DNA from: Caballeronia sp. SBC1
Lineage (GTDB): Bacteria > Pseudomonadota > Gammaproteobacteria > Burkholderiales > Burkholderiaceae
Reading direction: 5' to 3'
DNA: 64,000 nt
NCBI RefSeq assembly: GCF_011493005.1
Contig: NZ_CP049157.1
Location: 992,001 to 1,056,000 of the forward strand
The position numbers and the translations under genes are program-made. Shown one piece after another: positions 1-64,000 of the stretch (its first letter is position 1; every line of letters begins with the position of its first letter). The notes under the pieces were generated by a model. It saw nothing but the letters and a program-made list of their open reading frames with translations, made no database searches and was not told the origin of the DNA.

Positions 1-1099
1 GCGTCGCCATCAGCGTGAGGTCGTTGCAGTCGCCCAGATGCCCGATGCGGAACATGCGGCCCTTGAGCTTGCCGAGGCCAGTGCCGAGCGACATGTCGAA
101 GTTCTCGTAGATGGTCTTGCGGATTGCATCCGCGTCCACGCCTTCAGGCGTCATCACGCCCGTCAGCACCGGCGAATAAACGGCCGGGTCCGCGCACTGG
201 ATCTCGAGTCCCCATGCGTTGACCGCCGCGCGGCAAGCCGCAGCCAGTCTTTGATGCCGGGCGAAGACCTGGTCGAGTCCTTCGTCGCCGATCATCTCGA
301 GCGCTTCCGACAACCCGTACAACAAATTGGTGTTCGGCGTGTACGGCCAGTACCCACTCTTGTTCATCTCGATGATCTCGTCCCACGCCCAGAATGCACG
401 CGGCAACTTTGCGTCCTTGCTTGCCTTGATCGCCTTCGGCGAGACCGCGTTGAAGCTGATCCCCGGCGGCAGCATCAAGCCTTTTTGCGAACCGGACACG
501 GTGACATCCACGCCCCATTCGTCATGCCGATAATCCGCGGACGCAAGACCCGAAATCGTATCGACGAGAAACAGCGCCGGATGTCCAGCCGCATCGATCG
601 CGCGCCGCACGGCTGCGATGTCCGATGTGACGCCCGTCGAGGTTTCGTTATGGACGACGCAAACCGCCTTGATCGTGTGCTGCGTGTCTTCACGCAGACG
701 CGCTTCAATCATGTCCGCCTGCACGCCGCGCCGCCATCCCTCAATGCCGGGCAGCCCCAGGAATTCAGGCTTCAGCCCGAGGTTTTCGGCCATCTTTTTC
801 CAGAGCGTAGCGAAGTGGCCGGTCTCGAACATCAGCACGGTGTCGCCGGGGCTGAGCGTGTTGCAGAGTGCCGCTTCCCAAGCGCCCGTGCCCGATGACG
901 GATAGATCACGACCGGTTGCGCGGTCTTGAATATTGCCTTGATACCCTCCAGGACTTTCAGGCCCAACGCGCCGAATTCCGGCCCGCGATGGTCGATCGT
1001 CGGATAACTCATTGCCCGCAGGATGCGGTCGGGAACCGGGCTCGGACCCGGAATCTGCAGGAAATGGCGACCAGCGGGATGGAAATCGAGCTTTAACAT
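1..1099 (-). CDS. Serine-glyoxylate/alanine-glyoxylate-type aminotransferase (C-terminus cut by window edge)
   Basis: Fold-type I PLP enzyme of the class V aminotransferase family, expected to move an amino group from serine, alanine or aspartate to glyoxylate. I read 366 continuous residues in one frame, beginning MLKLDFHPAGRHFLQIPGP, a typical start for serine-glyoxylate transaminases. The PLP-binding motif SGSQKGLMLPPG places the Schiff-base lysine at residue 206. The family is about 400 residues long, so roughly 30-40 C-terminal residues lie beyond the left edge. An AAGGA ribosome-binding site precedes the ATG. The gene diverges from an FCD-type GntR regulator, and a perfect 16-bp palindrome lies 15 bp upstream of its start, so that regulator probably controls it. 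The amino donor cannot be decided from sequence. Confidence 0.85.
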   Translation of the reverse strand, partial: MLKLDFHPAGRHFLQIPGPSPVPDRILRAMSYPTIDHRGPEFGALGLKVLEGIKAIFKTAQPVVIYPSSGTGAWEAALCNTLSPGDTVLMFETGHFATLWKKMAENLGLKPEFLGLPGIEGWRRGVQADMIEARLREDTQHTIKAVCVVHNETSTGVTSDIAAVRRAIDAAGHPALFLVDTISGLASADYRHDEWGVDVTVSGSQKGLMLPPGISFNAVSPKAIKASKDAKLPRAFWAWDEIIEMNKSGYWPYTPNTNLLYGLSEALEMIGDEGLDQVFARHQRLAAACRAAVNAWGLEIQCADPAVYSPVLTGVMTPEGVDADAIRKTIYENFDMSLGTGLGKLKGRMFRIGHLGDCNDLTLMAT

Positions 1100-1113
1100 G
1101 ATGCGTCCTTTGA

Positions 1114-1129
1114 ATTTTGCATGCAAAAT
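1114..1129. promoter_or_regulatory. Perfect 16-bp palindrome ATTTTGCATGCAAAAT, likely GntR operator
   Basis: A perfect inverted repeat in the divergent promoter region between the aminotransferase and the GntR gene, 15 bp upstream of the aminotransferase start. The half-site ATGCAAAAT recurs at 1257-1265, exactly over the regulator's own start codon. Size and symmetry fit an operator for a dimeric FadR-subfamily regulator; binding is inferred. Confidence 0.55.
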
Positions 1130-1256
1130 ACTTTAGCGCACCGTTGCGGCGATCGGAAGCGATAAATGATGGTTTTTCTTAGGTGGAAACCCGCCCCTCC
1201 AAATTTACCGGTGTCGTAAGGTAAAATCCCGCCAACAGAATGGGTTGAGGTATTGA

Positions 1257-2021
1257 ATGCAAAATGATCATCTGCAGGATTCACAGATCGCGCAGATTTC
1301 GCAAATCGCAGCCACGCTTCCAAAAGTTGAGCGGCAGCGGTTGCACGACACGGTGGTTGAGCACCTGCGCAATTTCATTGTGGAGGGCTTGCTCGCGCCG
1401 GGCGTGAAGCTCAACGAACGCACGTTGTGCGAGACGCTGGGCATTTCGCGCACGCCGTTGCGTGAGGCGCTGAAAGTGCTGGCGTCCGAGGGCCTGATCG
1501 ACATCCTGCCGAACCGGGGCGCGTCGGTATCGCAGATGAGCGAGGCGGAGATTCGCGAGACCTTCGAACTGATGAGCGGGCTGGAAGCGTTCTCGGGTGA
1601 ACTCGCGTGCGAGCGGATAACGCCAGCCGAGCTGAGCGAAATCAAGGCGCTGCATTACGCCATGCTGGCGTGCCGGGAGCAGAACGACCTGTCGGGGTAC
1701 TACAGCCGCAATCAAGCCATTCACGACAAGATCAACGACGCCGCGCGCAATTCCGCGTTGCGGCAGACCTATGTATCGGTGAACCGGCGGCTGCAGGCAT
1801 TGCGGTTCCGGTCCAACTTCCAGACGGTGAAGTGGGACAGCGCGATCCGCGATCATGAAGCCATGATCGAGGCGCTGGAAGCACGCGACGGCAAGCGCAT
1901 GGCGGCTATCCTTCGTGGCCATTTGCTGGCCAAGCGCGATGCGGTTTTGGCCGAAAGAACCATGACGACGGTGCGCACGCGCTCGGAGGGCGGCACGCTG
2001 CCTGACGCCCCGCCAGGTTAA
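1257..2021 (+). CDS. FCD-domain GntR family transcriptional regulator
   Basis: 254-residue regulator of the FadR subfamily. The N-terminal winged helix (about residues 25-95) contains the usual GVKLNERTLCETLGISRTPLREAL segment, read here as two short blocks (GVKLNERTLCE and GISRTPLREAL). An all-helical FCD effector domain follows (about 105-225). It is divergent from the glyoxylate-linked aminotransferase and probably controls it. Its start codon overlaps a half-copy of the 16-bp palindrome found in front of the aminotransferase, which suggests autoregulation. The effector is unknown; a hydroxy- or oxo-acid is typical of FCD regulators. Confidence 0.85.
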   Translation: MQNDHLQDSQIAQISQIAATLPKVERQRLHDTVVEHLRNFIVEGLLAPGVKLNERTLCETLGISRTPLREALKVLASEGLIDILPNRGASVSQMSEAEIRETFELMSGLEAFSGELACERITPAELSEIKALHYAMLACREQNDLSGYYSRNQAIHDKINDAARNSALRQTYVSVNRRLQALRFRSNFQTVKWDSAIRDHEAMIEALEARDGKRMAAILRGHLLAKRDAVLAERTMTTVRTRSEGGTLPDAPPG

Positions 2022-2045
2022 AACGCGTTGGGGTTCGAAACAACC

Positions 2046-2086
2046 CAAGGCCGATTTCGCGGACGCCGTCTGCGAAATCGGCCTTG
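2046..2086. terminator. Hairpin terminator after the GntR gene
   Basis: A perfect 15-bp inverted repeat, CAAGGCCGATTTCGC and its complement, closes an 11-nt loop 24 bp after the regulator's stop codon. No long T-tract follows; the next bases are CCTTGTCC. It could act in both directions or as an mRNA-stabilising hairpin. Confidence 0.6.
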
Positions 2087-2444
2087 CCTTGTCCGCTGAC
2101 AGTCCACCTTCGCGCCGGCAAATAAAACGCCCGGCACGCTCGTCTTCAAGTCTCTTCGCTCCCTCGCATTTCCCGCGCACGGCCCCTTGTATAAATGCAT
2201 TTTGGATTATCGCGAGAACGACCGGCCACCGGAATTGTTCTGGAAAGCGTATCGCAACGACCGGGACGCGGGCTTCAAGACCAACGCACATGCAGGCACC
2301 GCCCGCCTCCCATGCAACCCACTGCGTCAATTCCGCTTCAAGCACGAGTATTCGGATTGTCTTATCATGCGGCGGGCTTCGCCCCAAGCAGAAAGAAGCA
2401 ATCCATGCATATTGGCACAGCCGCCTTTTTCCCAGACCGCGCCC
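2087..2444. other. Non-coding stretch upstream of the MFS gene
   Basis: About 360 bp between the terminator and the chosen MFS start. The MFS reading frame is open back to 2187, but the extra N-terminal residues do not resemble a transporter start. I see no clear operator, RNA gene or strong ribosome-binding site here. Confidence 0.4.
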
Positions 2445-3719
2445 ATGCACCCCGCAGCAGACCACCTGATTCACGCCCCGAAAGCCAAGCCCACCCGTAT
2501 CGTCCTGGCTACCATCATTGGTAACGCGTTTGTCGCGTACGACTTTACGGTCTACAGCTTCTCCGCCGTCATCATCGGCAAACTGTTCTTCCCGTCGCAC
2601 AATCCGCTCTCGTCGCTGCTGCTGTCGCTGGCCACCTTCGGCGCAGGCTTTGTCATGCGCCCGCTCGGAGCAATGATCATCGGGCAGATAGCCAACAGCC
2701 GGGGCCGGAAAGCCGGCATGGCGTGGTCGCTTACGCTCATGACGCTCGGCACATGGCTGATCGCATGCTTGCCGACGGTTGCTTCCATTGGCCCGGCTGC
2801 GACGGTGCTGATGGTCCTTGCGCGACTCATGCAGGGGCTCGCGGCAGGAGGCGAAATCGGGCCGGCGTCGGCGGTGTTGATGGAATCGGTCCCGCGCAAC
2901 CGCCGCTGTTATCTCACCAGCTGGCGTGGCGCGAGCCAGGGCGCGGCCGCATTTGCCGCCGCGATGGTCGGTGCAATCACGACCGCGTGGCTCTCGCCGG
3001 CCGACATGCACGACTGGGGATGGCGGATTCCGTTCGTGCTCGGTGGGTTGATCGGCCCCGTCGGCTGGTATTTGCGCCGGCACATGCCTTCGGTCGTCAT
3101 CGATGCTCCCAAACGCCCCCGGCTCGCCAGCATGTTCGCGGAGCACGCACGCACGCTGTTCTACGGAACATTGATGATGGCCGCGCCGTCGATCGGCATC
3201 TATATCACCGTGTTCTACATGCCGAGCTATCTGGTGCGGACGTTGCACCGCCCCGCCGCCATCAGCCTGCTGACCGCCAGCCTGTCTGGTCTCGTGATCC
3301 TGGTGGTGAACCCGCTGGTGGCCCGGATCGCCGACCGGCAAAAGCGGCGCAAGCCAATCCAGTACCTGGCGCTCGTGATCTGTCTTGTGCTGACTTATCC
3401 AGCCTTCCTGGCATTGAGAATGGGCGTAGGCAATGTCGCCGCGCTACTGATCATCATCGGGTATGTGGCAGTCGCGCTCAGCAATGCCGGTGCGAGCACG
3501 GTGACCATGCTGGAGGCCTTTCCGCCGCAACATCGCGCGGCCGCGCTGTCCATCATGTACAGCTTCGGCGTGGCGATTTTCGGCGGCTTCTCGCCGCTCA
3601 TCGTCACGTGGCTGATCGCCAAGACCGGCAATCCGATGATGCCCGCGTGGTATCTGATCGCCGCCATCTGCGTCACCCTGTTCGCCCTGCACCGCTTCCC
3701 CGAAAGGACGCTCGACTGA
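2445..3719 (+). CDS. MFS transporter, metabolite:H+ symporter (MHS) type
   Basis: A 424-residue integral membrane protein with about 12 hydrophobic segments. It resembles the metabolite:H+ symporter branch of the major facilitator superfamily (citrate, tricarballylate, dicarboxylate carriers): DFTVYSFSAVIIGKLFFPS in TM1, the RPLGAMIIGQIANSRGRK loop, and MESVPRNRR before TM5. I chose the ATG at 2445 because the protein then begins about 15 residues before TM1, as usual in the family. The frame is open further upstream to 2187 and no start has a strong ribosome-binding site. The substrate is probably a small organic acid. It is convergent with the AraC gene downstream. Confidence 0.75.
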   Translation: MHPAADHLIHAPKAKPTRIVLATIIGNAFVAYDFTVYSFSAVIIGKLFFPSHNPLSSLLLSLATFGAGFVMRPLGAMIIGQIANSRGRKAGMAWSLTLMTLGTWLIACLPTVASIGPAATVLMVLARLMQGLAAGGEIGPASAVLMESVPRNRRCYLTSWRGASQGAAAFAAAMVGAITTAWLSPADMHDWGWRIPFVLGGLIGPVGWYLRRHMPSVVIDAPKRPRLASMFAEHARTLFYGTLMMAAPSIGIYITVFYMPSYLVRTLHRPAAISLLTASLSGLVILVVNPLVARIADRQKRRKPIQYLALVICLVLTYPAFLALRMGVGNVAALLIIIGYVAVALSNAGASTVTMLEAFPPQHRAAALSIMYSFGVAIFGGFSPLIVTWLIAKTGNPMMPAWYLIAAICVTLFALHRFPERTLD

Positions 3720-3768
3720 CTTGTATCGGGCTAATCGGGGTCATCGGGCTAATCAGCGTATAGCGGCG

Positions 3769-4863
3769 CTATTTGCCGCCGGGCCCGTACGATGACAGCA
3801 GATCCAGCCTGCTCGCCCGCTGCAGCTCGAACGCACGAGCACGCGCATCTTGCGGGCTCATGCCGTAAGCGCGGCGAAACGCGCGCGTGAAATCCGACGC
3901 GCTGTTAAAACCCAGCCCGAACGCAATATCGATAACGTGAAGATGCGGGAAGCGGACCAGTTCGTCGGCCGCCTCGCGCAAACGGCGATTGCGGATATAC
4001 GCCCCGAGTCCGCCCTCATGCTCGAACCAGCGGTAGATCGTGGCGCGCTTCAATTGCAGTGCATCCACCACGCTCGAAGGCGAAAGACCCGGCTGGTTGA
4101 GATTCGCTTCAACATACCGCCGCACCTGGCTCATCACGGCCGCCTGCACGGCTGCGCGGGCGTCGCCGGTCAAACTCGCCTGCTTGCGGAAAGCCGCGAG
4201 CAGCAGTTGCGCGCCGGCATCGAGTTCATGCGCCGCCTGCGCCGCGTTCATTTTTGGCAGATCGCGGCTCAGGGCCAATGCGTGGTTCATGATGAGCTGG
4301 GTCAGCGGCGCTCCGTGCTGGACTACCCGGCCATGAATAGCTTCGGCGTCGGGCAACGTGGCCTCCACGACCGCTCTAGGCACGAACATCGTCAACACGT
4401 GGCACTCGGACCGCTCGAGGCGAAATGGCTGATCCATGTCGAAAACGATTATTCCCTGCACCGAATCCACGGCGCTGCGCTTCTGCTGCGCGCCCATTTC
4501 CGTCCTGACCGTTCCCTGCGCGAAAACGTGGAAAACGTAGTTGCGCCGCTCGTCGGTGGAGACTCTTGCGACCGAACGCTCAAGCGACATGGCGTCGGTG
4601 ACGGCATCCGTAAAGACGAGGTCGCCGACCGAATACCGATCGATACGGCCGCGAAAGCCATCGGCGAGCTGCTCCTTCGAAGGCAGGACATCCACGACAT
4701 GCCCAACCCGATCCCGCCAGGCGAGCATCTGCTGGTTCACCTCCGACGCATACGTGCTGAAGCTGCTGCGGACAATGCCAGCGTTCGCAGCAATTTCAGC
4801 GCGCCCGTCTCGACGGGTATTCGAAGACATGGTGTGTACCTGATAGCGCCCCAAAAAAGCCAA
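3769..4863 (-). CDS. AraC family transcriptional regulator
   Basis: 364 residues: an AraC-binding-like N-terminal domain (about residues 30-220) followed by a C-terminal AraC HTH (about 255-345), recognisable by GLGFNSASDFTRAFRRAYGMSP in the second helix-turn-helix. Proteins of this layout usually activate catabolic operons in response to small aromatic or aliphatic acids. A second ATG at 4830 (MSSNTRRDG) could be the true start. Its target is unclear: the convergent MFS gene is one candidate. The 14-bp palindrome at 4915-4928 lies just upstream and may be its operator. Confidence 0.8.
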   Translation of the reverse strand: MAFLGRYQVHTMSSNTRRDGRAEIAANAGIVRSSFSTYASEVNQQMLAWRDRVGHVVDVLPSKEQLADGFRGRIDRYSVGDLVFTDAVTDAMSLERSVARVSTDERRNYVFHVFAQGTVRTEMGAQQKRSAVDSVQGIIVFDMDQPFRLERSECHVLTMFVPRAVVEATLPDAEAIHGRVVQHGAPLTQLIMNHALALSRDLPKMNAAQAAHELDAGAQLLLAAFRKQASLTGDARAAVQAAVMSQVRRYVEANLNQPGLSPSSVVDALQLKRATIYRWFEHEGGLGAYIRNRRLREAADELVRFPHLHVIDIAFGLGFNSASDFTRAFRRAYGMSPQDARARAFELQRASRLDLLSSYGPGGK

Positions 4864-4914
4864 TCCATCCGGCGTGGGACGCGTTGAACAAATTTAATTC
4901 GAGAACTGAGACAC

Positions 4915-4928
4915 ACGGTCAAGACCGT
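4915..4928. promoter_or_regulatory. Palindrome ACGGTCaaGACCGT upstream of the AraC gene
   Basis: Two perfect 6-bp arms with an AA centre, about 50 bp upstream of the annotated AraC start. It could be an operator. AraC proteins more often bind direct repeats, so the link to this gene is weak. Confidence 0.3.
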
Positions 4929-5162
4929 TTAAACCCCTACGGTATCTTCACATCAATAGCATCGCCGTCCATTCCGTACTGTGAGAGGACATGCCTGGTT
5001 TACGGCATCGCAAGAAGAAATTGCAGAGTCTTTCCATCAAACGTGGTGGTACGGAATCACAGGGATCGTTCACGCCATCTGCACAGCGAGACGAGCAACT
5101 TGATCGGCGATATCCGGACGAATTGAACGCAACACCCTTCCTGAGAAGCTCAGCGAAGCACG

Positions 5163-5462
5163 ATGAGATATCAGCAAATGAGCGCTTTAAAGAAAGCACC
5201 GTCACCTAATCCCGGCAACTTGACGCCCGCAAGTTTAGCCGATCGGCAACTCGACCATATCGAGCGCATGGTCAGGTCCGTCGCACGGGCCTATCCGGCT
5301 GGACCCGTCCACGGCATGGACCAGGAGTACTGGGAAAGCCGGCTTCACGCCCTGATGAACGAGAGCGATCTTGTTGCAGTGCAACAACACCGGGTGCAAC
5401 GATTGTTGCAGGATCTGGCCAAGCGCGCACGGCCGAACGCACTGAAACGAACGGCCGCGTGA
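5163..5462 (+). CDS. Small conserved-looking hypothetical protein
   Basis: A 99-residue, probably cytoplasmic and mostly helical protein with no membrane segment or signal peptide. Its centre (DRQLDHIERMVRSVARAYP, then GMDQEYWESRLHAL) has amphipathic helix spacing and codon use like the neighbouring genes, which favours a real gene. A second in-frame ATG at 5178 is an equally good start. I do not recognise the family. It stands alone between the AraC gene and the convergent citrate-synthase-fold gene. Confidence 0.5.
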   Translation: MRYQQMSALKKAPSPNPGNLTPASLADRQLDHIERMVRSVARAYPAGPVHGMDQEYWESRLHALMNESDLVAVQQHRVQRLLQDLAKRARPNALKRTAA

Positions 5463-5513
5463 GCCGCGGGGGACGAGCGAGGGTTTGAAAATGGCTTTAC
5501 TGCCCGGTCAGGC

Positions 5514-6674
5514 TCATTCCGCGGACTTCGGTTGTAGCCCGACATAACGTGCGCGAGGCCGGATCAGGCGGCCCATTTGCGCTTGCTCCAACGCGTGCGC
5601 GAGCCAGCCGGCGCAGCGTGCAAGCGCGAAGAGTGACAGCGGCGCATGCGCCGGCAGATCAAAAGCAGCGGCAAGAACCGCCAGCGCGAAATCAACATTC
5701 GGCCGCTCGCCGACCGCCCTCTCCACGCACGCCGCAAGTTCTGCGTAAAGCGGCGGCACGGTCACTGTGTTGAGCAGAGCGCTCGCCCTGGGATCCCCAT
5801 CGGCGTATAGCGGATGACCGAATGCCGGAAACGCGCGGCCTTGCGCCAGCCAGTTGCGCACAGCCGCTTCCGGGCCGATATCGGTTGCCCACTCAATCAG
5901 CCCGCGAACCGACGACGATGCGCCTCCATGCAACGGTCCTGTGAGCGTAGCGAGGCCAGCCAGCACGCCAGCCGATAACGACGCGCCCGTGGAGACGGTG
6001 ACGCGCGTAGCGAAGGTCGATGCATTCAGTTCGTGATCGGCGAGTAAAACGAGGGCGCGCCGGATCGCGTCTTCCGCCTCGCTGCATCTCCACGATACGG
6101 CAAGCCGCTCGCTTAATGTGCGTCCCGCGCGCAAAGAAACAGTCCCGCCAAGGATGGCTTGTGCGAGCGTCGACAGCACACTGGCGGCCTCGTCTCGTAG
6201 CACAGCGGGGGTGCGTCCGCTCGATGGCAAGTCACGCGCGCTACGCCTGGCCAATGCGACGAGACTCGCGGTCAAAGGATCGTCGGCGCTGGCAGCCTTG
6301 CGCTTGATCGGCGGCTCGATGCAGACCGCATCGGCCTCCCACAGCAGCCCGGCTACCTCCTCAAACGACGCCGTGTTCGCGAGCTCGATGGCATCCCGTC
6401 CGCGATACCAAAGCTTCCCGTTCGACACCGTCGAGATAGCAGAAAGCAAAACGGGATCACCCCAGTCGATGGTCTGGGCCGCCACCTTCTCGACCTTGCG
6501 CTGTCCGCTACGGCGCTCCGCCATTCGCAATACATCGTCCCGGTGATAAAGGCTGCGGCGAGGGTCGGCCTTATCGGGTTTCGCGCGGATCTTTCCGCGG
6601 CTCACGTTCGCATACAGCGTCTGCGCACGGACGTTCAATACGCTCAACGCCTCGGCCGTCGTCATCCATGCCAT
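5514..6674 (-). CDS. Citrate-synthase-fold protein with N-terminal helix-turn-helix domain
   Basis: 386 residues. The first ~55 (MTTAEALSVLNVRAQTLYAN, then YHRDDVLRM) look like an excisionase/MerR-type DNA-binding helix-turn-helix. The rest is a shortened citrate synthase domain. The catalytic residues of the family are kept: H214 in DHELNAS, H249 in GPLHGGAS and D328 in RPNVDFAL, with the GHPLY loop between. It may therefore still condense an acyl-CoA with an oxo-acid, or bind such ligands as a sensor. The start at 6674 has GAGA just upstream; MTTAEAL at 6665 is an alternative. It diverges from dinB with two palindromes between them. Housekeeping citrate synthase is about 430 residues and lacks the HTH, so this is a paralogue of unknown role. 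Confidence 0.8.
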   Translation of the reverse strand: MAWMTTAEALSVLNVRAQTLYANVSRGKIRAKPDKADPRRSLYHRDDVLRMAERRSGQRKVEKVAAQTIDWGDPVLLSAISTVSNGKLWYRGRDAIELANTASFEEVAGLLWEADAVCIEPPIKRKAASADDPLTASLVALARRSARDLPSSGRTPAVLRDEAASVLSTLAQAILGGTVSLRAGRTLSERLAVSWRCSEAEDAIRRALVLLADHELNASTFATRVTVSTGASLSAGVLAGLATLTGPLHGGASSSVRGLIEWATDIGPEAAVRNWLAQGRAFPAFGHPLYADGDPRASALLNTVTVPPLYAELAACVERAVGERPNVDFALAVLAAAFDLPAHAPLSLFALARCAGWLAHALEQAQMGRLIRPRARYVGLQPKSAE

Positions 6675-6704
6675 GGGATCTCACATTGATGAATTGAATC
6701 AAGA

Positions 6705-6744
6705 TTGACGTCAACTTTATCAACATTAATATCCGTACGGTACG
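6705..6744. promoter_or_regulatory. Two palindromes between the HTH-citrate synthase and dinB genes
   Basis: TTGACGTCAA (6705-6714) is a perfect 10-bp palindrome, and CGTACgGTACG (6734-6744) is an 11-bp palindrome with one central base. Both lie in the 98-bp divergent promoter region. They are candidate operators, possibly for the DNA-binding domain of the citrate-synthase-fold protein itself. Confidence 0.4.
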
Positions 6745-6772
6745 AACGTTTTAGAGCCGCAAGGGGGACGAC

Positions 6773-7294
6773 ATGCAGAGCCTGCTCAAACAGCACTTCG
6801 ATACATTCGCACGCTACAACGCGTGGGCAAACACCCGCCTCTTCGATGCAGCCGCCCTCCTGAGCGACGCCGATTATCGAGCAGATCGCGGTGCGTTTTT
6901 CAAGTCGATACACGGCACGCTCAATCACTTGCTCGTGACCGACCGCGTATGGATGTTTCGTTTCACCGGCGAGGGCGATTCACCCGACCGGCTCGATGCG
7001 ATCCTCTTCGAGCAGCTTGAGTCGCTGCGCGATGCGCGTGAAACGGAGGACTCGCGGATCGTGCGGTACGTAACGGGGCTTAACGATGCTTCCCTGGAAG
7101 GTGCGATCACGTACCGGCGCGTCTCCACGCCGGAAGCGATCACGCAACCTCTCGCGCCTGCGCTGGCGCATTGGTTTAATCACCAGACGCATCACCGTGG
7201 CCAGGTGCATGCGCTGTTGACCGGTCTGGCGGGACGAGCGCCGGAACTTGACTTGCTCTTTTACCAGCGTCTCGCGGAGAAGGGGCTTGCCTGA
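6773..7294 (+). CDS. DinB/YfiT family putative metal-dependent protein
   Basis: A 173-residue four-helix-bundle protein. The family's metal triad is visible as H52 in GTLNHLL and the two histidines of NHQTHHRGQ near residues 137-141. DinB-like proteins are thiol-dependent transferases or stress proteins of mostly unknown substrate; many are damage-induced in Gram-positive bacteria. The start follows a GGGGGA ribosome-binding site. The gene diverges from the HTH-citrate synthase gene and is convergent with the GNAT gene; context does not reveal its role. This is not the DNA polymerase IV also called DinB. Confidence 0.8.
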   Translation: MQSLLKQHFDTFARYNAWANTRLFDAAALLSDADYRADRGAFFKSIHGTLNHLLVTDRVWMFRFTGEGDSPDRLDAILFEQLESLRDARETEDSRIVRYVTGLNDASLEGAITYRRVSTPEAITQPLAPALAHWFNHQTHHRGQVHALLTGLAGRAPELDLLFYQRLAEKGLA

Positions 7295-7307
7295 GCGGCA
7301 GCGGGCT

Positions 7308-7769
7308 TCATAGCGGCTTACGATAGACCACGGACCCTTGCTTCTCGGCGACCTTATCGTAGAGTTGCATTGCCGTGGTGTTGGTCTCTCGCGTGTGCCA
7401 ATACACGCGTTCAACACCTGATGTCTGTGCGTACCGATAAACCTCCTGGATCAGCTTGCGGCCAACCCCTTTTCCTCTGGCAGCCTCCGCAGTAAACAGA
7501 TCCTGCAGATAACAACTCGGGCCCAGTTGGATCGTGCTTCGATGAAAAAGAAAGTGCGTCAAACCGACTAACTCTCCCGCGCTTTCCGCGACCAGTGCAT
7601 GCATGGGCTCGTAGACATCGAAAAAACGGGACCACGTCATCCGCGTGATTTCAATTGGCAACGCCGTGTCGCCGTGGCGGTCATAAAAGGCGTTATAGCC
7701 ATCCCAGAGAAGCTTCCATGCGGGGAAATCGGAGGGCACAACGGGGCGTACGTGAATGGCTTCAATCAT
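7308..7769 (-). CDS. GNAT family N-acetyltransferase
   Basis: About 153 residues with a complete GNAT fold. The acetyl-CoA pyrophosphate loop is AARGKGVGRKLI (the Q/R-x-x-G-x-G/A motif), preceded by the strand CYLQDLFTAEAA and followed by ETNTTAMQLYDKVAEKQG. It probably acetylates a small amine or amino acid; the substrate is unknown. The ATG at 7769 gives the usual start MIEAIHVRPV. A GTG at 7799 would add ten residues. Neither has a strong ribosome-binding site. It is convergent with dinB. Confidence 0.75.
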   Translation of the reverse strand: MIEAIHVRPVVPSDFPAWKLLWDGYNAFYDRHGDTALPIEITRMTWSRFFDVYEPMHALVAESAGELVGLTHFLFHRSTIQLGPSCYLQDLFTAEAARGKGVGRKLIQEVYRYAQTSGVERVYWHTRETNTTAMQLYDKVAEKQGSVVYRKPL

Positions 7770-7818
7770 ATCGGGTGCATGGTGTGGTTGGGGGTTCACG
7801 CTTCAGTCGCGGCAAGTT

Positions 7819-8055
7819 TCATGGAGAGGCAGCGCAATCACCGAGCTGGGCATAGCGCTCGGCGGGGGTTTGTTTTCCCTGCGTATCGGCGTTGCGGCTT
7901 GCCACGCAAGAATCGAAATTTCTTTTCGATGCGTCAGCGACATGGCGAATGGGATAAGCCATCGCGAGCGCCACAATAAGCAGCATGACAATCAGCAACC
8001 GAGCCACACTCCGCACGAAAGTACGCGCTTCGAACTGTCGTGTAGCCGTTCCCAT
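7819..8055 (-). CDS. Small single-pass membrane or secreted protein, hypothetical
   Basis: A 78-residue frame with a hydrophobic stretch at about residues 20-34 (LLIVMLLIVALAMAY) and a short polar C-terminal part containing two cysteines. A GGCGG stretch lies about 10 nt before the ATG. It could be a small anchored or exported protein, but there is no recognised family and the frame could be fortuitous. It is separated from the GNAT gene by 20-50 bp and could share its transcript. Confidence 0.35.
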   Translation of the reverse strand: MGTATRQFEARTFVRSVARLLIVMLLIVALAMAYPIRHVADASKRNFDSCVASRNADTQGKQTPAERYAQLGDCAASP

Positions 8056-8403
8056 GATGTCCGCCTGGCTCGTGAGGTCAGTGACAAGAATAGAAGGGTG
8101 CTGGCACCGTTCATAGGTCCATTAAAAACAATAAACGTAGAGCCACGGCCGGGCTTGCGCGTAGCCCGCGAGGCCGTTGCCAAACTAGCCGAGATCGTGC
8201 GCTCCATGCCGAGCTCAACGGGCAAACCATCAAAAACGACGTCTAAAGTCTGAGTGCCATCTGCCGATAACGGGTAAACACCTATCCCACGAACTTACCA
8301 TTCATATAAACATATATATGTTTTAACGATTGGTTGACCATTTCATTCGTCAATCTCGGCTGGCCTCATTCATTCAAGCAAGATAAAGACGCACGGAGAC
8401 TCG
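8056..8403. other. Intergenic promoter region of the MFS/amidohydrolase operon
   Basis: About 350 bp without a supported gene. The part close to the MFS start is AT-rich and holds the palindrome at 8308-8323. A CGGAGA ribosome-binding site precedes the ATG at 8404. Nothing else recognisable was seen. Confidence 0.5.
8308..8323. promoter_or_regulatory. Perfect palindrome AAACATATATATGTTT upstream of the MFS gene
   Basis: A 16-bp perfect palindrome 80 bp before the MFS start. The 16-mer TAAACATATATATGTT is found again at 10539-10554 in front of the chemoreceptor gene. Two identical copies, each upstream of a gene in the same small cluster, point to a shared operator. The UTRA-type GntR regulator at 12.2-12.9 kb is the likeliest binder, by proximity only. 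Confidence 0.6.
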
Positions 8404-9651
8404 ATGTTTTCCTGGTACCGGCAGGTTTCTAAAGGTGAGCGATACACGTTCTGGGCGTGTTTCGGCGGTTGGGCGCTGGACGCTCTTGATGTCCAGATGT
8501 TCAGTCTCGTCATCCCCGCGATCATTGCGGAATGGGGTATCAGCAAGACCCAGGCAGGTCTCGTGAGCGGCGTCACGCTGGTGGCATCGGCACTCGGTGG
8601 ATGGATCTGTGGTGCAGCGGCGGATCGGTACGGCCGCGTGAAAACCCTGCAGGTCACCGTAGTCTTTTTCTCCGTCTTCACGTTACTGTCTGCGTTCGCG
8701 CAGAACTATCCGCAGTTCATCGTGCTGAAAGCGCTACAGGGTTTTGGCTTCGGCGGCGAATGGGCAGCGGGCGCGGTGCTGATGGCCGAGACCATTCGCA
8801 ATGAGCATCGCGGTAAGGCAATGGGCGCCGTACAAAGCGCATGGGCCGTCGGCTGGGCCGCCGCCGTGCTGCTCTATGCGACCGTGTTTTCGTTCATGTC
8901 GCCCGATATCGGCTGGCGGGTGATGTTCGGCATCGGTATCTTGCCTGCACTCCTGATCATCTACATTCGCCGCAATGTGAAGGAACCGGCTGCACCCGCG
9001 CGCAAGGAGGCGGTCCTGAAGGACGGGAAGGAACGCACGCCACTTCTGTCGATCTTCGCGCCCGACGTAATACGCATGACTCTCATCGGCGGCGTGCTGG
9101 GCGTGGGCGCACACGGCGGGTACTCGGCGCTGACGACCTGGCTGCCGACCTACCTGAAGACCGAGCGTCATCTTTCGGTGCTGAGTACCGGCGGCTATCT
9201 GGCGGTGATTATCGCGGCGTTTTTCTTCGGCTGTCTGGCCGCGTCGCAGTTGCTGGACCGGATCGGGCGACGCCAGACCATCCTGCTGTTTTCCGTGTGC
9301 TGCGTAGGGACGGTGATCGTGTACCTGTTCGTGCCGCTCTCCAATCACGCCATGCTAGCGCTCGGCTTCCCGCTCGGTTTCTTCGCTGCAGGCATTCCGG
9401 CCAGTATGGGCGCGCTGTTCAACGAACTCTATCCACGCGGCACGCGCGGTACCGGCGTAGGCTTTTGCTACAACTTCGGACGTGTCGTATCCGCCGGATT
9501 CCCCGTGATGGTGGGACATCTGGCCGCGAAGTATTCGCTCGGATTCGCGATCGGCGTGGACGCGGTCTTCGCTTATGCGATCGTCGCTGTCAGCGTGATG
9601 ATGCTGCCGGAAACGCGCGGGCGCACGCTAGCCGAAGACGTTCCGGCATAG
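8404..9651 (+). CDS. MFS transporter (aromatic acid/sialate-type H+ symporter)
   Basis: 415 residues with 12 hydrophobic segments. It resembles the NanT/aromatic-acid:H+ symporter groups: GWALDALDVQMFSLVIPA in TM1, the AADRYGRVKTL loop between TM2 and TM3, and FGFGGEWAAGAVLMAE in TM4. It probably imports the substrate of the amidohydrolase encoded 7 bp downstream, most simply an aromatic-derived acid or lactone. The two genes form an operon behind the palindrome at 8308-8323. Confidence 0.8.
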   Translation: MFSWYRQVSKGERYTFWACFGGWALDALDVQMFSLVIPAIIAEWGISKTQAGLVSGVTLVASALGGWICGAAADRYGRVKTLQVTVVFFSVFTLLSAFAQNYPQFIVLKALQGFGFGGEWAAGAVLMAETIRNEHRGKAMGAVQSAWAVGWAAAVLLYATVFSFMSPDIGWRVMFGIGILPALLIIYIRRNVKEPAAPARKEAVLKDGKERTPLLSIFAPDVIRMTLIGGVLGVGAHGGYSALTTWLPTYLKTERHLSVLSTGGYLAVIIAAFFFGCLAASQLLDRIGRRQTILLFSVCCVGTVIVYLFVPLSNHAMLALGFPLGFFAAGIPASMGALFNELYPRGTRGTGVGFCYNFGRVVSAGFPVMVGHLAAKYSLGFAIGVDAVFAYAIVAVSVMMLPETRGRTLAEDVPA

Positions 9652-9657
9652 ATCGCT

Positions 9658-10491
9658 ATGACTGATAGTCTGGTTACCGGGATAGATTCGCACGCCCACG
9701 TCTTCACGCGGGATCTGCCGCTCGCGCCAGGCCGGCGTTATGCACCGGCCTACGACTCGACGCTCGAGCACTACCGGGCCATGCTCGCGAGCATCGGGAT
9801 GTCGCATGGCGTGCTGATCCAGCCCAGCTTCCTCGGCTTCGACAACAGCTATCTGCTCGCCTGTCTCGACGCGTACCCGCAGCAGTTGCGCGGCGTTGTC
9901 ATGGCCGATCCGGTGAATGCTCGTGGTTACATCGACGACTGGCATGCGCGGGGTGTCGTGGGAATTCGCGCGAACCTGATCGGCGCTCAACTGCCCGATT
10001 TCACCGATCAACACTGGAGCGCGCTGCTCTCGCGCATGGTCGCGCTCGACTGGCACCTCGAAATGCAGATCGATGCGGGCCGCCTGCACCAAGTAGCGCC
10101 CGCGTTGCTGGCAAGCGGCGTGCGGATCGTGATCGATCATTTCGGGCGGTTCGATCCCGCGCTCGGCATCAGCGACCCCGGCTTCGGTTACCTGGTCTTG
10201 TTGGGCCAGACACGGCGCGTGTGGCTCAAGGTATCCGCAGGGTATCGGGTGAGCGCGAAACCCGGAGATCCCGAAGCGACATTAGCCACGAGCGCCAGCG
10301 CCTGGTCCGAACTGCTGCCAGCGTTCGGCGTCGACCGCTTGCTCTGGGGCACCGACTGGCCACATACCCAGTTCGAACACGTCTGCAATCCACGACACGC
10401 GCTGCACGACCTGTATCGGCTTCTCACCTCCGAGTCTCATCGACAGGCGGTGTTGATCGACACGCCCACAGAGCTGTTTCACTTTAGCTAA
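9658..10491 (+). CDS. TIM-barrel amidohydrolase related to 2-pyrone-4,6-dicarboxylate lactonase
   Basis: 277 residues of the amidohydrolase_2 family. The metal-site motif is DSHAHVF near residue 10; further family signatures are HFGRFDP (about residue 160) and LLWGTDWPHTQF (about 226-237). Relatives hydrolyse lactones such as 2-pyrone-4,6-dicarboxylate (LigI) or sugar lactones. With the co-transcribed MFS carrier it suggests uptake and ring-opening of a lactone or a similar acid. The ATG lies 7 bp after the MFS stop codon. The exact substrate is not determinable from sequence. Confidence 0.8.
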   Translation: MTDSLVTGIDSHAHVFTRDLPLAPGRRYAPAYDSTLEHYRAMLASIGMSHGVLIQPSFLGFDNSYLLACLDAYPQQLRGVVMADPVNARGYIDDWHARGVVGIRANLIGAQLPDFTDQHWSALLSRMVALDWHLEMQIDAGRLHQVAPALLASGVRIVIDHFGRFDPALGISDPGFGYLVLLGQTRRVWLKVSAGYRVSAKPGDPEATLATSASAWSELLPAFGVDRLLWGTDWPHTQFEHVCNPRHALHDLYRLLTSESHRQAVLIDTPTELFHFS

Positions 10492-10540
10492 TTATTAGAA
10501 ATAGGAAAAAACCCTCAAGTCTTCGGCTTTCGGTCCGTTA

Positions 10541-10554
10541 AACATATATATGTT
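10541..10554. promoter_or_regulatory. Second copy of the AACATATATATGTT palindrome, upstream of the chemoreceptor
   Basis: A perfect 14-bp palindrome 24 bp upstream of the GTG start of the chemoreceptor gene. It shares 16 identical bases with the site at 8307-8322. This links transport, hydrolysis and taxis genes under one presumed regulator. Confidence 0.6.
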
Positions 10555-10577
10555 CATATCAATGAGGCCAACGGACA

Positions 10578-12134
10578 GTGTTTAAGAATCTTTCAATCAA
10601 GACAGGCTTGACCCTTGCGACAAGCGTGTTTGTCTTGTTGGTACTCGTTGTCGGAACCTGTTCTTTTGTTTCGCTGGGTCGCGCCAACCAGGCGTTAAGT
10701 GGCATGTACGAGCACGATCTGGCGGGCAGCACCGCGCTGACCCGCAGTTCCGAATTGCTGTTGCGTTGCCGCTCCGCGAAGAACCGGTTTGAATCACTGA
10801 CCGAGGACAACAAGGCCGACGCCGCCGCAAAACAACTGGCTACGGCCCACGAATACTGCAATGAGTCGCAAAAGCAGTGGGATGCGTTCGCTGCGTTGCC
10901 GGTAAGGGGCGATGCGCAAGCGCTCATTGCGGATGCCGCCGCCAAGCATGCCGCGATGATGCAAAAAGGCATCATGCCGGAGTTCGACGCGCTCGAAGCG
11001 AAAGACTTTGACGCATACAAACGTATACAGATGCAGTTCAGCAGTCCGCTCTACAACCAGTTCGATCAGCTTTCGCAGCCGTTGCTCGGTTACGTATCGT
11101 CACGTGCCCAGCAGCGTTTCGAAGGAGCGGAAACGACCGCGAACATCGTGAATACGGTACTGGTTGCCTGCGCGCTGCTGGCGCTGGTGATCGGCGTCAC
11201 CGTGAGGATTACGTTGACGCGTCTGGTCGTGAAGCCGATCACGGCGATGGCCGCAGACTTCGAGCGCATCGCCGGCGGCGATCTGCGCACGCCGATCATT
11301 GTGGAAAGCGACAACGAAATCGGCCAGTTGCAAGGCGCGTTGCGCCGCATGCAGACGGAGCTCGCGACAACGGTGCGGCACATTCGCCATTCAGCGGAAT
11401 CGATTACTGTCGCGGCCGGCGAGATTGCGTCGGGCAACACCGACCTGTCGGCGCGCACCGAGCAGCAAGCTGCGTCGTTGCAGGAAACCGCGGCGAGCAT
11501 GGAGCAGATCAGCGGCACCGTCGAGCGCAACGCCGACAACGCCAACCAGGCGGCCACGCTTGCGGCAAGTGCATCGACAATAGCGAGTCACGGGAGTGCG
11601 GTGGTCAACAACGTGATCTCGACCATGGCCGATATCTCGCAGAGTTCAGCGAAGATCGCGGACATCATTACGATCATTGAAGGAATCGCGTTCCAGACCA
11701 ACATACTGGCGCTCAACGCGGCCGTGGAAGCCGCGCGTGCCGGCGAGGAAGGACGGGGCTTTGCGGTCGTGGCGGGCGAAGTGCGCAACCTCGCGCAACG
11801 TTCGTCGAGCGCGGCGAAAGAGATCAAGGCCTTGATCGATACATCGGTGGAGCGGGTGAGCGCGGGCTCGGGGCTCGTTGGAGAAGCGGGCACGACGATG
11901 ACCCAGATCACGCAAGCCGTGCAGCGCGTGACCGACATCATGAGCGAGATCTCGGCGGCATCCGGCGAGCAGAGCCGGGGCATCAGCCAGGTCGCTACCG
12001 CCGTCACGCAGATGGACGAGGTCACGCAGCAGAACGCCGCGCTGGTGGAGGAGGCCGCGGCGGCCGCGCAATCGCTGGAAGATCAGGCGAAGTCGCTGAA
12101 AGACGCACTCGCGATTTTCAGCGTCAGCCAGTGA
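10578..12134 (+). CDS. Methyl-accepting chemotaxis protein
   Basis: A 518-residue transmembrane chemoreceptor. TM1 lies at about residues 12-33. A periplasmic four-helix-bundle domain of ~155 residues and TM2 (about 190-210) follow, then a HAMP domain (about 213-265). The cytoplasmic signalling helix has the conserved hairpin tip around [20 protein letters not shown]. There is no C-terminal NWETF-type tether for CheR/CheB. It starts with GTG behind a GAGG ribosome-binding site. The shared palindrome upstream suggests it senses a compound related to the substrate of the adjacent MFS/amidohydrolase operon. Confidence 0.9.
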
Positions 12135-12138
12135 GCAT

Positions 12139-12159
12139 GGAGGGCCTGAACGGCCTTCC
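12139..12159. terminator. Hairpin between the convergent chemoreceptor and GntR genes
   Basis: An 8-bp stem (GGAGGGCC with GGCCTTCC, one G-U pair) and a 5-nt loop sit 5 bp after the chemoreceptor stop. There is no T-tract on the plus side. It may serve both convergent genes. Confidence 0.45.
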
Positions 12160-12170
12160 TCAAGCGTGGC

Positions 12171-12920
12171 TCAGCGGATTTCCGACTGATACAGGAACTG
12201 GCTCGCGGGGCCGCGCGAGCGACGCCATTCGAGCGGATGGCGGTCGTATCCATAGGCTAGCCGTTCGATCACCACGATCGGCGTGCCCTTCTCAATTCCA
12301 AGCAGCTTTGCGTGCTTCACGCTTGCTGCTTCGACCGTCAAGGTTTCCGTAGCCGACGCCACGACCTGATTGCATTTCGCTTCGTACACCGGATAAAGCA
12401 GGTCGCCGATAGAGTCGAGCGGCAGGTCGGCGAACGCTGCGAAACGGTCGAGCGGCAGCCAGATGTCCTCAGTCAGGACTGGCGCGTCCTCGATCAAGCG
12501 CAACCGCGCCATCTGGATCACGTTGGCGCCGGGCGCGATCCGCAGCGCTGCAGCGACAGCGGCCGGCGCCTCCACCACGCTGCGTTTTAGAATCTGGCTC
12601 GTTGGAATCCGCCGTTCGCCAGACTTGCTCTGAAAGCGGAAGAACCGGAACAGCGAGCCATCGAAGCTCGCGCGCCGGACAAACGTGCCGCGCCCCTGAT
12701 AACGTTCGAGCAGTCCTTCGGCGACCAGCAAGTCGATCGCCTTGCGCACGGTTCCAACGGCGAGATCAAAGCTCTGGGCAAGTTCCTGTTCGGTGGGAAT
12801 AGCGTCGCCGGGTTGCCAGCGGCGTGCGGCTATGTTCGACGCAAGCTCATCGCGCAGGCGTTGGTATCGGGGGAGTCGGGTATCGGCTTGCATTCGTGAT
12901 CTTCGGTGTAATACATGCAC
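12171..12920 (-). CDS. UTRA-domain GntR (HutC subfamily) transcriptional regulator
   Basis: 249 residues: an N-terminal winged helix (about residues 15-80, with IPTEQELAQSFDLAVGTVRKA) and a C-terminal UTRA ligand-binding domain (about 95-240, with RLIEDAPVLTEDIWLP). HutC-type regulators repress catabolic operons and respond to a pathway intermediate. It is convergent with the chemoreceptor gene and is the nearest regulator to the two AACATATATATGTT palindromes, so it is the best candidate for binding them. ATACA and TGTAT arms at 12911-12930, across its own start, may be a separate autoregulatory site. Confidence 0.85.
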   Translation of the reverse strand: MHVLHRRSRMQADTRLPRYQRLRDELASNIAARRWQPGDAIPTEQELAQSFDLAVGTVRKAIDLLVAEGLLERYQGRGTFVRRASFDGSLFRFFRFQSKSGERRIPTSQILKRSVVEAPAAVAAALRIAPGANVIQMARLRLIEDAPVLTEDIWLPLDRFAAFADLPLDSIGDLLYPVYEAKCNQVVASATETLTVEAASVKHAKLLGIEKGTPIVVIERLAYGYDRHPLEWRRSRGPASQFLYQSEIR

Positions 12921-13045
12921 AGGATTGTATGACTTCCCCGTGACTTATTGGGTCAAATTGCGTTGCCATGCAAGTTGGCCCGTTGCGCGCTCAGTCGGTG
13001 CAGTCACGGCCTGATACGGCGCTTGCCTGGCGATGAAGCAATTAC

Positions 13046-13582
13046 TCAGATCGCGCTGAGAGCGCAACAGTATCGAATCTCGGTCAACCACTTGCCGCCG
13101 AGTTGAACGCCTCTGCTTGAGTTGTCGCAGACAAAGCCGCTTCGCTTATAAAAGGCCCGCGCGCGACGATTGTCCAGTAAGACCCACAGGGCGACGTCCG
13201 TGTATCCGGCGGACAGCAGCGCGTGGCGCGCAGCGTCGATCAATCGCTTGCCGATGCCCTTGCGCCAGAAAGCCGGGGCGATGTAAAGCGTCTCTACTTC
13301 GGCCCAGCGATGATCCTTGTCCGCGTCCCGTGAGTCGCCGAATGCGACCCAGCCTAGAATCGTTTCGACGGCGTCAGCGTCGGCATCGCAATGAGCGACC
13401 AGCACCCGCGGTCTTCCCGCGACGATGGACCTCCGCCATGCCTCCCTCCGCTGCGTCACAGCCAGATTGGCCAGATAGACCTCGGGCAAGATTCCCCGAT
13501 AAGCCGCCTGCCATGAGTCAACGTGGATTGTGGCAATAGCCTGCGCGTCTTCGACCGTGGCCTCGCGTATTCCAACAAGCAT
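13046..13582 (-). CDS. GNAT family N-acetyltransferase
   Basis: 178 residues from the ATG at 13582 (MLVGIREATVEDAQAIATIH), the standard beginning of a GNAT domain. The acetyl-CoA loop is PAFWRKGIGKRLI, and LLDNRRARAFYKRSGF is the typical C-terminal helix-strand. The frame is open further upstream (to 13678), but those residues do not look like part of the domain. The small-molecule or protein substrate is unknown. It lies 73 bp downstream of a second GNAT gene on the same strand, so the two may share a transcript. Confidence 0.8.
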   Translation of the reverse strand: MLVGIREATVEDAQAIATIHVDSWQAAYRGILPEVYLANLAVTQRREAWRRSIVAGRPRVLVAHCDADADAVETILGWVAFGDSRDADKDHRWAEVETLYIAPAFWRKGIGKRLIDAARHALLSAGYTDVALWVLLDNRRARAFYKRSGFVCDNSSRGVQLGGKWLTEIRYCCALSAI

Positions 13583-13655
13583 GATCGAATGGTCCCGTCT
13601 GCAAACTTGACGAAGAAATAATAGCAGTTGAGGAAGACGAAGCCGGCTATCTGCG

Positions 13656-14129
13656 CTACCCACTTTTCGGAGAAACATCCACCATCACCTTCGCGTGCGT
13701 AGCGGAGTTCTCGTCTACTTGAGAAAACCCGCATCGCGCGTAGAAGTCGGCGCCCGCTTGCGTGTCAGTCGACAAACGGACGAGCCGAAACTTTCCTGAT
13801 GCATGCTGTAAAAGCGCATCGACCAGCGCGGCTCCAATCCCGCGCCGCCGGACAGAAGGGGCTACATACACGCGTCGTAGCCTTCCGACATCGCCCGCCG
13901 AAAGATAAGGGTCGATCGTCAGGCCGCCCATGCCGATCATGCGCCCGCCCTCGAACGCTCCAAGCAAACACTCCCCGGGCTTGTCGAACCGGTTCGTGCC
14001 GCTTCGCCATTCGGCAACTAACCGAGTCATGAAGTTGAAGCCTTCGCAGGCAGCCAAAGCCTCAAGCTCTTCCACCTCGGGCGGCAGCACCGGGATCCGC
14101 GTAATCGTTGTGCCAAGTGTCATCGCCAT
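13656..14129 (-). CDS. GNAT family N-acetyltransferase
   Basis: A 157-residue protein with a full GNAT core: VGRLRRVYVAPSVRRRGIGAALV holds the beta-4 strand and acetyl-CoA loop (two adjoining blocks, LRRVYVAP and RRRGIGAAL), and DTQAGADFYARCGF is the C-terminal signature. It resembles PA4866/MarR-fused acetyltransferase domains only in general fold. The substrate is unknown. It is the upstream member of a tandem pair of GNAT genes on this strand. Confidence 0.8.
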   Translation of the reverse strand: MAMTLGTTITRIPVLPPEVEELEALAACEGFNFMTRLVAEWRSGTNRFDKPGECLLGAFEGGRMIGMGGLTIDPYLSAGDVGRLRRVYVAPSVRRRGIGAALVDALLQHASGKFRLVRLSTDTQAGADFYARCGFSQVDENSATHAKVMVDVSPKSG

Positions 14130-14469
14130 CCTGCCTTCGCGGTATGTTCTCTACGACGGTGGTGTTTAAAGTCCCAGTTTATCGAATGCCCACTGCTGGC
14201 CCAACAAGCGACCAAGCCGTGAATAAGCACGTCGACGCCCCGCAGCAATCGGTCCCGCGTCGCCGATGTTTAACGCCTTATGCGCGCGTCCCCGAAAGAA
14301 ATTTTCTGTTCCTTCAGGTTTCACACGCATAGACTCCGTATAGCGTGAACTTCATACTTGCTTAATCCGTGCGGCTTTCGAGATTGCGGGATTTCGGGGC
14401 TGAAGACCGCTGTTGCAGGGCGGGTTACCGATAAGCATCGGAAGTCACGCTCCCACGATGAGAGGCCAT
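14130..14469. other. Intergenic region before the SH3-domain gene
   Basis: About 340 bp between divergent genes. Apart from an AGAGG ribosome-binding site just before 14470, I see no recognisable element. Confidence 0.4.
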
Positions 14470-15237
14470 ATGCGAAAACAATTGCTTCAATGGGGTTGTA
14501 TTGGATTTGCAGGGTTGCTGGCGCTGCCCGGCGTGGCATTCGCGCAGCAGCAGGCGTACACGAATGGCCCGGTCAACATGCGTGCCGGACCCGCGGGCGA
14601 CTATCCGATCGTGACTCAGTTGCCAGGCGGCGTGCCCGTCACGGTCATGGGTTGCATCAGCGGCTACACATGGTGCGACGTCGTGGTGCCAAACTTGCGC
14701 GGCTGGGTCTACGCGGGGCGTCTCAGCTATCCGTATCAGGGCGGCAATGTGCCTATCCTGACTTACGGAACCACGATCGGCTTGCCTATTGTGACGTTTT
14801 CCATCGGTTCTTATTGGGGCAGTTATTACCGCGGCCGCCCTTGGTATAACCAGCAATCACGCTGGGCAAATCGCCCGCCGCCGCGCCCCGGTCCCGGCCG
14901 TCCGCCCGGTTATGGCGGACGTCCTCCGCCAGGACCACAGCCCGGTCACGGCGCTGGCGGCCGTCCTCCGGGCCCACCACCGGGACAAGGTGCTGGCGGG
15001 CGCCCTCCCGGACCACCGCCGGGCCACGGCGCTGGCGGCCGTCCTCCGGGGCCACCGCCGGGTCAAGGTGCGGGTGGCCGTCCTCCAGGACAGCCAGGCG
15101 GCGGTGGGCGCCCTTCGGGACCACCACCCGGTCATGGCGGCGGTGGAGGAAATGGTGGCGGTCACGGCGGCGGCGGTGGACAAGGCGGTGGCGGTGGCCG
15201 CGGTGGTGGAAACAACCAGCAGCAGCAGCACGGATAA
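14470..15237 (+). CDS. Exported bacterial SH3-domain protein with Pro/Gly repeat tail
   Basis: 255 residues. A signal peptide ends at about AFA/QQQ (residues 1-22). A bacterial SH3 domain follows (about 25-85), with the typical NMRAGPAGDYPIVTQLP start and GWVYAGRLSY end. The last ~120 residues are low-complexity, built from near-identical units of the form GRPPGPPPG(Q/H)GAG and ending in Gly-rich and Gln-rich runs. The ATG at 14470 has AGAGG six bases upstream; a longer start at 14413 or 14458 is less likely. SH3b domains bind peptidoglycan stem peptides, so an envelope role is probable. The tail is an extended, possibly surface-crossing region. Confidence 0.75.
   Translation: MRKQLLQWGCIGFAGLLALPGVAFAQQQAYTNGPVNMRAGPAGDYPIVTQLPGGVPVTVMGCISGYTWCDVVVPNLRGWVYAGRLSYPYQGGNVPILTYGTTIGLPIVTFSIGSYWGSYYRGRPWYNQQSRWANRPPPRPGPGRPPGYGGRPPPGPQPGHGAGGRPPGPPPGQGAGGRPPGPPPGHGAGGRPPGPPPGQGAGGRPPGQPGGGGRPSGPPPGHGGGGGNGGGHGGGGGQGGGGGRGGGNNQQQQHG
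14930..15120 (+). repeat. Tandem coding repeat (Pro/Gly units) in the SH3 protein
   Basis: Roughly five degenerate units of about 39 bp encode GRPPGPPPG(Q/H)GAG. Unit boundaries are read by eye. Such arrays change length by slippage, so the tail may vary between strains. Confidence 0.6.
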
Positions 15238-15459
15238 CTGCGATCTTTCGCCAGTCGCGGGCAGCGGCACGGATCTGCGCCTGCAGCAACACGCAAGCGA
15301 CGCCAGAATCATCAAAGGTTTAGCGTCGCTTGCGCCCGCGCCACACGCTCGGAAAATTCACCTTCCCGACCAAGCGCCCGTTTTCGCGGGGGCTTGGAGC
15401 ATCGATAAAAAAACGATACCCGTGCAACGCGGGATCGAAGAACACTCGAGCCAGGACCC

Positions 15460-16377
15460 ATGCTGCAAGCCAATGCTTCAACGCGACATGCCAGCCGTAA
15501 GACTTTCGCCGCCAAGATGGCCTTCGTCCTGCTCTGGTCGGGAGGCTTTCCGATAGCGAAACTGGCGGTCGGATATGCACCGCCGCTCACCTTGCTGGCG
15601 TTGCGCTATGGATGCACCGTTTGCCTGCTTATCCCACTGTTCATCATCACCAAACCTGCGCTGCCGAAAAGCCGAACTGACTGGATACATGCATGCGTGG
15701 TCGGGTTCCTCGTGCAGGTGGTCTACTTCGGCCTGAGTTACCTCGCCTTCAAAGCGGGAGCGTCAGCAGGCGTGGTGGCGGTCATCGTGTCGCTACAGCC
15801 TGTGCTTGTGGCTGCGCTGGCACCGCGACTCGTCGGTGAACGCGTGCGCGCCCGGCAATGGCTAGGTCTGATGCTCGGGCTTGTTGGGGCGACCGGCGTG
15901 ATTGTTGCCCGATCGAGTCTGTCGGTGCATTCGGTCTCGGGTCTGCTGCTTGCAATCGGCGCATTGATCGGAATGACATCTGCTTTGCTCTATGAAAAGC
16001 GCTTCGGTGTCGGCCAACATCCGGTGACGGCAAACCTGATCCAGTATGCGATTGGCCTCGTGTTTTGCGCACCGTTGGCACTATTGCTGGAAGATGCTCA
16101 TGTGCAATGGACCGGGACGTTTATTGCTGCGCTGGGTTATCTCGTGATCGGCAACTCGCTGATTGCCATCACGTTGTTGCTTGCGTTGGTTCGCGCGGGG
16201 CAGGCGTCGAAGATCGCGTCATTGTTCTTCTTTATTCCGCCGATGGCCGCAGTGCTCTCGTCGTTGTTATTGAAGGAAGTCATGCCACCGCTGGCATGGG
16301 GAGCAATGGTGTTTGCGGTGGCGGGCGTGGCGCTCGCCACCTGGTCGACATCAAGTGCGAAACCGCGAAAAACGTGA
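15460..16377 (+). CDS. EamA (DMT superfamily) permease
   Basis: A 305-residue membrane protein with ten hydrophobic segments and the duplicated EamA fold. The first repeat starts at FVLLWSGGFPIAKLAV (about residue 23). The second ends with SLFFFIPPMAAVLSSLLL and EVMPPLAWGAMVFAVAGV. Family members mostly export amino acids or other metabolites. The gene is monocistronic, with no neighbour that hints at the substrate. Confidence 0.85.
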   Translation: MLQANASTRHASRKTFAAKMAFVLLWSGGFPIAKLAVGYAPPLTLLALRYGCTVCLLIPLFIITKPALPKSRTDWIHACVVGFLVQVVYFGLSYLAFKAGASAGVVAVIVSLQPVLVAALAPRLVGERVRARQWLGLMLGLVGATGVIVARSSLSVHSVSGLLLAIGALIGMTSALLYEKRFGVGQHPVTANLIQYAIGLVFCAPLALLLEDAHVQWTGTFIAALGYLVIGNSLIAITLLLALVRAGQASKIASLFFFIPPMAAVLSSLLLKEVMPPLAWGAMVFAVAGVALATWSTSSAKPRKT

Positions 16378-16752
16378 CAACAACGCGGGCCGCGCTGGTG
16401 CGTCAAACGCCCATTTTCAATGCCTACCTTCATAGCGATATTGACGGATGGTTGTTCGCACACGTCGCGGGATGCCTTGCATTTTATTGGAGCACTGTGA
16501 CGAAGCATGTTTCGTTGTCCAGTCGTTTCCCTGCTCAAACGCTTTTGATCAATCTCAACAGACCGCGAGCCGCAGTGGCGAAACGTTGGTCGCTACCTTT
16601 GCAAAAGATCGTGCAGCAACCGCTACTAAAAACGGAACACTCGAACGATTGTGTAGCAGACCGAAACCAAGGCGTGGAAGGAAGGAAAAAGATTTGAGCC
16701 GCATGAACTTCAGCAGATACTAAGGACCATTCAATCTCCAGGGCGTCTGACG
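16378..16752. other. Intergenic stretch without recognised content
   Basis: About 375 bp of lower coding quality between the EamA gene and the adhesin remnant. Open frames here lack ribosome-binding sites and familiar motifs. I see no repeat or hairpin worth calling. Confidence 0.4.
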
Positions 16753-17126
16753 ATGTCACATGAATGGTCGAATAAACGAAGAGAAAAGCAGTCTTTCGCG
16801 CAGCAACTATACGTAGCGTTGGTGCTAGCTTCCTGCATGAATGTCCCCGCTTTTGCAGATTGCAACGTCCTGAGCGGTGGTCCAGCGGGTATTGCAACGG
16901 TAACGCTTCCCACGAATCTGACGGTTCCCCGCGACGGAATCGTGGGAACGATTCTCTATGACAGCAACTGGGTCTCGACACCCGACACTAAAACCGGTTG
17001 TTCAGGCAGCTCGGCGGTCACTCGCGGGCCAGCGCATTGACCCCTGTTCCGGGACAGGCCGGCGTCTACAAAACCGGACTGATGAGAACCGGGGACAGGC
17101 TAAACGCCCGGCGATAAGCGCCAATA
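16753..17126 (+). pseudogene. Remnant of a fimbrial adhesin (chaperone-usher tip) gene
   Basis: The first frame encodes 95 residues: a signal-peptide-like start (QLYVALVLASCMNVPAFA) followed by GGPAGIATVTLPTNLTVPRDG and ILYDSNW, like the N-terminal lectin domain of fimbrial tip adhesins. It hits a stop at 17040. In the next frame the sequence continues as LTPVPGQAGVYKTGL, the segment expected to follow in such adhesins, then ends again near 17120. A full adhesin is over 300 residues and no pilin, chaperone or usher gene is nearby, so this is a frameshifted, truncated relic. Confidence 0.6.
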
Positions 17127-17336
17127 TTGGCGTGGCTACGGGTAAAGCCTTGGTAATTCGTTCGCCACGCCCTGCGACAACAACGACGAATAAGCGCCCC
17201 CAGTCCCCAGCGCGAGCGAGACAACCGTCCTACTAGGTGTTTAACCCGAGCAAACTCCGACGCGGTAATAACCCGCTATTACCCGCTTTTGTGTCAACGT
17301 TGCATACTGAAGCGACGCTATGACACGAGTCCCGGC

Positions 17337-17732
17337 ATGTCTAAATTCCTTCACCTCATGATCCGCGTTCAGGCGCTGGATCCTTCCATCGCGTTCTATC
17401 AGGACGCGTTCGGCATGCGCGAGTCGCATCGTCTTGACTTCGATACCTTCACGCTCGTTTATCTCCGCGATCCCGAGACCGGCGCCGAGATCGAACTCAC
17501 ACTGAACAAAGGCACGATCACGCCCTACACGCACGGTACGGGTTACGGCCACGTGGCATTCGCTGTCGACGGCATTGAAGCATTCCGCGACCGTCTGCTG
17601 AACCAAGGTATGCAACCCGGCGACCTGAAATCGCTGACACATGACGGCGCCATCGCCGCCCGCTTTTTCTTCATCACCGATCCCGATGGCTACAAGATCG
17701 AGGTGCTATCCAGGGAGGGTCACTACGTATGA
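17337..17732 (+). CDS. gloA: Lactoylglutathione lyase (glyoxalase I)-like protein
   Basis: 131 residues of the VOC superfamily, close to the bacterial nickel-type glyoxalase I in length. The four expected metal ligands are visible in order: His in KFLHLMIRV, Glu in AEIELTLN, His in GYGHVAF and Glu in GYKIEVLS. It would convert the methylglyoxal-glutathione hemithioacetal to S-lactoylglutathione in the cytoplasm. The ATG at 17337 matches the family start; the frame is open slightly further upstream. It lies 41 bp upstream of the dehydrogenase operon and may be cotranscribed. A paralogue acting on another thioester cannot be excluded. Confidence 0.8.
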   Translation: MSKFLHLMIRVQALDPSIAFYQDAFGMRESHRLDFDTFTLVYLRDPETGAEIELTLNKGTITPYTHGTGYGHVAFAVDGIEAFRDRLLNQGMQPGDLKSLTHDGAIAARFFFITDPDGYKIEVLSREGHYV

Positions 17733-17773
17733 ACTGACGCTGGGGCTGTACACACTATAAAAGGAGACAAATC

Positions 17774-18391
17774 ATGCCCAAGGCAATCCCCATTGCCATA
17801 GTCGCCGCCGAGACCGGCGACGCGATCCCCGCTGTATTGTCTGCGCGCGTGAGCCGCAGGCACTTCCTCCAAGGTTCCGTCGTGCTGACCGGTTTGCTGG
17901 TGGCCGGCACACCGATCGCCCTGCTGGCGCCAAGCCGCGCGTGGGCGGTGGAACTTAGCCATATCGATCAGAACCAGGCCGACGCCATCATGGTGCTCGC
18001 GCGCACGCTCTACCCGCACAAGACGCTGCCGGACGCGGTCTACGCCCTCGCGGTCAAGGACGTGGATGCAAAAGCCACGGACCCGAAGACCATCGATGTC
18101 ATCAAGACCGGCGTGGCGAAACTGAACGACGCAGCATCCGGTAAATGGAACGACACAGCAAGCCTCTCGGACGCGCAGCGTACCGCCATTGTGGAAGCCA
18201 ACCAGACTGATCCGTTCGTCCTGCTCGTGCGTGGCCAGTGCGTCACCTCGCTCTACAACAACGAGATGGCGTTTGCCCATTTCGGCTACGAAGGTGAAGC
18301 GTTCAGCAAGGGTGGCTACGTGTATCGCGGCTTCAACGACCTGACGTGGTTGCCCAATCCGCCTGCTGACGCAAGTCCGCCGGTGGCCTGA
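17774..18391 (+). CDS. Tat-exported small (gamma) subunit of an FAD-dependent dehydrogenase
   Basis: 205 residues with a twin-arginine signal, SRRHFLQGSVVLTGLL, at about residues 27-42 and probable cleavage near residue 58 (SRAWA/VELS). The mature part resembles the small subunits of gluconate/glucose/sorbitol dehydrogenases. These fold with the GMC subunit and carry it through the Tat pathway, because the GMC subunit has no signal of its own. AAGGAG precedes the ATG. It is the first gene of the group gamma subunit, GMC subunit, RHH protein, cytochrome c. The oxidised substrate is not known. Confidence 0.75.
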   Translation: MPKAIPIAIVAAETGDAIPAVLSARVSRRHFLQGSVVLTGLLVAGTPIALLAPSRAWAVELSHIDQNQADAIMVLARTLYPHKTLPDAVYALAVKDVDAKATDPKTIDVIKTGVAKLNDAASGKWNDTASLSDAQRTAIVEANQTDPFVLLVRGQCVTSLYNNEMAFAHFGYEGEAFSKGGYVYRGFNDLTWLPNPPADASPPVA

Positions 18392-18436
18392 TAGTCGGGA
18401 TATGGCGCACATCTGATACCTGCCGAGGAGGCAAGC

Positions 18437-20005
18437 ATGGCTAAGTTCGACTACAACGACGACTCCGTTGTCGTGATCGTCGGTTCGGGCGCGGGCGGCG
18501 GGACGCTGGCGAACGAGTTATGTCAGAAAGGGGTGAAAGTGGTCGTGCTGGAGGCAGGCAAGCGCCAGTCGTCAGCCACCTTCATCAACGACGAATGGAA
18601 GTCCTTCGGGCAACTCGCCTGGACCGATAAACGCACCACGTCAGGGACTTGGCGCGTCGCCAAGGACTTCCCGGAACTGCCCGCGTGGATCTGCAAGACA
18701 GTGGGCGGCACGACCACGCACTGGGCGGGAGCATCGCTGCGTTTTCACGAGCATGAGTTCAAGGCGCGTACAACCTATGGTTCCATCGATCAGGCGAATC
18801 TGCTCGACTGGCCGATCACGCTTGCCGATCTCGAACCCTACTACGCACGCGCCGAAGACAAGATGGGCGTCACGCGCACGAACGGCGTTCCGGGACTGCC
18901 GGGCAACAACAACTTCAAGATCCTGTACGACGGCGCGACGAAGGTTGGCTACAAGAACTGTAGTACCGGCCACATGGCAATCAACAGCCGGCCGCGTGCC
19001 GGGCGTGGCCGTTGCATGCAGCTCGGCTTCTGTTTCCAGGGCTGCAAGTCGGGTGCGAAATGGTCGACGCTCTATACCGAGATTCCCGCAGCGGAAGCCA
19101 CGGGCAGGCTCGACTTGCGGCCGGAATCGCATGTGATGCGCATCGAAACCAATGCGGCCGGCAAAGCCAGCAGCGTGGTCTACTTGGATGCCGACGGCAA
19201 GCAGCAGCGTCAGCGCGCACGCGTGGTCTGCGTCGCGGGAAACTCGATAGAAACACCGCGCCTGTTATTGCTTTCGGAGTCCTCGAAGCATCCTGACGGC
19301 CTCGCTAACAGTTCGGGCCAGGTGGGACGCAATTACATGCGGCATACCACGGGCTCGGTGTTCGGCGTGTTCAAGGAACCCGTGCATTTTTATCGCGGCA
19401 CGGTGATGGCCGGCATTGTCACGGACGAAGCCGAGTTCAATCCGAAACGCGGTTTTGCGGGCGGCTATGAAATGGAAACCATCTCGCTGGGTTTGCCGTT
19501 CGCCGCCGCATTCTTCGATCCGGGTGCATGGGGATCGGACTTTACTTACTATATGGATAACTACGCAAATACTGCCGGCATGTGGATTGTCGGGGAGGAC
19601 ATGCCGCGTGAAACCAACCGTGTCACGCTGAATCACGACGTGAAGGATCAAGTCGGATTGCCCGTTGCGAACGTCCATTACGACGATCATCCCAATGACA
19701 CGGCCATGCGCGATCATGCGTTCAAGCAAGGTGAAGCAATCTACGTGGCAGCCGGGGCGGTCAAGACGCTGCGCACGCCGCCCTACCCGTCCACGCATAA
19801 TCTGGGCACCTGCCGGATGAGCGCGAAAGCGAGTGATGGCGTCTGCAACAAACATGGCCAGACCTTCGACGTGCCCAACCTGTTTATCTCCGACGGCAGT
19901 CAATTCACCACAAGCGCGGCTGAAAATCCGACGCTGACTATTGTGACGCTGGCGATCCGGCAATCGGATTACATCGCGGACCAGATGAAACGGCGTAGCA
20001 TTTAG
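18437..20005 (+). CDS. GMC-family FAD dehydrogenase catalytic subunit with a CX5CX3C cluster motif
   Basis: 522 residues. The FAD-binding Rossmann motif is VIVGSGAGGGTLANEL near residue 13, and the flavin-site segment is KTVGGTTTHWAGASLRF. Catalytic-region motifs STHNLGTCRMS and TSAAENPTLTIV lie near the C-terminus. A cysteine triad at C193, C199 and C203 (GRCMQLGFCFQGC) has the CX5CX3C spacing of the 3Fe-4S ligands in Burkholderia cepacia FAD-glucose dehydrogenase. Electrons would then pass from FAD through the cluster to the cytochrome c encoded downstream. There is no signal peptide, so export should depend on the Tat small subunit encoded 45 bp upstream. The substrate is probably a sugar, polyol or alcohol. 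Confidence 0.85.
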   Translation: MAKFDYNDDSVVVIVGSGAGGGTLANELCQKGVKVVVLEAGKRQSSATFINDEWKSFGQLAWTDKRTTSGTWRVAKDFPELPAWICKTVGGTTTHWAGASLRFHEHEFKARTTYGSIDQANLLDWPITLADLEPYYARAEDKMGVTRTNGVPGLPGNNNFKILYDGATKVGYKNCSTGHMAINSRPRAGRGRCMQLGFCFQGCKSGAKWSTLYTEIPAAEATGRLDLRPESHVMRIETNAAGKASSVVYLDADGKQQRQRARVVCVAGNSIETPRLLLLSESSKHPDGLANSSGQVGRNYMRHTTGSVFGVFKEPVHFYRGTVMAGIVTDEAEFNPKRGFAGGYEMETISLGLPFAAAFFDPGAWGSDFTYYMDNYANTAGMWIVGEDMPRETNRVTLNHDVKDQVGLPVANVHYDDHPNDTAMRDHAFKQGEAIYVAAGAVKTLRTPPYPSTHNLGTCRMSAKASDGVCNKHGQTFDVPNLFISDGSQFTTSAAENPTLTIVTLAIRQSDYIADQMKRRSI

Positions 20006-20024
20006 AGGGTTAAAAAAGCAGCGT

Positions 20025-20050
20025 CAGGAGCCGCCGCCGGGCGGTTCCTG
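20025..20050. terminator. Strong hairpin between the dehydrogenase and RHH genes
   Basis: An 11-bp stem (CAGGAGCCGCC with GGCGGTTCCTG, one G-U pair) closes a 4-nt loop, 20 bp after the GMC stop and 8 bp before the next ribosome-binding site. With no T-tract it may be an attenuating or mRNA-protecting hairpin that lowers expression of the distal genes. Confidence 0.45.
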
Positions 20051-20071
20051 CTTCATTGTGAGGAGTTGTCC

Positions 20072-20395
20072 ATGTGCAGGATCTACGCTCAAACCGATCC
20101 GATTCTCTATGAATGCCGCGCGCGCTCGGTGCGCATCAGCGGCGTGACGACAACCATCCGGCTGGAAAACCTGTTCTGGCAGACGTTATCCGAACTCGCC
20201 GCCGACAACGACATGACGACCAACCAGCTCATCGCGAAGTTGCACGAGGAGGTCACTCAGCATTTGGGCGAGACGACGAATTTTGCGTCGTTCCTGCGCG
20301 TCACCTGTCTTCGATATCAAGGGCTGAGGGCGAATGCATCGATGGATTTTCGCAGCCACGTGGCGGCGACGGCGACTGACAAGGTGGCGGGCTGA
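20072..20395 (+). CDS. Ribbon-helix-helix domain protein in the dehydrogenase operon
   Basis: 107 residues. The centre (RSVRISGVTTTIRLENLFWQ, then LAADNDMTTNQLIAKL) matches the RHH_4 (aryl-sulfate sulfotransferase-like ribbon-helix-helix) fold. Such proteins are found beside Tat-exported dehydrogenases in Burkholderia relatives as I recall. The fold implies DNA binding, perhaps feedback on this operon. I chose ATG 20072 because a GTGAGGAG ribosome-binding site sits at the right distance; a TTG at 20066 would be too close. It ends 3 bp before the cytochrome gene. Confidence 0.75.
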   Translation: MCRIYAQTDPILYECRARSVRISGVTTTIRLENLFWQTLSELAADNDMTTNQLIAKLHEEVTQHLGETTNFASFLRVTCLRYQGLRANASMDFRSHVAATATDKVAG

Positions 20396-20398
20396 CCG

Positions 20399-20764
20399 AT
20401 GATAAAACCGATTACCGGACGTGCGTGGGCAACATGGTCTTGCGGCGCGCTATTAGCGGCGTGCGTGCTGCCGGCAACGACGGCACAGGCTGCGCCGGAC
20501 GCTGCGGCTGCCTTATCGATCGTGCAGAAGAACAACTGTCTCTCCTGTCATGCCGTAGATTCGCAGGTCGTGGGGCCGGCGTATCGGGAGATCGCGAAGA
20601 AGTATCACGGGGACGCTACGGCGCCTGACAAGCTGTTCGCCAAAGTCCGCAATGGCGGTGCCTTCGTTTGGGGAGAAGTCCCCATGCCGCCGAACCCCAA
20701 TATCAGCGACGCCGACCTGCGTACCGTCATCGCGTGGATTCTCGCCGGCGCGCCCGACCACTAA
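20399..20764 (+). CDS. Class I cytochrome c (c551/c552-like)
   Basis: 121 residues: a Sec signal peptide ending at about TAQA/APDA (residue 32), then one heme site, CLSCH, near residues 47-51. The distal methionine ligand is probably in EVPMPPNPN, and DADLRTVIAWILAG is the usual C-terminal helix. The periplasmic monoheme protein most likely takes electrons from the GMC dehydrogenase encoded upstream and passes them to the oxidase. It is the last gene of the operon. Confidence 0.85.
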   Translation: MIKPITGRAWATWSCGALLAACVLPATTAQAAPDAAAALSIVQKNNCLSCHAVDSQVVGPAYREIAKKYHGDATAPDKLFAKVRNGGAFVWGEVPMPPNPNISDADLRTVIAWILAGAPDH

Positions 20765-20779
20765 GCTCGATCATCACGC

Positions 20780-20811
20780 CCGCGCGCGCCGCCCTTCTAT
20801 GCCGCGCGCGG
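20780..20811. terminator. GC-rich hairpin after the cytochrome c gene
   Basis: Perfect 9-bp arms, CCGCGCGCG and CGCGCGCGG, are separated by 14 nt, starting 16 bp after the operon's last stop codon. The following bases are TATTCCTCC, so it is not a textbook intrinsic terminator. Confidence 0.45.
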
Positions 20812-20884
20812 TATTCCTCCCCTGTCTAGGTAAAACCCCTGATTTCGCGTGCTCTCCTCACGCTTTACTCTCGCGTCACTGGTA

Positions 20885-20903
20885 AACAGAACGACGTTCT
20901 GTT
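20885..20903. promoter_or_regulatory. 19-bp operator AACAGAACG-a-CGTTCTGTT upstream of the MFS/CoA-transferase operon
   Basis: Two perfect 9-bp arms around one central base, 41 bp upstream of the MFS start. A further half-site (AGAACG, 20908-20913) follows on the same side, making a partly overlapping second inverted repeat. The IclR regulator at the far end of this cluster is the likely binder. Confidence 0.6.
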
Positions 20904-20943
20904 AGATAGAACGCCATAAAGCGAGACGCCCAAGGAGGGTTCA

Positions 20944-22377
20944 ATGGCAAGCCTGCCGATCGATGCGACACACGGGTCGCCTAATTCACGCGCCGGAGTG
21001 GGCGAAACAACATTCGGCATCAATGCGCGCATCGACCGGCTGCCGGCGACGCGTTCCGTCTGGATGCTGGTGTTCCTGCTGTCCATCGGCGGCTGGTTCG
21101 AATTCTACGACCTGTTTTTCACCGCTTACGTAGGCCCCGGCCTCGTCAAAAGCGGCCTCTATTCCACGACAACAGCGTCCTTCTTCGGCGTCTCTGGACT
21201 CGGCGCGTTCGTGGCGGCGTCGTTCGCGGGCTTGTTCATCGGCACATTCTTCCTCGCAGGTCTCGCCGATAAATACGGCCGCCGTACGGTCTTCACCGTC
21301 TCGCTGCTCTGGTATTCGGCGGCAACGCTGATCATGGCGCTACAAACCACCGCACCCGCGATCAACCTGTGGCGGCTGATTGCGGGTATTGGCGTGGGCG
21401 TGGAGCTTGTCACCATCGATACTTATGTGAGCGAGCTCGTCCCCAAGCATCTGCGCGGCCGCGCATTCGCATTCGTGCATCTCGTTCAATATTCAGCGGT
21501 GCCCTCCGTCGCGTTTCTCGCGTGGTGGCTCGTGCCGCAAAAGCCGTTCGGCCTGGACGGGTGGCGCTGGGTCGTGATCATCGGCGCGCTGGGTGCGATC
21601 GTGGTCTGGGCGATCCGTCGGCGCGTGCCTGAAAGTCCCCGTTGGCTAGCACAGCAAGGCCGTACGGCAGAAGCGGAGAAGGTGCTGCAGGCGATCGAGG
21701 CGAAGGTCGCTGCTCAGTACGGACGCGCGTTGCCGACGCCAGTTGCAACCGTCGAACCAGCAACAACGAAAGCTGCGTTCCGCGAAATCTGGCAGCCGCC
21801 GTATCGCAAACGCGCGATCACCATGCTCGTCTTCAATTTCTTCCAGGCGATCGGGTTCTACGGCTTTGCGTCATGGGTGCCAACGCTGCTCGTCTCCAAG
21901 GGCGTCACGATCACACATAGCTTGCTGTACTCGTTTGTCATCGCGATCTCGAATCCGTTTGGACCGCTGATCGGGATGGCGATTGCCGACCGGATTGAAC
22001 GGAAGACGTTGATCGTGTTGTCGGCGTTAGGGATCGTGGTGTTCGGCAGCTTGTTTGCCATGCAGACATCGCCGGTCATGCTGATGATCCTCGGCGTGCT
22101 GATCACGCTCTGCGGCACCTTGCTTTCTGTCGGGTATCACGCGTATCAGACCGAGCTGTTCCCCACGCGCTTGCGTGCCCGCGCAGTGGGTTTCGTCTAT
22201 TCCATCTCGCGTCTTTCAGCCATGTTTTCCGGCTTCATGATCGCGTTCGCACTGCGCCACTTCGAAGTGACCGGCGTGTTCGCTTTGATCAGCGTGTCGA
22301 TGGTGATGGTAATGGGCGCGATCGGCATCTTCGGGCCGCGTACCAACAACCGCAATCTCGATGAAATTTCGCAATGA
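20944..22377 (+). CDS. MFS transporter (organic acid/aromatic acid type)
   Basis: A 477-residue, 12-segment MFS carrier. TM1 contains GGWFEFYDLFFTAYVGPGL; the loop ADKYGRRTVF and the motif VPESPRWLAQQGR in the central loop are typical of sugar/acid symporters such as NiaP or MhbT relatives. An AAGGAGGG ribosome-binding site precedes the ATG. It is the first gene of an operon with a CoA-transferase and a citryl-CoA lyase-like gene, so it probably imports the acid those enzymes activate and cleave. The palindromic operator lies directly upstream. Confidence 0.8.
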   Translation: MASLPIDATHGSPNSRAGVGETTFGINARIDRLPATRSVWMLVFLLSIGGWFEFYDLFFTAYVGPGLVKSGLYSTTTASFFGVSGLGAFVAASFAGLFIGTFFLAGLADKYGRRTVFTVSLLWYSAATLIMALQTTAPAINLWRLIAGIGVGVELVTIDTYVSELVPKHLRGRAFAFVHLVQYSAVPSVAFLAWWLVPQKPFGLDGWRWVVIIGALGAIVVWAIRRRVPESPRWLAQQGRTAEAEKVLQAIEAKVAAQYGRALPTPVATVEPATTKAAFREIWQPPYRKRAITMLVFNFFQAIGFYGFASWVPTLLVSKGVTITHSLLYSFVIAISNPFGPLIGMAIADRIERKTLIVLSALGIVVFGSLFAMQTSPVMLMILGVLITLCGTLLSVGYHAYQTELFPTRLRARAVGFVYSISRLSAMFSGFMIAFALRHFEVTGVFALISVSMVMVMGAIGIFGPRTNNRNLDEISQ

Positions 22378-22392
22378 ACATGAGGTTTTGAC

Positions 22393-23592
22393 ATGACGCT
22401 TCCGTTAACTGGCGTGCGGGTGCTGGATTTATCGAATGTATTGGCCGGGCCGTTCTGCGCGTATCAACTCGCGCTGCTCGGCGCGGAAGTGATCAAGGTC
22501 GAGCACCCGGAAGGCGGCGATCTGGCAAGGCGCCTGGGCGCTGACAAAGACGCGTCGGCGCGCGATATGGGTACGTCGTTCGTGGCCGTCAATGCAGGCA
22601 AGCAGTCGATCACGCTGAACCTGAAAGATCCGCGCGGCAAGGAGATCCTGCGTTCGCTCGTGAAGACGGCGGACGTGCTCGTGGAGAACTTCCGGCCCGG
22701 CGTGATGACGCGGTTGGACCTTGGGTACGAGGCATTAAGCGAGATCAATCCAAAGCTCGTCTATTGTGCGATCTCCGGCTTTGGTAAGGATGGCGAATTT
22801 TCGAAGCGGCCGGCTTACGACCAGATCATTCAGGGCATTTCCGGCGTGATGAGCGTGACAGGCGATGCCGACAGCGCGCCGCTGCGCGTGGGTTATCCGG
22901 TCTCGGACACGGTCGGCGGCCTGACGGCGGCATTTGGTATTTGCGCAGCGCTGGTCGATGCCCGCGCGAATGGACGCGGCCGCATGCTCGATGTATCGAT
23001 GCTCGAAGCCACGCTCTCGACCATGGGCTGGGTCGTGTCGAACTACCTGAACGCCGGCGTCACGCCCGCGCCGATGGGCAACGAAAACTTCACGGCAGCT
23101 CCCTCGGGCACGTTCAAAACCGGCGATGGTTTGCTGAATATCGCGGCAAACGAAACGAAGCAGTTCGTGAGTTTGTGTCGCCTGATCGGCCGCCCGGATC
23201 TCCCCGATGACCCGCGCTTTTCCGAGCGCAACACGCGCAAGGTGAACCGCGCGGCGTTGAAGGCCGAGATTGAAGCGGCGTTAGCGACAGACAGCGCGAT
23301 GAACTGGGATGCGAAGTTTACCGAGGCCGGCGTGCCGGCTGGACGCGTGATGTCGGTGCCGGAAATTCTCGCGCATCCGCATCTGGTATCGCGTGAATTC
23401 GTGCACGAGTTCAACAGTGACGACGCGACAACCCGTCAACGAGTAACCCGCGCGGGCTTCCGTTTCTCCGATGCGGACACCGCACCCTCCACGCCCGCGC
23501 CAACGTTGTCCGCCAACACGCGCGAGCATCTTGCAACGCTCGGTTTCGACGACACACAGATCGACGAACTGCGCGCCGAAGGAGTGATCTGA
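22393..23592 (+). CDS. CaiB/BaiF family III CoA-transferase
   Basis: 399 residues. The N-terminal signature GVRVLDLSNVLAGPF and the segments GAEVIKVEHPEGGD and NLKDPRGKEIL are those of formyl-CoA/succinyl-CoA transferases of family III. LDVSMLEATLS contains the aspartate that carries the acyl anhydride/thioester intermediate. It should transfer CoA from an acyl-CoA such as succinyl-CoA to a carboxylic acid. It starts 15 bp after the MFS stop and ends 2 bp before the lyase gene, so the acid activated is probably the substrate of that lyase. Confidence 0.85.
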   Translation: MTLPLTGVRVLDLSNVLAGPFCAYQLALLGAEVIKVEHPEGGDLARRLGADKDASARDMGTSFVAVNAGKQSITLNLKDPRGKEILRSLVKTADVLVENFRPGVMTRLDLGYEALSEINPKLVYCAISGFGKDGEFSKRPAYDQIIQGISGVMSVTGDADSAPLRVGYPVSDTVGGLTAAFGICAALVDARANGRGRMLDVSMLEATLSTMGWVVSNYLNAGVTPAPMGNENFTAAPSGTFKTGDGLLNIAANETKQFVSLCRLIGRPDLPDDPRFSERNTRKVNRAALKAEIEAALATDSAMNWDAKFTEAGVPAGRVMSVPEILAHPHLVSREFVHEFNSDDATTRQRVTRAGFRFSDADTAPSTPAPTLSANTREHLATLGFDDTQIDELRAEGVI

Positions 23593-23594
23593 CC

Positions 23595-24419
23595 ATGACG
23601 CAAGCTTTTGACGCCGCCACGCTCGCAGCGGATTACTGGAGCACATCGATCATCGATATCCATCCGGGATCGATCAATGTGCGCGGCTTTCCGATTCAGG
23701 AGTTGATCGGCGCGGTCAGTTTCCCGCAGATGATCTGGCTGATGCTGCGCGGGGAATTGCCCGATAAAGCGCAGGCGGCTTTGTTTGAAGCGGCGCTCGT
23801 GGCGTCGGTGGATCATGGTCCGCACGCGCCGTCTATCGCCATCTCGCGCATGGCGACGAGTTGCGGTTTGCCGCTGAACGGCGCGATGGCGTCAGCGATT
23901 AATGCGCTCGACGATGTCCACGGCGGCGCGGGTCAGCAAGCGGTCGAGCTATACGATTCGATCGTCGCGCTCGAAGACGCGGGGGCGGCTCTGAGCGATG
24001 CCGTCGCGCAGGGCGTGGATGCGTTTATCGAAACGAAGGGCAAGTATCTGCCGGGCTTCGGGCATCGTTTTCATCCGGTCGATCCGCGCGCGGTCAAGCT
24101 GCTTGCCTTGGTCGATGCCAGCGTTGAGCATGGAGCAATAAGTGGGCGATACGCGGCGGTTGCGCGCGGCATTGAAGCGTTGCTCAAGCAGCGGAAAAAC
24201 AAGCCGGTGCCGATGAACATCGACGGCGCAACGGCCGTGATCTATGCGGAACTCGGCTTCGCGCCGGAGTTGGCGCGCGGGGTATTCTGCTTATCGCGTG
24301 CGGTCGGAATCTTGTCGCACGCGTGGGAACAACGCGGGCGCAACGAGCGCAACAAAGGTCCGATGCCGCGTCAGATGGCCTACAAATACACCGGCAAACC
24401 CGAGCGTCATTTGGTTTGA
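23595..24419 (+). CDS. Citryl-CoA lyase/short citrate-synthase-fold protein
   Basis: A 274-residue single-domain member of the citrate synthase superfamily, far shorter than housekeeping citrate synthase (about 430). It keeps the active-site blocks: DDVHGGAGQ (first histidine loop), GFGHRFHPVDPR (second), and the C-terminal RAVGILSHAWEQ. Relatives are annotated as citryl-CoA lyases, cleaving citryl-CoA to acetyl-CoA and oxaloacetate. Together with the CoA-transferase directly upstream it makes a two-step CoA-dependent cleavage route. The actual acid could be citrate, a citramalate analogue or another hydroxy-acid. Its stop overlaps the convergent IclR gene by 13 bp. Confidence 0.75.
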   Translation: MTQAFDAATLAADYWSTSIIDIHPGSINVRGFPIQELIGAVSFPQMIWLMLRGELPDKAQAALFEAALVASVDHGPHAPSIAISRMATSCGLPLNGAMASAINALDDVHGGAGQQAVELYDSIVALEDAGAALSDAVAQGVDAFIETKGKYLPGFGHRFHPVDPRAVKLLALVDASVEHGAISGRYAAVARGIEALLKQRKNKPVPMNIDGATAVIYAELGFAPELARGVFCLSRAVGILSHAWEQRGRNERNKGPMPRQMAYKYTGKPERHLV

Positions 24420-25171
24420 ACGTTGGCCGCGTGCCGTTGCGCGTTGCGCAACGCGCGCGCGTCGCCGCCGAGTGCATCGGTTGCTCGAGCGGCGCAATCG
24501 AACAACGCGCCAATGTTGCGCGCAACGAATGCCTGATCGATCCGTGAGCTCGGACCCGCGAGCGTGAGCACGCCGCGCACAGTCTGGCGCACGCCGAAGA
24601 CGGGCATGGAAATACCGGCTGTCTCGCGATCACGTTCGCCCATGGAGACGCAGTAGAAGTCGTCGCGAATGCGCTCGAACACCTCGCCTTCAGCCCCGCC
24701 GAACGCCAGCAACGCCAACCCTCCTGAACCGCTTTCCAGCGGCAGGACATCGCCTTCGCGCACGTGATAACGCACCGCATGCGTCGAATCCACGCGATGC
24801 AAACACACGCGCACCGCTTCGTCACGCACATAGAACGACACACTTTCGCCGCTGATTTCGGCGAGTTCGCGCATCAGCGGGACGAGGATATCGCCGAGAT
24901 TCAAACTGCGTTGATACAACGCGCCGAGCATGAAGGTGGCCGGGCCTAGCTGATAGCGGCCGTCGTCGAGACGCAGCAGCAAGCGGTGCTGGATCAGCGC
25001 GCCAGCCAAGCGAAGCAGCGTGCTTTTATAGAGTCCGGTACGCGCCGCGAGTTCGGCGAGCGTCAGCGACCCATCCTCCGGTCTGAACGCGAACAGGATC
25101 GCGCAAGCACGGTCGATGACGGCAACGCCTTCGCTCTCTTTCGGGCCAGGTTTGATCTCGGGCGTTTGCAT
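24407..25171 (-). CDS. IclR family transcriptional regulator
   Basis: 254 residues: a winged helix (about residues 15-75, LTLAELAARTGLYKSTLLRL) and an IclR effector domain (about 90-245, with GSGGLALLAFGG and FGVRQTVRGVLTLAGPSSR). It is convergent with the MFS/CoA-transferase/lyase operon, and the two 3' ends overlap by 13 bp. It probably controls that operon through the 19-bp inverted repeat at 20885. A pathway acid or acyl-CoA is the likely effector. Confidence 0.85.
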   Translation of the reverse strand: MQTPEIKPGPKESEGVAVIDRACAILFAFRPEDGSLTLAELAARTGLYKSTLLRLAGALIQHRLLLRLDDGRYQLGPATFMLGALYQRSLNLGDILVPLMRELAEISGESVSFYVRDEAVRVCLHRVDSTHAVRYHVREGDVLPLESGSGGLALLAFGGAEGEVFERIRDDFYCVSMGERDRETAGISMPVFGVRQTVRGVLTLAGPSSRIDQAFVARNIGALFDCAARATDALGGDARALRNAQRHAANVQTK

Positions 25172-25525
25172 GGTTAAGTGACCTGAGCGACGTAAGGGAC
25201 GCGTCTCGTCTTGTGTTGGTATCGAAGGGGAATTTTACGCGATGCCGGGCGCGTCTCATACGATTCATATAGGAGGCCGGAACCCCCTCCCTGCAGAACC
25301 GGCTTTGATGAATTTCGAAGGTGCTCTGATCAGGCGATGGCAAATGACAAGTTCGCGGGTGGGTGGCGGGGCAGATTGTTAGTTGCTTTTTCCTGGCGCG
25401 TGGCGCCGTGCAAACCACGCCGTCATGCGTCATGCGTCATGCGTCATGCGCGAGCGTGCGGAGTGCTGGAATTCGTGTCAGCATTTATGTGTCGAAGGTA
25501 TTAGCTGATCTCGTGGAGAACGCGC
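25172..25525. other. Intergenic region containing a 7-bp tandem repeat
   Basis: About 350 bp between divergent genes. It contains the four-unit repeat at 25421-25448. I see no convincing operator or small gene. Confidence 0.4.
25421..25448. repeat. Four perfect tandem copies of CGTCATG
   Basis: A 28-bp simple sequence repeat (4 x 7 bp) about 80 bp upstream of the alpha/beta hydrolase start. Repeats of this kind change copy number by slippage and could alter promoter spacing; no such effect is shown here. Confidence 0.75.
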
Positions 25526-26422
25526 ATGGACGATCAGAAGCTGCTGGCACGCACGCCTAAACTCGAAATTGCCTACACCACGTCCGGACCGGCCGACGGA
25601 CCGCCGGTCATGCTCGTGCACGGCTGGCCTGACGCAGCGCGAGCCTGGTCGCCCGTGGCCGCACGCCTCGCCGCAGCGGGTTTTCGACCAATCGTTGCGG
25701 ACTTGCGCGGCGCCGGCAACACCCGATTTTTGTCGGCCGACACCGTGCGCGACGGGTCCGGCGTAGCACTCGCGCAAGACGTGATCGATCTGGCCGATGT
25801 CCTGGGAATCGATCGCTTCGATGTCGTCGGCCACGATTGGGGCGCACGCACGGCCTATACGCTGGCGGCGTTATTTCCCGCGCGCATCGGACGCATCGCT
25901 GGACTCGCGCTGGCGTTCCAGCCGAAGGGCGCGTTCGAATTGCCGCACTTCTCGCAAGCGCGAAAGCATTGGTATCAATGGTTCATGACGCTCGATGCCG
26001 CGCCCGCCGCGGTCGCCGCCAACCCCAAAGGTTTCGCCCGTTTGCAATGGGATACATGGTCGCCGCCAGGCTGGTTCGACGACGAAGAATTCGCTCGGAC
26101 CGCCGCCGCCTTCGATAACCCCGACTGGGTGCCCATCACGCTCAACGCGTATCGGCGGCGCTGGCGTGAGGGCGAGGTATCCGATCCTGCGTATGCAGCG
26201 CTGCGCGAAAAGCTGGCGACCATCGACCAGCTTTCGACACCCACGCTGATGATCCAGGGCGGCGCCGATTTCTGCGATGAACCAGCTTCATCGGAGGGGA
26301 TGGAGAAGCAATTTACGGGCGGGTATCGACGGGTCGTGCTGGACGGTGTGGGGCACTTTCCGCCTCGCGAAGCACCCGACGCGGTGGCGCATCTGGTCAT
26401 TGCGCATTTGCGCGGCGAGTGA
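25526..26422 (+). CDS. Alpha/beta hydrolase of the epoxide hydrolase/haloalkane dehalogenase group
   Basis: 298 residues. HGWPDAARAW near residue 32 supplies the oxyanion motif, and GHDWG places an aspartate nucleophile at residue 104, as in epoxide hydrolases and dehalogenases rather than esterases. The C-terminal LDGVGHFPPREAP carries the catalytic histidine. A GGAG ribosome-binding site precedes the ATG. It stands alone, so the substrate is unknown. Confidence 0.8.
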   Translation: MDDQKLLARTPKLEIAYTTSGPADGPPVMLVHGWPDAARAWSPVAARLAAAGFRPIVADLRGAGNTRFLSADTVRDGSGVALAQDVIDLADVLGIDRFDVVGHDWGARTAYTLAALFPARIGRIAGLALAFQPKGAFELPHFSQARKHWYQWFMTLDAAPAAVAANPKGFARLQWDTWSPPGWFDDEEFARTAAAFDNPDWVPITLNAYRRRWREGEVSDPAYAALREKLATIDQLSTPTLMIQGGADFCDEPASSEGMEKQFTGGYRRVVLDGVGHFPPREAPDAVAHLVIAHLRGE

Positions 26423-26480
26423 GCGCTTGGTGAGCGCCGGGTGAGCGGCGCCACTCAAGCAACACTGCCTAAAACGCGGA

Positions 26481-27029
26481 CTAAGCGTTGATGTATTCGT
26501 CGGTGGACAGCATCGTTGCATAGGCGAAGCCCAGCGCTGCCATGAACGCAGCATGCACGTGCGCGGCAGGAACTTTAACGCCGCCGAATTCCATGTCGAG
26601 CGTTGCAACGGCATCATGTATGACCGTCGCCTTGTAGCCAAAGTCGACAGACGCCCGGGTGATGGCATCGACACACATGTGGCTCATTGCACCGGCGATC
26701 ACCACTTCTTCAATGCCGCTGGTGTCCAGAATGTTCTTGAGATCGGTGTCACGAAAGGCGTTGATTTGATGCTTCAAGACGACGTGTTCTCCTTCCTTAT
26801 TGGTCACTTGTGGAGCGATCGCGGCGCCTTCCGAACCTGCGACGAAAAACACCGCGTCGCTTTTCGGAGACTCATGGCGAACGTGCACGACGAGATGCCC
26901 GGCAGCACGTGCTGATTGAAGAAGGCGCGCCGCGTTGGCGGCAGCGGCCTCGATGCCCGTCAAGGTCCATTTCCCACCGGGGAAGTAATCGTTTTGCAGG
27001 TCCACGATGATGAGTGCACGCTTGGTCAT
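26481..27029 (-). CDS. Isochorismatase-family cysteine hydrolase
   Basis: 182 residues. The catalytic triad of the family is visible: Asp in IIVDLQNDYF, a central Lys in VVLKHQINAF, and Cys in GAMSHMCVDAITRA. Close relatives hydrolyse amides such as nicotinamide or act as hydrolases of unknown substrate. AGGAG sits 6 bp before the ATG at 27029, so this start is preferred to the ATG at 27035. It diverges from a GlxA-type regulator; pairing of isochorismatase-like hydrolases with GlxA regulators is common, which suggests control by that gene. Confidence 0.8.
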   Translation of the reverse strand: MTKRALIIVDLQNDYFPGGKWTLTGIEAAAANAARLLQSARAAGHLVVHVRHESPKSDAVFFVAGSEGAAIAPQVTNKEGEHVVLKHQINAFRDTDLKNILDTSGIEEVVIAGAMSHMCVDAITRASVDFGYKATVIHDAVATLDMEFGGVKVPAAHVHAAFMAALGFAYATMLSTDEYINA

Positions 27030-27142
27030 GTCCATCTCCTGATAGTTGCGAGAAACGCGATCGCTCTCTGAGACTCAAGAGTAAGCTTGCGCGATGGTTT
27101 CGCGAATTGGCAGGACTGACAAAAAGCGAGGTAAAACTGACA

Positions 27143-28123
27143 ATGGCAAAGAAAATAGCCCCCGTCGAGATAGCACTGCTGATATATCCGGGGTGCCAGC
27201 TTGCCGCCGTTCATGGGCTGACAGACTTATTCCACATTGCTGAGCGCTTATTTCAGCGGTCAAATCAGCGATCCAAAGATGTTGAACATCCGATGCTCAG
27301 GGTGAGCCACGTTCAGTTTGACGCTGGTAGCTCTTCTCCACCCTGGGCAGATAGCGCACCTGATTTCGTGATTGTTCCGCCCTCGCTCGACGGGCTGCCC
27401 ATCGGCGATGCTTTCGCTCCTATCGTGACATGGTTGAAGGACTGTCATGCGAGAGGCGCGGTGCTGGCGTCGGTTTGTGTCGGGACGTTTCTACTCGCAC
27501 AGACCGGACTGCTCGCGAGACGCTCCGCGACAACGCATTGGTCGCAGACGCAGCTTCTCGCGGAGAGCTTTCCCGAGATCCACGTCGATGGTGACAAGCT
27601 CCTGATCGACGATGGTGACATTCTCACCGCCGGAGGCTTGATGGCATGGCCCGATCTGGGGCTCAGGATAGTCGACCGTCTGCTCGGTTCTGCCGCGATG
27701 GTTGCGACTGCCCGTTTTCTTTTAGTCGATCCCCCTGGACGCGAGCAACGTTACTACAGTGCCTTCTCTCCGAAGCTCAATCACGGCGACAAAACGATTC
27801 TTGAAATCCAGCACTGGTTACAGAAGGACAGTACCCGCCAGCCGACAATTGCTTTGATGGCTCAGCGCGCCGGGTTAGAAGAGAGGACATTTCTTCGTCG
27901 ATTTCAAAAGGCGACCGGTCTTCGCCCGACAGAGTATTGCCAGCATCTTCGGGTCGGCAAAGCACGTGAGATGCTCGAAACGAGCCAACAGTCGTTTGAC
28001 CAGGTCGCCTGGAAAGTCGGTTACGAAGATGCCGGATCATTCCGCAAAATCTTTGTAAGGCTTACAGGACTGTCTCCAGGGGATTACAGGAAGCGCTTTC
28101 GCACGCAAAGCCAAGACGCGTAG
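27143..28123 (+). CDS. GlxA family AraC-type regulator with DJ-1/PfpI domain
   Basis: 326 residues. The N-terminal DJ-1/PfpI-like domain (about residues 5-170) keeps the nucleophile-elbow region ASVCVGTFLLAQTGLL, followed by RSATTHW. The C-terminal AraC HTH pair (about 215-320) contains ERTFLRRFQKATGLRPTEY and VGYEDAGSFRKIFVRLTG. GlxA-like proteins are regulators; the DJ-1 part probably senses a ligand and is not an active amidase. The ATG at 27143 gives the normal family start. It is divergent from the cysteine hydrolase and probably controls it. Confidence 0.8.
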   Translation: MAKKIAPVEIALLIYPGCQLAAVHGLTDLFHIAERLFQRSNQRSKDVEHPMLRVSHVQFDAGSSSPPWADSAPDFVIVPPSLDGLPIGDAFAPIVTWLKDCHARGAVLASVCVGTFLLAQTGLLARRSATTHWSQTQLLAESFPEIHVDGDKLLIDDGDILTAGGLMAWPDLGLRIVDRLLGSAAMVATARFLLVDPPGREQRYYSAFSPKLNHGDKTILEIQHWLQKDSTRQPTIALMAQRAGLEERTFLRRFQKATGLRPTEYCQHLRVGKAREMLETSQQSFDQVAWKVGYEDAGSFRKIFVRLTGLSPGDYRKRFRTQSQDA

Positions 28124-28483
28124 CCGATTCTGCAACAAACCTGGCCGAGAGACGTCCGTGCGCTAGTCCGCGTGCCAGCGAACGTCCGCGATCACGAAGG
28201 TCGAACGCTCCTCGCGACACAGGGAGGACCTTATCCGTGGCTCTGACCTGCCCCCATAGAAGAAGCACGGAGAAGTGAGACGCACGGTTAAGAGTATTCA
28301 GAAAAGGCTGCGACCATAGAAGCAATTCCCGCCTTTAAGCGGCGGAAATTCCGTGGTCGTGTCGCTTTATTCGTATGATGTTTCTTAGTTTTGATTGCGA
28401 TGAATTGCTATCGCTTCGTTGGGAAATAGAGCGGTATTCGCCATTCCCTTCGAGAAAAATTAAGAACAAGAGCCTGAGAGAAT
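28124..28483. other. Intergenic stretch with a hairpin and an AT-rich part
   Basis: About 360 bp. A near-perfect hairpin (10-bp arms, 28324-28333 with 28341-28350, 7-nt loop) lies here. The following ~130 bp is clearly richer in A and T than the surroundings. No gene is supported. Confidence 0.4.
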
Positions 28484-28783
28484 ATGAAAATAAGAAGCAA
28501 CCAAGGTACTGGCATTCACGCAGGGAAAATTGTTTCCTTCGTGAACGGCAAGAGGGTTTTTGTCCATGTACGTTCGTCGCTTGAAACACATGCCTTGGAC
28601 GATATTGCGCCCAGTCAAAACCAGAGCTTGCTCACCGTTTCGATCGATAACGCGCAAAAAATAGCAGATCACGTGAGTGAGCCCTTCGCCCACGCAAAAC
28701 CAGACGACGTTGTAGTTCTACTTTGTGCAAGCGACGAAACCCGTACGGCGGCCCTCGCCGTACTAGGTTTACAAGAACGTTAA
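28484..28783 (+). CDS. Small hypothetical protein in an AT-richer patch
   Basis: A 99-residue, probably cytoplasmic protein preceded by GAGAG about 5 bp before the ATG. The C-terminal part (PDDVVVLLCASDETRTAALAVLG) looks like a folded alpha/beta segment. No family is recognised and there is no signal peptide or membrane segment. Its 5' half is less GC-rich than the neighbouring genes, which hints at recent acquisition. Its stop overlaps that of the convergent SGNH hydrolase gene by 3-4 bp. Confidence 0.45.
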   Translation: MKIRSNQGTGIHAGKIVSFVNGKRVFVHVRSSLETHALDDIAPSQNQSLLTVSIDNAQKIADHVSEPFAHAKPDDVVVLLCASDETRTAALAVLGLQER

Positions 28784-29958
28784 ACGAAGAGCGCGCCACC
28801 GCCGCTGAACGCGAGTTTAGCGAACCGTTCGCCAATGCGGCGGTGCGCGGGCCCATCCGGGTGAAGTTGATCGGGAAGCGGCAAATCGGCGAAATCTGGT
28901 TGACCGTAGAGCTCCAATCCGTCGAGATAACGCAGATGGGGATCGTCGGCCGTCCGCTGCTGCACGATGCGTCGCAATTCCTCCCGGATGATGGTCAGCG
29001 TCAACTTTCCAGCCTTGCGCTCGGCCGGGTCACCCGTTGCCCGAAATGACACTTTCCCTGCGGCCAGCGCAGTGAGATCGAATGCGCCGGGGCCGGGCGT
29101 ATCTTCATGAATCGGGCAGTAGAGCGGCGAGATGACCAGCAGCGGCGTGGTCCGATGGCCTTCGCGGATAGTGTCGAGGAAGCCATGCACCGCGGGCGTA
29201 AAGGCACGCAGCCGCATCAGATCGGTGTTGACAAGGTTGATGCCGATCTTGAGGCTGATCAGGTCAGCAGGCGTGTCTCGCATGGCTCGGGCCGTGAAGG
29301 GGTCGAGTAGCGCGCTTCCCCCGAAGCCGAGATTGATCAGCTCCACGTCGCCGAGAGAGGCGGCGAGAGCCGGCCAGATTGACGTGGGGCTGTCTGCATT
29401 GGAGCCATGGCTGATCGAGCTGCCGTGGTGCAGCCAAACCTTTCGACTGTTGCCGGCAACAGGCTCGATGCGGGCGTTGGTACGCAGCGCGACAAGCTCC
29501 GTGGTTTCGTTGTGTGGCAGCCATATCTCGACTTTCTTGTCATGGCCGGGCAAGCCGGTGAACCGGAGGGTAGCAACCGGGCCAGAGCGTTTCGAAGCCG
29601 TGCCGGTGGCCATGTCGATCGTCACGATATCTCCCCCGACCGCGCTGCTCTGGCGAACGAGGCGGCCATCGACGAGCAGGTCATACACGCCGGCCGGCCG
29701 AGGCGCGACACCCGCGTAGATGTACCGTGTCGGCAGGACATCAATTTCGATATCTGTCGCCAGCGTGTGGAAAACCAGTCGTACTCCTGAGGGTTGCGAC
29801 TCGGCCATCGCCAACTGAGGATCCGTGCACTGAGCGCGAGCCCGAGCGGGCAGACGGTGCGGCATCACCCCACGGTCGGTTTGTTCGAGCTCGAGGGCGC
29901 CACGCAGGAACTCCGGGCTAATGGGAGTAGCGCTCCAGATGCACGGGTCGTTCGTCAT
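28780..29958 (-). CDS. SGNH/GDSL-type hydrolase
   Basis: 392 residues. An N-terminal beta-rich domain (about residues 40-165) precedes the SGNH hydrolase domain. The nucleophile serine is in HHGSSISHGS (about residue 180). The oxyanion Gly/Asn blocks follow (LGFGGSALLDPF, then KIGINLVN), and the Asp-His pair is in LPDQLHPDG near residue 370. Relatives are esterases or acetyl-hydrolases acting on carbohydrates or lipids. There is no signal peptide, so it is probably cytoplasmic. It stands alone between dgdA and a small hypothetical gene. Confidence 0.75.
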   Translation of the reverse strand: MTNDPCIWSATPISPEFLRGALELEQTDRGVMPHRLPARARAQCTDPQLAMAESQPSGVRLVFHTLATDIEIDVLPTRYIYAGVAPRPAGVYDLLVDGRLVRQSSAVGGDIVTIDMATGTASKRSGPVATLRFTGLPGHDKKVEIWLPHNETTELVALRTNARIEPVAGNSRKVWLHHGSSISHGSNADSPTSIWPALAASLGDVELINLGFGGSALLDPFTARAMRDTPADLISLKIGINLVNTDLMRLRAFTPAVHGFLDTIREGHRTTPLLVISPLYCPIHEDTPGPGAFDLTALAAGKVSFRATGDPAERKAGKLTLTIIREELRRIVQQRTADDPHLRYLDGLELYGQPDFADLPLPDQLHPDGPAHRRIGERFAKLAFSGGGALFV

Positions 29959-30224
29959 GTGATCGATAGCAAGTTGAGAGCATGCGATTTTACCAAGCTG
30001 CCGGCGCTAGAACGACCATCAACCGACAACGATCATTCGTTGCAGCTAAGCGAACGATTCATTTGGAGTCGACCCCGGCCGTTCGACATTGGACCGGGTT
30101 CGGCCATAACTCGTGCTTCCATGCACAAAAATGAATGGCCGCTGAATGGCGGAGTTCTGCCGCTCGGCCCGCCTCGACCAATGACAGACGGTGGTCTCAT
30201 GGCATTCGCAACTGGCATTGCGTG

Positions 30225-31568
<1,344 letters not shown>

Positions 31569-31643
31569 TTAATGTAGGCGAACCAAGCCGGTGAGTGGAA
31601 ATGAAAAGTTGTGATGTCTGCCATTCGAGGAGCTGATGCCATC

Positions 31644-32516
31644 ATGTTGCAGCTGGATTTCGATTTGCTCAGGACGTTCGTCGCAATAGCGGATGCCGGA
31701 TCGCTCACGCGCGCGGCAGCGGAAGTTGGCCGCACGCAATCCGCGATCAGCATGCAGCTCAAGAGGATTGAAGAGATCGTCGATGGCGCGGTGCTCGTGC
31801 GTACCGCACGCGGCGTGGAGCTGACGTCGCGCGGAGATCGACTTTTGTCGCACGCCCGAAGTCTCGTCCGGGCGCACGACGAGGCATTGGTCGACGTGAC
31901 CGGTCGTGGACTCACTGGCTCGATTCGGCTCGGATGTCCGGAGGACTATTGCACTGAGTTCCTTCCGGTCGTGCTACGCGCGATAGCGGCGCAGCATCCG
32001 CGGGTCGCACTGGAGGTCGTATGTGCGCCTACGCCCTTGCTTGAAAAAATGCTCGATGCACGTCGCTTGGATGTGGCATTGGTATCGCTCGCGCCGGAGG
32101 GGAATTCGGAGCGGGTGATTCGCTGGGAGGACCTGGTGTGGATCGCGTCGCGGGACTTCTACCCACCAAGCGATGGTCCCCTTCAAATAGCCTTGTCGGT
32201 GCCTGAAACGCTCGACCATCAGGCGGCGCGGCGTGCGCTTGAATGCGCCAATGTCAGCTACCGCGTGGCTTATGAAAGCGTCAGCAAGGATGGGCTGCTG
32301 GCAATCGTGCGGGCGGGCATAGCAGTCGCCGTGCTGACGCGAGGAGCGGTTCCAGCGGACTTGCGGATCATGCCCGTTGGAGAGATGCTCCCGCCGCTTC
32401 CGCATGTTGGCATTGCCGTTGTTTCGTACTCGGGTACGGTTGATTCGCTTCTTGTGGAGAGTGTGAAGGAGCTCATGACCCGCACCTTGAAAACGATATC
32501 GCCGCCTTCGTCCTGA
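31644..32516 (+). CDS. dgdR: LysR family regulator, probable DgdR
   Basis: 290 residues from the ATG at 31644, with GAGGAG 11 bp upstream. The N-terminal HTH (FDLLRTFVAIADAGSLTRAAAEVGRTQSAIS, in blocks LLRTFVAIAD and AAAEVGRTQSAISMQLKRIE) is canonical. The C-terminal domain is the LysR substrate-binding fold. It is divergent from dgdA with 111 bp between starts, matching the known dgdR-dgdA pair, in which DgdR represses the decarboxylase gene until 2-methylalanine is present. The symbol rests on this arrangement rather than on sequence recall of DgdR itself. Confidence 0.7.
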   Translation: MLQLDFDLLRTFVAIADAGSLTRAAAEVGRTQSAISMQLKRIEEIVDGAVLVRTARGVELTSRGDRLLSHARSLVRAHDEALVDVTGRGLTGSIRLGCPEDYCTEFLPVVLRAIAAQHPRVALEVVCAPTPLLEKMLDARRLDVALVSLAPEGNSERVIRWEDLVWIASRDFYPPSDGPLQIALSVPETLDHQAARRALECANVSYRVAYESVSKDGLLAIVRAGIAVAVLTRGAVPADLRIMPVGEMLPPLPHVGIAVVSYSGTVDSLLVESVKELMTRTLKTISPPSS

Positions 32517-32902
32517 CGTATTGCGACGCGCTTAATGCTTGCGCGACTTCCGCAGATCGATGTCTTTCGCCTATCCAATGTATTTTTCACATTAATCACA
32601 GCATTGATATAAGGCATCGCGCTTCGCGCCCATTTCCCGGATGAGGCCTCCGGATCCCGCTGTCATTGACAATGCGAACAGCCTTCCAGCTCGAACCGGT
32701 GATGGGTCACGCCACTGCGGATTGATGCATCGAATACATAAAACATAGCAGGAATCATGGGCTACCGCCCCGAGCGGCCAAGGCCTATCTTTAACTTCAC
32801 GAACCGAAACGGCCCGGCGCAGTTCACTAAGCAGCGGCCCAGGTGCGATGACCGGTTTCCCGCATGAACGCTTGATCACTCATTCAATCGAGGGCGCATT
32901 CC
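32517..32902. other. Intergenic stretch before the SDR gene
   Basis: About 385 bp. One minus-strand open frame (32592-32879) lacks family features and a clear ribosome-binding site. I see no regulatory repeat. Confidence 0.35.
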
Positions 32903-33658
32903 ATGAAACTCACAGGTAATACCATCTTCATTACCGGCGGCGGCTCGGGTATTGGCCGAGGCCTCGCCGAGGCGCTGCACAAGCTTGGCAACAAGGTCAT
33001 CATTGCGGGCCGGCGGCGCAGTCATCTCGACGCGGTCATCGCGGTCAACCATGGCATGGAGGCGGTCGAACTCGACATCTCCGATCCCGCGAGTATTGAA
33101 CGGGTGGCAGCGAAGCTAATTGCCGATCACCCTGACCTCAACGTGCTGATCAATAACGCGGGCGTCATGCAACCGGATGCAGTCGGCGGAAAGATCGACG
33201 ACGCGCTGATGGTCTCCCACGTGACGACCAACCTGATGGGCCCGATGCGAATGACATCCGCGCTGATCGACCATCTCAAGACCAGAAGCGACGCCGTCGT
33301 GGCCTACACCAGTTCCGTCCTGGGCTTCGTGCCAATGGCGGTGACGGCGGTCTACTCATCCACCAAGGCGGCGCTGCATTCCTACGCGCTGTCACAACGC
33401 TTCATGCTGCAGGACACGACGGTTCGCGTGCTGGAGATCGCGCCACCCTGGGTTCGTACCGAACTGATGAACAGTGAGGAGGCCGAAATGGCGATGCCGC
33501 TCGATCAGTTTATCGATGAAACGATCAAGGTCCTCGGCACGGATGCGAACGAGATTCTGGTCGAAGCGGCTAGACCAATGCGAGCGAACGTGGGGCCGGG
33601 CGAGCACGACTTCGTCAATAGTTTCAATACACAGGCGAAGGCAATATTTGGAAGTTGA
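32903..33658 (+). CDS. Short-chain dehydrogenase/reductase (DltE-like)
   Basis: 251 residues of classical SDR type. The cofactor motif TGGGSGIGRGLA is at about residue 11, the NNAG motif at about residue 88 (LINNAGVMQ), the catalytic serine in AYTSSVLG, and the Tyr-Lys pair in YSSTKAAL. AGRRR after beta-2 suggests an NADP(H) preference. It resembles DltE-like oxidoreductases, whose substrates are largely unknown. It is followed convergently by the LysR gene of the Old Yellow Enzyme pair. Confidence 0.8.
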   Translation: MKLTGNTIFITGGGSGIGRGLAEALHKLGNKVIIAGRRRSHLDAVIAVNHGMEAVELDISDPASIERVAAKLIADHPDLNVLINNAGVMQPDAVGGKIDDALMVSHVTTNLMGPMRMTSALIDHLKTRSDAVVAYTSSVLGFVPMAVTAVYSSTKAALHSYALSQRFMLQDTTVRVLEIAPPWVRTELMNSEEAEMAMPLDQFIDETIKVLGTDANEILVEAARPMRANVGPGEHDFVNSFNTQAKAIFGS

Positions 33659-33785
33659 TTCCCGCGGCCAAAGAGAACCTGAGCGGAGCATGTCCGGTCG
33701 CGTTGGCAGACTCTGTCATCGGACTGGGCATTAGACCCACGTGGCAACCGCGCGAGCTCACGCCCGGCGCCACGCCTTGCTCGAT

Positions 33786-34682
33786 CTAGATTTGCAGATT
33801 CGCGCTGACATAGTCGATAAAGACACGCAGCTTGGGCGAGGCGTAACGGCTTGCCGGCCACAAGATCCAGAAGGTGACGGTCTGGTCCATGAAATCATCC
33901 AGCACGATTTGCAACGCACCGCTCGCCAAGGCATCTCGCACGAGGAAGGTTGGAAGGAGGGTCAAGCCTTTATCCTGAAGCGCAAGATAGGCCAGGACTT
34001 CAACGGTGTTGCTGACGAAGGTTTGTGGCAACTCCGGCTCCGCTTCCGATTCAGCGAGCTTAAACGGCCAGCGTTCCAGCTTGCCGGTGACGGGAAACTT
34101 ATGCAGCAAACAGGCGTGCCTGACGAGTTCGGAAGGATGCGCAGGAGCGCCATGTTGCTTGAGATACCCGGTCGAGGCGACCAGCACCTGCGCGCAGGAA
34201 CCCAGGCGCCGCGATATCAATCTTGAGTCGAGCTGCTCGCCCGTGCGAATGACTGCATCGAAGCCCTCTTCGATGATGTCCACCATGCGATCGGAAAAGT
34301 CGACATCGATTTCGATTTCCGGGTATTGCGTCATGAAGCCGTCGAGCACCGGCATGATGAGCCCCGACAGTTGCGGCGTGCTGATACGCAACCTTCCGCG
34401 AGGACTACCCACTGCACCGGACAATTCAGCTTCCGCCGCTTCGACTTCACCCAGGATGCGCCGGCACCGTTCGAGGAACAAGGCGCCTTCGGACGTCAAC
34501 GTGATACTGCGTGTGCTGCGGTGAAAGAGCCGCACGCCGAGACGATCCTCAATGCGCGCAATGCCTTTGCCGACCGCCGACGACGATACGCCGAGCAACC
34601 GTCCCGCCTCGGTGAAACTGCGGGTCTCCGCCACCTGCACAAACATCGAGATACCACTGAGGCTATCCATCGTCATCGCCAC
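33786..34682 (-). CDS. LysR family transcriptional regulator of the alkene reductase
   Basis: 298 residues with an N-terminal LysR HTH (FVQVAETRSFTEAGRLLGVSSSAVG in two blocks: FVQVAETRSFTEA and LLGVSSSAVGKGIARIE) and a substrate-binding domain of the CrgA-like branch (FDAVIRTGEQLDSRLISRRLG region). It is divergent from the Old Yellow Enzyme gene, with the inverted repeat GGACA-N4-TGTCC between them, so it most likely regulates that gene in response to an electrophile. The start could be 34682, 34676 or 34670. Confidence 0.85.
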   Translation of the reverse strand: MAMTMDSLSGISMFVQVAETRSFTEAGRLLGVSSSAVGKGIARIEDRLGVRLFHRSTRSITLTSEGALFLERCRRILGEVEAAEAELSGAVGSPRGRLRISTPQLSGLIMPVLDGFMTQYPEIEIDVDFSDRMVDIIEEGFDAVIRTGEQLDSRLISRRLGSCAQVLVASTGYLKQHGAPAHPSELVRHACLLHKFPVTGKLERWPFKLAESEAEPELPQTFVSNTVEVLAYLALQDKGLTLLPTFLVRDALASGALQIVLDDFMDQTVTFWILWPASRYASPKLRVFIDYVSANLQI

Positions 34683-34699
34683 ATTCCGGGATCAATTAA

Positions 34700-34713
34700 G
34701 GACATATGTGTCC
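34700..34713. promoter_or_regulatory. Inverted repeat GGACA-TATG-TGTCC in the LysR/OYE promoter region
   Basis: Two perfect 5-bp arms with a 4-nt centre lie 17 bp from the LysR start and about 115 bp before the alkene reductase start. It is the likely binding site of the divergent regulator. Confidence 0.45.
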
Positions 34714-34829
34714 GATATATTCGGAACCTTAGCCTATTTTTCTTTTTTCGTTCGGTCCATACACTCTCCTCAAGGTCTAAAAACCCGCTGTTGATCGAAC
34801 TTCAGCAGCCACAGAATCTTGAGGAAATC

Positions 34830-35939
34830 ATGTCCAAACTTCATTCCAGCGTCAAAGTCGGTCCCTATGAATTTTCCCACCGTGTGGTGCTGGCGCCGCT
34901 CACCCGCATGCGCGCCGAAGAAAGCGCCAGGCCCGGTCCGTTGATGGCCGAGTACTACGCGCAACGCACTTCAAAAGGTGGCTTACTGATTGGGGAAGCT
35001 ACCATTGCGGCACCCAACGGCAATGGCTACCTGGGTGCGCCCGGCCTGTACGACGACAGTCAGATTGCCGGCTGGAAACTCGTGACGGAAGCAGTGCACG
35101 CCAAAGGCGGCCGCATCTTCCTGCAGCTCTATCACGCGGGGCGCCAGTCCAACAGCCAATTGCAGCCGGGTGGCGCCGAGCCGGTGGCACCGTCTGCCGT
35201 GCCCCATGGCGGCGTGGCCTACACCGAAGCGGGCTGGGTCCCGAACACACCGAGCCGCGCGCTGACCATCCCCGAGATTGCCGATCTGGTCGAGAGTTTC
35301 CGCGCTGCCGCCATTCGCGGCAAGCAAGCCGGCTTCGACGGCGTAGAACTGCACGCCGCTAACGGTTACCTGTTCGACCAGTTCCTGCAGGACGGCAGCA
35401 ACAAGCGCACCGATCTCTACGGCGGCTCATTCGAAAACCGTGCCCGTTTCCTGATCGAAGCGACTCAAGCCGTGATCTCGGTGTGGGGCAGCGACCGCGT
35501 AGCAGTGCGCCTTGGCCCGAGCGGCACCTGGGGCGATATGTCCGACAGTAATCCGGAAGGTCTCTTCAGCTACGTAGCGGAGGAACTGGCCAAACTGAAC
35601 CTTGCCTATCTGCACCTGATCGAGCCGCGTGTGCTCGGCAATGTGGATGACGACAGCAAGGATCAGAACCCGGTTGCCGCGCAACTGATTCGCAAGCACT
35701 ACAAGGGCATCATCATTGCCGCCGGCGGCTTCAAGGGCAACACGGCCGAAGCCATCTTGCAGGCGGGCGATGCCGATCTGGTCGCATTTGGTCGCGACTT
35801 TATCGCTAATCCCGATCTGCCCGAGCGCCTGCGCCTTCAGCTACCGTTGAATCCGTATGATCGCCCCACCTTCTTTGGCGGCACGGATGTCGGCTATACG
35901 GACTATCCGTTCTATCGCGAGGACCTGGTAGCAGCGTAA
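34830..35939 (+). CDS. Old Yellow Enzyme family alkene reductase (NemA-like)
   Basis: 369 residues, the normal length for an OYE. It has the FMN barrel start VVLAPLTRMRAEE and the substrate-binding pair in AANGYLFDQFLQDGSNKRTD. NADPH-dependent enzymes of this kind reduce activated C=C bonds of enals, enones, maleimides and nitro compounds. GAGG lies 6 bp before the ATG at 34830. The frame is open far upstream, but the extra part is antisense to the LysR gene. The divergent LysR gene suggests induction by electrophiles. Confidence 0.9.
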   Translation: MSKLHSSVKVGPYEFSHRVVLAPLTRMRAEESARPGPLMAEYYAQRTSKGGLLIGEATIAAPNGNGYLGAPGLYDDSQIAGWKLVTEAVHAKGGRIFLQLYHAGRQSNSQLQPGGAEPVAPSAVPHGGVAYTEAGWVPNTPSRALTIPEIADLVESFRAAAIRGKQAGFDGVELHAANGYLFDQFLQDGSNKRTDLYGGSFENRARFLIEATQAVISVWGSDRVAVRLGPSGTWGDMSDSNPEGLFSYVAEELAKLNLAYLHLIEPRVLGNVDDDSKDQNPVAAQLIRKHYKGIIIAAGGFKGNTAEAILQAGDADLVAFGRDFIANPDLPERLRLQLPLNPYDRPTFFGGTDVGYTDYPFYREDLVAA

Positions 35940-36164
35940 GCGGAGCAATGTGATGGGACTCCACTACCATCTGCATTTCCCTTGGCAAATAACCCTCCCG
36001 TTATACAGGGGTGTACCGCAGCGCTTTCGTGATCTCGTTCGCATGCGAAAGTGCAACGTAGCGACAAAAAAATGAAACGCACGGCGGGTGTACAGTCGCA
36101 AATAACGCTCGCGGTTAGCTCGTCCGCCGTCATCCCCGAGCCATCACATTGGAGTCGCTTGTCC

Positions 36165-36707
36165 ATGCAAAATCCAACTGCGTCCGTGACCTCCATTGCG
36201 TTGCCGCCCAGCTCACGCGTGACGCGCATGTACGCGCACCCGAACCTTGCGGACGCCTACACCATCCGCTTGCCGGACAACGCAACCACCGATCCCGAAC
36301 TACTCGCCCGATTCATGTTTTCGCATCAGGCGGCATGGGTTGGAAAGCTCTTGCGAGTACGAGACGCGCTCGTTGCCGGGTTTGGCCTCAAGACAGCGAA
36401 ACACCTGGAGGAATCGGGCCGTTCCGAGCCTGACAAGCACGTCTCCGTTTTCAGGATCTACGAGCGCACCATCGACGAGATTGTCCTGGGCGAAGACGAC
36501 AAACATCTCGACTTCAGGGTGTCGGTGTTTCAGGAGACCAAAGCAGAGGCCGCGGGCGGCGGGCGTTACCTGACGGTATCGACTGTCGTGCGATGCCACA
36601 ATCTGTTGGGACGTACCTACATCCTGCTGATCACGCCGTTCCATGAAATGGTGGTTCGATCAAGCATGCGCCGCGCCGCGCGTATTGGCTGGCCCACTGC
36701 CTCCTGA
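36165..36707 (+). CDS. DUF2867-type hypothetical protein
   Basis: 180 residues from the ATG at 36165, with GGAG 10 bp upstream. Motifs such as YTIRLPDNATTDPELLARFMF, given here as the blocks YTIRLPDN and LLARFMFSH, and the ending LITPFHEMVVRSSMRRA fit the DUF2867 family of small cytoplasmic proteins of unknown function. There is no signal peptide or membrane segment. It is followed 112 bp later by the patatin autotransporter gene, with no evident functional link. Confidence 0.65.
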   Translation: MQNPTASVTSIALPPSSRVTRMYAHPNLADAYTIRLPDNATTDPELLARFMFSHQAAWVGKLLRVRDALVAGFGLKTAKHLEESGRSEPDKHVSVFRIYERTIDEIVLGEDDKHLDFRVSVFQETKAEAAGGGRYLTVSTVVRCHNLLGRTYILLITPFHEMVVRSSMRRAARIGWPTAS

Positions 36708-36819
36708 GCCGGCCCGCGCTTGACGCTTCTCAACACATCGACGCTTGCGCCACAAGATCCGCTTTCGCGGATGCGAAACCATGTAACCTCTCGGTCTTCT
36801 TACTGTCCTGAAGTAGACG

Positions 36820-39162
36820 ATGCGGGTCTTGGCGAGCAAAAAAATCCTGAGCATAACGACCGGCGATCGATCCCGCACTGCAGGCCCGCGCCTGCTCTAT
36901 GTCACCGCGTTGCTGGCGATTGGCATGGCAGCATGGGTGCGCCCCGCCCACGCCGCCGCACCGGCGTGTCTGGCCGACTCCGGTCCAGCTAATCGTCCTG
37001 CTATCGGTCTCGTACTGTCAGGCGGCGGCGCACGCGGTTATGCGCACCTTGGCGTGTTGAAAGTGCTCGAGGAGAACCGCATTCCGGTGGACTGCATCGC
37101 GGCAACCAGCATGGGCTCCGTGGTCGGTGGACTGTATGCCAGCGGCATGACCGCGCAGGACATGCAGAACCGCCTCGCGCAGATCAATCTCGCCGATGTC
37201 GCCTTCGACGTCACCGCCCGCGCCGACCTGCCGCAATCGCAACGCGAAGACGAGCGGCTGTATGTGAACAGCCTGTCCTTCGGTTTCGGTACGCACGGCT
37301 TCCGGCTGCCGACCGGCCTCGTGCAAGGTAACCGCCTGCAGGCGCTGCTGCAGGACTGGACCTCGGCCATCCCCGGGAACGTATCCTTCAACGGGCTGCC
37401 GATTCCGTTTCGCGCGATTGCCACCGACCTGCAAACCGGGCAGATGGTCGTGCTCGATCACGGCTCGCTGCCGCAGGCCATTCGTGCCAGCATGGCGCTG
37501 CCCGGCTTGTTCTCGCCGGCCGAAGTGGACGGCCGCACGCTGGTCGATGGCGGCCTCGTGAGCAACCTGCCGATCGAAACCGCCCGCTCGATGGGCGCGA
37601 ACGTAGTGATCGCGGTCGATATCGGCTCGCCGCTGCGGCCGCTCGATGCACTGGCTTCGCCTACGGACGTGATGCAGCAGATGATCGGCATCCTGATCCA
37701 CCAGAACGTCGCGCGGCAACGCCAGCAACTGGGTGCGGGCGACGTCCTGATCGAACCGGCGCTCGGCTCGCTGAGCTTCACGGATTTCGCCAATGCGCCT
37801 CAGGCGATTGCCGCGGGCGAGGCAGCCGCGATTGCGGCGCTGCCGAAGCTTCGGCATCTCGCGCTGTCGCCCGAGCAGTACGCGGCATATCGCGCCTCGC
37901 ACGCAACTCCCGGAACAAAGCCGGTACGCATTACGCGGATCGAAATAGAGTCGCGGGGCGCGGTGCCGCAGGGTCGCATCCGCGACGCGTTGCACGTCAA
38001 ACCCGGCGACGTCTACGATCCCAAGACGCTCAACAAGGATCTGCTGGCGCTCACCACCGCCGGAGATTTCGAAAGCATCACGCAGCAACTCATTGAAGAC
38101 GGCGACGAACATACGCTCATGATCGACGCTCGCGACAAATACTGGGGGCCGAACTTCCTGCTGTTCGGGCTTGGCTTGTCGAGCAGTTCTACCGACGCGG
38201 GCGGCTTCCGAATGCATGTGGGTTATCGGCGGCCATGGCTGACATCGTCGGGGCTGGAGGGTCGTATCGATGCAACGGTCGGCAGCGACCTGACGAACAT
38301 TCACGCCGAGTTGCGACAACCCTTGTCGAATGCGGCCGGATACTACATCGCGCCTTATCTGGAATTCCAGCGTCGCTACGCGAACATCTACAACGACGAT
38401 GGCGACACCAAGGTGACCCAATACTCACTGCAAACCGAACGCGCGGGCCTTGACTTCGGCCTGCCGCTGGCCACCCTGGGCGACTTCCGTGTCGGTGTCG
38501 CCTATGCGCATGCATTCGGTTCGCCGCAATACAACTTTCCAGCCGATATCTTCGACCCCAGTGCCCCACCCTCGGAGCAATTGTTCTCGGACATCTCTGG
38601 GAGGCAAATCAGTGCACGAGCACGCCTTGTGATCGATCAGCTCGATGATCCGCTGTTTGCGCGCAAGGGGTATTTCACGGAACTGCGCATGGAGCACTCT
38701 CTGTTCGCGGGCAGTGATAGCTTCACGGAGGTGTATGGCAAGGGACTTATTGCGGCGAGCTTCGGGCGTCACAGCTTCAACGCGAGCATCGAGGCTGGCG
38801 ACGATCTGGGCAGCACGACCAACCTGACCAATCCGCTCGGCTTCACGCTCGGCGGTTTCCAGCATCTGTCGGCTTATGCCGCTGATCAGTTGGCCGGCAA
38901 TTCGATGGTCTACGGCCAGGTCACCTACATGAACCAGCTCGCCGCGTTCAACGCATTGCCCATCCGCGGCTTGTATGCGGGGATGAGCCTGGAAGCCGGC
39001 AACGTCTGGGTGCACGACTCGCAATTCGGCAGTGGCCCGCTCAAGCGCAGCGTCACGCTCTTTACAGCCGCCACGAGTTCGTTTGGCCCGATCTATCTGG
39101 GCGTCGCATTTGCGCCGGGCGGCAGGAGAAACTTCTACTTCCAGCTTGGACACACCTATTGA
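36820..39162 (+). CDS. Patatin-like phospholipase with POTRA and beta-barrel (type Vd autotransporter, PlpD-like)
   Basis: 780 residues. A signal peptide covers about residues 1-46. The patatin domain (about 58-340) contains the oxyanion motif SGGGARGYAHLG (from residue 67), the nucleophile S97 in ATSMGS and the dyad aspartate D243 in VDGGLVSN. The serine elbow has Ala where GxSxG proteins have the first Gly. A POTRA-like segment (about 365-440) leads into a C-terminal outer-membrane barrel of alternating aromatic/hydrophobic strands that ends in YFQLGHTY. By analogy with Pseudomonas PlpD it should secrete or display a phospholipase A. It stands alone on this strand. Confidence 0.85.
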   Translation: MRVLASKKILSITTGDRSRTAGPRLLYVTALLAIGMAAWVRPAHAAAPACLADSGPANRPAIGLVLSGGGARGYAHLGVLKVLEENRIPVDCIAATSMGSVVGGLYASGMTAQDMQNRLAQINLADVAFDVTARADLPQSQREDERLYVNSLSFGFGTHGFRLPTGLVQGNRLQALLQDWTSAIPGNVSFNGLPIPFRAIATDLQTGQMVVLDHGSLPQAIRASMALPGLFSPAEVDGRTLVDGGLVSNLPIETARSMGANVVIAVDIGSPLRPLDALASPTDVMQQMIGILIHQNVARQRQQLGAGDVLIEPALGSLSFTDFANAPQAIAAGEAAAIAALPKLRHLALSPEQYAAYRASHATPGTKPVRITRIEIESRGAVPQGRIRDALHVKPGDVYDPKTLNKDLLALTTAGDFESITQQLIEDGDEHTLMIDARDKYWGPNFLLFGLGLSSSSTDAGGFRMHVGYRRPWLTSSGLEGRIDATVGSDLTNIHAELRQPLSNAAGYYIAPYLEFQRRYANIYNDDGDTKVTQYSLQTERAGLDFGLPLATLGDFRVGVAYAHAFGSPQYNFPADIFDPSAPPSEQLFSDISGRQISARARLVIDQLDDPLFARKGYFTELRMEHSLFAGSDSFTEVYGKGLIAASFGRHSFNASIEAGDDLGSTTNLTNPLGFTLGGFQHLSAYAADQLAGNSMVYGQVTYMNQLAAFNALPIRGLYAGMSLEAGNVWVHDSQFGSGPLKRSVTLFTAATSSFGPIYLGVAFAPGGRRNFYFQLGHTY

Positions 39163-39204
39163 TGCGCCGTTGTGCTCGACGTTCATGGTCAGCACCGGCC
39201 GGCC

Positions 39205-40404
39205 TCAAACAACACCCACCGGCCAGCTCAACTCGAAGCGCGCACCGGCCAACGTGACGGGGTCGGTGGCGCCGATCCGGCCGTTGTGCGCGTGCAGCAC
39301 CTGACGAGTAATCGCGAGGCCGATTCCGTAGCCCGCAGTATGGCGATCGAGTCGCACGAACGCGTTGAAAATATGCTCGCGCTCGCTTTCCGGCACACCC
39401 GTTCCATCGTCTTCTACAAAGATCTCCACGTTGCCGTGACGCACGGATAAACCGACCACGATCCGCGAGCGCGCATATTTGCTGGCGTTGCGGAGCAGGT
39501 TGCGCATGGCATACGACATCAGGCGCTTGTCCATCACGACCTGCACCGTCTCGTCGATCTCAATCGCCGGCACGATCTGCTTGTCCGCGTACATCAGCGT
39601 GGCGTCGGTCAACTGGCTGTTGAACCACGCTACCAGCGATGTAGGTTCAAGACTCGATTGCAGCGAACTGTATTCGAGCCGTGCATACGTAAGGCTCATA
39701 TCGATCAGTTCGTCGAGTTCGGTGACGTCCTGCGCAATGCTCGCCAGCGCGTGTTCGTACTCCGCTGTCGAGCTTGGCTGACGCAGTATCTCCAGCGCAA
39801 AACGTACACGCGCAAGCGGCGTGCGCAGTTCGTGCGAGATGCCGTTGGTGAGTTCGCGTTGTGCGGCGATCAGGCGTTCCATGCGTTCGGCCAGCGCATT
39901 GAGCGTACGCGCCAACGGGCCGAGGATCACGCTATGCGACACCTGCGCCCGCGTGTTGAAACGTCCACCCGTGAAGTCGATCGCGCGCTCGCGGATGATC
40001 ACGAGGTCATGCCAGACCGGCCGCATCCAGCGATACGCCACCACCGCTGGCAACGCGAATACGATCAGGATCATCGACGCCCCGTCGCCCGGCAACACGT
40101 CGAATGCATGCCACACCACGCCCGGCGTCAGCACATACGCCAACACCAGCAGCAGGATCACGGCGACGAGCAACGCCAGCCCCAACAGACGAAAATAGGC
40201 GCGCAGAAAAAGTCTCGACCAGCTTGGAATGCGGTCGGCGCGCGTGTCGGTCCACGACCGGCGAAAGTGCAGCCAGCGCCATTTGCAGTATCGGAAGGTG
40301 GTGAGTTTTTGTGCGGCAGAGTTCATGGTCACGGACAGGTTCAGATGAGCGGGCGAGCCGGACAGCGGCGCTCGCCCAAACCAATGCGCCGGTGCGCGGC
40401 TCAC
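39205..40404 (-). CDS. Sensor histidine kinase (RstB-like), third gene of the two-component operon
   Basis: 399 residues: a membrane-anchored kinase with hydrophobic segments near residues 65-90 and 107-125, a HAMP-like linker, and the DHp motif SHELRTPLARVR with phosphoacceptor H191. The ATPase blocks are NLLRNASKYA (N box), VEDDGTGVPE (G1) and GYGIGLAIT (G2). The GTG start overlaps the hydrolase stop as GTGA, indicating translational coupling; an ATG at 40326 (MNSAAQK) is an alternative start. It should phosphorylate the OmpR-type regulator encoded at 41336-42043. The periplasmic part is very short, so the signal may be sensed in the membrane. Confidence 0.85.
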   Translation of the reverse strand: MSRAPAHWFGRAPLSGSPAHLNLSVTMNSAAQKLTTFRYCKWRWLHFRRSWTDTRADRIPSWSRLFLRAYFRLLGLALLVAVILLLVLAYVLTPGVVWHAFDVLPGDGASMILIVFALPAVVAYRWMRPVWHDLVIIRERAIDFTGGRFNTRAQVSHSVILGPLARTLNALAERMERLIAAQRELTNGISHELRTPLARVRFALEILRQPSSTAEYEHALASIAQDVTELDELIDMSLTYARLEYSSLQSSLEPTSLVAWFNSQLTDATLMYADKQIVPAIEIDETVQVVMDKRLMSYAMRNLLRNASKYARSRIVVGLSVRHGNVEIFVEDDGTGVPESEREHIFNAFVRLDRHTAGYGIGLAITRQVLHAHNGRIGATDPVTLAGARFELSWPVGVV

Positions 40405-41204
40405 GCAAGCATACCGGTACGCTGTACAAACGCGACGGTGTAGTCAGCGACGGTGTTGCGTTCGTTATCGAGCGTGATCATGTGGTAGCTGTCAGTCAGG
40501 CGCACCAGCGTGACGTCGCGCGTGCCGAGATGTTTGCAGACGAACTCGGCGGATCGGATGCTCGTGACTTCGTCTTCTTCCGAATGCATCACAAGCGTCT
40601 CGCACGTGACACGCGACAACGCGCGTTTGACGGCAAACCGCATCCAGTCCACCTGGGCAATCGCGGCAAGCGGCACGTACGGATAATGCGCACCGCCGCC
40701 CTTCAGCAGATGCCGGCGGATCAGGTTGCGGATACGCGTGTTCTTGATGCCGAACGGCTCGCCCTCTGGCACGCGAATCAGGTTGCGCAATCCCGGCACG
40801 CAATACAGCAGGTAACGCAGCGGCTGGAAACGCGACCCGGCCCAACCATCGAGGAAAAGCGGCGGCGACAGCAGGATCAGGCGGCCTTTACCTTTACCCA
40901 TGCGCTCGCGGGCGCTCAACATCACCGCGAGCAATGCGCCCATCGAAATGCCGGCCACATCGACACGTTCATAACGCAACGCCAGGTCCCGGTAAGTCCG
41001 GCTCAACAGTTGCATGTAGTCGCGCAGGCTCACGCCGCTCAACTGGTCGGGGCACGAGCCGTGACCCGGTAGCGACGGCAGGTACACGTCGCAGCCAATC
41101 TGTTCGAACTTTCGGTCGAGCGACCCGAAATCGTGACGCGTGCCGCCCAGGCCATGAATCATCAGAACGGCGTGATTTGAAGGAGGTGAAACGTCGGTGG
41201 ACAT
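40401..41204 (-). CDS. Alpha/beta hydrolase (carboxylesterase-like) inside a two-component operon
   Basis: 267 residues with the esterase/lipase fold. The oxyanion motif is MIHGLGGTRHDF near residue 15, the nucleophile serine is in AGISMGALLAV (about residue 84), and the acid and histidine are likely in HSEEDEVT and TDSYHMITLDNE. It resembles Est30-type carboxylesterases. There is no signal peptide. The gene lies between the response regulator and the kinase, and its stop overlaps the kinase start by 4 bp. The three-box array at 41262-41297 ends 57 bp before its ATG, so the hydrolase and kinase form a separately promoted pair. Confidence 0.8.
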   Translation of the reverse strand: MSTDVSPPSNHAVLMIHGLGGTRHDFGSLDRKFEQIGCDVYLPSLPGHGSCPDQLSGVSLRDYMQLLSRTYRDLALRYERVDVAGISMGALLAVMLSARERMGKGKGRLILLSPPLFLDGWAGSRFQPLRYLLYCVPGLRNLIRVPEGEPFGIKNTRIRNLIRRHLLKGGGAHYPYVPLAAIAQVDWMRFAVKRALSRVTCETLVMHSEEDEVTSIRSAEFVCKHLGTRDVTLVRLTDSYHMITLDNERNTVADYTVAFVQRTGMLA

Positions 41205-41261
41205 GGCACAGGCTCTTAGCAGAATAAGCCTGCGATACTAGCCGCGCCGCGCACGCATGAC

Positions 41262-41297
41262 TGTCGAGTTACACGGGCGATTGTCGAGTTTTGTCGA
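41262..41297 (-). promoter_or_regulatory. Three-box array TCGACA-N4-TCGACA-N14-TCGACA upstream of the hydrolase-kinase pair
   Basis: Read on the minus strand, TCGACA occurs at 41297-41292, 41287-41282 and 41267-41262, with start-to-start distances of 10 and 20 bp. The first 16 bases, TCGACAAAACTCGACA, are identical to those of the array at 42231. Helical phasing by about one and two turns is typical of OmpR-family sites. The array ends 57 bp before the hydrolase start codon. Confidence 0.75.
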
Positions 41298-41335
41298 TAC
41301 AGCTCCGTGCTTCCGAGCTTCCGTTCTTCGCGGCT

Positions 41336-42043
41336 TTAGTCCCACGCGCCCGTGCTGAACTGATAGCCCTTGCCGCGGATGGTCTTGATACGCTGCGGCG
41401 TGCTTGTATCGTCTTGCAGTTTCCGGCGCAGCCGTGAGATGCCGCCGTCGATGGTGCGGTCAAGGCCGTCGAATTCGAGCCCGCGCAACTGCCGCATCAG
41501 GTTGTCGCGGCTGACCACTTCGCCCGCACAGCTCACCAATGCCCACAACAAGTCGAATTCCGCTGAAGTCAGCTCAGGCGCGCTGCCGTCCGGCAGCTTC
41601 ACGCTGCGGCTCGCACGGCTGATCTCGAATTTGCCGAACGAAAAGCTGTCCGGTTGACTGGCCGCGTTGGCGATGCGGCCCACCTCGCGGCGCAGTTGCG
41701 CCTTGATGCGTGCCAGCAGGATGCGCGGCTCGACTGGCTTGTGAACGTAGTCATCGGCACCGAATTCGAGGCCCAGCACTTCGTCGAACTGGTCGTCGCG
41801 AGCGGTCACCATGATGATCACGCCGTCAAAGTGCTCGCGTGCCTCACGACAGATCTGGAAGCCATCCTTGCCCGGCAGGTTGACGTCGAGGATCACCAGG
41901 TCGGGCTGGCCTTTCAGGATGGCCGGAACCGCGTCGTTGCCGTGCAGCACGACGTCGACGTGGTAATCATGTTTGCGCAGATAGCCGGCGACCAGCGCGG
42001 ACAGGCGGTCGTCGTCTTCTACGAGCAGAATCCGGAAGGGCAT
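41336..42043 (-). CDS. OmpR/RstA-like response regulator
   Basis: 235 residues. The receiver domain (1-120) has the acidic pocket EDDD at 9-12, phospho-acceptor D53 in ILDVNLPGKDG, the threonine in VTARDD and the lysine in HKPVEPR. The winged-helix output domain (about 135-233) has the usual LTSAEFDLLWAL start and RGKGYQF end. The ATG at 42043 gives the normal length; the frame is open upstream to 42247. The kinase partner is two genes downstream. It diverges from the DUF535 gene, and the three-box array between them is its probable binding site. Confidence 0.88.
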   Translation of the reverse strand: MPFRILLVEDDDRLSALVAGYLRKHDYHVDVVLHGNDAVPAILKGQPDLVILDVNLPGKDGFQICREAREHFDGVIIMVTARDDQFDEVLGLEFGADDYVHKPVEPRILLARIKAQLRREVGRIANAASQPDSFSFGKFEISRASRSVKLPDGSAPELTSAEFDLLWALVSCAGEVVSRDNLMRQLRGLEFDGLDRTIDGGISRLRRKLQDDTSTPQRIKTIRGKGYQFSTGAWD

Positions 42044-42230
42044 GAGGGGTTCTTTCCAGACGGACTGGTTGGGATGCTGGCCTACCACAGTGACGGCAGC
42101 GTACACAATACGGTCAGCGCCAGCGGACGCTGCCCGAATAATACTGCGAAGCGTCCCGTTTATCCCCACTGGCTGGACGTGTCCGCGCGACGCGAAGGAT
42201 ACCGGACGCGCCGGATCAGGCCCGGATCGC

Positions 42231-42266
42231 TCGACAAAACTCGACAATTCTCCAAGTAATTCGACA
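42231..42266 (+). promoter_or_regulatory. Three-box array TCGACA-N4-TCGACA-N14-TCGACA upstream of the DUF535 gene
   Basis: TCGACA at 42231, 42241 and 42261, the same spacing as the array at 41262-41297 but in the opposite orientation. It ends 61 bp before the DUF535 start codon and lies 188 bp upstream of the response regulator start, so it could serve both. Two matching arrays around one response regulator gene make it the obvious candidate binder. Confidence 0.75.
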
Positions 42267-42327
42267 CGAAGGCGTAAGGGCCGCCGCTAGCATCCTTTCG
42301 ATCGAAACACTGAAAGGATCTGCCGGG

Positions 42328-43290
42328 ATGCCTCTACTAATCGGATGGTTTGGTGCGGGTTCACGGTGGCTGGCCGATCTCGCCCATGCCTGCGCCGCGA
42401 TCCAGCGCGCCGGGAGCGCACTTTACCCGGGCGCGAGCCGCTTCCACCGCTGGCGGCGTATGCGTTTCTGGCTACGCTCGCTGGTTTGCTGGCAGACGAC
42501 GAACGTGTGGCTCGAGCGCTGTTCAAGTGAGCCGCTGCTCGATCTGGTGAAGCGCCACCCCGCCACGCTTGAACGCATGCACCGGCCATTCCTGCACGGC
42601 CGTTTCAGTCCGGGCGAACGGCTTGTCGCGAGCCTGGATCACCATATGCTCACGCAACAGCGCGTGCCGCATCTGGCCAACCGGATCGCAACTGTTGGAC
42701 GGGTGCCAGTCGCGCACTTCTCGGTCGGGCTCGAACGCTGGCAGGTGTCGCTCGAATCGATCGAACATTTCCAGAGAGAAGGCGACTGGACTTTATGCAT
42801 TCGCGATGCGCTCGACCAGCGCGTGGTGTCGTGCACGTTCAGCCTTGCTTATCTTGGCGGCAAGGTACGCCGGCCGCGCATGTGCATTGGCTCCGTGCAG
42901 GGTCCGGATAAATCGGTGAACGGACGCGAGCTGTTTCGTGTGCTGACGAAGCGCTGGCACGGGCTGCGGCCCAAAATCTTCGTGATCTACCTGGCGCAAT
43001 GCGTAGCGCAAGCGCTCGATGTGGACGGGACGTTCATTGTGTCGAAGCACGCCCATGTGTATGCGAACTGGCGCTACTGTCTGCGCAAGCGCCGGGTGTC
43101 CGCCGACTACGATAGTTTGTCGCGCGAATGTGGCGCGTTCAATGACTGGAATGGGTGGTTCGTGCTTGGGCCGCCGGCACTTTATATGGCGGATCAGCAA
43201 GGGACAGACTCGGGGAACGCGGCACGGCGCAAACGCTATGCGCTCAGGGCAGACGTTGCTTCGCAGATCAAGGCCAGTCTCAGGCAATGA
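42328..43290 (+). CDS. DUF535 (VirK/YbjX family) protein
   Basis: 320 residues of the VirK/YbjX family. Supporting blocks are LERMHRPFLHGRFS near residue 92, DWTLCIRDALDQRV and IGSVQGPDKSVNGRELFR in the middle, and DGTFIVSKHAHVYAN, YDSLSRECGAF near the C-terminus. Family members in enteric bacteria (VirK, YbjX, SomA) are linked to envelope stress and antimicrobial-peptide resistance and are regulated by PhoPQ; the biochemical activity is unknown. Here the gene is divergent from an OmpR-type regulator and carries that system's presumed box array upstream, so it is probably a main target. Confidence 0.8.
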   Translation: MPLLIGWFGAGSRWLADLAHACAAIQRAGSALYPGASRFHRWRRMRFWLRSLVCWQTTNVWLERCSSEPLLDLVKRHPATLERMHRPFLHGRFSPGERLVASLDHHMLTQQRVPHLANRIATVGRVPVAHFSVGLERWQVSLESIEHFQREGDWTLCIRDALDQRVVSCTFSLAYLGGKVRRPRMCIGSVQGPDKSVNGRELFRVLTKRWHGLRPKIFVIYLAQCVAQALDVDGTFIVSKHAHVYANWRYCLRKRRVSADYDSLSRECGAFNDWNGWFVLGPPALYMADQQGTDSGNAARRKRYALRADVASQIKASLRQ

Positions 43291-43694
43291 GCCTTGGTTT
43301 CGCTTGCGCCGGTCGAACGACCGGACGCCAACCCGGCCTGCCTTAAGCGATCAATTGGGTCAATGCTGGAACACTCAGTACTGCCGCGTAGTAGCAGATA
43401 TCACCACGATCGGTCCAGCTAGCGTCGCGATAATCCCTTCATGGCTGAGCCGTCGAGCAACGAACGAAGCCGCCCTGGTGACCAAAAAAAGCCCAACTTC
43501 TAGCTGGGCAAAATCCATCGGGATCGGAGCAACCCCGCTGGAGGAGGTGCTATTCGTTGGTTCGACATAGCGCAAGACGCATAAGCTAATCGATAGGCGC
43601 ACAGGATCGCTGCGCGCTCATCAACCCTTTTTGAACCATCTTCAACATCGCCAGCATGGCTGGACGGTTTGGCAACGCGACTGACTTGTGTTGA
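43291..43694. other. Intergenic stretch with a minus-strand terminator
   Basis: About 400 bp between the DUF535 and DUF4148 genes. The only clear element is the intrinsic terminator at 43484-43509. A minus-strand open frame at 43375-43602 runs through that terminator and is not credible. Confidence 0.5.
43484..43509 (-). terminator. Intrinsic terminator on the minus strand
   Basis: On the minus strand an 8-bp stem (GCCCAGCT with AGTTGGGC, one G-U pair) and a 3-nt loop are followed directly by seven T residues. This is a textbook rho-independent terminator. It lies about 185 bp downstream of the DUF4148 gene, so that transcript has a long 3' end that could hold a small RNA. Confidence 0.75.
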
Positions 43695-44015
43695 TTAATG
43701 GCCGAAGTAGATCGACTTTGCGTTGTCGTTCAGCGCGGGGCTCGCAACTGCGCGGGCACCCGATGCCGACGTGCCATCGTTTACACCGCCGAAGCTGGTA
43801 GCAGCGCCATTTTGCGCAACGACACGTGCTTCTGCAGCTTGAACATCAGCCGGGTAATTCGGGTCATCGCGACCGGGTTGATAGCCCGCCTTTTCAAGCT
43901 GGACCAGTTGAGCTCTCACTTCGGCGCGAGTAACAGGCGCATTCGATTGAGCGAAAGACGACACAGCCGGGACAGCGAGCACTGCGGCAACAATAAGCGA
44001 TTGAACGAGTTTCAT
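43695..44015 (-). CDS. DUF4148 family exported small protein
   Basis: 106 residues: a Sec signal peptide (MKLVQSLIVAAVLAVPAVSSFA/QS) followed by VTRAEVRAQLVQLEKAGYQPGRDDPNYPADVQAAEARV, seen as the blocks VTRAEVRAQL and LEKAGYQPGRDDPNYPA that define DUF4148. These proteins occur in many copies in Burkholderia and relatives and have no known function. A strong GGAGGT ribosome-binding site precedes the ATG. Periplasmic location is expected. Confidence 0.88.
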   Translation of the reverse strand: MKLVQSLIVAAVLAVPAVSSFAQSNAPVTRAEVRAQLVQLEKAGYQPGRDDPNYPADVQAAEARVVAQNGAATSFGGVNDGTSASGARAVASPALNDNAKSIYFGH

Positions 44016-44197
44016 GACCTACCTCCGAATCTTGATTTTCTTCGCGAACAACCCTGTTCGCGTTTCAGTGTTTCAAGTGTAGGTAAGTACGCGCTTAAGA
44101 TTAACAGCAGACTGCGCAAGGGATTATTGTCAATTTAGGCGTAAACCCTAGGCGTCTGAAAGACCGGTAACGGTGACGCCATACAAATAGCTGACGA

Positions 44198-44728
44198 TCA
44201 TCGAACGGCTCGTTTACCAGCAGCACCGTGAATGGGGCCAGCGCGTTCTTCAATCGCGCGCCGAACGGAGTCGCGTAGCCCCAGGAAGAACGCCAGCTCC
44301 GCCACAATGAACAGCGGCCCGACCGCCAGCCCGATTACATCGTCCACGAACGCCGGTTTGCTGCCTTCGAAGTAGTGTCCGATGAACTGAATCACCCAGC
44401 CGATAAAAAACAGGCCCAGGCCCCAAGCGAGCCAGAGCCCGGTCGTTTGCATTGCGAGCAGCTTCCCCGCCCACACACTCAGCGCGAGCAAGAGAGTCAT
44501 GAGGATACCGAATCGTATGTCTAGCCGGAGATAGAACACCGCGACGGCAGTGGCGAGCAGCATTGCGGGCGACACGCTCAGCGCGCCCGCAATGCCGACC
44601 GCCGGACGCGCCAGCAAAGTCGCAACCGCGACCACGATCAGTGGAATGCCAATGAGGTGCGAAGCAATGTTGCGCGAGTCGCGGTGATACACCGCGTACT
44701 GTCCAAGCTGGTCAACCAGGGATTTCAT
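44198..44728 (-). CDS. DUF962/Mpo1-like membrane protein
   Basis: 176 residues with four hydrophobic segments. The family motifs are YHRDSRNIASHLIGIPL near residue 14 and FIGHYFEGSKPAF near residue 115, with histidines that bind iron in yeast Mpo1, a dioxygenase that shortens 2-hydroxy fatty acids. Bacterial homologues are inner-membrane proteins of uncertain role, possibly in hydroxy-fatty-acid alpha-oxidation. It stands alone. Confidence 0.8.
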   Translation of the reverse strand: MKSLVDQLGQYAVYHRDSRNIASHLIGIPLIVVAVATLLARPAVGIAGALSVSPAMLLATAVAVFYLRLDIRFGILMTLLLALSVWAGKLLAMQTTGLWLAWGLGLFFIGWVIQFIGHYFEGSKPAFVDDVIGLAVGPLFIVAELAFFLGLRDSVRRAIEERAGPIHGAAGKRAVR

Positions 44729-44829
44729 GGCAGTGCCCTCCGAATCGTGGCTAACGGCATTGCGTGCAATAAAACTGTTAGCGCCGCTAGAAGCATTCGG
44801 CCGTCCGGGTAAGCGTACGCGATGACGGC

Positions 44830-45261
44830 TTACCGCGCATTCGCTTTAGGCTTGATATTCCTCTGGGCGTCGAACATCTTGAAGGCAAGCATGCCTGCAA
44901 CCATGGCTGCGAGGAAGACCACAGCCCCGAGTTTCCCCGCGCCCACCGCTACCACGACCGGTCCTGGACAAAACCCCGCCAGTCCCCAACCGACTCCAAA
45001 AATCGCGCTTCCCACGATCAATTGCGCATCGATTTTTTTCTTCGTGGGGAGATGCTTGGTTTCTTCGAGAAGCGGCTTTCCAGTCCGCCGGCTCGCAAAA
45101 AACCCGACTGATGCAAACGCGACTGCGCCAATCATGACAAAGGCCAACGAAGGATCCCAATTCCCCGCGAGGTCGAGGAAACCAAGGATCTTAGCGGGGT
45201 TCGCCATGCCGGAGATGATCAGGCCTAGACCGAAAAGCAGCCCGGCCAGAAACGAACTCAT
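44830..45261 (-). CDS. YeeE/YedE family (DUF6691-type) membrane protein, sulfur transport half
   Basis: 143 residues with four hydrophobic segments. Motifs AGLLFGLGLIISGMANPAKI near the start and GVGWGLAGFCPGPVVVAVGAG with its conserved cysteine are typical of the second half of split YeeE/YedE (PmpB-like) transporters, which move thiosulfate or related sulfur. The ATG at 45261 is preferred; an ATG at 45288 would overlap the upstream gene. It overlaps or abuts its partner, so the two halves are made together. Confidence 0.8.
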   Translation of the reverse strand: MSSFLAGLLFGLGLIISGMANPAKILGFLDLAGNWDPSLAFVMIGAVAFASVGFFASRRTGKPLLEETKHLPTKKKIDAQLIVGSAIFGVGWGLAGFCPGPVVVAVGAGKLGAVVFLAAMVAGMLAFKMFDAQRNIKPKANAR

Positions 45262-45271
45262 GTTTCGCACG

Positions 45272-45706
45272 CTAGCCACCCCACACATGTCTGATAGCGA
45301 AAACTGTCGCGAAACCCGTCATCATGAAAGTCAACGTCGCAACAACCGAGCGAACCGAACCACGCGATATTCCGCACACGCCATGGCCACTCGTACAGCC
45401 GCTTGCCGCGCTCGTGCCGAATCCGACCAGCAAGCCGCCGAGAACAAGAAGCGGCCCGCTGGTCTGGATGACGATCGGCGATAAAGGTCTCACCAAAACA
45501 TAAAGCACCGGCGCGGCAAACAGCCCGGCAACAAAAGAAATTCTCCACCCGTCACGCCATCCACCCGCAGTCAGAAGGCCGCCAAGCACCCCGCTGATCC
45601 CAGCAATATGCCCGTTGAGCAGCATGAAAAGCGCCGCGGACAGACCGATCATCGCGCCTCCCAGCAGGGACTTGATCGGCGTGAAATTCACCCAGTCGAC
45701 CACCAT
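45272..45706 (-). CDS. YeeE/YedE family membrane protein, sulfur transport half
   Basis: 144 residues, mostly hydrophobic. LLGGAMIGLSAALFMLLNGHIAGISGVLGGLL (given as the blocks GGAMIGLSAA and GHIAGISGVLGG) and FGTSAASGCTSGHGVCGISRGS carry the conserved cysteines of the YeeE thiosulfate transporter family (PmpA-like). AGGA precedes the ATG at 45706. It is the first gene of a two-gene minus-strand operon and diverges from the persulfide dioxygenase operon, so uptake and oxidation are probably co-regulated. Confidence 0.82.
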   Translation of the reverse strand: MVVDWVNFTPIKSLLGGAMIGLSAALFMLLNGHIAGISGVLGGLLTAGGWRDGWRISFVAGLFAAPVLYVLVRPLSPIVIQTSGPLLVLGGLLVGFGTSAASGCTSGHGVCGISRGSVRSVVATLTFMMTGFATVFAIRHVWGG

Positions 45707-45861
45707 CGTTCGCAATCCTGTTTTCGTTTGCAGTTGTAGATTCGCGGCCTTCTTCGGACGGATTTCTCACGCTTGATTCCCGTCCCGGCACCCGCGTTCC
45801 CAGTCCACGACGCCTTTCACCCGTTGACTTTCCACGCCTTCAATACTATATTCTGTATTAA

Positions 45862-45873
45862 TATAAGCTTATA
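45862..45873. promoter_or_regulatory. Palindrome TATAAGCTTATA in the divergent sulfur promoter region
   Basis: A perfect 12-bp palindrome in an AT-rich stretch (about 45845-45913) between the YeeE/YedE pair and the persulfide dioxygenase gene. The stretch looks like back-to-back promoters. It could be the operator of an ArsR-type sulfide/persulfide sensor (BigR/SqrR group); no such gene is in the window. Confidence 0.5.
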
Positions 45874-45913
45874 CTCAAAAGTAATATAGCGATTTTTCTA
45901 AGGTTATAAAGGA

Positions 45914-46633
45914 ATGCTGTTCCGGCAATTTTTCGACAGTCAGTCGAGCACCTACACCTATGTGCTCGCCTCTCGTGCAGGCGGAGAGGCGGTAATCATC
46001 GATCCAGTAAAAGAGCAGCTTGACCAATACCTGCAAGTGATCGAGCAGTTGGATCTGCGGCTGGTTCACGCTATTGACACCCACATGCACGCCGATCACA
46101 TCACAGCGCTGGGTGACCTGCGCGACGCCACGCACTGCACCACCATCATGGGCGAATTATCGCAGGCGCATTGTGTATCGCAGCACGTTCGTGAAGACGA
46201 GATCGTGCGGTTCGACGGCATCGAACTACGCGCGCTCTATACACCCGGACACACCAACGAATCGTTTAGCTTCGTCCTGGACCCATCGTCACCCAAGGCC
46301 GTTTTCACCGGCGATGTCCTGCTCATCCGCGGCAGCGGACGTACAGACTTTCAGGGCGGCGATCCGCATCGGTCATGGGATTCGATCGTCAACAAGCTGT
46401 TCACGCTACCCGACGCAACCACGCTCTATCCCGCGCACGATTACAAGGGATGGACCGCGTCGAGCATTGGCGAGGAGAAGCACTTCAATCCGAGGCTGGC
46501 CGGGAAAACCGAAAGCGAATACGTGGAGATCATGAGGGGTCTGAATCTGCCGAACCCCAAGATGATGGATGTCGCCATCCCTGCGAACCTGGCATGCGGT
46601 CAGCCATCGACGCCAGTAAAGCGCCAGGGCTGA
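45914..46633 (+). CDS. Persulfide dioxygenase-like MBL-fold hydrolase (ETHE1/Blh group)
   Basis: 239 residues. The metal motif THMHADHITAL gives H57, H59, D61 and H62; further ligands are in TPGHTNES and FTGDVLLIRGSGRTDFQGGD (blocks FTGDVLL and GSGRTDFQGG), with PAHDYKG as the last histidine. GSGRTDFQ is the mark of persulfide dioxygenases, which oxidise glutathione persulfide to sulfite and glutathione using one iron. It heads the plus-strand sulfur operon; the product sulfite could leave through the TauE protein encoded 3 bp downstream. Confidence 0.85.
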   Translation: MLFRQFFDSQSSTYTYVLASRAGGEAVIIDPVKEQLDQYLQVIEQLDLRLVHAIDTHMHADHITALGDLRDATHCTTIMGELSQAHCVSQHVREDEIVRFDGIELRALYTPGHTNESFSFVLDPSSPKAVFTGDVLLIRGSGRTDFQGGDPHRSWDSIVNKLFTLPDATTLYPAHDYKGWTASSIGEEKHFNPRLAGKTESEYVEIMRGLNLPNPKMMDVAIPANLACGQPSTPVKRQG

Positions 46634-46636
46634 TCG

Positions 46637-47425
46637 ATGATCCTTGCTTCCACCCCAGCGACACAAGCTGTCGCAGCAGTGCTGTGCGGCGGTTTTGTGA
46701 GCTTCTCCCTCGGCCTCGTCGGCGGAGGCGGTTCGATCCTTGCCGTGCCGCTCATTCTCTACGTGGTCGGCGTTCACAATCCGCACATCGCGATCGGGAC
46801 CGCGGCGTTGGCGGTCGCAGTCAGCGCCTACATCAACATGATCCCGCACGCGCGAGCCGGACATGTGCGGTGGGGACCGGCCTTCGCGTTCGCGGCGAGC
46901 GGCGTGCTTGGCGCGACGCTTGGCTCGTCCGTCGGCAAGCTGATCGACGGCCAGAGGCTTTTGACTTATTTTGCGTTTGTAATGTGCTTTGTCGCTTTCC
47001 TCATGCTCCGGCCGCGCCCATCGGCAGCGGCCACTGGCGACGCTTACCCGACGCCTTATCCGCGCTTATGCGGGACGGGATTGGGGGCAGGAAGCTTGTC
47101 GGGATTCTTCGGGATCGGCGGAGGTTTTCTGGTGGTCCCGGGCTTGATGTTCGCGGGTCGAATGCAGATCGTCGATGCAATCGGCACGTCGTTATTCGCG
47201 GTGGGTTCGTTTGGTTTGACGACAGCAATCAACTACTCGCTCTCGGGTCAGGTCGACTGGCTGGTTGCGGCGGAATTTGTCGGCGGCGGTGTGGTTGGCG
47301 GCTTGGCTGGCGCGCAGGCGGCAAGCCGCCTTGCACGCAAGCGCGGCGCGCTGAATCGCGTTTTCTCCGCGATGATCATTTCGGTCGCTGCCTATATGCT
47401 GTATCACTCATGGCAGGCGCGATGA
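46637..47425 (+). CDS. TauE/SafE family sulfite/organosulfur exporter
   Basis: 262 residues with about eight hydrophobic segments in two repeats: GGGSILAVPLILYVVGV near residue 30 and FFGIGGGFLVVPGLMF near residue 155, the paired TauE/SafE signatures. The family exports sulfite, sulfoacetate and related anions. It starts 3 bp after the persulfide dioxygenase stop, which produces sulfite, so sulfite export is a consistent role. Confidence 0.85.
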   Translation: MILASTPATQAVAAVLCGGFVSFSLGLVGGGGSILAVPLILYVVGVHNPHIAIGTAALAVAVSAYINMIPHARAGHVRWGPAFAFAASGVLGATLGSSVGKLIDGQRLLTYFAFVMCFVAFLMLRPRPSAAATGDAYPTPYPRLCGTGLGAGSLSGFFGIGGGFLVVPGLMFAGRMQIVDAIGTSLFAVGSFGLTTAINYSLSGQVDWLVAAEFVGGGVVGGLAGAQAASRLARKRGALNRVFSAMIISVAAYMLYHSWQAR

Positions 47426-47531
47426 ATTTCGACCGCTTCCGTCCAAGGACTATCATTTTCTCGGACAGCCAACGCCGCACCGGCGCGTCAACTCTGGATC
47501 AACCCAATATGCCACTCGATGCGGGAAAATC

Positions 47532-48023
47532 ATGACGCAAGATCATTCTATTGACGGCAGCCCAGTCATCGAGCAATTCGGTAAAGCGCATTGGATCGAG
47601 GGCGCGGTTCATGTTCCGGATGCGCACGCGACATACAAAATCGTCTTCTCCGTCAGCGCTCCGGGTAAAAAACCTGATGCCCCTAACGCGGGACTCGAAC
47701 GTGTTGCGCGAGCCGTGAACTTGTACAGGATGTCCGGTGTGACGCCCGATCGCCTTCAATGTGTCGCCGTTATCCACGGCGAAGCAACATCCAGTGTTTT
47801 GAACGACGCGCAATACCAGGCCCTCGACGGAAGGCCAAACCCCAATGTGCGTGTCATTGCTGCGTTGCAGGCCGCGGGCGTTGAGGTATCGGTTTGCGCG
47901 CAGGCGCTGATCGGCAACGATTTCACGCAGGATGGACTTCTCCCCGGGGTCACGCGCTCGCTGTCAGCGCTCACGACCATTACCGTTTTACAACACGATG
48001 GATACAGCTTGATGACGCTATAG
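47532..48023 (+). CDS. DsrE/DsrF-like family protein
   Basis: 163 residues with the DsrE fold. IVFSVSAPG, GLERVARAVNLYRMSGV and LQCVAVIHGEATSSVLND occur in the first half, and AGVEVSVCAQALIGNDF carries the conserved cysteine. Members carry sulfane sulfur on this cysteine or act in sulfur relay. There is no clear signal peptide, so it is probably cytoplasmic. It lies 13 bp before the TlpA-like gene, inside the sulfur operon. Confidence 0.75.
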   Translation: MTQDHSIDGSPVIEQFGKAHWIEGAVHVPDAHATYKIVFSVSAPGKKPDAPNAGLERVARAVNLYRMSGVTPDRLQCVAVIHGEATSSVLNDAQYQALDGRPNPNVRVIAALQAAGVEVSVCAQALIGNDFTQDGLLPGVTRSLSALTTITVLQHDGYSLMTL

Positions 48024-48035
48024 ACGGCGAGAAGC

Positions 48036-48860
48036 ATGGGGTTGGAAGTGAACATAGGCCCGATCGCGTTACCCCTGCACCCGCTGATTTTCTTGTTGAG
48101 TGTCGCGGTGGCGTTGGCTGTTGCACAATTCGTAAGTCATGGCGAGCAGAAGCTTCAACGGGCACTCTTCACCAGCGTTTGGGTCGGGTTGCTGGTTGCG
48201 CGCTTGTCGTTTGTCATTCGCTTTTTCCCCGACTTCCAGGATGACTTCCTAAAAATGTTCGATATTCGCGATCTCGGGTTCGACCTTATCGCGGGTGTCC
48301 TTGGCGGGCTCTGTGTGACCGCACGATTTTTCTTTCGCTTACCGGCGATCCGGAAATCGCTGGTTATCGCCGTATCGTCGGGCGTACTGGTCTGGGGCCT
48401 CGCGAATGCTGCTGTCGAGTTATATAAAACGCCCGAGACCATTCCGTCGATCGCATTGATGAATCGCGACGGCGATTCACAAGCTCTCACGAAAAGGGAC
48501 GGTCGTCCGACTGTGATTAATCTCTGGGCGTCGTGGTGTGGCCCGTGCCAGTCCGAAATGCCCGTGCTTGCGCGGGCACAAATTGACCACCCCGGCGTCC
48601 ACCTCGTGTTTGTGAATCAGGGAGAAACAGCGGGTCATGTCGATGCTTACCTTGAATCGCAAGATCTACATATCCGAAATTCCCTTCTTGATCCCGCGCA
48701 CGCCGTTGCGAAAGCAGTAGGCGCTGTTGGCTTTCCAACCACCCTTTTCTACGACGCAAACGGCCGGCTGTTAGCGGCGCATCTGGGCCCCTTCTCCAAA
48801 GCGACGTTCAATCAGGCGCTCAGCCAGTTTTATCCGCTTGCCGTATCAAAGGATAACTAA
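48036..48860 (+). CDS. Membrane-anchored TlpA/ResA-like thiol-disulfide protein
   Basis: 274 residues. The first ~130 form a four-helix membrane domain (segments near 12-30, 45-62, 85-100, 108-128) resembling the Lgt-like membrane part found fused to some TlpA proteins. A periplasmic thioredoxin domain follows with WCGPC, C168 and C171, and the cis-proline loop VGFPTTLFY. It probably keeps cysteines of the periplasmic sulfur-oxidation proteins or cytochromes reduced. The single-gene fusion of transmembrane and TlpA domains is unusual compared with ordinary ResA. Confidence 0.78.
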   Translation: MGLEVNIGPIALPLHPLIFLLSVAVALAVAQFVSHGEQKLQRALFTSVWVGLLVARLSFVIRFFPDFQDDFLKMFDIRDLGFDLIAGVLGGLCVTARFFFRLPAIRKSLVIAVSSGVLVWGLANAAVELYKTPETIPSIALMNRDGDSQALTKRDGRPTVINLWASWCGPCQSEMPVLARAQIDHPGVHLVFVNQGETAGHVDAYLESQDLHIRNSLLDPAHAVAKAVGAVGFPTTLFYDANGRLLAAHLGPFSKATFNQALSQFYPLAVSKDN

Positions 48861-49030
48861 TCAATTATTTGTCTATCAATACGGTATGTGGGCCGTCGGG
48901 CTCTTGAGCGCTCTGACAAGAAGGCGCGGCAATCTTCGCAAAGCGGGGCTGGACACCCCCTTCGGTGCACACGGATCTAATCGGGTTGCTTCCTCAACCG
49001 GCTTTGAACCCTCACTCGGAGACAGTGAAC

Positions 49031-49822
49031 ATGACAGACAAAAAAGCACGGCGCAACGCGTTGAAGACCTTCGGACTCACAGCCGGCACGGTGATCCTGA
49101 GCGCGACAGGTCAGGCACGGGCCATCGCCGCGGAAGCCTCCACCCTGTTACCTGACGGCGCATCCAGTCTGGCTCAGCTCGTCAAGCGCCTGGAGGAAGC
49201 CCCGCGGCGACGCGATTTCAAAACCGTGCCGATGATTCTCGAGCGGCCGGACCAATGGGACCACGAGGCATTGTCGGAAGTGATTGGGTATCGCGGTGGC
49301 CAACGGCAGGTGTGGGATAACACGGAGATTGGCGGACCATGGCTCAACCTGATGCGCAACTCGCTGAATGCGCAGATCTGGTCCTACAAACATCCTGAAT
49401 TCCTCGTTGTCTCCGCGACCCACGGGTCGGCACATCTGGCCTTGTTCGAGCAAACGATGTGGGACAAGTACGGTCTCGCGAAACTGGCGGGTGACAAGTT
49501 CACGAACAACTCGTTGCTCGACGACAAATCGGCTGGTTCGCCGGGCGTAGCAGATCATGAGAATGCGCAGGGCGCGTTTTCATCGCATGACAACAGCATT
49601 CCCGCGTTGCAACGCCGGGGGGTCGTCTTTCTGTCATGCCATAACGCGATTTGGGAACTGGCTGCCAGGCTGATCGGCGCCAACACGAATCCCGACAAGC
49701 TATCCCTGGACGCGCTCGCGGCGGAGCTCACCAACCACATCATCCCCAGCGCGATCGTGACACCCGGCGCAGTGGGAACCTTGCCTGAGCTCCAGCAAGC
49801 CGGCTTTCACTACGCGAAGTGA
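49031..49822 (+). CDS. Tat-exported DsrE-like protein of the thiosulfate dehydrogenase cluster
   Basis: 263 residues with a twin-arginine-like leader (KARRNALKTFGLTAGTVIL) and probable cleavage near residue 33. The mature part has a DsrE-like alpha/beta pattern, with the conserved cysteine in RGVVFLSCHNAIWELAARL and a final IVTPGAVGTLPELQQAGF. GGAG lies upstream of the ATG at 49031. The protein is often labelled as a Tat-pathway protein of unknown function; its place directly before tsdB suggests a periplasmic sulfur-carrier or accessory role. Confidence 0.65.
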   Translation: MTDKKARRNALKTFGLTAGTVILSATGQARAIAAEASTLLPDGASSLAQLVKRLEEAPRRRDFKTVPMILERPDQWDHEALSEVIGYRGGQRQVWDNTEIGGPWLNLMRNSLNAQIWSYKHPEFLVVSATHGSAHLALFEQTMWDKYGLAKLAGDKFTNNSLLDDKSAGSPGVADHENAQGAFSSHDNSIPALQRRGVVFLSCHNAIWELAARLIGANTNPDKLSLDALAAELTNHIIPSAIVTPGAVGTLPELQQAGFHYAK

Positions 49823-49840
49823 CGCTCAACAGGAGACGAC

Positions 49841-50551
49841 ATGAGCGCTATAGCTACAAATGTGTCATCACGATGCGCGCTTGCCATGGGTGTTGTCGCA
49901 ATTGTCTTGGGGCTCGCATCGACTGCCCGGGCTGACAACATGATGGTCGGGAAAACGATCGCCACACAGGGAACCGCGAAGGGCGTCGCTGCATGCATCA
50001 GTTGTCATGGTGCGAAAGGCGAAGGCAACGCCGCGGCTGGCTTTCCCCGGTTAGCCGGTATCAATGCCGCCTACCTTTCCGAACAGTTATCGGCGTTCGC
50101 CAATGGAGAACGCAAGAGCACGATCATGCAACCGTTCGCGAAGCTGTTGTCGTCGAATGGACGCAGTGCTGTTGCGCTTTACTTTAGTTCTCTGCCGCCG
50201 CCTGCGGGAATAAAAGCCGGCGACAGCACCGCTATAACCCCCTCGGACACAGGTGCGTGGATCGCCACCCGCGGGCGATGGGATCAGGGCCTTCCAGCAT
50301 GCGCCCAATGCCACGGCCCTGGCGGCATTGGCGTGGGCACAGCATTCCCGCCATTGGCCGGCCAGCCGGCCGCGTATATTGAGAGCCAATTGCATGGATG
50401 GAAGATGGGCGCACGGCCGCCGGGTCCGATGGCGCTGATGCCCGTTGTCGTGAGCAAGCTCTCCGATACGGACATCTCGGCGGTTGCCGTTTACTACGCG
50501 GGCAATGTCGGATCATCGAACAACGCGGCGCCTGCCGGGAGCAAACAATGA
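49841..50551 (+). CDS. tsdB: Diheme cytochrome c4-like protein, likely TsdB
   Basis: 236 residues: a signal peptide ending near residue 31 (STARA/DNM) and two class I heme domains. The heme sites are CISCH (C52, C55, H56) and CAQCH (C154, C157, H158), the layout of cytochrome c4. TsdB is the electron acceptor of thiosulfate dehydrogenase TsdA and is usually encoded beside it. The stop codon overlaps the tsdA start as ATGA, so the two are translationally coupled. Confidence 0.85.
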   Translation: MSAIATNVSSRCALAMGVVAIVLGLASTARADNMMVGKTIATQGTAKGVAACISCHGAKGEGNAAAGFPRLAGINAAYLSEQLSAFANGERKSTIMQPFAKLLSSNGRSAVALYFSSLPPPAGIKAGDSTAITPSDTGAWIATRGRWDQGLPACAQCHGPGGIGVGTAFPPLAGQPAAYIESQLHGWKMGARPPGPMALMPVVVSKLSDTDISAVAVYYAGNVGSSNNAAPAGSKQ

Positions 50552-51462
50552 TCAGTCAATCGTGGTTCTCCAGAGGAACGCTCGCCGGATTGTTTGTCGC
50601 AGCTTTCGGTGCGACAGGCGGCATCACGTACGCGGCCGATGCTTCGACGCCCGACGCCACGCCATCCGCTGCGAAAGCGTTCACGCCACCGGCGGAAGCG
50701 TCGATGCCGACTAACGAGTTTGGCAAATCGATCAAGTTAGGAGAGCAGATTTTTACTGACACGCCGGAATTTGCGGGGAAGTACGTCGGCAACGCATTGA
50801 ATTGTGCGAGTTGCCATCTGGACGCCGGGCGCAAGCCAGATTCAAGCCCGCTGTGGGCAGCGTATCTTTTATATCCGGCGTATAGAAGCAAGAATGGGCA
50901 CGTCAATTCGTTCGCCGAGCGTATGCAGGGATGCTTCCGCTACAGCATGAACGGCAAGGCGCCGCCACTTGGCGACCCCGTGCTCGTCGCACTCGAGACT
51001 TACGCCTTCTGGCTGGCGAAAGGCGCCCCGGTGGGTGAAAAGCTTCCCGGACAGGGTTACCCCAAGCTGCCCCCGCCCGCCCTGAAGGCCGACTACACGC
51101 GGGGCAGTCAAGTCTACGCACAGCACTGCGCCTTGTGCCATGCAGCGGATGGGCAAGGTCAGTCGAGTGGAGGCAAGGCAGTTTTTCCCGCGCTGTGGGG
51201 AGCGCATTCTTTTAATTGGGGCGCGGGGATGGGCGAAATTCAGAACGCCGCCGGGTTCATCAAGGCGAACATGCCACTGGGTTTAGGCAATACGCTGACT
51301 GACCAGCAAGCGTGGGACGTTGCAACGTTCATGGATAGTCAGGAGCGGCCACAGGATCCGCGCTTTGCCGGCTCCGTCGAGGCGACCCGTGCGAAGTATC
51401 ACGAGTCACCCAATTCGATGTACGGAGAGAAGATCAACGGCCGGGTACTGGGTGCGCCTTGA
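50548..51462 (+). CDS. tsdA: Thiosulfate dehydrogenase, diheme cytochrome c TsdA
   Basis: 304 residues with a signal peptide (about 1-30). The heme sites are CASCH (C86, C89, H90) and CALCH (C194, C197, H198). The TsdA-specific cysteine ligand of heme 1 is C129 in MQGCFRYSMNG, a motif absent from ordinary cytochromes. The enzyme oxidises two thiosulfate to tetrathionate in the periplasm (reversible in some species). It starts inside the tsdB stop codon. It is the last gene of the sulfur operon and is convergent with a LysR gene. Confidence 0.9.
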   Translation: MISQSWFSRGTLAGLFVAAFGATGGITYAADASTPDATPSAAKAFTPPAEASMPTNEFGKSIKLGEQIFTDTPEFAGKYVGNALNCASCHLDAGRKPDSSPLWAAYLLYPAYRSKNGHVNSFAERMQGCFRYSMNGKAPPLGDPVLVALETYAFWLAKGAPVGEKLPGQGYPKLPPPALKADYTRGSQVYAQHCALCHAADGQGQSSGGKAVFPALWGAHSFNWGAGMGEIQNAAGFIKANMPLGLGNTLTDQQAWDVATFMDSQERPQDPRFAGSVEATRAKYHESPNSMYGEKINGRVLGAP

Positions 51463-51482
51463 AGATGTCCTGAAGCGGTTTT

Positions 51483-52403
51483 TCATCTTGATCCTGCATC
51501 CGGATTGACGCCGCTTTGCGGAAAAATCTGGATGACCCAATCGACAAAAGCCTTGATTGCCGCGCCCGCATTTCTACCGTTCGGATAGACGATTGAAATG
51601 GGTACGGGCGAGCATCGGACGCTTGCCAGAACCTCTTTGAGACGCCCAGTTTCGAGGTACGGTGACGCGACAAACTCCGACAACTGGATCAGTCCCAATC
51701 CTTCCAGGCCGCATTGCAAATACGCTTCTGTTTCGTTGACGGCAAAGCGGCTTGGCATAGTCATGGCGACGCTTTCACCATCGACATTAAAGCGCCAGTC
51801 AAGCGGCCGGCCCGTGGCGTTCGATATATAGTTGACCGCGCGATGAGCACTCAGCGCTTTGACGCCGTCAGGTTCTCCGTACTCCTTCAGATATCGCGGC
51901 GCCGCGCAGGTCAGCCAGTTCAGTTCGCCCAGCCTGCGTGCGGTCAATGTGGAATCAGTCAGCTCGCCGGTTCGGATGACGCAATCAATACCATCGTAAA
52001 TCAGATCGACGGGGCGATCGCTGAGAACCAGCGTGAGTTCAATGCCGGGAAAAAGATGCTCGAATTCCCGCAGCCGCGGCAACACGATCGCGCGGCCTAG
52101 TACACCCGGCATACCCACCCGTATTCGCCCATGCGGAGTTGTTGCGTCCGCCAGCAAGCCGCTCTCTGCCTGAGCTATGTCCGACAGGATTGCCCGGCAT
52201 GACGCGTAGTAGCGCTCGCCCGCATCGGTGAGGCTGAGCGTCCGCGTACTTCGCCGAAGCAGCGGTGTACCCAGATGCCGCTCAAGATTCTTGATCAGCG
52301 TCGTGACCGATGACCGGGGCATTGACAGCGTCTCTGCCGCCTTGCTGAAGCTCTGCGTTTCGACGACGCGCGCAAAAGTTGTCATCGCTTGAAGTTTGTC
52401 CAT
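51483..52403 (-). CDS. LysR family transcriptional regulator
   Basis: 306 residues from the ATG at 52403 (MDKLQAMTTFARVVETQSF). The HTH block KAAETLSMPRSSVTTLIKNLE is typical of the CrgA-like branch, as is GIDCVIRTGELTDSTLTARRLG in the effector domain (read as IDCVIRTGELTDS). It diverges from the NmrA-like reductase gene and probably controls it. It is convergent with tsdA; nothing ties it to sulfur metabolism. Confidence 0.85.
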   Translation of the reverse strand: MDKLQAMTTFARVVETQSFSKAAETLSMPRSSVTTLIKNLERHLGTPLLRRSTRTLSLTDAGERYYASCRAILSDIAQAESGLLADATTPHGRIRVGMPGVLGRAIVLPRLREFEHLFPGIELTLVLSDRPVDLIYDGIDCVIRTGELTDSTLTARRLGELNWLTCAAPRYLKEYGEPDGVKALSAHRAVNYISNATGRPLDWRFNVDGESVAMTMPSRFAVNETEAYLQCGLEGLGLIQLSEFVASPYLETGRLKEVLASVRCSPVPISIVYPNGRNAGAAIKAFVDWVIQIFPQSGVNPDAGSR

Positions 52404-52699
52404 GAACGGGGTAGGTGTCCGGTTCGTATTTTGTCGGCTGCGGGCAGTTCGGAAAGTTCGGCAAGGGTGTTCGTCCTGCACTTACCTCCGGCCTCTCCCG
52501 CCGGATCGTTCGATGCACACGCGTTCTCATTTCCGTGTCGGCGAACAATGCAACGCCTCCCCGCCCCTAGACTTCCGAGTGTCCGGCTGATCTCCCCTCT
52601 GACTTCCCCTTCAAAGCACTGCGGAGCGTTAAGCCGGTGATGACGGGTCGCGCAAGCACGCGCTTCCAATAACTTCTCTCAAGCTAAAAGGGTACTCGT
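52404..52699. other. Divergent promoter region between the LysR and NmrA-like genes
   Basis: About 296 bp without a supported gene. I found no clear operator by eye; LysR sites (T-N11-A) are too loose to call here. Confidence 0.35.
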
Positions 52700-53659
52700 A
52701 TGTCGCATGCTAATTCTATTCTCGTGCTGGGTGCCGGCGAACTCGGCATGGCCATGTTGCGCAGTCTGGCGCGCCGCGCTACGCCGGCGTCAGTCATTTC
52801 TATCGCGGCTCTCCTGCGCCCGTCGACAATTGATTCGCAAGATGCCGCCAAGCAGAAGGACATTGCCGAGCTGCGTTCGCTTGGCATCGAACTGCTTCCG
52901 GGCGATCTGGCGCAGCAATCGGAAGAATCGCTTGCCGCTGTTTTTGGCCGCTTCCATACGGTTATCTCGTGCACTGGGTTCGTGGGCGGCAGCGGCGTTC
53001 AGCGCAAGCTCGCCCGCGCCGTGCTGAAGGCGGACGTGAAGCGATATTTCCCGTGGCAATTCGGCGTCGACTACGATGTCATCGGCCGGGGTAGTCCGCA
53101 GGATCTGTTTGACGAGCAGCTCGACGTGCGCGACCTGCTGCGCTCGCAAGATCGGACGGAATGGGTGATCGTATCAACAGGCATGTTTACCAGCTTTCTC
53201 TTCGAACCCTCGTTTGGCGTGGTGGACCTCGGCCAAAACACCGTGAATGCATTGGGAAGCTGGGACAACGCCGTGACCGTGACGACGGCGGATGACATTG
53301 GCGCGCTGACCACCGAGATTGTGTTCGCGGAACCGCGCATCGCCGATCAGATTGTGTACATAGCCGGCGACACCATTACTTACCGTCAGCTCGCCGATGC
53401 AGTCGATGATCTTTTGGACCTGAACGTGGATCGTACCGAGTGGAGCGTGCCGGACCTGAAGCGCGAACTGGCGGAGGATCCTGATAATTCGATCAAGAAA
53501 TATCGCGCGGTATTCGCTGAAGGAAAAGGCGTGGCGTGGGACAAGTCGAAGACGTTCAATGCCCAACGCGGCATGGCCACTTGTGGGCTTGAAGACTGGA
53601 TGCGCGGTAATCTTGTGCCAAGCGAAAGCGTTGCGCTTCCAGACGTTGGCCGTCGATAA
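52700..53659 (+). CDS. NmrA/isoflavone reductase-like NAD(P)-binding protein
   Basis: 319 residues. The Rossmann motif LVLGAGELGMAMLRSLA starts at residue 8. Atypical-SDR blocks FHTVISCTGFVGG, KRYFPWQFGVDYD and WVIVSTGMFTSFLFEP resemble plant isoflavone and aromatic alcohol reductases of the NmrA family. It probably reduces an aromatic carbonyl or alkene, or acts as an NADP-sensing protein. The divergent LysR gene is the likely regulator. Confidence 0.78.
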   Translation: MSHANSILVLGAGELGMAMLRSLARRATPASVISIAALLRPSTIDSQDAAKQKDIAELRSLGIELLPGDLAQQSEESLAAVFGRFHTVISCTGFVGGSGVQRKLARAVLKADVKRYFPWQFGVDYDVIGRGSPQDLFDEQLDVRDLLRSQDRTEWVIVSTGMFTSFLFEPSFGVVDLGQNTVNALGSWDNAVTVTTADDIGALTTEIVFAEPRIADQIVYIAGDTITYRQLADAVDDLLDLNVDRTEWSVPDLKRELAEDPDNSIKKYRAVFAEGKGVAWDKSKTFNAQRGMATCGLEDWMRGNLVPSESVALPDVGRR

Positions 53660-53687
53660 GTTCCCGTCAGCCGTATTGCCCGGGCAC

Positions 53688-53843
53688 TTAAACGATCCGT
53701 TGCATATAGGGCGGCAGATCCGGCTCGGCCAGCACGGCCAGCAACTTCAGCCGCTGCAACGTACGCTTCCGCGCGGCGTGCAAGTGATCGGGCAGCGCGT
53801 CGGCCGCAACACCACGCGCGGTAGCTGACCAGAGCTGATCCTT
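53688..53843 (-). pseudogene. Coding remnant directly behind the HxlR gene
   Basis: On the minus strand, in a frame that begins immediately after the HxlR stop, about 51 codons read without a start: KDQLWSATARGVAADALPDH, then KRTLQRLKLLAVLAEPDLPP, ending YMQRIV and TAA. The composition is that of a real helical protein C-terminus. No initiation codon or ribosome-binding site exists, so it is probably the tail of a deleted gene. The family is not recognised. Confidence 0.35.
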
Positions 53844-54245
53844 CTACGCGTCCACCGTCCGCGCATTCAGGATGCGCGACAGATTCACCTCAATCCAGTC
53901 TGCCAACGACGTGACCTGGCGCGCGACTTCCTCCCCCAGTGGGGTCAGCCGATAGTCCACATGCGGCGGCACTTCGTCATACGCAGTGCGTATCACAAAA
54001 CCATCGGCGGCCAACCACTGCAGCGTCTGCGCAAGCATCTTTTCGCTCACGCCATCCACCCGGCGGCGCAAATCGCTGAAACGGCAGGTCTGCTCGAGCA
54101 ACACCATCAACACGAGAACACCCCACCGGCTGGTGACATGCTTGAGCACTTCCCGCGATGGGCAATCCGCTGAGAGCAATTCACCGCGACGCACCAGATC
54201 CGACAACGGCACGCCGTCGCGGGCCAAATCAACTTTTGAGTCCAT
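53844..54245 (-). CDS. HxlR family regulator (YtfH/QorR-like)
   Basis: 133 residues of the HxlR winged-helix family: CPSREVLKHVTSRWGVLVLMVLL (blocks CPSREVLKHV and RWGVLVLMVL) with the redox-type N-terminal cysteine, FSDLRRRVDGVSEKMLAQTL in the wing and VDYRLTPLGEEV at the end. Relatives such as YtfH and QorR sense thiol-reactive quinones or disulfides. It diverges from the qorB-like gene as ytfH does from ytfG in E. coli, so it probably represses it. Confidence 0.85.
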   Translation of the reverse strand: MDSKVDLARDGVPLSDLVRRGELLSADCPSREVLKHVTSRWGVLVLMVLLEQTCRFSDLRRRVDGVSEKMLAQTLQWLAADGFVIRTAYDEVPPHVDYRLTPLGEEVARQVTSLADWIEVNLSRILNARTVDA

Positions 54246-54267
54246 GGATACTTACCTCGGCGTACGT

Positions 54268-54284
54268 ACTTACGAAAAGTTAGT
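54268..54284. promoter_or_regulatory. Imperfect inverted repeat ACTTAC-N5-GTTAGT, possible HxlR operator
   Basis: Five of six positions match between the arms. It lies 23 bp from the HxlR start and 49 bp before the reductase ATG, next to GTACGTAC (54263-54270... overlapping the left arm). The position suits an operator controlling both divergent genes. Confidence 0.4.
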
Positions 54285-54333
54285 TTATCCGATACGGTAC
54301 GGTTTCTGTCGCATTCATCCCAGGAGTTTGATC

Positions 54334-55188
54334 ATGATCGTCGTTACCGGAGCCACCGGCCAACTTGGCCGACTTGTTATCAAAGCGTTGTTGAAGACTC
54401 AACCAGCGAGCGAAATTGTTGCCGCCGTACGCAGCCCGGAGAAGGCGGCCGATCTCGCCGCGCTGGGCGTGCAAGTCCGGCGCGCCGACTATAACGAACC
54501 GGCCACGCTCGAGGCTGCCTTCAAGGGCGCGGACAAGTTATTGCTGATTTCATCGAGTGAACTTGGCCAGCGCGCAGTCCAGCATCGCGCCGCAATCGAT
54601 GCCGCGAAACGCAACAGCGTGCAATTGATCGGCTACACCAGCGTGCTGCGCGCCGATACATCGCCGCTGGGACTCGCCGATGAACATCGCGAGACCGAAG
54701 AGGCACTGCGCGCGTCGGGCGTACCGTTCGTTTTGCTACGTAACGGTTGGTACACCGAGAACTACACCCGCAGCCTCGCCCCCGCACTCGAACACGGCGC
54801 GATCCTCGGCAGCGCAGGCGACGGCAAGATTGCCTCGGCGGCACGCGCGGACTATGCGGAAGCGGCAGCGCTGGTGATGACTCGCGACGCCCAGGCGGGA
54901 CGCGTTTATGAGCTGGCCGGCGATTCCGCCTATACCCTCGCCGACCTCGCGGCCGAAGTAACGCGGCAGTCGGGCAAGAAGGTCGAATACCGGAATCTCT
55001 CCGAGGCGGAGTACAAAGCCGCGCTGGTCAGCGTCGGGTTGCCGGAAGTTGTGGCTGCGCTGCTCTCGGACTCGGATACGGGTGCATCGAAGGGCGCACT
55101 CTTCGATGAGAGTCATCAGTTGAGTCAACTCCTTGGCCGGCCGACTACGCCCCTGGCCACCGTGGTGGCCGAAGCGCTCGCTGCGTAA
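54334..55188 (+). CDS. qorB: NAD(P)H:quinone oxidoreductase 2-like protein (QorB/YtfG)
   Basis: 284 residues. It starts with MIVVTGATGQLGRLVIKALL, the atypical SDR/NmrA NADPH-binding motif. The blocks VQVRRADYNEPATL, FKGADKLLLISSSELGQR and VPFVLLRNGWYTENY match E. coli QorB (YtfG) in order and length. It should reduce quinones with NADPH. AGGAG precedes the ATG at 54334. The divergent HxlR gene reproduces the ytfG-ytfH pair, suggesting quinone or electrophile induction. Confidence 0.85.
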   Translation: MIVVTGATGQLGRLVIKALLKTQPASEIVAAVRSPEKAADLAALGVQVRRADYNEPATLEAAFKGADKLLLISSSELGQRAVQHRAAIDAAKRNSVQLIGYTSVLRADTSPLGLADEHRETEEALRASGVPFVLLRNGWYTENYTRSLAPALEHGAILGSAGDGKIASAARADYAEAAALVMTRDAQAGRVYELAGDSAYTLADLAAEVTRQSGKKVEYRNLSEAEYKAALVSVGLPEVVAALLSDSDTGASKGALFDESHQLSQLLGRPTTPLATVVAEALAA

Positions 55189-55553
55189 CGCAATCGCCGC
55201 GGTTTTTTGGTAACTCGTCGTAATGGTGCGTGTGGGTCTCTGACGAGGACCGACGCGCACGATTCGTTCAATGTGACGACAACGTTGCATTGTCCTCATT
55301 GTTCTTCGGCCGCTGAACCTGGAGAACTCTCCCCAGTATCGACATTCGACGCCGCTTCGTTCATAGGCGTCTCCAGATTTCCGTCCCCACCGATCTCATC
55401 CCGACGAGTCATTGGACGTCAAATGACTCGTCGGGGTACGGCCAAACTTCGCCCATATCCGTATACTTATCAGATGTAGCGTTTTTTGTTGTCAAACCGC
55501 CTCTACGCTGGTAGCCTCCCTCCAAGCTATTGAAACGTAAGCATAAATAACTC
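55189..55553. other. Intergenic region between qorB and the recombinase, with a long palindrome
   Basis: About 365 bp. The main element is the near-perfect 36-bp palindrome at 55400-55435. No small gene is supported. Confidence 0.5.
55400..55435. repeat. Near-perfect 36-bp palindrome upstream of the tyrosine recombinase
   Basis: Arms CCCGACGAGTCATT (55400-55413) and its exact complement (55422-55435) flank an 8-bp centre containing the palindrome GACGTC; 17 of 18 base pairs match. There is no T-tract, so it is not a normal terminator. The form is that of a recombinase or partition-type site: long inverted arms with a short central region, 118 bp before the recombinase start. Confidence 0.65.
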
Positions 55554-57500
55554 ATGCCAGCTGCTTTACCTACGTCATCCGTTCGCAATCCCGAGAACCG
55601 CAGCTCAATCAAGCGGCTTACTCGCGAACATTTCGCGCTCTATCGCGGATATCTGGATGGCGTGTCGCTCGAGCAACTGCATGCGACTTACGGCGACGCA
55701 ACCACCGATATCCGAGCGACCCGACGTCTGATCGGCCTGTTGCGCGACACCCTGTCGGGCGCTGCGCGCCGCACCCGCGATGTCGAAGCCACGCATCTTC
55801 TACGCCTGAGACCAGGCAGCATTCCTGACGCACAGCGGCTTGCAACCAGCGAGATGCCGACGCTTGAGACCTATCGGGAATCCGTCGATCCAAACGGTTT
55901 CCATAGTGAAGCCGAATTGCTGGAGCTGTATCAGGCGGAATTTCCCCAGGAAAATAGCCGGAGCGTTGATCGGCGTTCAACCCGGAATGCCCGCCTGCGC
56001 CGGCGTCAGATCGACGCCCTCGCTCGCATGGAGGCCAGTCTGGTCCAGGCCCCGCAGCCGGACCACCCGGTTGCGAGCTGGCTTGAGCCCGCAACTGCAA
56101 GCCGACTTCAGCACACGGGTATCCATACGCTCGCCGATCTCCTCGGATTCATCGAGCAGCGCGGCCATCGCTGGTATGCAAGCGTGGCGCGTGTCGGGCC
56201 AAAGGCGGCTCGCCGGATAGTTGACTGGCTCGTTCTTCACGCGGATTCGCTGCGCCATACGCTGTCCAGACGTGCGCTCACTCCGCGCCGGCGCTTGGCT
56301 CAAGGCGATCCGGCGCTCGTGCGGCCCCGCCAGAACGGCATCGTGCCAATCGAATCTCTTGCTGTACCCGCGGAAATAGACGGGGCGGCCGGTACCAACC
56401 GCGCGCGAAGCCCCGGTTCGCCGTGTTCACTGGAAACAGATTTGCAGGCAATCGATGCTTGGCTTGCCACTCGGCAAGACAGTCCGCACACCGCCCGCGC
56501 CTATCGCCGGGAGGCCGAGCGCCTGCTTCTGTGGGCACTCAACGAAAAGAAAAAGGCGCTATCGTCGTTGGATGGCGCCGACTGCGCGGGGTATATCGGG
56601 ACATTTCTGGGCGATCCGCAGCCAGCGGCCCGCTGGATCGGACGAGCGAAAATCGAGCGAACTCACCTGGATTGGCGACCGTTTGTCGGCGCGCTCTCCA
56701 ATCGCAGCCGGGAAACAGCGCGTGCAATTCTCCACGCGATGGGGCAGTGGCTGGTCGAGCAGAACTATTGGGCGCACAACCCGTTTTCGAGTGCCCCGGC
56801 GGTGGCGATTGGCCCGCGAATTGACGTTTCAGGCCGCTCGCTGAACCATGGGGAGTGGCAGAGCGTGGTCCAGGCGGCCTCTCGTGACCGGTATTCTCAA
56901 CGGGAATTACGCGACTATCTGGCGCTGAATCTTGCCTACTCAACCGGGCTGCGGCGAGCGGAGCTGGCGCATGCAACAACTGGCGGGCTGTTCCGGCCCG
57001 CGCTGGAAAGCGTGTCAGGAAGCAGGCTTGAAAGCACATCAGCCAATGCCTGGCAACTTGCAATCCCCGGAAAAGGCCGTGCGGCGCGAACCATTCCGGT
57101 CCCACAGGCCGTCATGGAATTGATTTTTGAGAGCCTGCGAGCCCGCGGTTTGCCCGGAGACCCCGGCGCTTGTCCGGCCGACACCCCTCTCCTGGCACAT
57201 TTTCGCACCGGCAATTCACTGACGCCCGACGGGATGGGGCAGGTATTCCGACGGCTTTTCTCCTGGGCCGCACTTCTTTCAACACCGCAAAATCTGCTCG
57301 ATTCACGTCGTTGTTTCAATGCGAGCACCCATTGGGTCCGCCACACCCACTCGCATCATGCACTCGAAAGCGGCACAGATTGCCGCGAGGTCCAGTTCCG
57401 CCTCGGTCACGCCAACCTTTCCACGACGCTTCTTTACGTGAAGGCTGGTCGTCGCGGTTCGTTCGCTAACGGTAAAAGCGGCGTTTTGTCGACGCGCTAA
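55554..57500 (+). CDS. Large tyrosine recombinase/integrase with N-terminal DUF3701-like domain
   Basis: 648 residues. The N-terminal ~280 include a DUF3701-like segment (WLEPATASRLQHTGIHTLADLL region, near residue 180). A SAM-like core-binding domain follows (about 295-400, DSPHTARAYRREAERLLLWA) and then the catalytic domain. The active-site set is complete: R467 (TGLRRAE), K507 (PGKGRA), H593 and R596 (HWVRH), H619 (LGHAN) and Y628 (TLLYVK). It sits directly upstream of parA-parB-rep, not at the edge of a phage or island, so it may resolve replicon dimers instead of integrating DNA. It could also be the relic of an integrative element that brought the cassette. Confidence 0.85.
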   Translation: MPAALPTSSVRNPENRSSIKRLTREHFALYRGYLDGVSLEQLHATYGDATTDIRATRRLIGLLRDTLSGAARRTRDVEATHLLRLRPGSIPDAQRLATSEMPTLETYRESVDPNGFHSEAELLELYQAEFPQENSRSVDRRSTRNARLRRRQIDALARMEASLVQAPQPDHPVASWLEPATASRLQHTGIHTLADLLGFIEQRGHRWYASVARVGPKAARRIVDWLVLHADSLRHTLSRRALTPRRRLAQGDPALVRPRQNGIVPIESLAVPAEIDGAAGTNRARSPGSPCSLETDLQAIDAWLATRQDSPHTARAYRREAERLLLWALNEKKKALSSLDGADCAGYIGTFLGDPQPAARWIGRAKIERTHLDWRPFVGALSNRSRETARAILHAMGQWLVEQNYWAHNPFSSAPAVAIGPRIDVSGRSLNHGEWQSVVQAASRDRYSQRELRDYLALNLAYSTGLRRAELAHATTGGLFRPALESVSGSRLESTSANAWQLAIPGKGRAARTIPVPQAVMELIFESLRARGLPGDPGACPADTPLLAHFRTGNSLTPDGMGQVFRRLFSWAALLSTPQNLLDSRRCFNASTHWVRHTHSHHALESGTDCREVQFRLGHANLSTTLLYVKAGRRGSFANGKSGVLSTR

Positions 57501-57685
57501 CAGCAAGAAATTCCTCGCTGACGCTTGAATCTACAGACCTAAAGCGTCGCAACACCCCCGATTTCCCTCAAGTCTTTTCTCAACTTTTTCCTCGAAGCCC
57601 AACAACCACGTGCCTTTGCGGCTACCCGGTCCGGCAAAGTTTACTTGCGTTTACTCCGTATACCTCTTAGTCTTCGGTTACCGTC

Positions 57686-57727
57686 GGTTCTACCTTTTAA
57701 GGGTGAATCAACGTTTTTGGTAGAACC
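57686..57727. promoter_or_regulatory. Inverted repeat GGTTCTACC-N24-GGTAGAACC upstream of parA
   Basis: Perfect 9-bp arms at 57686-57694 and 57719-57727; the right arm ends 23 bp before the parA start. The small palindrome CGGTTACCG (57675-57683) lies next to the left arm. ParA proteins with an N-terminal HTH usually repress their own operon, so this is a likely operator. Confidence 0.5.
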
Positions 57728-57750
57728 AGAGCCACCGGGAAGAAGAACGC

Positions 57751-58947
57751 ATGGATATTAACCTTTCGACGCCACCCATTGAGGTGACGCCGGACGACCT
57801 CGTCAATTTGGCGGCTCGCTCCGCGAAAATGCTCGAGCGAATTCGCACTCAAATGCTCCAGCCGTTCCCACGGAAGGTTGCCCCGGCGTTCCCGAGCGGC
57901 AAACTGCAGGAACTGTGCGGCATCGACAAAGCCCGCTTCTCCTATCTGATCAAGAAAGGAGAACTGCCTCAAGGCACTCAGGAGAAGCCTGGGGCCGCGC
58001 GGCAGTTTACGCTCGCCGAAACCATTGAATGGGTCAAGGCGGAACGCAAGCCAAGACAACGTCCGCCTGGGAAAGACGGGAAAGTCATCGCAATCGGCAA
58101 CTTCAAGGGCGGCGTCACCAAGACCACGACGTCCATGGTGCTGGCGCAAGGCTTGTCGTTGCGCCACGGCCGGCGCGTCCTCCATATAGATATGGACCCG
58201 CAGGGCAGTGCGACCACGCTGTACGGGATCAACCCGCACGCGGAAATCAATGGCGACCAGACTATTTTGCCCTTGATCGAGGCTTACGTCAGCGGCGAAA
58301 CCTTCGACATGAAGCATTTGCCAATGCAGACGTATTGGGAAAACCTTGACCTGATCCCGTCATCCACGGATCTGTTCAACGCCGAATTCATGCTCCCGGC
58401 GCGCGTTCACGCGTCGCCGAGTGCAAAGTTCTGGAACGTGCTGAACGACGGGCTCAAGGAACTCAAGCACGAGTACGACTACATCATCATCGACACCGCG
58501 CCCACGTTGAGTTACCTGACCATCAATGCGCTTTTCGCGGCGGACGGGGTCATTGTGCCGGTGATGCCGGACACGCTCTCGTTCGCGTCAATGGTCCAGT
58601 TCTGGTCGCTTTTCTCCGACATGGTCTCCGGCATGAAGCAGTTCGGGGAGTCAGCGGATGAAGCCAAGGTGTTCGACTTCATCGACATCCTGGTGACGCG
58701 TATGCCGAACAAGGCGAATGCGTCCATTGTTCGCGACTGGGTCATTACGACTTATGGCGAGCGCGTTTTGCCGGTCGAGATCCCGGAAACGGACCTTGCC
58801 CGGACGACCACCAACGATTTTTCAACGGTGTACGACTTCCCGAATTACGACGGCAATGCCGCTACGCTTCGACGAATCCGCGTGCCGTATGACCAGGTTG
58901 TTGATCTGATCGACAGCAAGGTTTGTTACCTCTGGGACAAGGAGTAA
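57751..58947 (+). CDS. parA: ParA-type partition ATPase with N-terminal HTH
   Basis: 398 residues, type Ia. The N-terminal ~115 residues carry a MerR-like HTH (LQELCGIDKARFSYLIKKGELP). The deviant Walker A motif is FKGGVTKTTT, with signature lysine K119 and catalytic K124. Walker A' lies in HIDMDPQGSAT and Walker B in YIIIDTAPTLSYL. It drives segregation of this replicon together with ParB and probably represses its own promoter. It starts 250 bp after the recombinase and is followed 2 bp later by parB. Confidence 0.9.
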   Translation: MDINLSTPPIEVTPDDLVNLAARSAKMLERIRTQMLQPFPRKVAPAFPSGKLQELCGIDKARFSYLIKKGELPQGTQEKPGAARQFTLAETIEWVKAERKPRQRPPGKDGKVIAIGNFKGGVTKTTTSMVLAQGLSLRHGRRVLHIDMDPQGSATTLYGINPHAEINGDQTILPLIEAYVSGETFDMKHLPMQTYWENLDLIPSSTDLFNAEFMLPARVHASPSAKFWNVLNDGLKELKHEYDYIIIDTAPTLSYLTINALFAADGVIVPVMPDTLSFASMVQFWSLFSDMVSGMKQFGESADEAKVFDFIDILVTRMPNKANASIVRDWVITTYGERVLPVEIPETDLARTTTNDFSTVYDFPNYDGNAATLRRIRVPYDQVVDLIDSKVCYLWDKE

Positions 58948-58949
58948 GC

Positions 58950-59912
58950 ATGTCTACAGCAGCGAAACAAAAGGCAAAGGCAGCAGGTATTCGGCTAGAC
59001 GACGATGGTATTGATACGCCTTCGGAACCGGTCGCGCCTCGCACCGCGCCTGGGCAGTTGATCGGTCTTCAAGGGCGGGTTCACAGCCAGCAGGCTGAAA
59101 TTGACAAGCTGAAACGGGCACTGGAGCAGCGTGCGCCCGGCAAACTGCCGCTGGACAAGCTTCACGAGATCCCGGGCCGTCGTCGACGCCTTACGCCGAC
59201 AGAGTACGCCGAACTTAAAGCGAACCTGACCACATATCCGCTCGCCCAGCCTATTACGGTGCGCGAGCGCCATGACGGCGAGTACGACATCGTGGCCGGT
59301 CATAACCGGGCTTCGGTGTATCGCGAGCTGGGTCGCACCGAGATTGACGGCATTGTGCTGGACATCGACGCGTCGATGGTCGAGTACGCCGCGTTCTTCT
59401 CGAATCTCTTATCACCTACTCTTTCGGACTTTGAGAAATTCTGGGGCTTCAAATCGCTTCAGGACTCAACGGGGATTACGAAAGAGGATTTGGCGAAGGC
59501 TGCCGGCATTAGCGACTCGCACGTCGGGCGAATCATGAAGTTCGATCTGCTGCCTGACGAGTCCAAGGAATTATTGGCGACTCGGCCTGAGCGCCTGGGA
59601 AGTAATGCAGCCGAGCAAATGGCCAAGGCGGTGGCGGAGGGTCGGGAAGACAAGGTGAAGGCCGCAATCGAGCGGCTGTTGGCGGATGACGCATACACCC
59701 AGGCGCAAGCGGTAGCGGCAACGAAGCCGGACCGGGCGCCCCGCGAGAAGCACGAACCCTTGGTTGTCAAACGCGGAGCCAAGAAGGTTTGTCAGATCTC
59801 GGCTCGAAACGGAGTGGTCGGGGTCTCGTTCTCAGGTAAAGCTGCTGACGAAGCCGAGCAATGGGCAGAAAAAATTCACGCGTTCATTGAGTCGGAACTC
59901 GAAAAGCAGTGA
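58950..59912 (+). CDS. parB: ParB-type centromere-binding protein
   Basis: 320 residues from ATG 58950, with GGAG just upstream. An N-terminal ParA-interaction/linker region with a coiled segment (HSQQAEIDKLKRALEQ, about 48-63) is followed by a ParB/Srx nuclease-like domain with RRRLTPTEYAEL and VAGHNRASVYRELG, then the HTH TKEDLAKAAGISDSHVGRIMKF (about 172-193). GHNRAS replaces the GERRxxA-type motif of chromosomal ParB. It binds parS, probably the repeats just downstream. Confidence 0.88.
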   Translation: MSTAAKQKAKAAGIRLDDDGIDTPSEPVAPRTAPGQLIGLQGRVHSQQAEIDKLKRALEQRAPGKLPLDKLHEIPGRRRRLTPTEYAELKANLTTYPLAQPITVRERHDGEYDIVAGHNRASVYRELGRTEIDGIVLDIDASMVEYAAFFSNLLSPTLSDFEKFWGFKSLQDSTGITKEDLAKAAGISDSHVGRIMKFDLLPDESKELLATRPERLGSNAAEQMAKAVAEGREDKVKAAIERLLADDAYTQAQAVAATKPDRAPREKHEPLVVKRGAKKVCQISARNGVVGVSFSGKAADEAEQWAEKIHAFIESELEKQ

Positions 59913-60032
59913 TCCCTAGTAGGGAACTGCTTTAAATCAATGACTTAGCGCGTAGCACATCAGTACCCTGAAGTCCCGGATCGAGATTCAGGACTTCCCT
60001 AATAGGGAACCTTTAAAAATCATGGACTTAGC
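59913..60032. repeat. Two parS-like repeats downstream of parB
   Basis: Two related ~36-bp units, 59913-59948 and 59996-60032. Each begins with a palindrome (TCCCTAgTAGGGA; TTCCCTAaTAGGGAA) and continues with a conserved tail of the pattern AAC, TTAAA, TCA, GACTTAGC. They start one base after the parB stop. A palindrome repeated beside parAB is what a centromere looks like; a replication iteron is the alternative. Confidence 0.65.
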
Positions 60033-60078
60033 CAAACGACCGAGAACGATCATGAACTGATTTCAATGCAGGAAAAAC

Positions 60079-60108
60079 AAAAGCCTTCGGCGGGAACCGA
60101 AGGCTTTT
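60079..60108. terminator. Strong hairpin between parB and the replication initiator gene
   Basis: A perfect 12-bp stem, AAAAGCCTTCGG with CCGAAGGCTTTT, closes a 6-nt loop. The A and T ends make it a bidirectional intrinsic terminator. It separates parAB from rep transcription. Confidence 0.8.
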
Positions 60109-60250
60109 GAGTAACCGGGCTTCGCTGTCGCTTGCCCACCGCTGCATTTCTCCGACGGAAATCGGATAAAGGCCCAACACCTCGAAGTGTAGCGGATAGC
60201 GATCGGCAGTCAAGCGTTTCTCTTCCATTTTGAAGAAATGGACGTGTGAC

Positions 60251-61603
60251 ATGCTTATCGCGCAACTTTCCGTTGCTGGCGAGGGGGACGTGTACCCTCT
60301 TCCACCCTCCGACGACTCAGTCGATACCGACCAAACCGCGCTGGATGAATTTCTCGCCGGTCAATCAAATCTCCCTTGGGTCGTATTCCGGGCCGCGCAT
60401 CGTGCGGCGAACTTTCCGGCACTCCCTGCTCGCGCTCGCGCCGTGCTGGCCGCACTTGCACGCACCGTTGACGCCAACCGTCCATACGCCGCCATATTCG
60501 CCCGCCGCGAGCTTTTGACCGGGCGTGCCATGCAATCGATGCGCACGTTCTATCGAAGCCTGGACGATCTCGAAGCAGCCGGCCTGATCGAGCGCGTGCC
60601 GCAGAAGCGCTTCGGGACCGCTGGCTTGTTTGGGCGCGCCTATTTGCACCTCACGGAGAAATCCGCCATCGTCCTCGGGTATATGTCTCAGGCTTGCGGA
60701 ACTCAGGCTTCTGAATCTCCGTTTTCCGAAGGTTCGGCTTCCCCTACGCAATCTTCGGCTCGCCAGCTCGCTGCTGGTCAATCCGCTCATTTAACTTCGC
60801 CGGACGACGGGAAACTCAGCGCACCTGCCCATTCATTTACCTCTCCGTGTGTCACGGTGGCAGACGGAGCTATATATAAGGATCTATTCCCTAAGAATCA
60901 AAAGAGACAACCAGGAGAGCTCCCAGTGGATCTCCAGCGCTTGCTGAGTTTGGGTTTTCGTCAATTTTTGATTTTTAAACTCATGCGAGAAGCGAAGGCG
61001 CAGGCAAAGCTGCTCTCCGACGTAGTTGAAGCCACCTGGGAGCACTTGCGAAATGCGAAGCGCCCGATAAGCTATCTTCGCGCCCTGCTCCGGTCCCCGG
61101 TTGATTTTGGACATCAGATACGTGCCAAGCGACTCGCCGCAGAACGACTGGCCGAAGAGAAGGCACGCGCCGCGAGTATCGACGCCGCCGTGCTCCAGTG
61201 TGCTGGACACGTGTTTATCGATATTGCCAACACCCGCCTCATCACGGTCTCCAGCACAGCCGACTCGATCATCGTCCACGATTACCGGGAAGCAAGGCCA
61301 CGCGTCTCCACCGGCCAGTGGGCAGCCGCGTTCGTCGCTGCGCTGAACGCAAGGGAGGTCGTCCGAGCAACGTCCGATCAGGTCACTGCATTCCAATTGA
61401 AGTGCGACAACAACCATGCCGTTCAGCCCAAGGCTACGGCGTCAACCGGACATGCCATGCCGCGAACAAGGACATCAACGATCAACGATCGCCTCAGCGA
61501 GATGAAGAAGATGCTCCGGGCTTCATGTGCCGGCGTCTCCTTGGATTCTCGTGATACACGGCTTGACGGGAGTTCCGGGCGAAGTTCTAAGGTAAGCAGT
61601 TAA
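60251..61603 (+). CDS. Replication initiation protein of the secondary replicon
   Basis: About 450 residues. The N-terminal half (about 40-150: WVVFRAAHRAANFPALPAR, then MQSMRTFYRSLDDLEAAGLIER and FGRAYLHLTE) looks like a winged-helix replication initiator. The middle ~80 residues are Ser/Gln-rich and probably a linker; the C-terminal part contains a helical region (LLSLGFRQFLIFKLMREAKAQ, in blocks) and a basic tail. It resembles the Rep proteins encoded beside parAB on Burkholderiaceae second chromosomes and megaplasmids. ATG 60251 is preferred; a TTG at 60230 is possible. Identification rests partly on context. Confidence 0.7.
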   Translation: MLIAQLSVAGEGDVYPLPPSDDSVDTDQTALDEFLAGQSNLPWVVFRAAHRAANFPALPARARAVLAALARTVDANRPYAAIFARRELLTGRAMQSMRTFYRSLDDLEAAGLIERVPQKRFGTAGLFGRAYLHLTEKSAIVLGYMSQACGTQASESPFSEGSASPTQSSARQLAAGQSAHLTSPDDGKLSAPAHSFTSPCVTVADGAIYKDLFPKNQKRQPGELPVDLQRLLSLGFRQFLIFKLMREAKAQAKLLSDVVEATWEHLRNAKRPISYLRALLRSPVDFGHQIRAKRLAAERLAEEKARAASIDAAVLQCAGHVFIDIANTRLITVSSTADSIIVHDYREARPRVSTGQWAAAFVAALNAREVVRATSDQVTAFQLKCDNNHAVQPKATASTGHAMPRTRTSTINDRLSEMKKMLRASCAGVSLDSRDTRLDGSSGRSSKVSS

Positions 61604-62371
61604 TTGCGCGCTTCAGTCCGTTTTCGCGGAGTGATGGGCGTGGGACGCTCTCCGTAATCGCTGGACGATGGACGCTGATCGATCTGCATGACGTACGCAT
61701 ATCGGGACGTGAATGGCATCGGGATCCCCTTAAGAACCCGACCCACCGTATTCCCCGTCACTGGTTGCAAGCGCACGCGTGTCGAGTTATTTCCCGGGCA
61801 AATATCAAGTCGCTCATGCCGCTGGATGCGGCGAAATACGACAACCCCCTTAGAAACCCGATCGAACCGAACGAACCTCCCAGGTACGCTGCGGAGGAAC
61901 CGGGCTCTATGGTCAGTTTGATAGCATTTGCTCAGTCGCAACTAACGGTCAGTTGCTTGCGCATCTGCTTTCATCACGGGCAGAGCCCGATAGCGAGTCG
62001 GGTGACACCACCCGCTTCCAAAAAGGGTGCGCCCCGTCACTCGTAAAATCGCTCACGAGGGGATGCACCGTATGGTCGGTCAGCGAACTTCCGCCCACGA
62101 AAGCGTGAACCGGTGGACACATCCTGCTTCGAACCCAAATCGTATGATCAAAAAACCACCTCCAAAGGAGCGCATAACTACGGCGTCCAGCAGCCCCAGA
62201 GTCATCGATTATTGCAAGCACCTATGTCCGACAATCATTCAATCGGATAGGCTCATCGCAAGTCCCGGACACCTCGCCTCAACAGCGCAAAGCTGGCCTT
62301 CAGATCATCCTTTTTGACAGGGTGCATCAAGTATCATGCCGACGTGATCTTTGTCGGACGGGAATACAATA
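61604..62371. other. Long non-coding stretch downstream of rep, possible origin region
   Basis: About 770 bp without a credible gene. It contains two near-identical 16-mers exactly 120 bp apart (CCCCTTAAGAACCCGA at 61726 and CCCCTTAGAAACCCGA at 61846). I found no perfect DnaA box by eye. Position after rep makes it a candidate origin; several open frames here look fortuitous. Confidence 0.4.
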
Positions 62372-63052
62372 ATGACAACCGAAATGGGGTTGGTGCGGCC
62401 GGAAACGCTGCGCCATCAGGTGGAAAATGCGCTTCGACAGGCCATCATGTCCGGTCGCTTCGCACCGGGCGCGCGGCTCATCGAGCGTGAATTGTGTGAG
62501 ACGCTAGGCGTCAGCCGGACATCAGTTCGCGAGGCATTGCGCCGACTGGAAGCCGAAAAGCTCGTACGCAGCGTGCCGCACAAGGGGCCAGTCGTCGCGA
62601 TCATGTCGAAGCAGGAGGCAACTGAGTTGTATGCTATCCGAGGGTTGCTCGAAGGTTTCGCGGCCGGAGAATTTGCTCGACTTGCGGACGACGAGGCCAT
62701 CGCGCAGTTCGGCGAAAAAGCAGAAGTGCTACGCGCGCAAGCGTTGGCCAACGATCAAGCGGGCGTGCTCAAGGCCAAGACCGAGCTCTATGATGTATTG
62801 CTCGATAACTGTGGCAATGCACTGGTGAAAGAGATATTGGCGGGCTTGTATTCGAGGGTCAACCTGCTGCGAGTGACTTCGTTGATGCATCCGGACCGCC
62901 TTCCAACCAGCCTTCGTGAAATCGACAAATTGTTCAAGGCATTGCAAGCGCGGGATTCGGAAGGTGCGGGAGCAGCCGCGCGACTGCATGTGGCAAATGC
63001 GGAGAAAGCGGCAATGCGGACGCTCAACGAAACGGCGGACGAGCAGGTATAA
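62372..63052 (+). CDS. FCD-domain GntR family transcriptional regulator
   Basis: 226 residues from ATG 62372. The winged helix (about 10-75) has ALRQAIMSGRFAPGARL and TLGVSRTSVREALRRLE; the FCD domain (about 85-215) has ELYAIRGLLEGFAAGEFAR and the C-terminal RLHVANAEKAAMRTL. An in-frame TTG at 62351 would add seven residues. The gene it controls is not in view: an IS element begins about 20 bp after its stop and may have separated it from its target. Confidence 0.82.
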   Translation: MTTEMGLVRPETLRHQVENALRQAIMSGRFAPGARLIERELCETLGVSRTSVREALRRLEAEKLVRSVPHKGPVVAIMSKQEATELYAIRGLLEGFAAGEFARLADDEAIAQFGEKAEVLRAQALANDQAGVLKAKTELYDVLLDNCGNALVKEILAGLYSRVNLLRVTSLMHPDRLPTSLREIDKLFKALQARDSEGAGAAARLHVANAEKAAMRTLNETADEQV

Positions 63053-63069
63053 AGTGCGCGGGTTAAAAG

Positions 63070-64000
63070 CATCTCCTTATACACAACTCGACGCTTCGGG
63101 AAACGATGGCGAAGTAACAAAGTTGTCCGAAGGGGGTTGTTAACAATGCGGATTTCGCGTTTACTCTCGGATTTTCGGCATGAAGATCCGAGACGACGCG
63201 GGAGCATGGGTGGACGAGGAATTTGAAACGCTGGATTTGGGTGATCCACGGCGAGACCGGCGCGCGAAGGAGCTGGTCAAACGGTTCGCCAGCCGTCCCA
63301 CGGCCAGCATTCCGGGCGCGTGTGAAGGCTGGGCTGAGACGATCGCGGCATATCGCTTTCTGGGCAATGAGCACATCGACTGGCGCGACATGATGCAGCC
63401 GCATTGGGACCGTACCACGGCACGCATGGGGCAGTTGCCGGTGGTGCTGTGCATTGCCGATACGACAGAGCTGAACTTTAACGGGCAGGATATCGAAGGG
63501 GCTGGCCCGCTCAGTTATGAAGCACAGGTAGGCATGTATCTTCACGCGACCTATGCGGTGACACCGGATCGGGAGCCGTTGGGTGTGGTGAATGCATGGA
63601 TGTGGGCGCGCGAGCCACGCGATGCAGACGGCAGGCGTGGCGGTGTCAGGGAAAGTGTGCGGTGGATCGAAAGCTATGAGATCGTGGCCGAACAGGCACG
63701 GGCCCTGCCTGACACGCGACTGGTGTATGTGGCCGATCGTGAAGGCGACATCGCCGCGCTCATGCAGCGTGCGCAGGAACTGGGTGAACCGGCGGACTGG
63801 CTGATGCGCTCGCAGCACAATCGTGCCCTGAAGGGCGAAGCGAGTTTATGGGAGACGGTGCACGCCAGTGAGGTGCTCGGCCACATCAGCTTCGTGCTGC
63901 CCGGGCGCAGCGGCCAGAAGGCGCGTGAAGTGAGGCAGGAACTGCGTAGCCAGCGCGTCACGCTGCCCGGGCGTGCCGGTGTCGCGCTCACCTGCGTCGA
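63070..64000 (+). mobile_element. Left part of an IS50/Tn5-like IS4-family insertion sequence
   Basis: The left terminal repeat is at about 63070-63088, containing CTTATACACAA, the core of the IS50 outside end; about 13 of 19 positions agree with the IS50 end as I remember it. The transposase starts 92 bp inside. The right end and the expected 9-bp target duplication are beyond the window. Confidence 0.7.
63180..64000 (+). CDS. IS4-family (Tn5/IS50-like) transposase, C-terminus beyond window
   Basis: 273 residues are visible. The N-terminal DNA-binding domain contains RRAKELVKRFASRPTASIPGA, as in Tn5 transposase. The first two catalytic aspartates are D94 in IADTTEL and D186 in VADREGDI, close to D97 and D188 of Tn5 Tnp. 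The third, the glutamate of the YREK region, is cut off by the right edge. There is no frameshift in the visible part, so the enzyme may be active. Plus-strand orientation points away from the replication block. Confidence 0.88.
   Translation, partial: MKIRDDAGAWVDEEFETLDLGDPRRDRRAKELVKRFASRPTASIPGACEGWAETIAAYRFLGNEHIDWRDMMQPHWDRTTARMGQLPVVLCIADTTELNFNGQDIEGAGPLSYEAQVGMYLHATYAVTPDREPLGVVNAWMWAREPRDADGRRGGVRESVRWIESYEIVAEQARALPDTRLVYVADREGDIAALMQRAQELGEPADWLMRSQHNRALKGEASLWETVHASEVLGHISFVLPGRSGQKAREVRQELRSQRVTLPGRAGVALTCV

What the first reader, a model, noticed from the sequence alone, without database searches (positions are those of the whole stretch)
41262..42266. Matching three-box arrays define a candidate two-component regulon: DUF535 protein, hydrolase and kinase
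TCGACA occurs three times at 42231, 42241, 42261, and three times in mirror image at 41297, 41287, 41267 (minus strand): identical spacing of 10 and 20 bp, with the first 16 bases identical. Each array ends about 60 bp before a start codon (DUF535 gene; hydrolase-kinase pair), and both flank one OmpR-type regulator gene. This phasing suits tandem binding of OmpR-family dimers. Such a box and regulon are not something I recognise from RstA or PhoP.
Basis: partly seen in the sequence, partly recalled or inferred. Interest (0 to 1): 0.75.

Follow-up and report, generated by a model that had tools for sequence, protein, structure and literature searches.

The report
RstA-like regulator's paired DNA boxes
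In some Caballeronia and Paraburkholderia soil bacteria, an RstA-like regulator gene has the same array of short DNA boxes, spaced like probable docking sites for it, on both sides; the arrays probably let it switch on a VirK-type envelope gene, a lipase-like gene and its own sensor kinase.

Summary
Two exact TCGACA-N4-TCGACA-N14-TCGACA arrays flank the regulator gene, each 21 bp before a TAGYAT -10, and are the only strong copies in the 8.85-Mb genome. In relatives found by the regulator sequence alone, an array accompanies DUF535 in 14 of 14 loci and the hydrolase in 17 of 17. In 30 Burkholderia/Trinickia loci with neither neighbour it is found upstream in 0 and downstream in 1. Where DUF535 is missing, boxes stay and its -10 is gone. 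Of 117 Paraburkholderia genomes, strong arrays occur in 24 of 26 with the regulator and 0 of 91 without, mostly linked to the regulator gene itself; three also carry arrays before a polysaccharide-deacetylase gene elsewhere.

The regulator's nearest curated model is RstA; it is probably the orthologue of BesR of Burkholderia thailandensis. The array is an RstA-box relative: GACA-N6-GACA instead of TACA-N6-TACA. The RstA residue contacting the replaced T (Val203) is Gly in 60 of 61 family loci. Binding and activation are inferred, not shown. New variant of a known kind.

The parts
42231..42266 (+). Array 2: TCGACA boxes at 42231-42236, 42241-42246, 42261-42266 between the divergent DUF535 and regulator genes
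   Evidence: exact; box1-2 core 92%, box3 98% mean column identity in 19 aligned loci against 59% for 42044-42230
42288..42293 (+). Putative -10 (TAGCAT) of the DUF535 gene, 21 bp after box 3
   Evidence: 99% identity in 19 loci; TAGCAT in 16 and TAGGAT in 1 of 17 loci with DUF535; neither in 3 of 3 hydrolase loci without DUF535
42196..42201 (-). Putative -10 (TATCCT) of the regulator gene, 29 bp on the other side of box 1
   Evidence: AGGATA/AGCATA block about 90% identity; inference, no start site mapped
41262..41297 (-). Array 1: TCGACA boxes at 41292-41297, 41282-41287, 41262-41267, between regulator stop and hydrolase start
   Evidence: exact; counterpart in 19 of 19 loci with the hydrolase, window included
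41235..41240 (-). Putative -10 (TAGTAT) of the hydrolase-kinase unit, 21 bp after box 3
41336..42043 (-). OmpR-family response regulator, RstA/BesR-like, 235 aa
   Evidence: PF00072, PF00486; best NCBIfam RstA, 245 bits, cut-off 330
40401..41204 (-). Alpha/beta hydrolase, monoacylglycerol-lipase-like, 267 aa
   Evidence: PF12697, PF12146; 5xks, E 7.5e-23
39205..40326 (-). RstB-like sensor histidine kinase, 373 aa, two hydrophobic segments with a short stretch between them
   Evidence: (best NCBIfam RstB, 225 bits, cut-off 478)
42328..43290 (+). DUF535 (VirK/YbjX family) protein, 320 aa; C-terminal half of the model resembles GNAT acyltransferases, inconclusively
   Evidence: PF04393, E 2.7e-50

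Best explanation
The two arrays are operator sites of the RstA/BesR-like response regulator encoded between them. Phosphorylated regulator binds head to tail: boxes 1 and 2 (GACA-N6-GACA, one helical turn apart) hold one dimer, and box 3, two turns further on and just at the -35 position, anchors a second, asymmetric dimer. Neither promoter has a consensus -35, so bound regulator recruits RNA polymerase to the TAGYAT -10. Array 2 activates DUF535 and probably also feeds back on the regulator gene, read the other way. Array 1 activates hydrolase plus kinase, so the kinase is fed back separately. The signal is probably envelope damage such as polymyxin, as for BesRS. Shown by sequence: arrays, spacing, conservation, distribution, gene families. 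Inferred: binding, dimer layout, direction of regulation, signal.
For: (1) Arrays exact and unique in the genome. (2) With DUF535 next to the regulator 17 of 17 loci score 25-28 and with the hydrolase 19 of 19 score 23-28; shuffle maximum 18 in 992. Leaving out the window and L021/L023, which were found by the array pattern, it is 14 of 14 and 17 of 17. (3) Distribution follows the neighbour genes: of 30 Burkholderia/Trinickia loci with regulator but neither neighbour, 0 upstream and 1 downstream site exceed 18. In Paraburkholderia genus g20, 25 of 25 regulator-bearing genomes with DUF535 and/or hydrolase have an R1 match (E<=0.01) by the regulator; G413, with neither, has none. (4) -10 and boxes separate: without DUF535 the boxes stay but TAGCAT is gone (3 of 3 named loci); in g20 the upstream R1 match reaches the -10 in 20 of 20 genomes with DUF535 and 0 of 5 without. 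(5) In L042 an insertion separates regulator from array 1 and the array stays with the hydrolase. (6) RstA box is TACA-N6-TACA (PMC4117788); here GACA-N6-GACA. Arg199 is kept; Val203, said to contact T6, is Gly in 60 of 61 loci (Ala in L082), and V, A or M in 21 of 21 outgroups. (7) The element tested for BesR-dependent penL expression (PMC9426598) contains a match to the array matrix, p 0.0026 (shuffles) and 0.0014 (random). (8) Arrays at a distant deacetylase gene in 3 of 26 regulator-bearing and 0 of 91 other genomes, p 0.01.
Against: No binding or expression data. The scoring scheme was written after I had seen the sequences. The bare pattern is not specific: with up to 1 mismatch it occurs in 20 of 249 genomes, and in only 3 of these (G000, G183, G219) at this cluster. 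Burkholderia and Trinickia keep the regulator, with Gly203, but almost no array beside it; R1 finds none in 65 Burkholderia-like genomes, 28 of 30 checked of which carry the regulator. Position 207 is Lys in most loci and Val203 is Ala in many outgroups, so the residue argument is loose. The penL match is weak (9 of 16 bases), I saw it before scoring it, the authors read the repeats as TGCG/CGCA, and their change M-2, which lowered expression, lies outside the 16-bp core I score. Box 3 has no conserved partner half-site. Same-genus G265 has a strong array but no regulator hit, beside a DUF535 relic. Orthology with BesR is inferred; I did not obtain its sequence.
Confidence: 0.8

Rival explanations
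1. The regulator binds the arrays but mainly represses or only autoregulates; DUF535 and hydrolase were recruited next to a pre-existing autoregulatory box.
For: Pandoraea has the two-box core upstream of the regulator without DUF535 or hydrolase: 8 of 9 loci have cores scoring 22-28 with a matrix not trained on them (L082 not scored), though the full three-box score exceeds 18 in only 6 of 9. A possible -10 lies about 28 bp on the regulator side (read). Boxes persist where DUF535 is absent. besRS expression is higher with BesR than without (PMC9426598).
Against: Array plus 21 bp plus a TAG-type -10 recurs before DUF535, hydrolase and a distant deacetylase gene (TAA-type in L260); box 3 at the -35 position without a consensus -35 is typical of activation.
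Confidence: 0.3
2. The arrays are sites for a different DNA-binding protein that happens to control this cluster.
For: No direct binding data; Burkholderia-like genomes carry regulator orthologues (28 of 30) but R1 finds no array in 65.
Against: Boxes have the RstA-type repeat geometry, flank an RstA-type gene, and strong arrays occur in 0 of 91 regulator-lacking genomes of g20.
Confidence: 0.08
3. The two arrays are a recent duplication of one promoter without further meaning.
For: 18 identical leading bases in the window; the distal deacetylase arrays are close copies of the hydrolase type.
Against: The two positions carry mostly distinct variants (box 2 TCGACA versus mostly TCCACA) kept separately in relatives, and boxes are far better conserved than flanks.
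Confidence: 0.04
4. Chance repeat in GC-rich DNA.
For: The two-box form with mismatches is at chance level.
Against: Three-box form 0.07 expected, 2 found, both exact; conservation.
Confidence: 0.005

Closest known systems
BesRS of Burkholderia thailandensis (PMC9426598)
   Same: RstA/RstB-like pair; D83 and F94 at the same numbers as in the window protein; tested cis element contains a weak match to the array core
   Different: In the window the kinase is cut off from the regulator by an array and a hydrolase gene; DUF535 is divergent; the published box is described as TGCG/CGCA repeats; R1 found no array in 65 Burkholderia-like genomes
RstA/RstB of E. coli and Klebsiella (RstA box TACA-N6-TACA, PMC4117788)
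   Same: Best curated models for both proteins; tandem xACA sites with 10-bp period; Arg199, Arg207, Arg226 present in the window protein
   Different: First half-site base G (or C) instead of T, with Val203 replaced by Gly; short stretch between the kinase's hydrophobic segments (RstB's periplasmic domain is far longer, recalled); scores below the RstA and RstB cut-offs; different target genes
Salmonella PhoP promoters, architectures III/IV, and virK/ybjX (PMC3335776)
   Same: virK and ybjX (DUF535 family) are driven by two boxes of an OmpR-family activator; in architecture III/IV the near box lies 21-23 nt before the -10, here 21 nt
   Different: Different box sequence ((T/G)GTTTA repeats); the virK and ybjX promoters themselves are architecture II (near box about 12 nt before the -10)
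BfmR of Pseudomonas aeruginosa (CGTAC-N0/5-CGTAC, PMC10924945)
   Same: Direct repeat with a 10-bp period in the N5 form
   Different: TAC core rather than GAC; siderophore targets

Membership tests
OmpR/PhoB-family response regulator | Receiver domain plus Trans_reg_C winged helix | tested here: met
   PF00072 E 1.2e-23, PF00486 E 6.6e-23
RstA (NCBIfam equivalog NF007977) | Score above curated cut-off 330 | tested here: not met
   245 bits, still the best of 96 models matched
RstB (NCBIfam equivalog NF007898) | Score above curated cut-off 478 | tested here: not met
   225 bits, best of 76 models matched
RstA-type box | TACA-N6-TACA tandem sites | tested here: not met
   Spacing met, first base of the half-site differs (GACA/CACA)
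BesRS | Regulator residues D83 and F94 | tested here: met
   Present in the window protein and in the Burkholderia loci printed, except Ile at 94 in L091
BesRS | Kinase gene immediately downstream of the regulator | tested here: not met
   In the window an array and a hydrolase gene lie between. Met in the Burkholderia orthologue loci; the three second Burkholderia copies fetched have no kinase hit. Gene length (711 bp) fits both copies and does not decide.
BesRS | Sequence identity to BTH_RS09135 itself | not tested
   Sequence not found: besR primer search 0 of 60 and 0 of 65 genomes
BesRS | Induction by polymyxin B / beta-lactams | not testable with these tools
   needs expression data
VirK/YbjX (DUF535) | PF04393 above cut-off | tested here: met
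   171.7 bits, cut-off 27
GNAT acyltransferase fold (for DUF535) | Clear structural match | tested here: inconclusive
PhoP regulon | (T/G)GTTTA-N5-(T/G)GTTTA box | tested here: not met
   Neither array strand contains GTTTA (read against PMC3335776)

The most novel reading that the evidence does not exclude
A Burkholderiaceae-wide branch of RstA-type regulators changed its half-site from TACA to (G/C)ACA through loss of the Val203 contact. In Paraburkholderia and Caballeronia this drives a small envelope-remodelling regulon of a VirK/YbjX-type putative acyltransferase, a lipase, in some species a polysaccharide deacetylase, and the kinase itself on a separate regulator-dependent promoter. If so, the published BesR box should be re-read as a 10-bp nACA direct repeat.
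Probability: 0.4. Interest if true: 0.6.

Novelty: new variant of a known kind. Interest (0 to 1): 0.45.

Why it matters
It gives a concrete, testable operator consensus and target set for an envelope-stress two-component system for which the one paper found by name is in Burkholderia thailandensis, and it links DUF535/VirK proteins to an RstA-type regulator outside enterobacteria. It also offers a natural case in which one recognition-helix residue and one half-site base appear to have changed together.

Tried and rejected
Rejected: chance and simple promoter duplication. The two next-best hits in the own genome (E 0.016 and 0.021) are two copies of one stretch; the copy examined lies in coding sequence of an RHS-repeat-like gene (named by recall). 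Weak R1 hits were fetched from two regulator-lacking genomes (L271, L272) and one regulator-bearing Pandoraea genome (L273); none showed similarity to the cluster's genes and none was followed further. In the own genus five more genomes have weak R1 hits (E 0.004-0.008), not followed. My first site scan used a consensus with wrong spacing and was replaced. For L042 the downstream scan was moved to the stretch before the hydrolase because of the insertion. The besR primers gave only partial matches to Burkholderia loci (10-14 of 19-20 bases) and decide nothing. No solved relative of DUF535 by sequence; Foldseek's best hits are not convincing. Paper searches for Paraburkholderia with RstA and RstB (5 papers) and for Paraburkholderia with polymyxin B, response regulator and two-component system (1 paper) listed no title or abstract describing this regulon; that covers only the held open-access library.

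Papers seen: PMC4117788, PMC9178039, PMC10924945, PMC13109725 and PMC3335776 as passages only; PMC9426598 outline with abstract, passages, section 7 and part 1 of 2 of section 10; all others only as search listings. RstB's long periplasmic domain is recalled.

Full report
What is there. The window lies in an 8.85-Mb genome of five contigs; the nearest named locus is Caballeronia sordidicola S170, regulator 96% identical (L032). On the minus strand lie an OmpR-type response regulator (41336-42043), an alpha/beta hydrolase (40401-41204) and a sensor kinase (39205-40326); a DUF535 gene runs the other way (42328-43290). Both TCGACA arrays are exact, and no other copy with up to one mismatch exists in the genome. 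A sequence-only profile of 37 arrays (R1; the window's two are among them) finds these two at E 4e-15 and 2e-13. The next hits are at 0.016 and 0.021, two copies of one stretch, and the copy examined lies in coding sequence. The bare pattern is not specific by itself: with up to one mismatch it occurs in 20 of 249 family genomes, in three of them at this cluster; the reversed control pattern occurs in 4 of those listed.

Promoter anatomy. In both arrays box 3 is followed by 21 bp and then TAGCAT or TAGTAT. With that as -10, box 3 lies at about -39 to -34 and boxes 1-2 at about -69 to -54; there is no consensus -35 (read). This resembles Salmonella PhoP promoters of architecture III/IV, whose near box is 21-23 nt before the -10 (PMC3335776, passages). 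Array 2 also has a conserved possible -10 for the regulator 29 bp on its other side. In 19 aligned intergenic regions, mean column identity is 92% (boxes 1-2), 73% (spacer), 98% (box 3), 71% (spacer to -10), 99% (-10), 77% (42294-42327) and 59% (42044-42230).

Conservation with the genes. Of the 80 loci found with the regulator I scored 59 (L032-L088, L091, L093) plus the window, L021 and L023; the other 21, more distant, were not scored. The scoring scheme was written after seeing the sequences; the shuffle maximum was 18 in 992. With DUF535 present 17 of 17 score 25-28 upstream; with the hydrolase 19 of 19 score 23-28 downstream. L021 and L023 came from the array pattern itself; without them and the window the counts are 14 of 14 and 17 of 17. 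L023, with kinase but no hydrolase, still scores 23 before the kinase. A short 39% DUF535-like stretch in L078 is not counted; that locus scores 21. Thirty Burkholderia/Trinickia loci without either neighbour give 0 upstream and 1 downstream (L049, 20.5) above 18. In the three hydrolase loci without DUF535 (L034, L038, L048) the upstream boxes remain (20.5-22) but TAGCAT is gone. In L042 an insertion lies between regulator and array 1, and the array stays with the hydrolase; G371 shows the same insertion and may be the same strain. In Pandoraea the two-box core lies upstream of the regulator in 8 of 9 loci (matrix scores 22-28; these sequences were not in the matrix), while the full score exceeds 18 in 6 of 9.

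Across genomes. In 117 genomes of Paraburkholderia genus g20 (named through G428, whose contig length equals that of a P. fungorum record), the regulator (E<=1e-85) is in 26. R1 at E<=1e-4 is in 24 of those 26 and 0 of 91 others; at E<=0.01 it is 25 of 26 and 7 of 91. Reading the two lists together, the 24 have matches on both sides of the regulator. The exceptions are G399, with a weak array (E 0.0012) next to the regulator, and G413, which has regulator and kinase but neither DUF535 nor hydrolase beside them and no array. The upstream match reaches the -10 in 20 of 20 genomes with DUF535 and 0 of 5 with hydrolase only. Two cautions: arrays flank the regulator gene, so this is largely one linked locus, and some g20 genomes are the assemblies from which R1 was built. 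Apart from linkage, G365, G426 and G373 carry hydrolase-type arrays elsewhere, before a polysaccharide deacetylase gene (PF01522 in the two tested, L258 and L260; in L260 about 0.6 kb away); a glycosyltransferase gene follows in L258 and L260, and a second divergent array is present in all three. That is 3 of 26 against 0 of 91, p 0.01. G371 and G346 have further off-locus arrays (E 2e-8 and 5e-4) with no cluster gene in the 5.5 kb fetched, and arrays also lie beside second, kinase-less regulators (L267-L269). In the own genus 3 of 58 genomes have the regulator; R1 hits strongly in these and in G265, where it sits before a DUF535 gene with an internal deletion, a relic; five more have weak hits. 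R1 finds nothing at E<=0.01 in 65 genomes of Burkholderia-like genus g11 (name inferred), 28 of 30 of which carried the regulator (stricter filters, as where R1 did find arrays).

What the regulator is. The best NCBIfam models are RstA and RstB, both below their cut-offs. RstA binds TACA-N6-TACA (PMC4117788, passages); the arrays read GACA-N6-GACA, the same period. The paper's contacts are Arg199 to G17' and T16' on the strand opposite TACA, Val203 to T6, Arg207 to G5. That T6 is the first T of TACA is my reading. The numbering fits the 4NHJ sequence at the six residues named in the passages. The window protein has Arg at 199, 207 and 226 and Gly at 203; most relatives have Lys at 207. Gly203 is present in 60 of 61 Burkholderiaceae loci (Ala in L082), and Val, Ala or Met in 21 of 21 more distant loci. 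That this explains T to G is inference.

Link to BesRS. B. thailandensis BesRS is an RstAB-like pair whose regulon responds to polymyxin B and ampicillin and which appears autoregulated (PMC9426598). The window regulator has D83 and F94 at the same positions. Burkholderia copies next to a kinase fit the published gene order, while three second copies fetched have no kinase hit. I did not obtain the BesR sequence. The paper's tested element contains GCCACAAATTTGCACG, which the array matrix prefers at p 0.0026 (shuffles) and 0.0014 (random). I saw the resemblance before scoring, only 9 of 16 bases agree, the authors read the repeats otherwise, and a change that lowered expression (M-2) lies just outside this core.

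Verdict. Binding, activation and signal remain inferred. On checking against the calls I lowered confidence from 0.85 to 0.8 and the novel case from 0.45 to 0.4, because of the M-2 result, Lys207 and the overlap between R1's sources and the genomes searched.

Noticed in passing
L258:889-3293, L259:2718-3994, L260:2829-5665: Hydrolase-type array before a polysaccharide deacetylase gene (glycosyltransferase following in L258 and L260), with a second divergent array; in L259 an MFS transporter lies on that side.
   Followed up: partly
L263:2617-3265: Relic in a same-genus genome without a regulator hit: intact array and -10 before a DUF535 gene lacking its middle part.
   Followed up: partly
L267, L268, L269: Regulator paralogues (73-76% identical) without kinase hit, with a three-box array but no TAGCAT upstream.
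   Followed up: no
L159-L161: Some Burkholderia-like genomes carry a second, kinase-less copy of the regulator (67-69% identical in the three fetched).
   Followed up: partly
L042 about 5703-7400; L044 about 6690-8600: Insertions with transposase-like ORFs (named by recall) between regulator and hydrolase array (L042) and between hydrolase and kinase (L044).
   Followed up: no
39208-40326: The RstB-like kinase and most orthologues checked have only a short stretch (6-20 residues between predicted windows) between two hydrophobic segments.
   Followed up: partly
36820-39162: Patatin-POTRA-Omp85 protein (type Vd secretion-like, by recall), convergent with the kinase and next to it in many relatives.
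   Followed up: no
L049:5706-5925: GTTACA-TAAA-TCGACA-N15-TTGACA-N21-TATCAT between regulator and kinase in a locus labelled Burkholderia multivorans; score 20.5, above the shuffle maximum.
   Followed up: no
L264:2893-2953: In Pandoraea nosoerga (G092/L082) an R1 match (E 3e-4) lies about 1.9 kb upstream of the regulator instead of beside it.
   Followed up: no
44830-47425: Likely sulfur cluster: a DUF6691/Sulf_transp protein, a second such membrane protein, a metallo-beta-lactamase-fold dioxygenase-like protein and a TauE-like permease (the last three named from sequence by recall).
   Followed up: no
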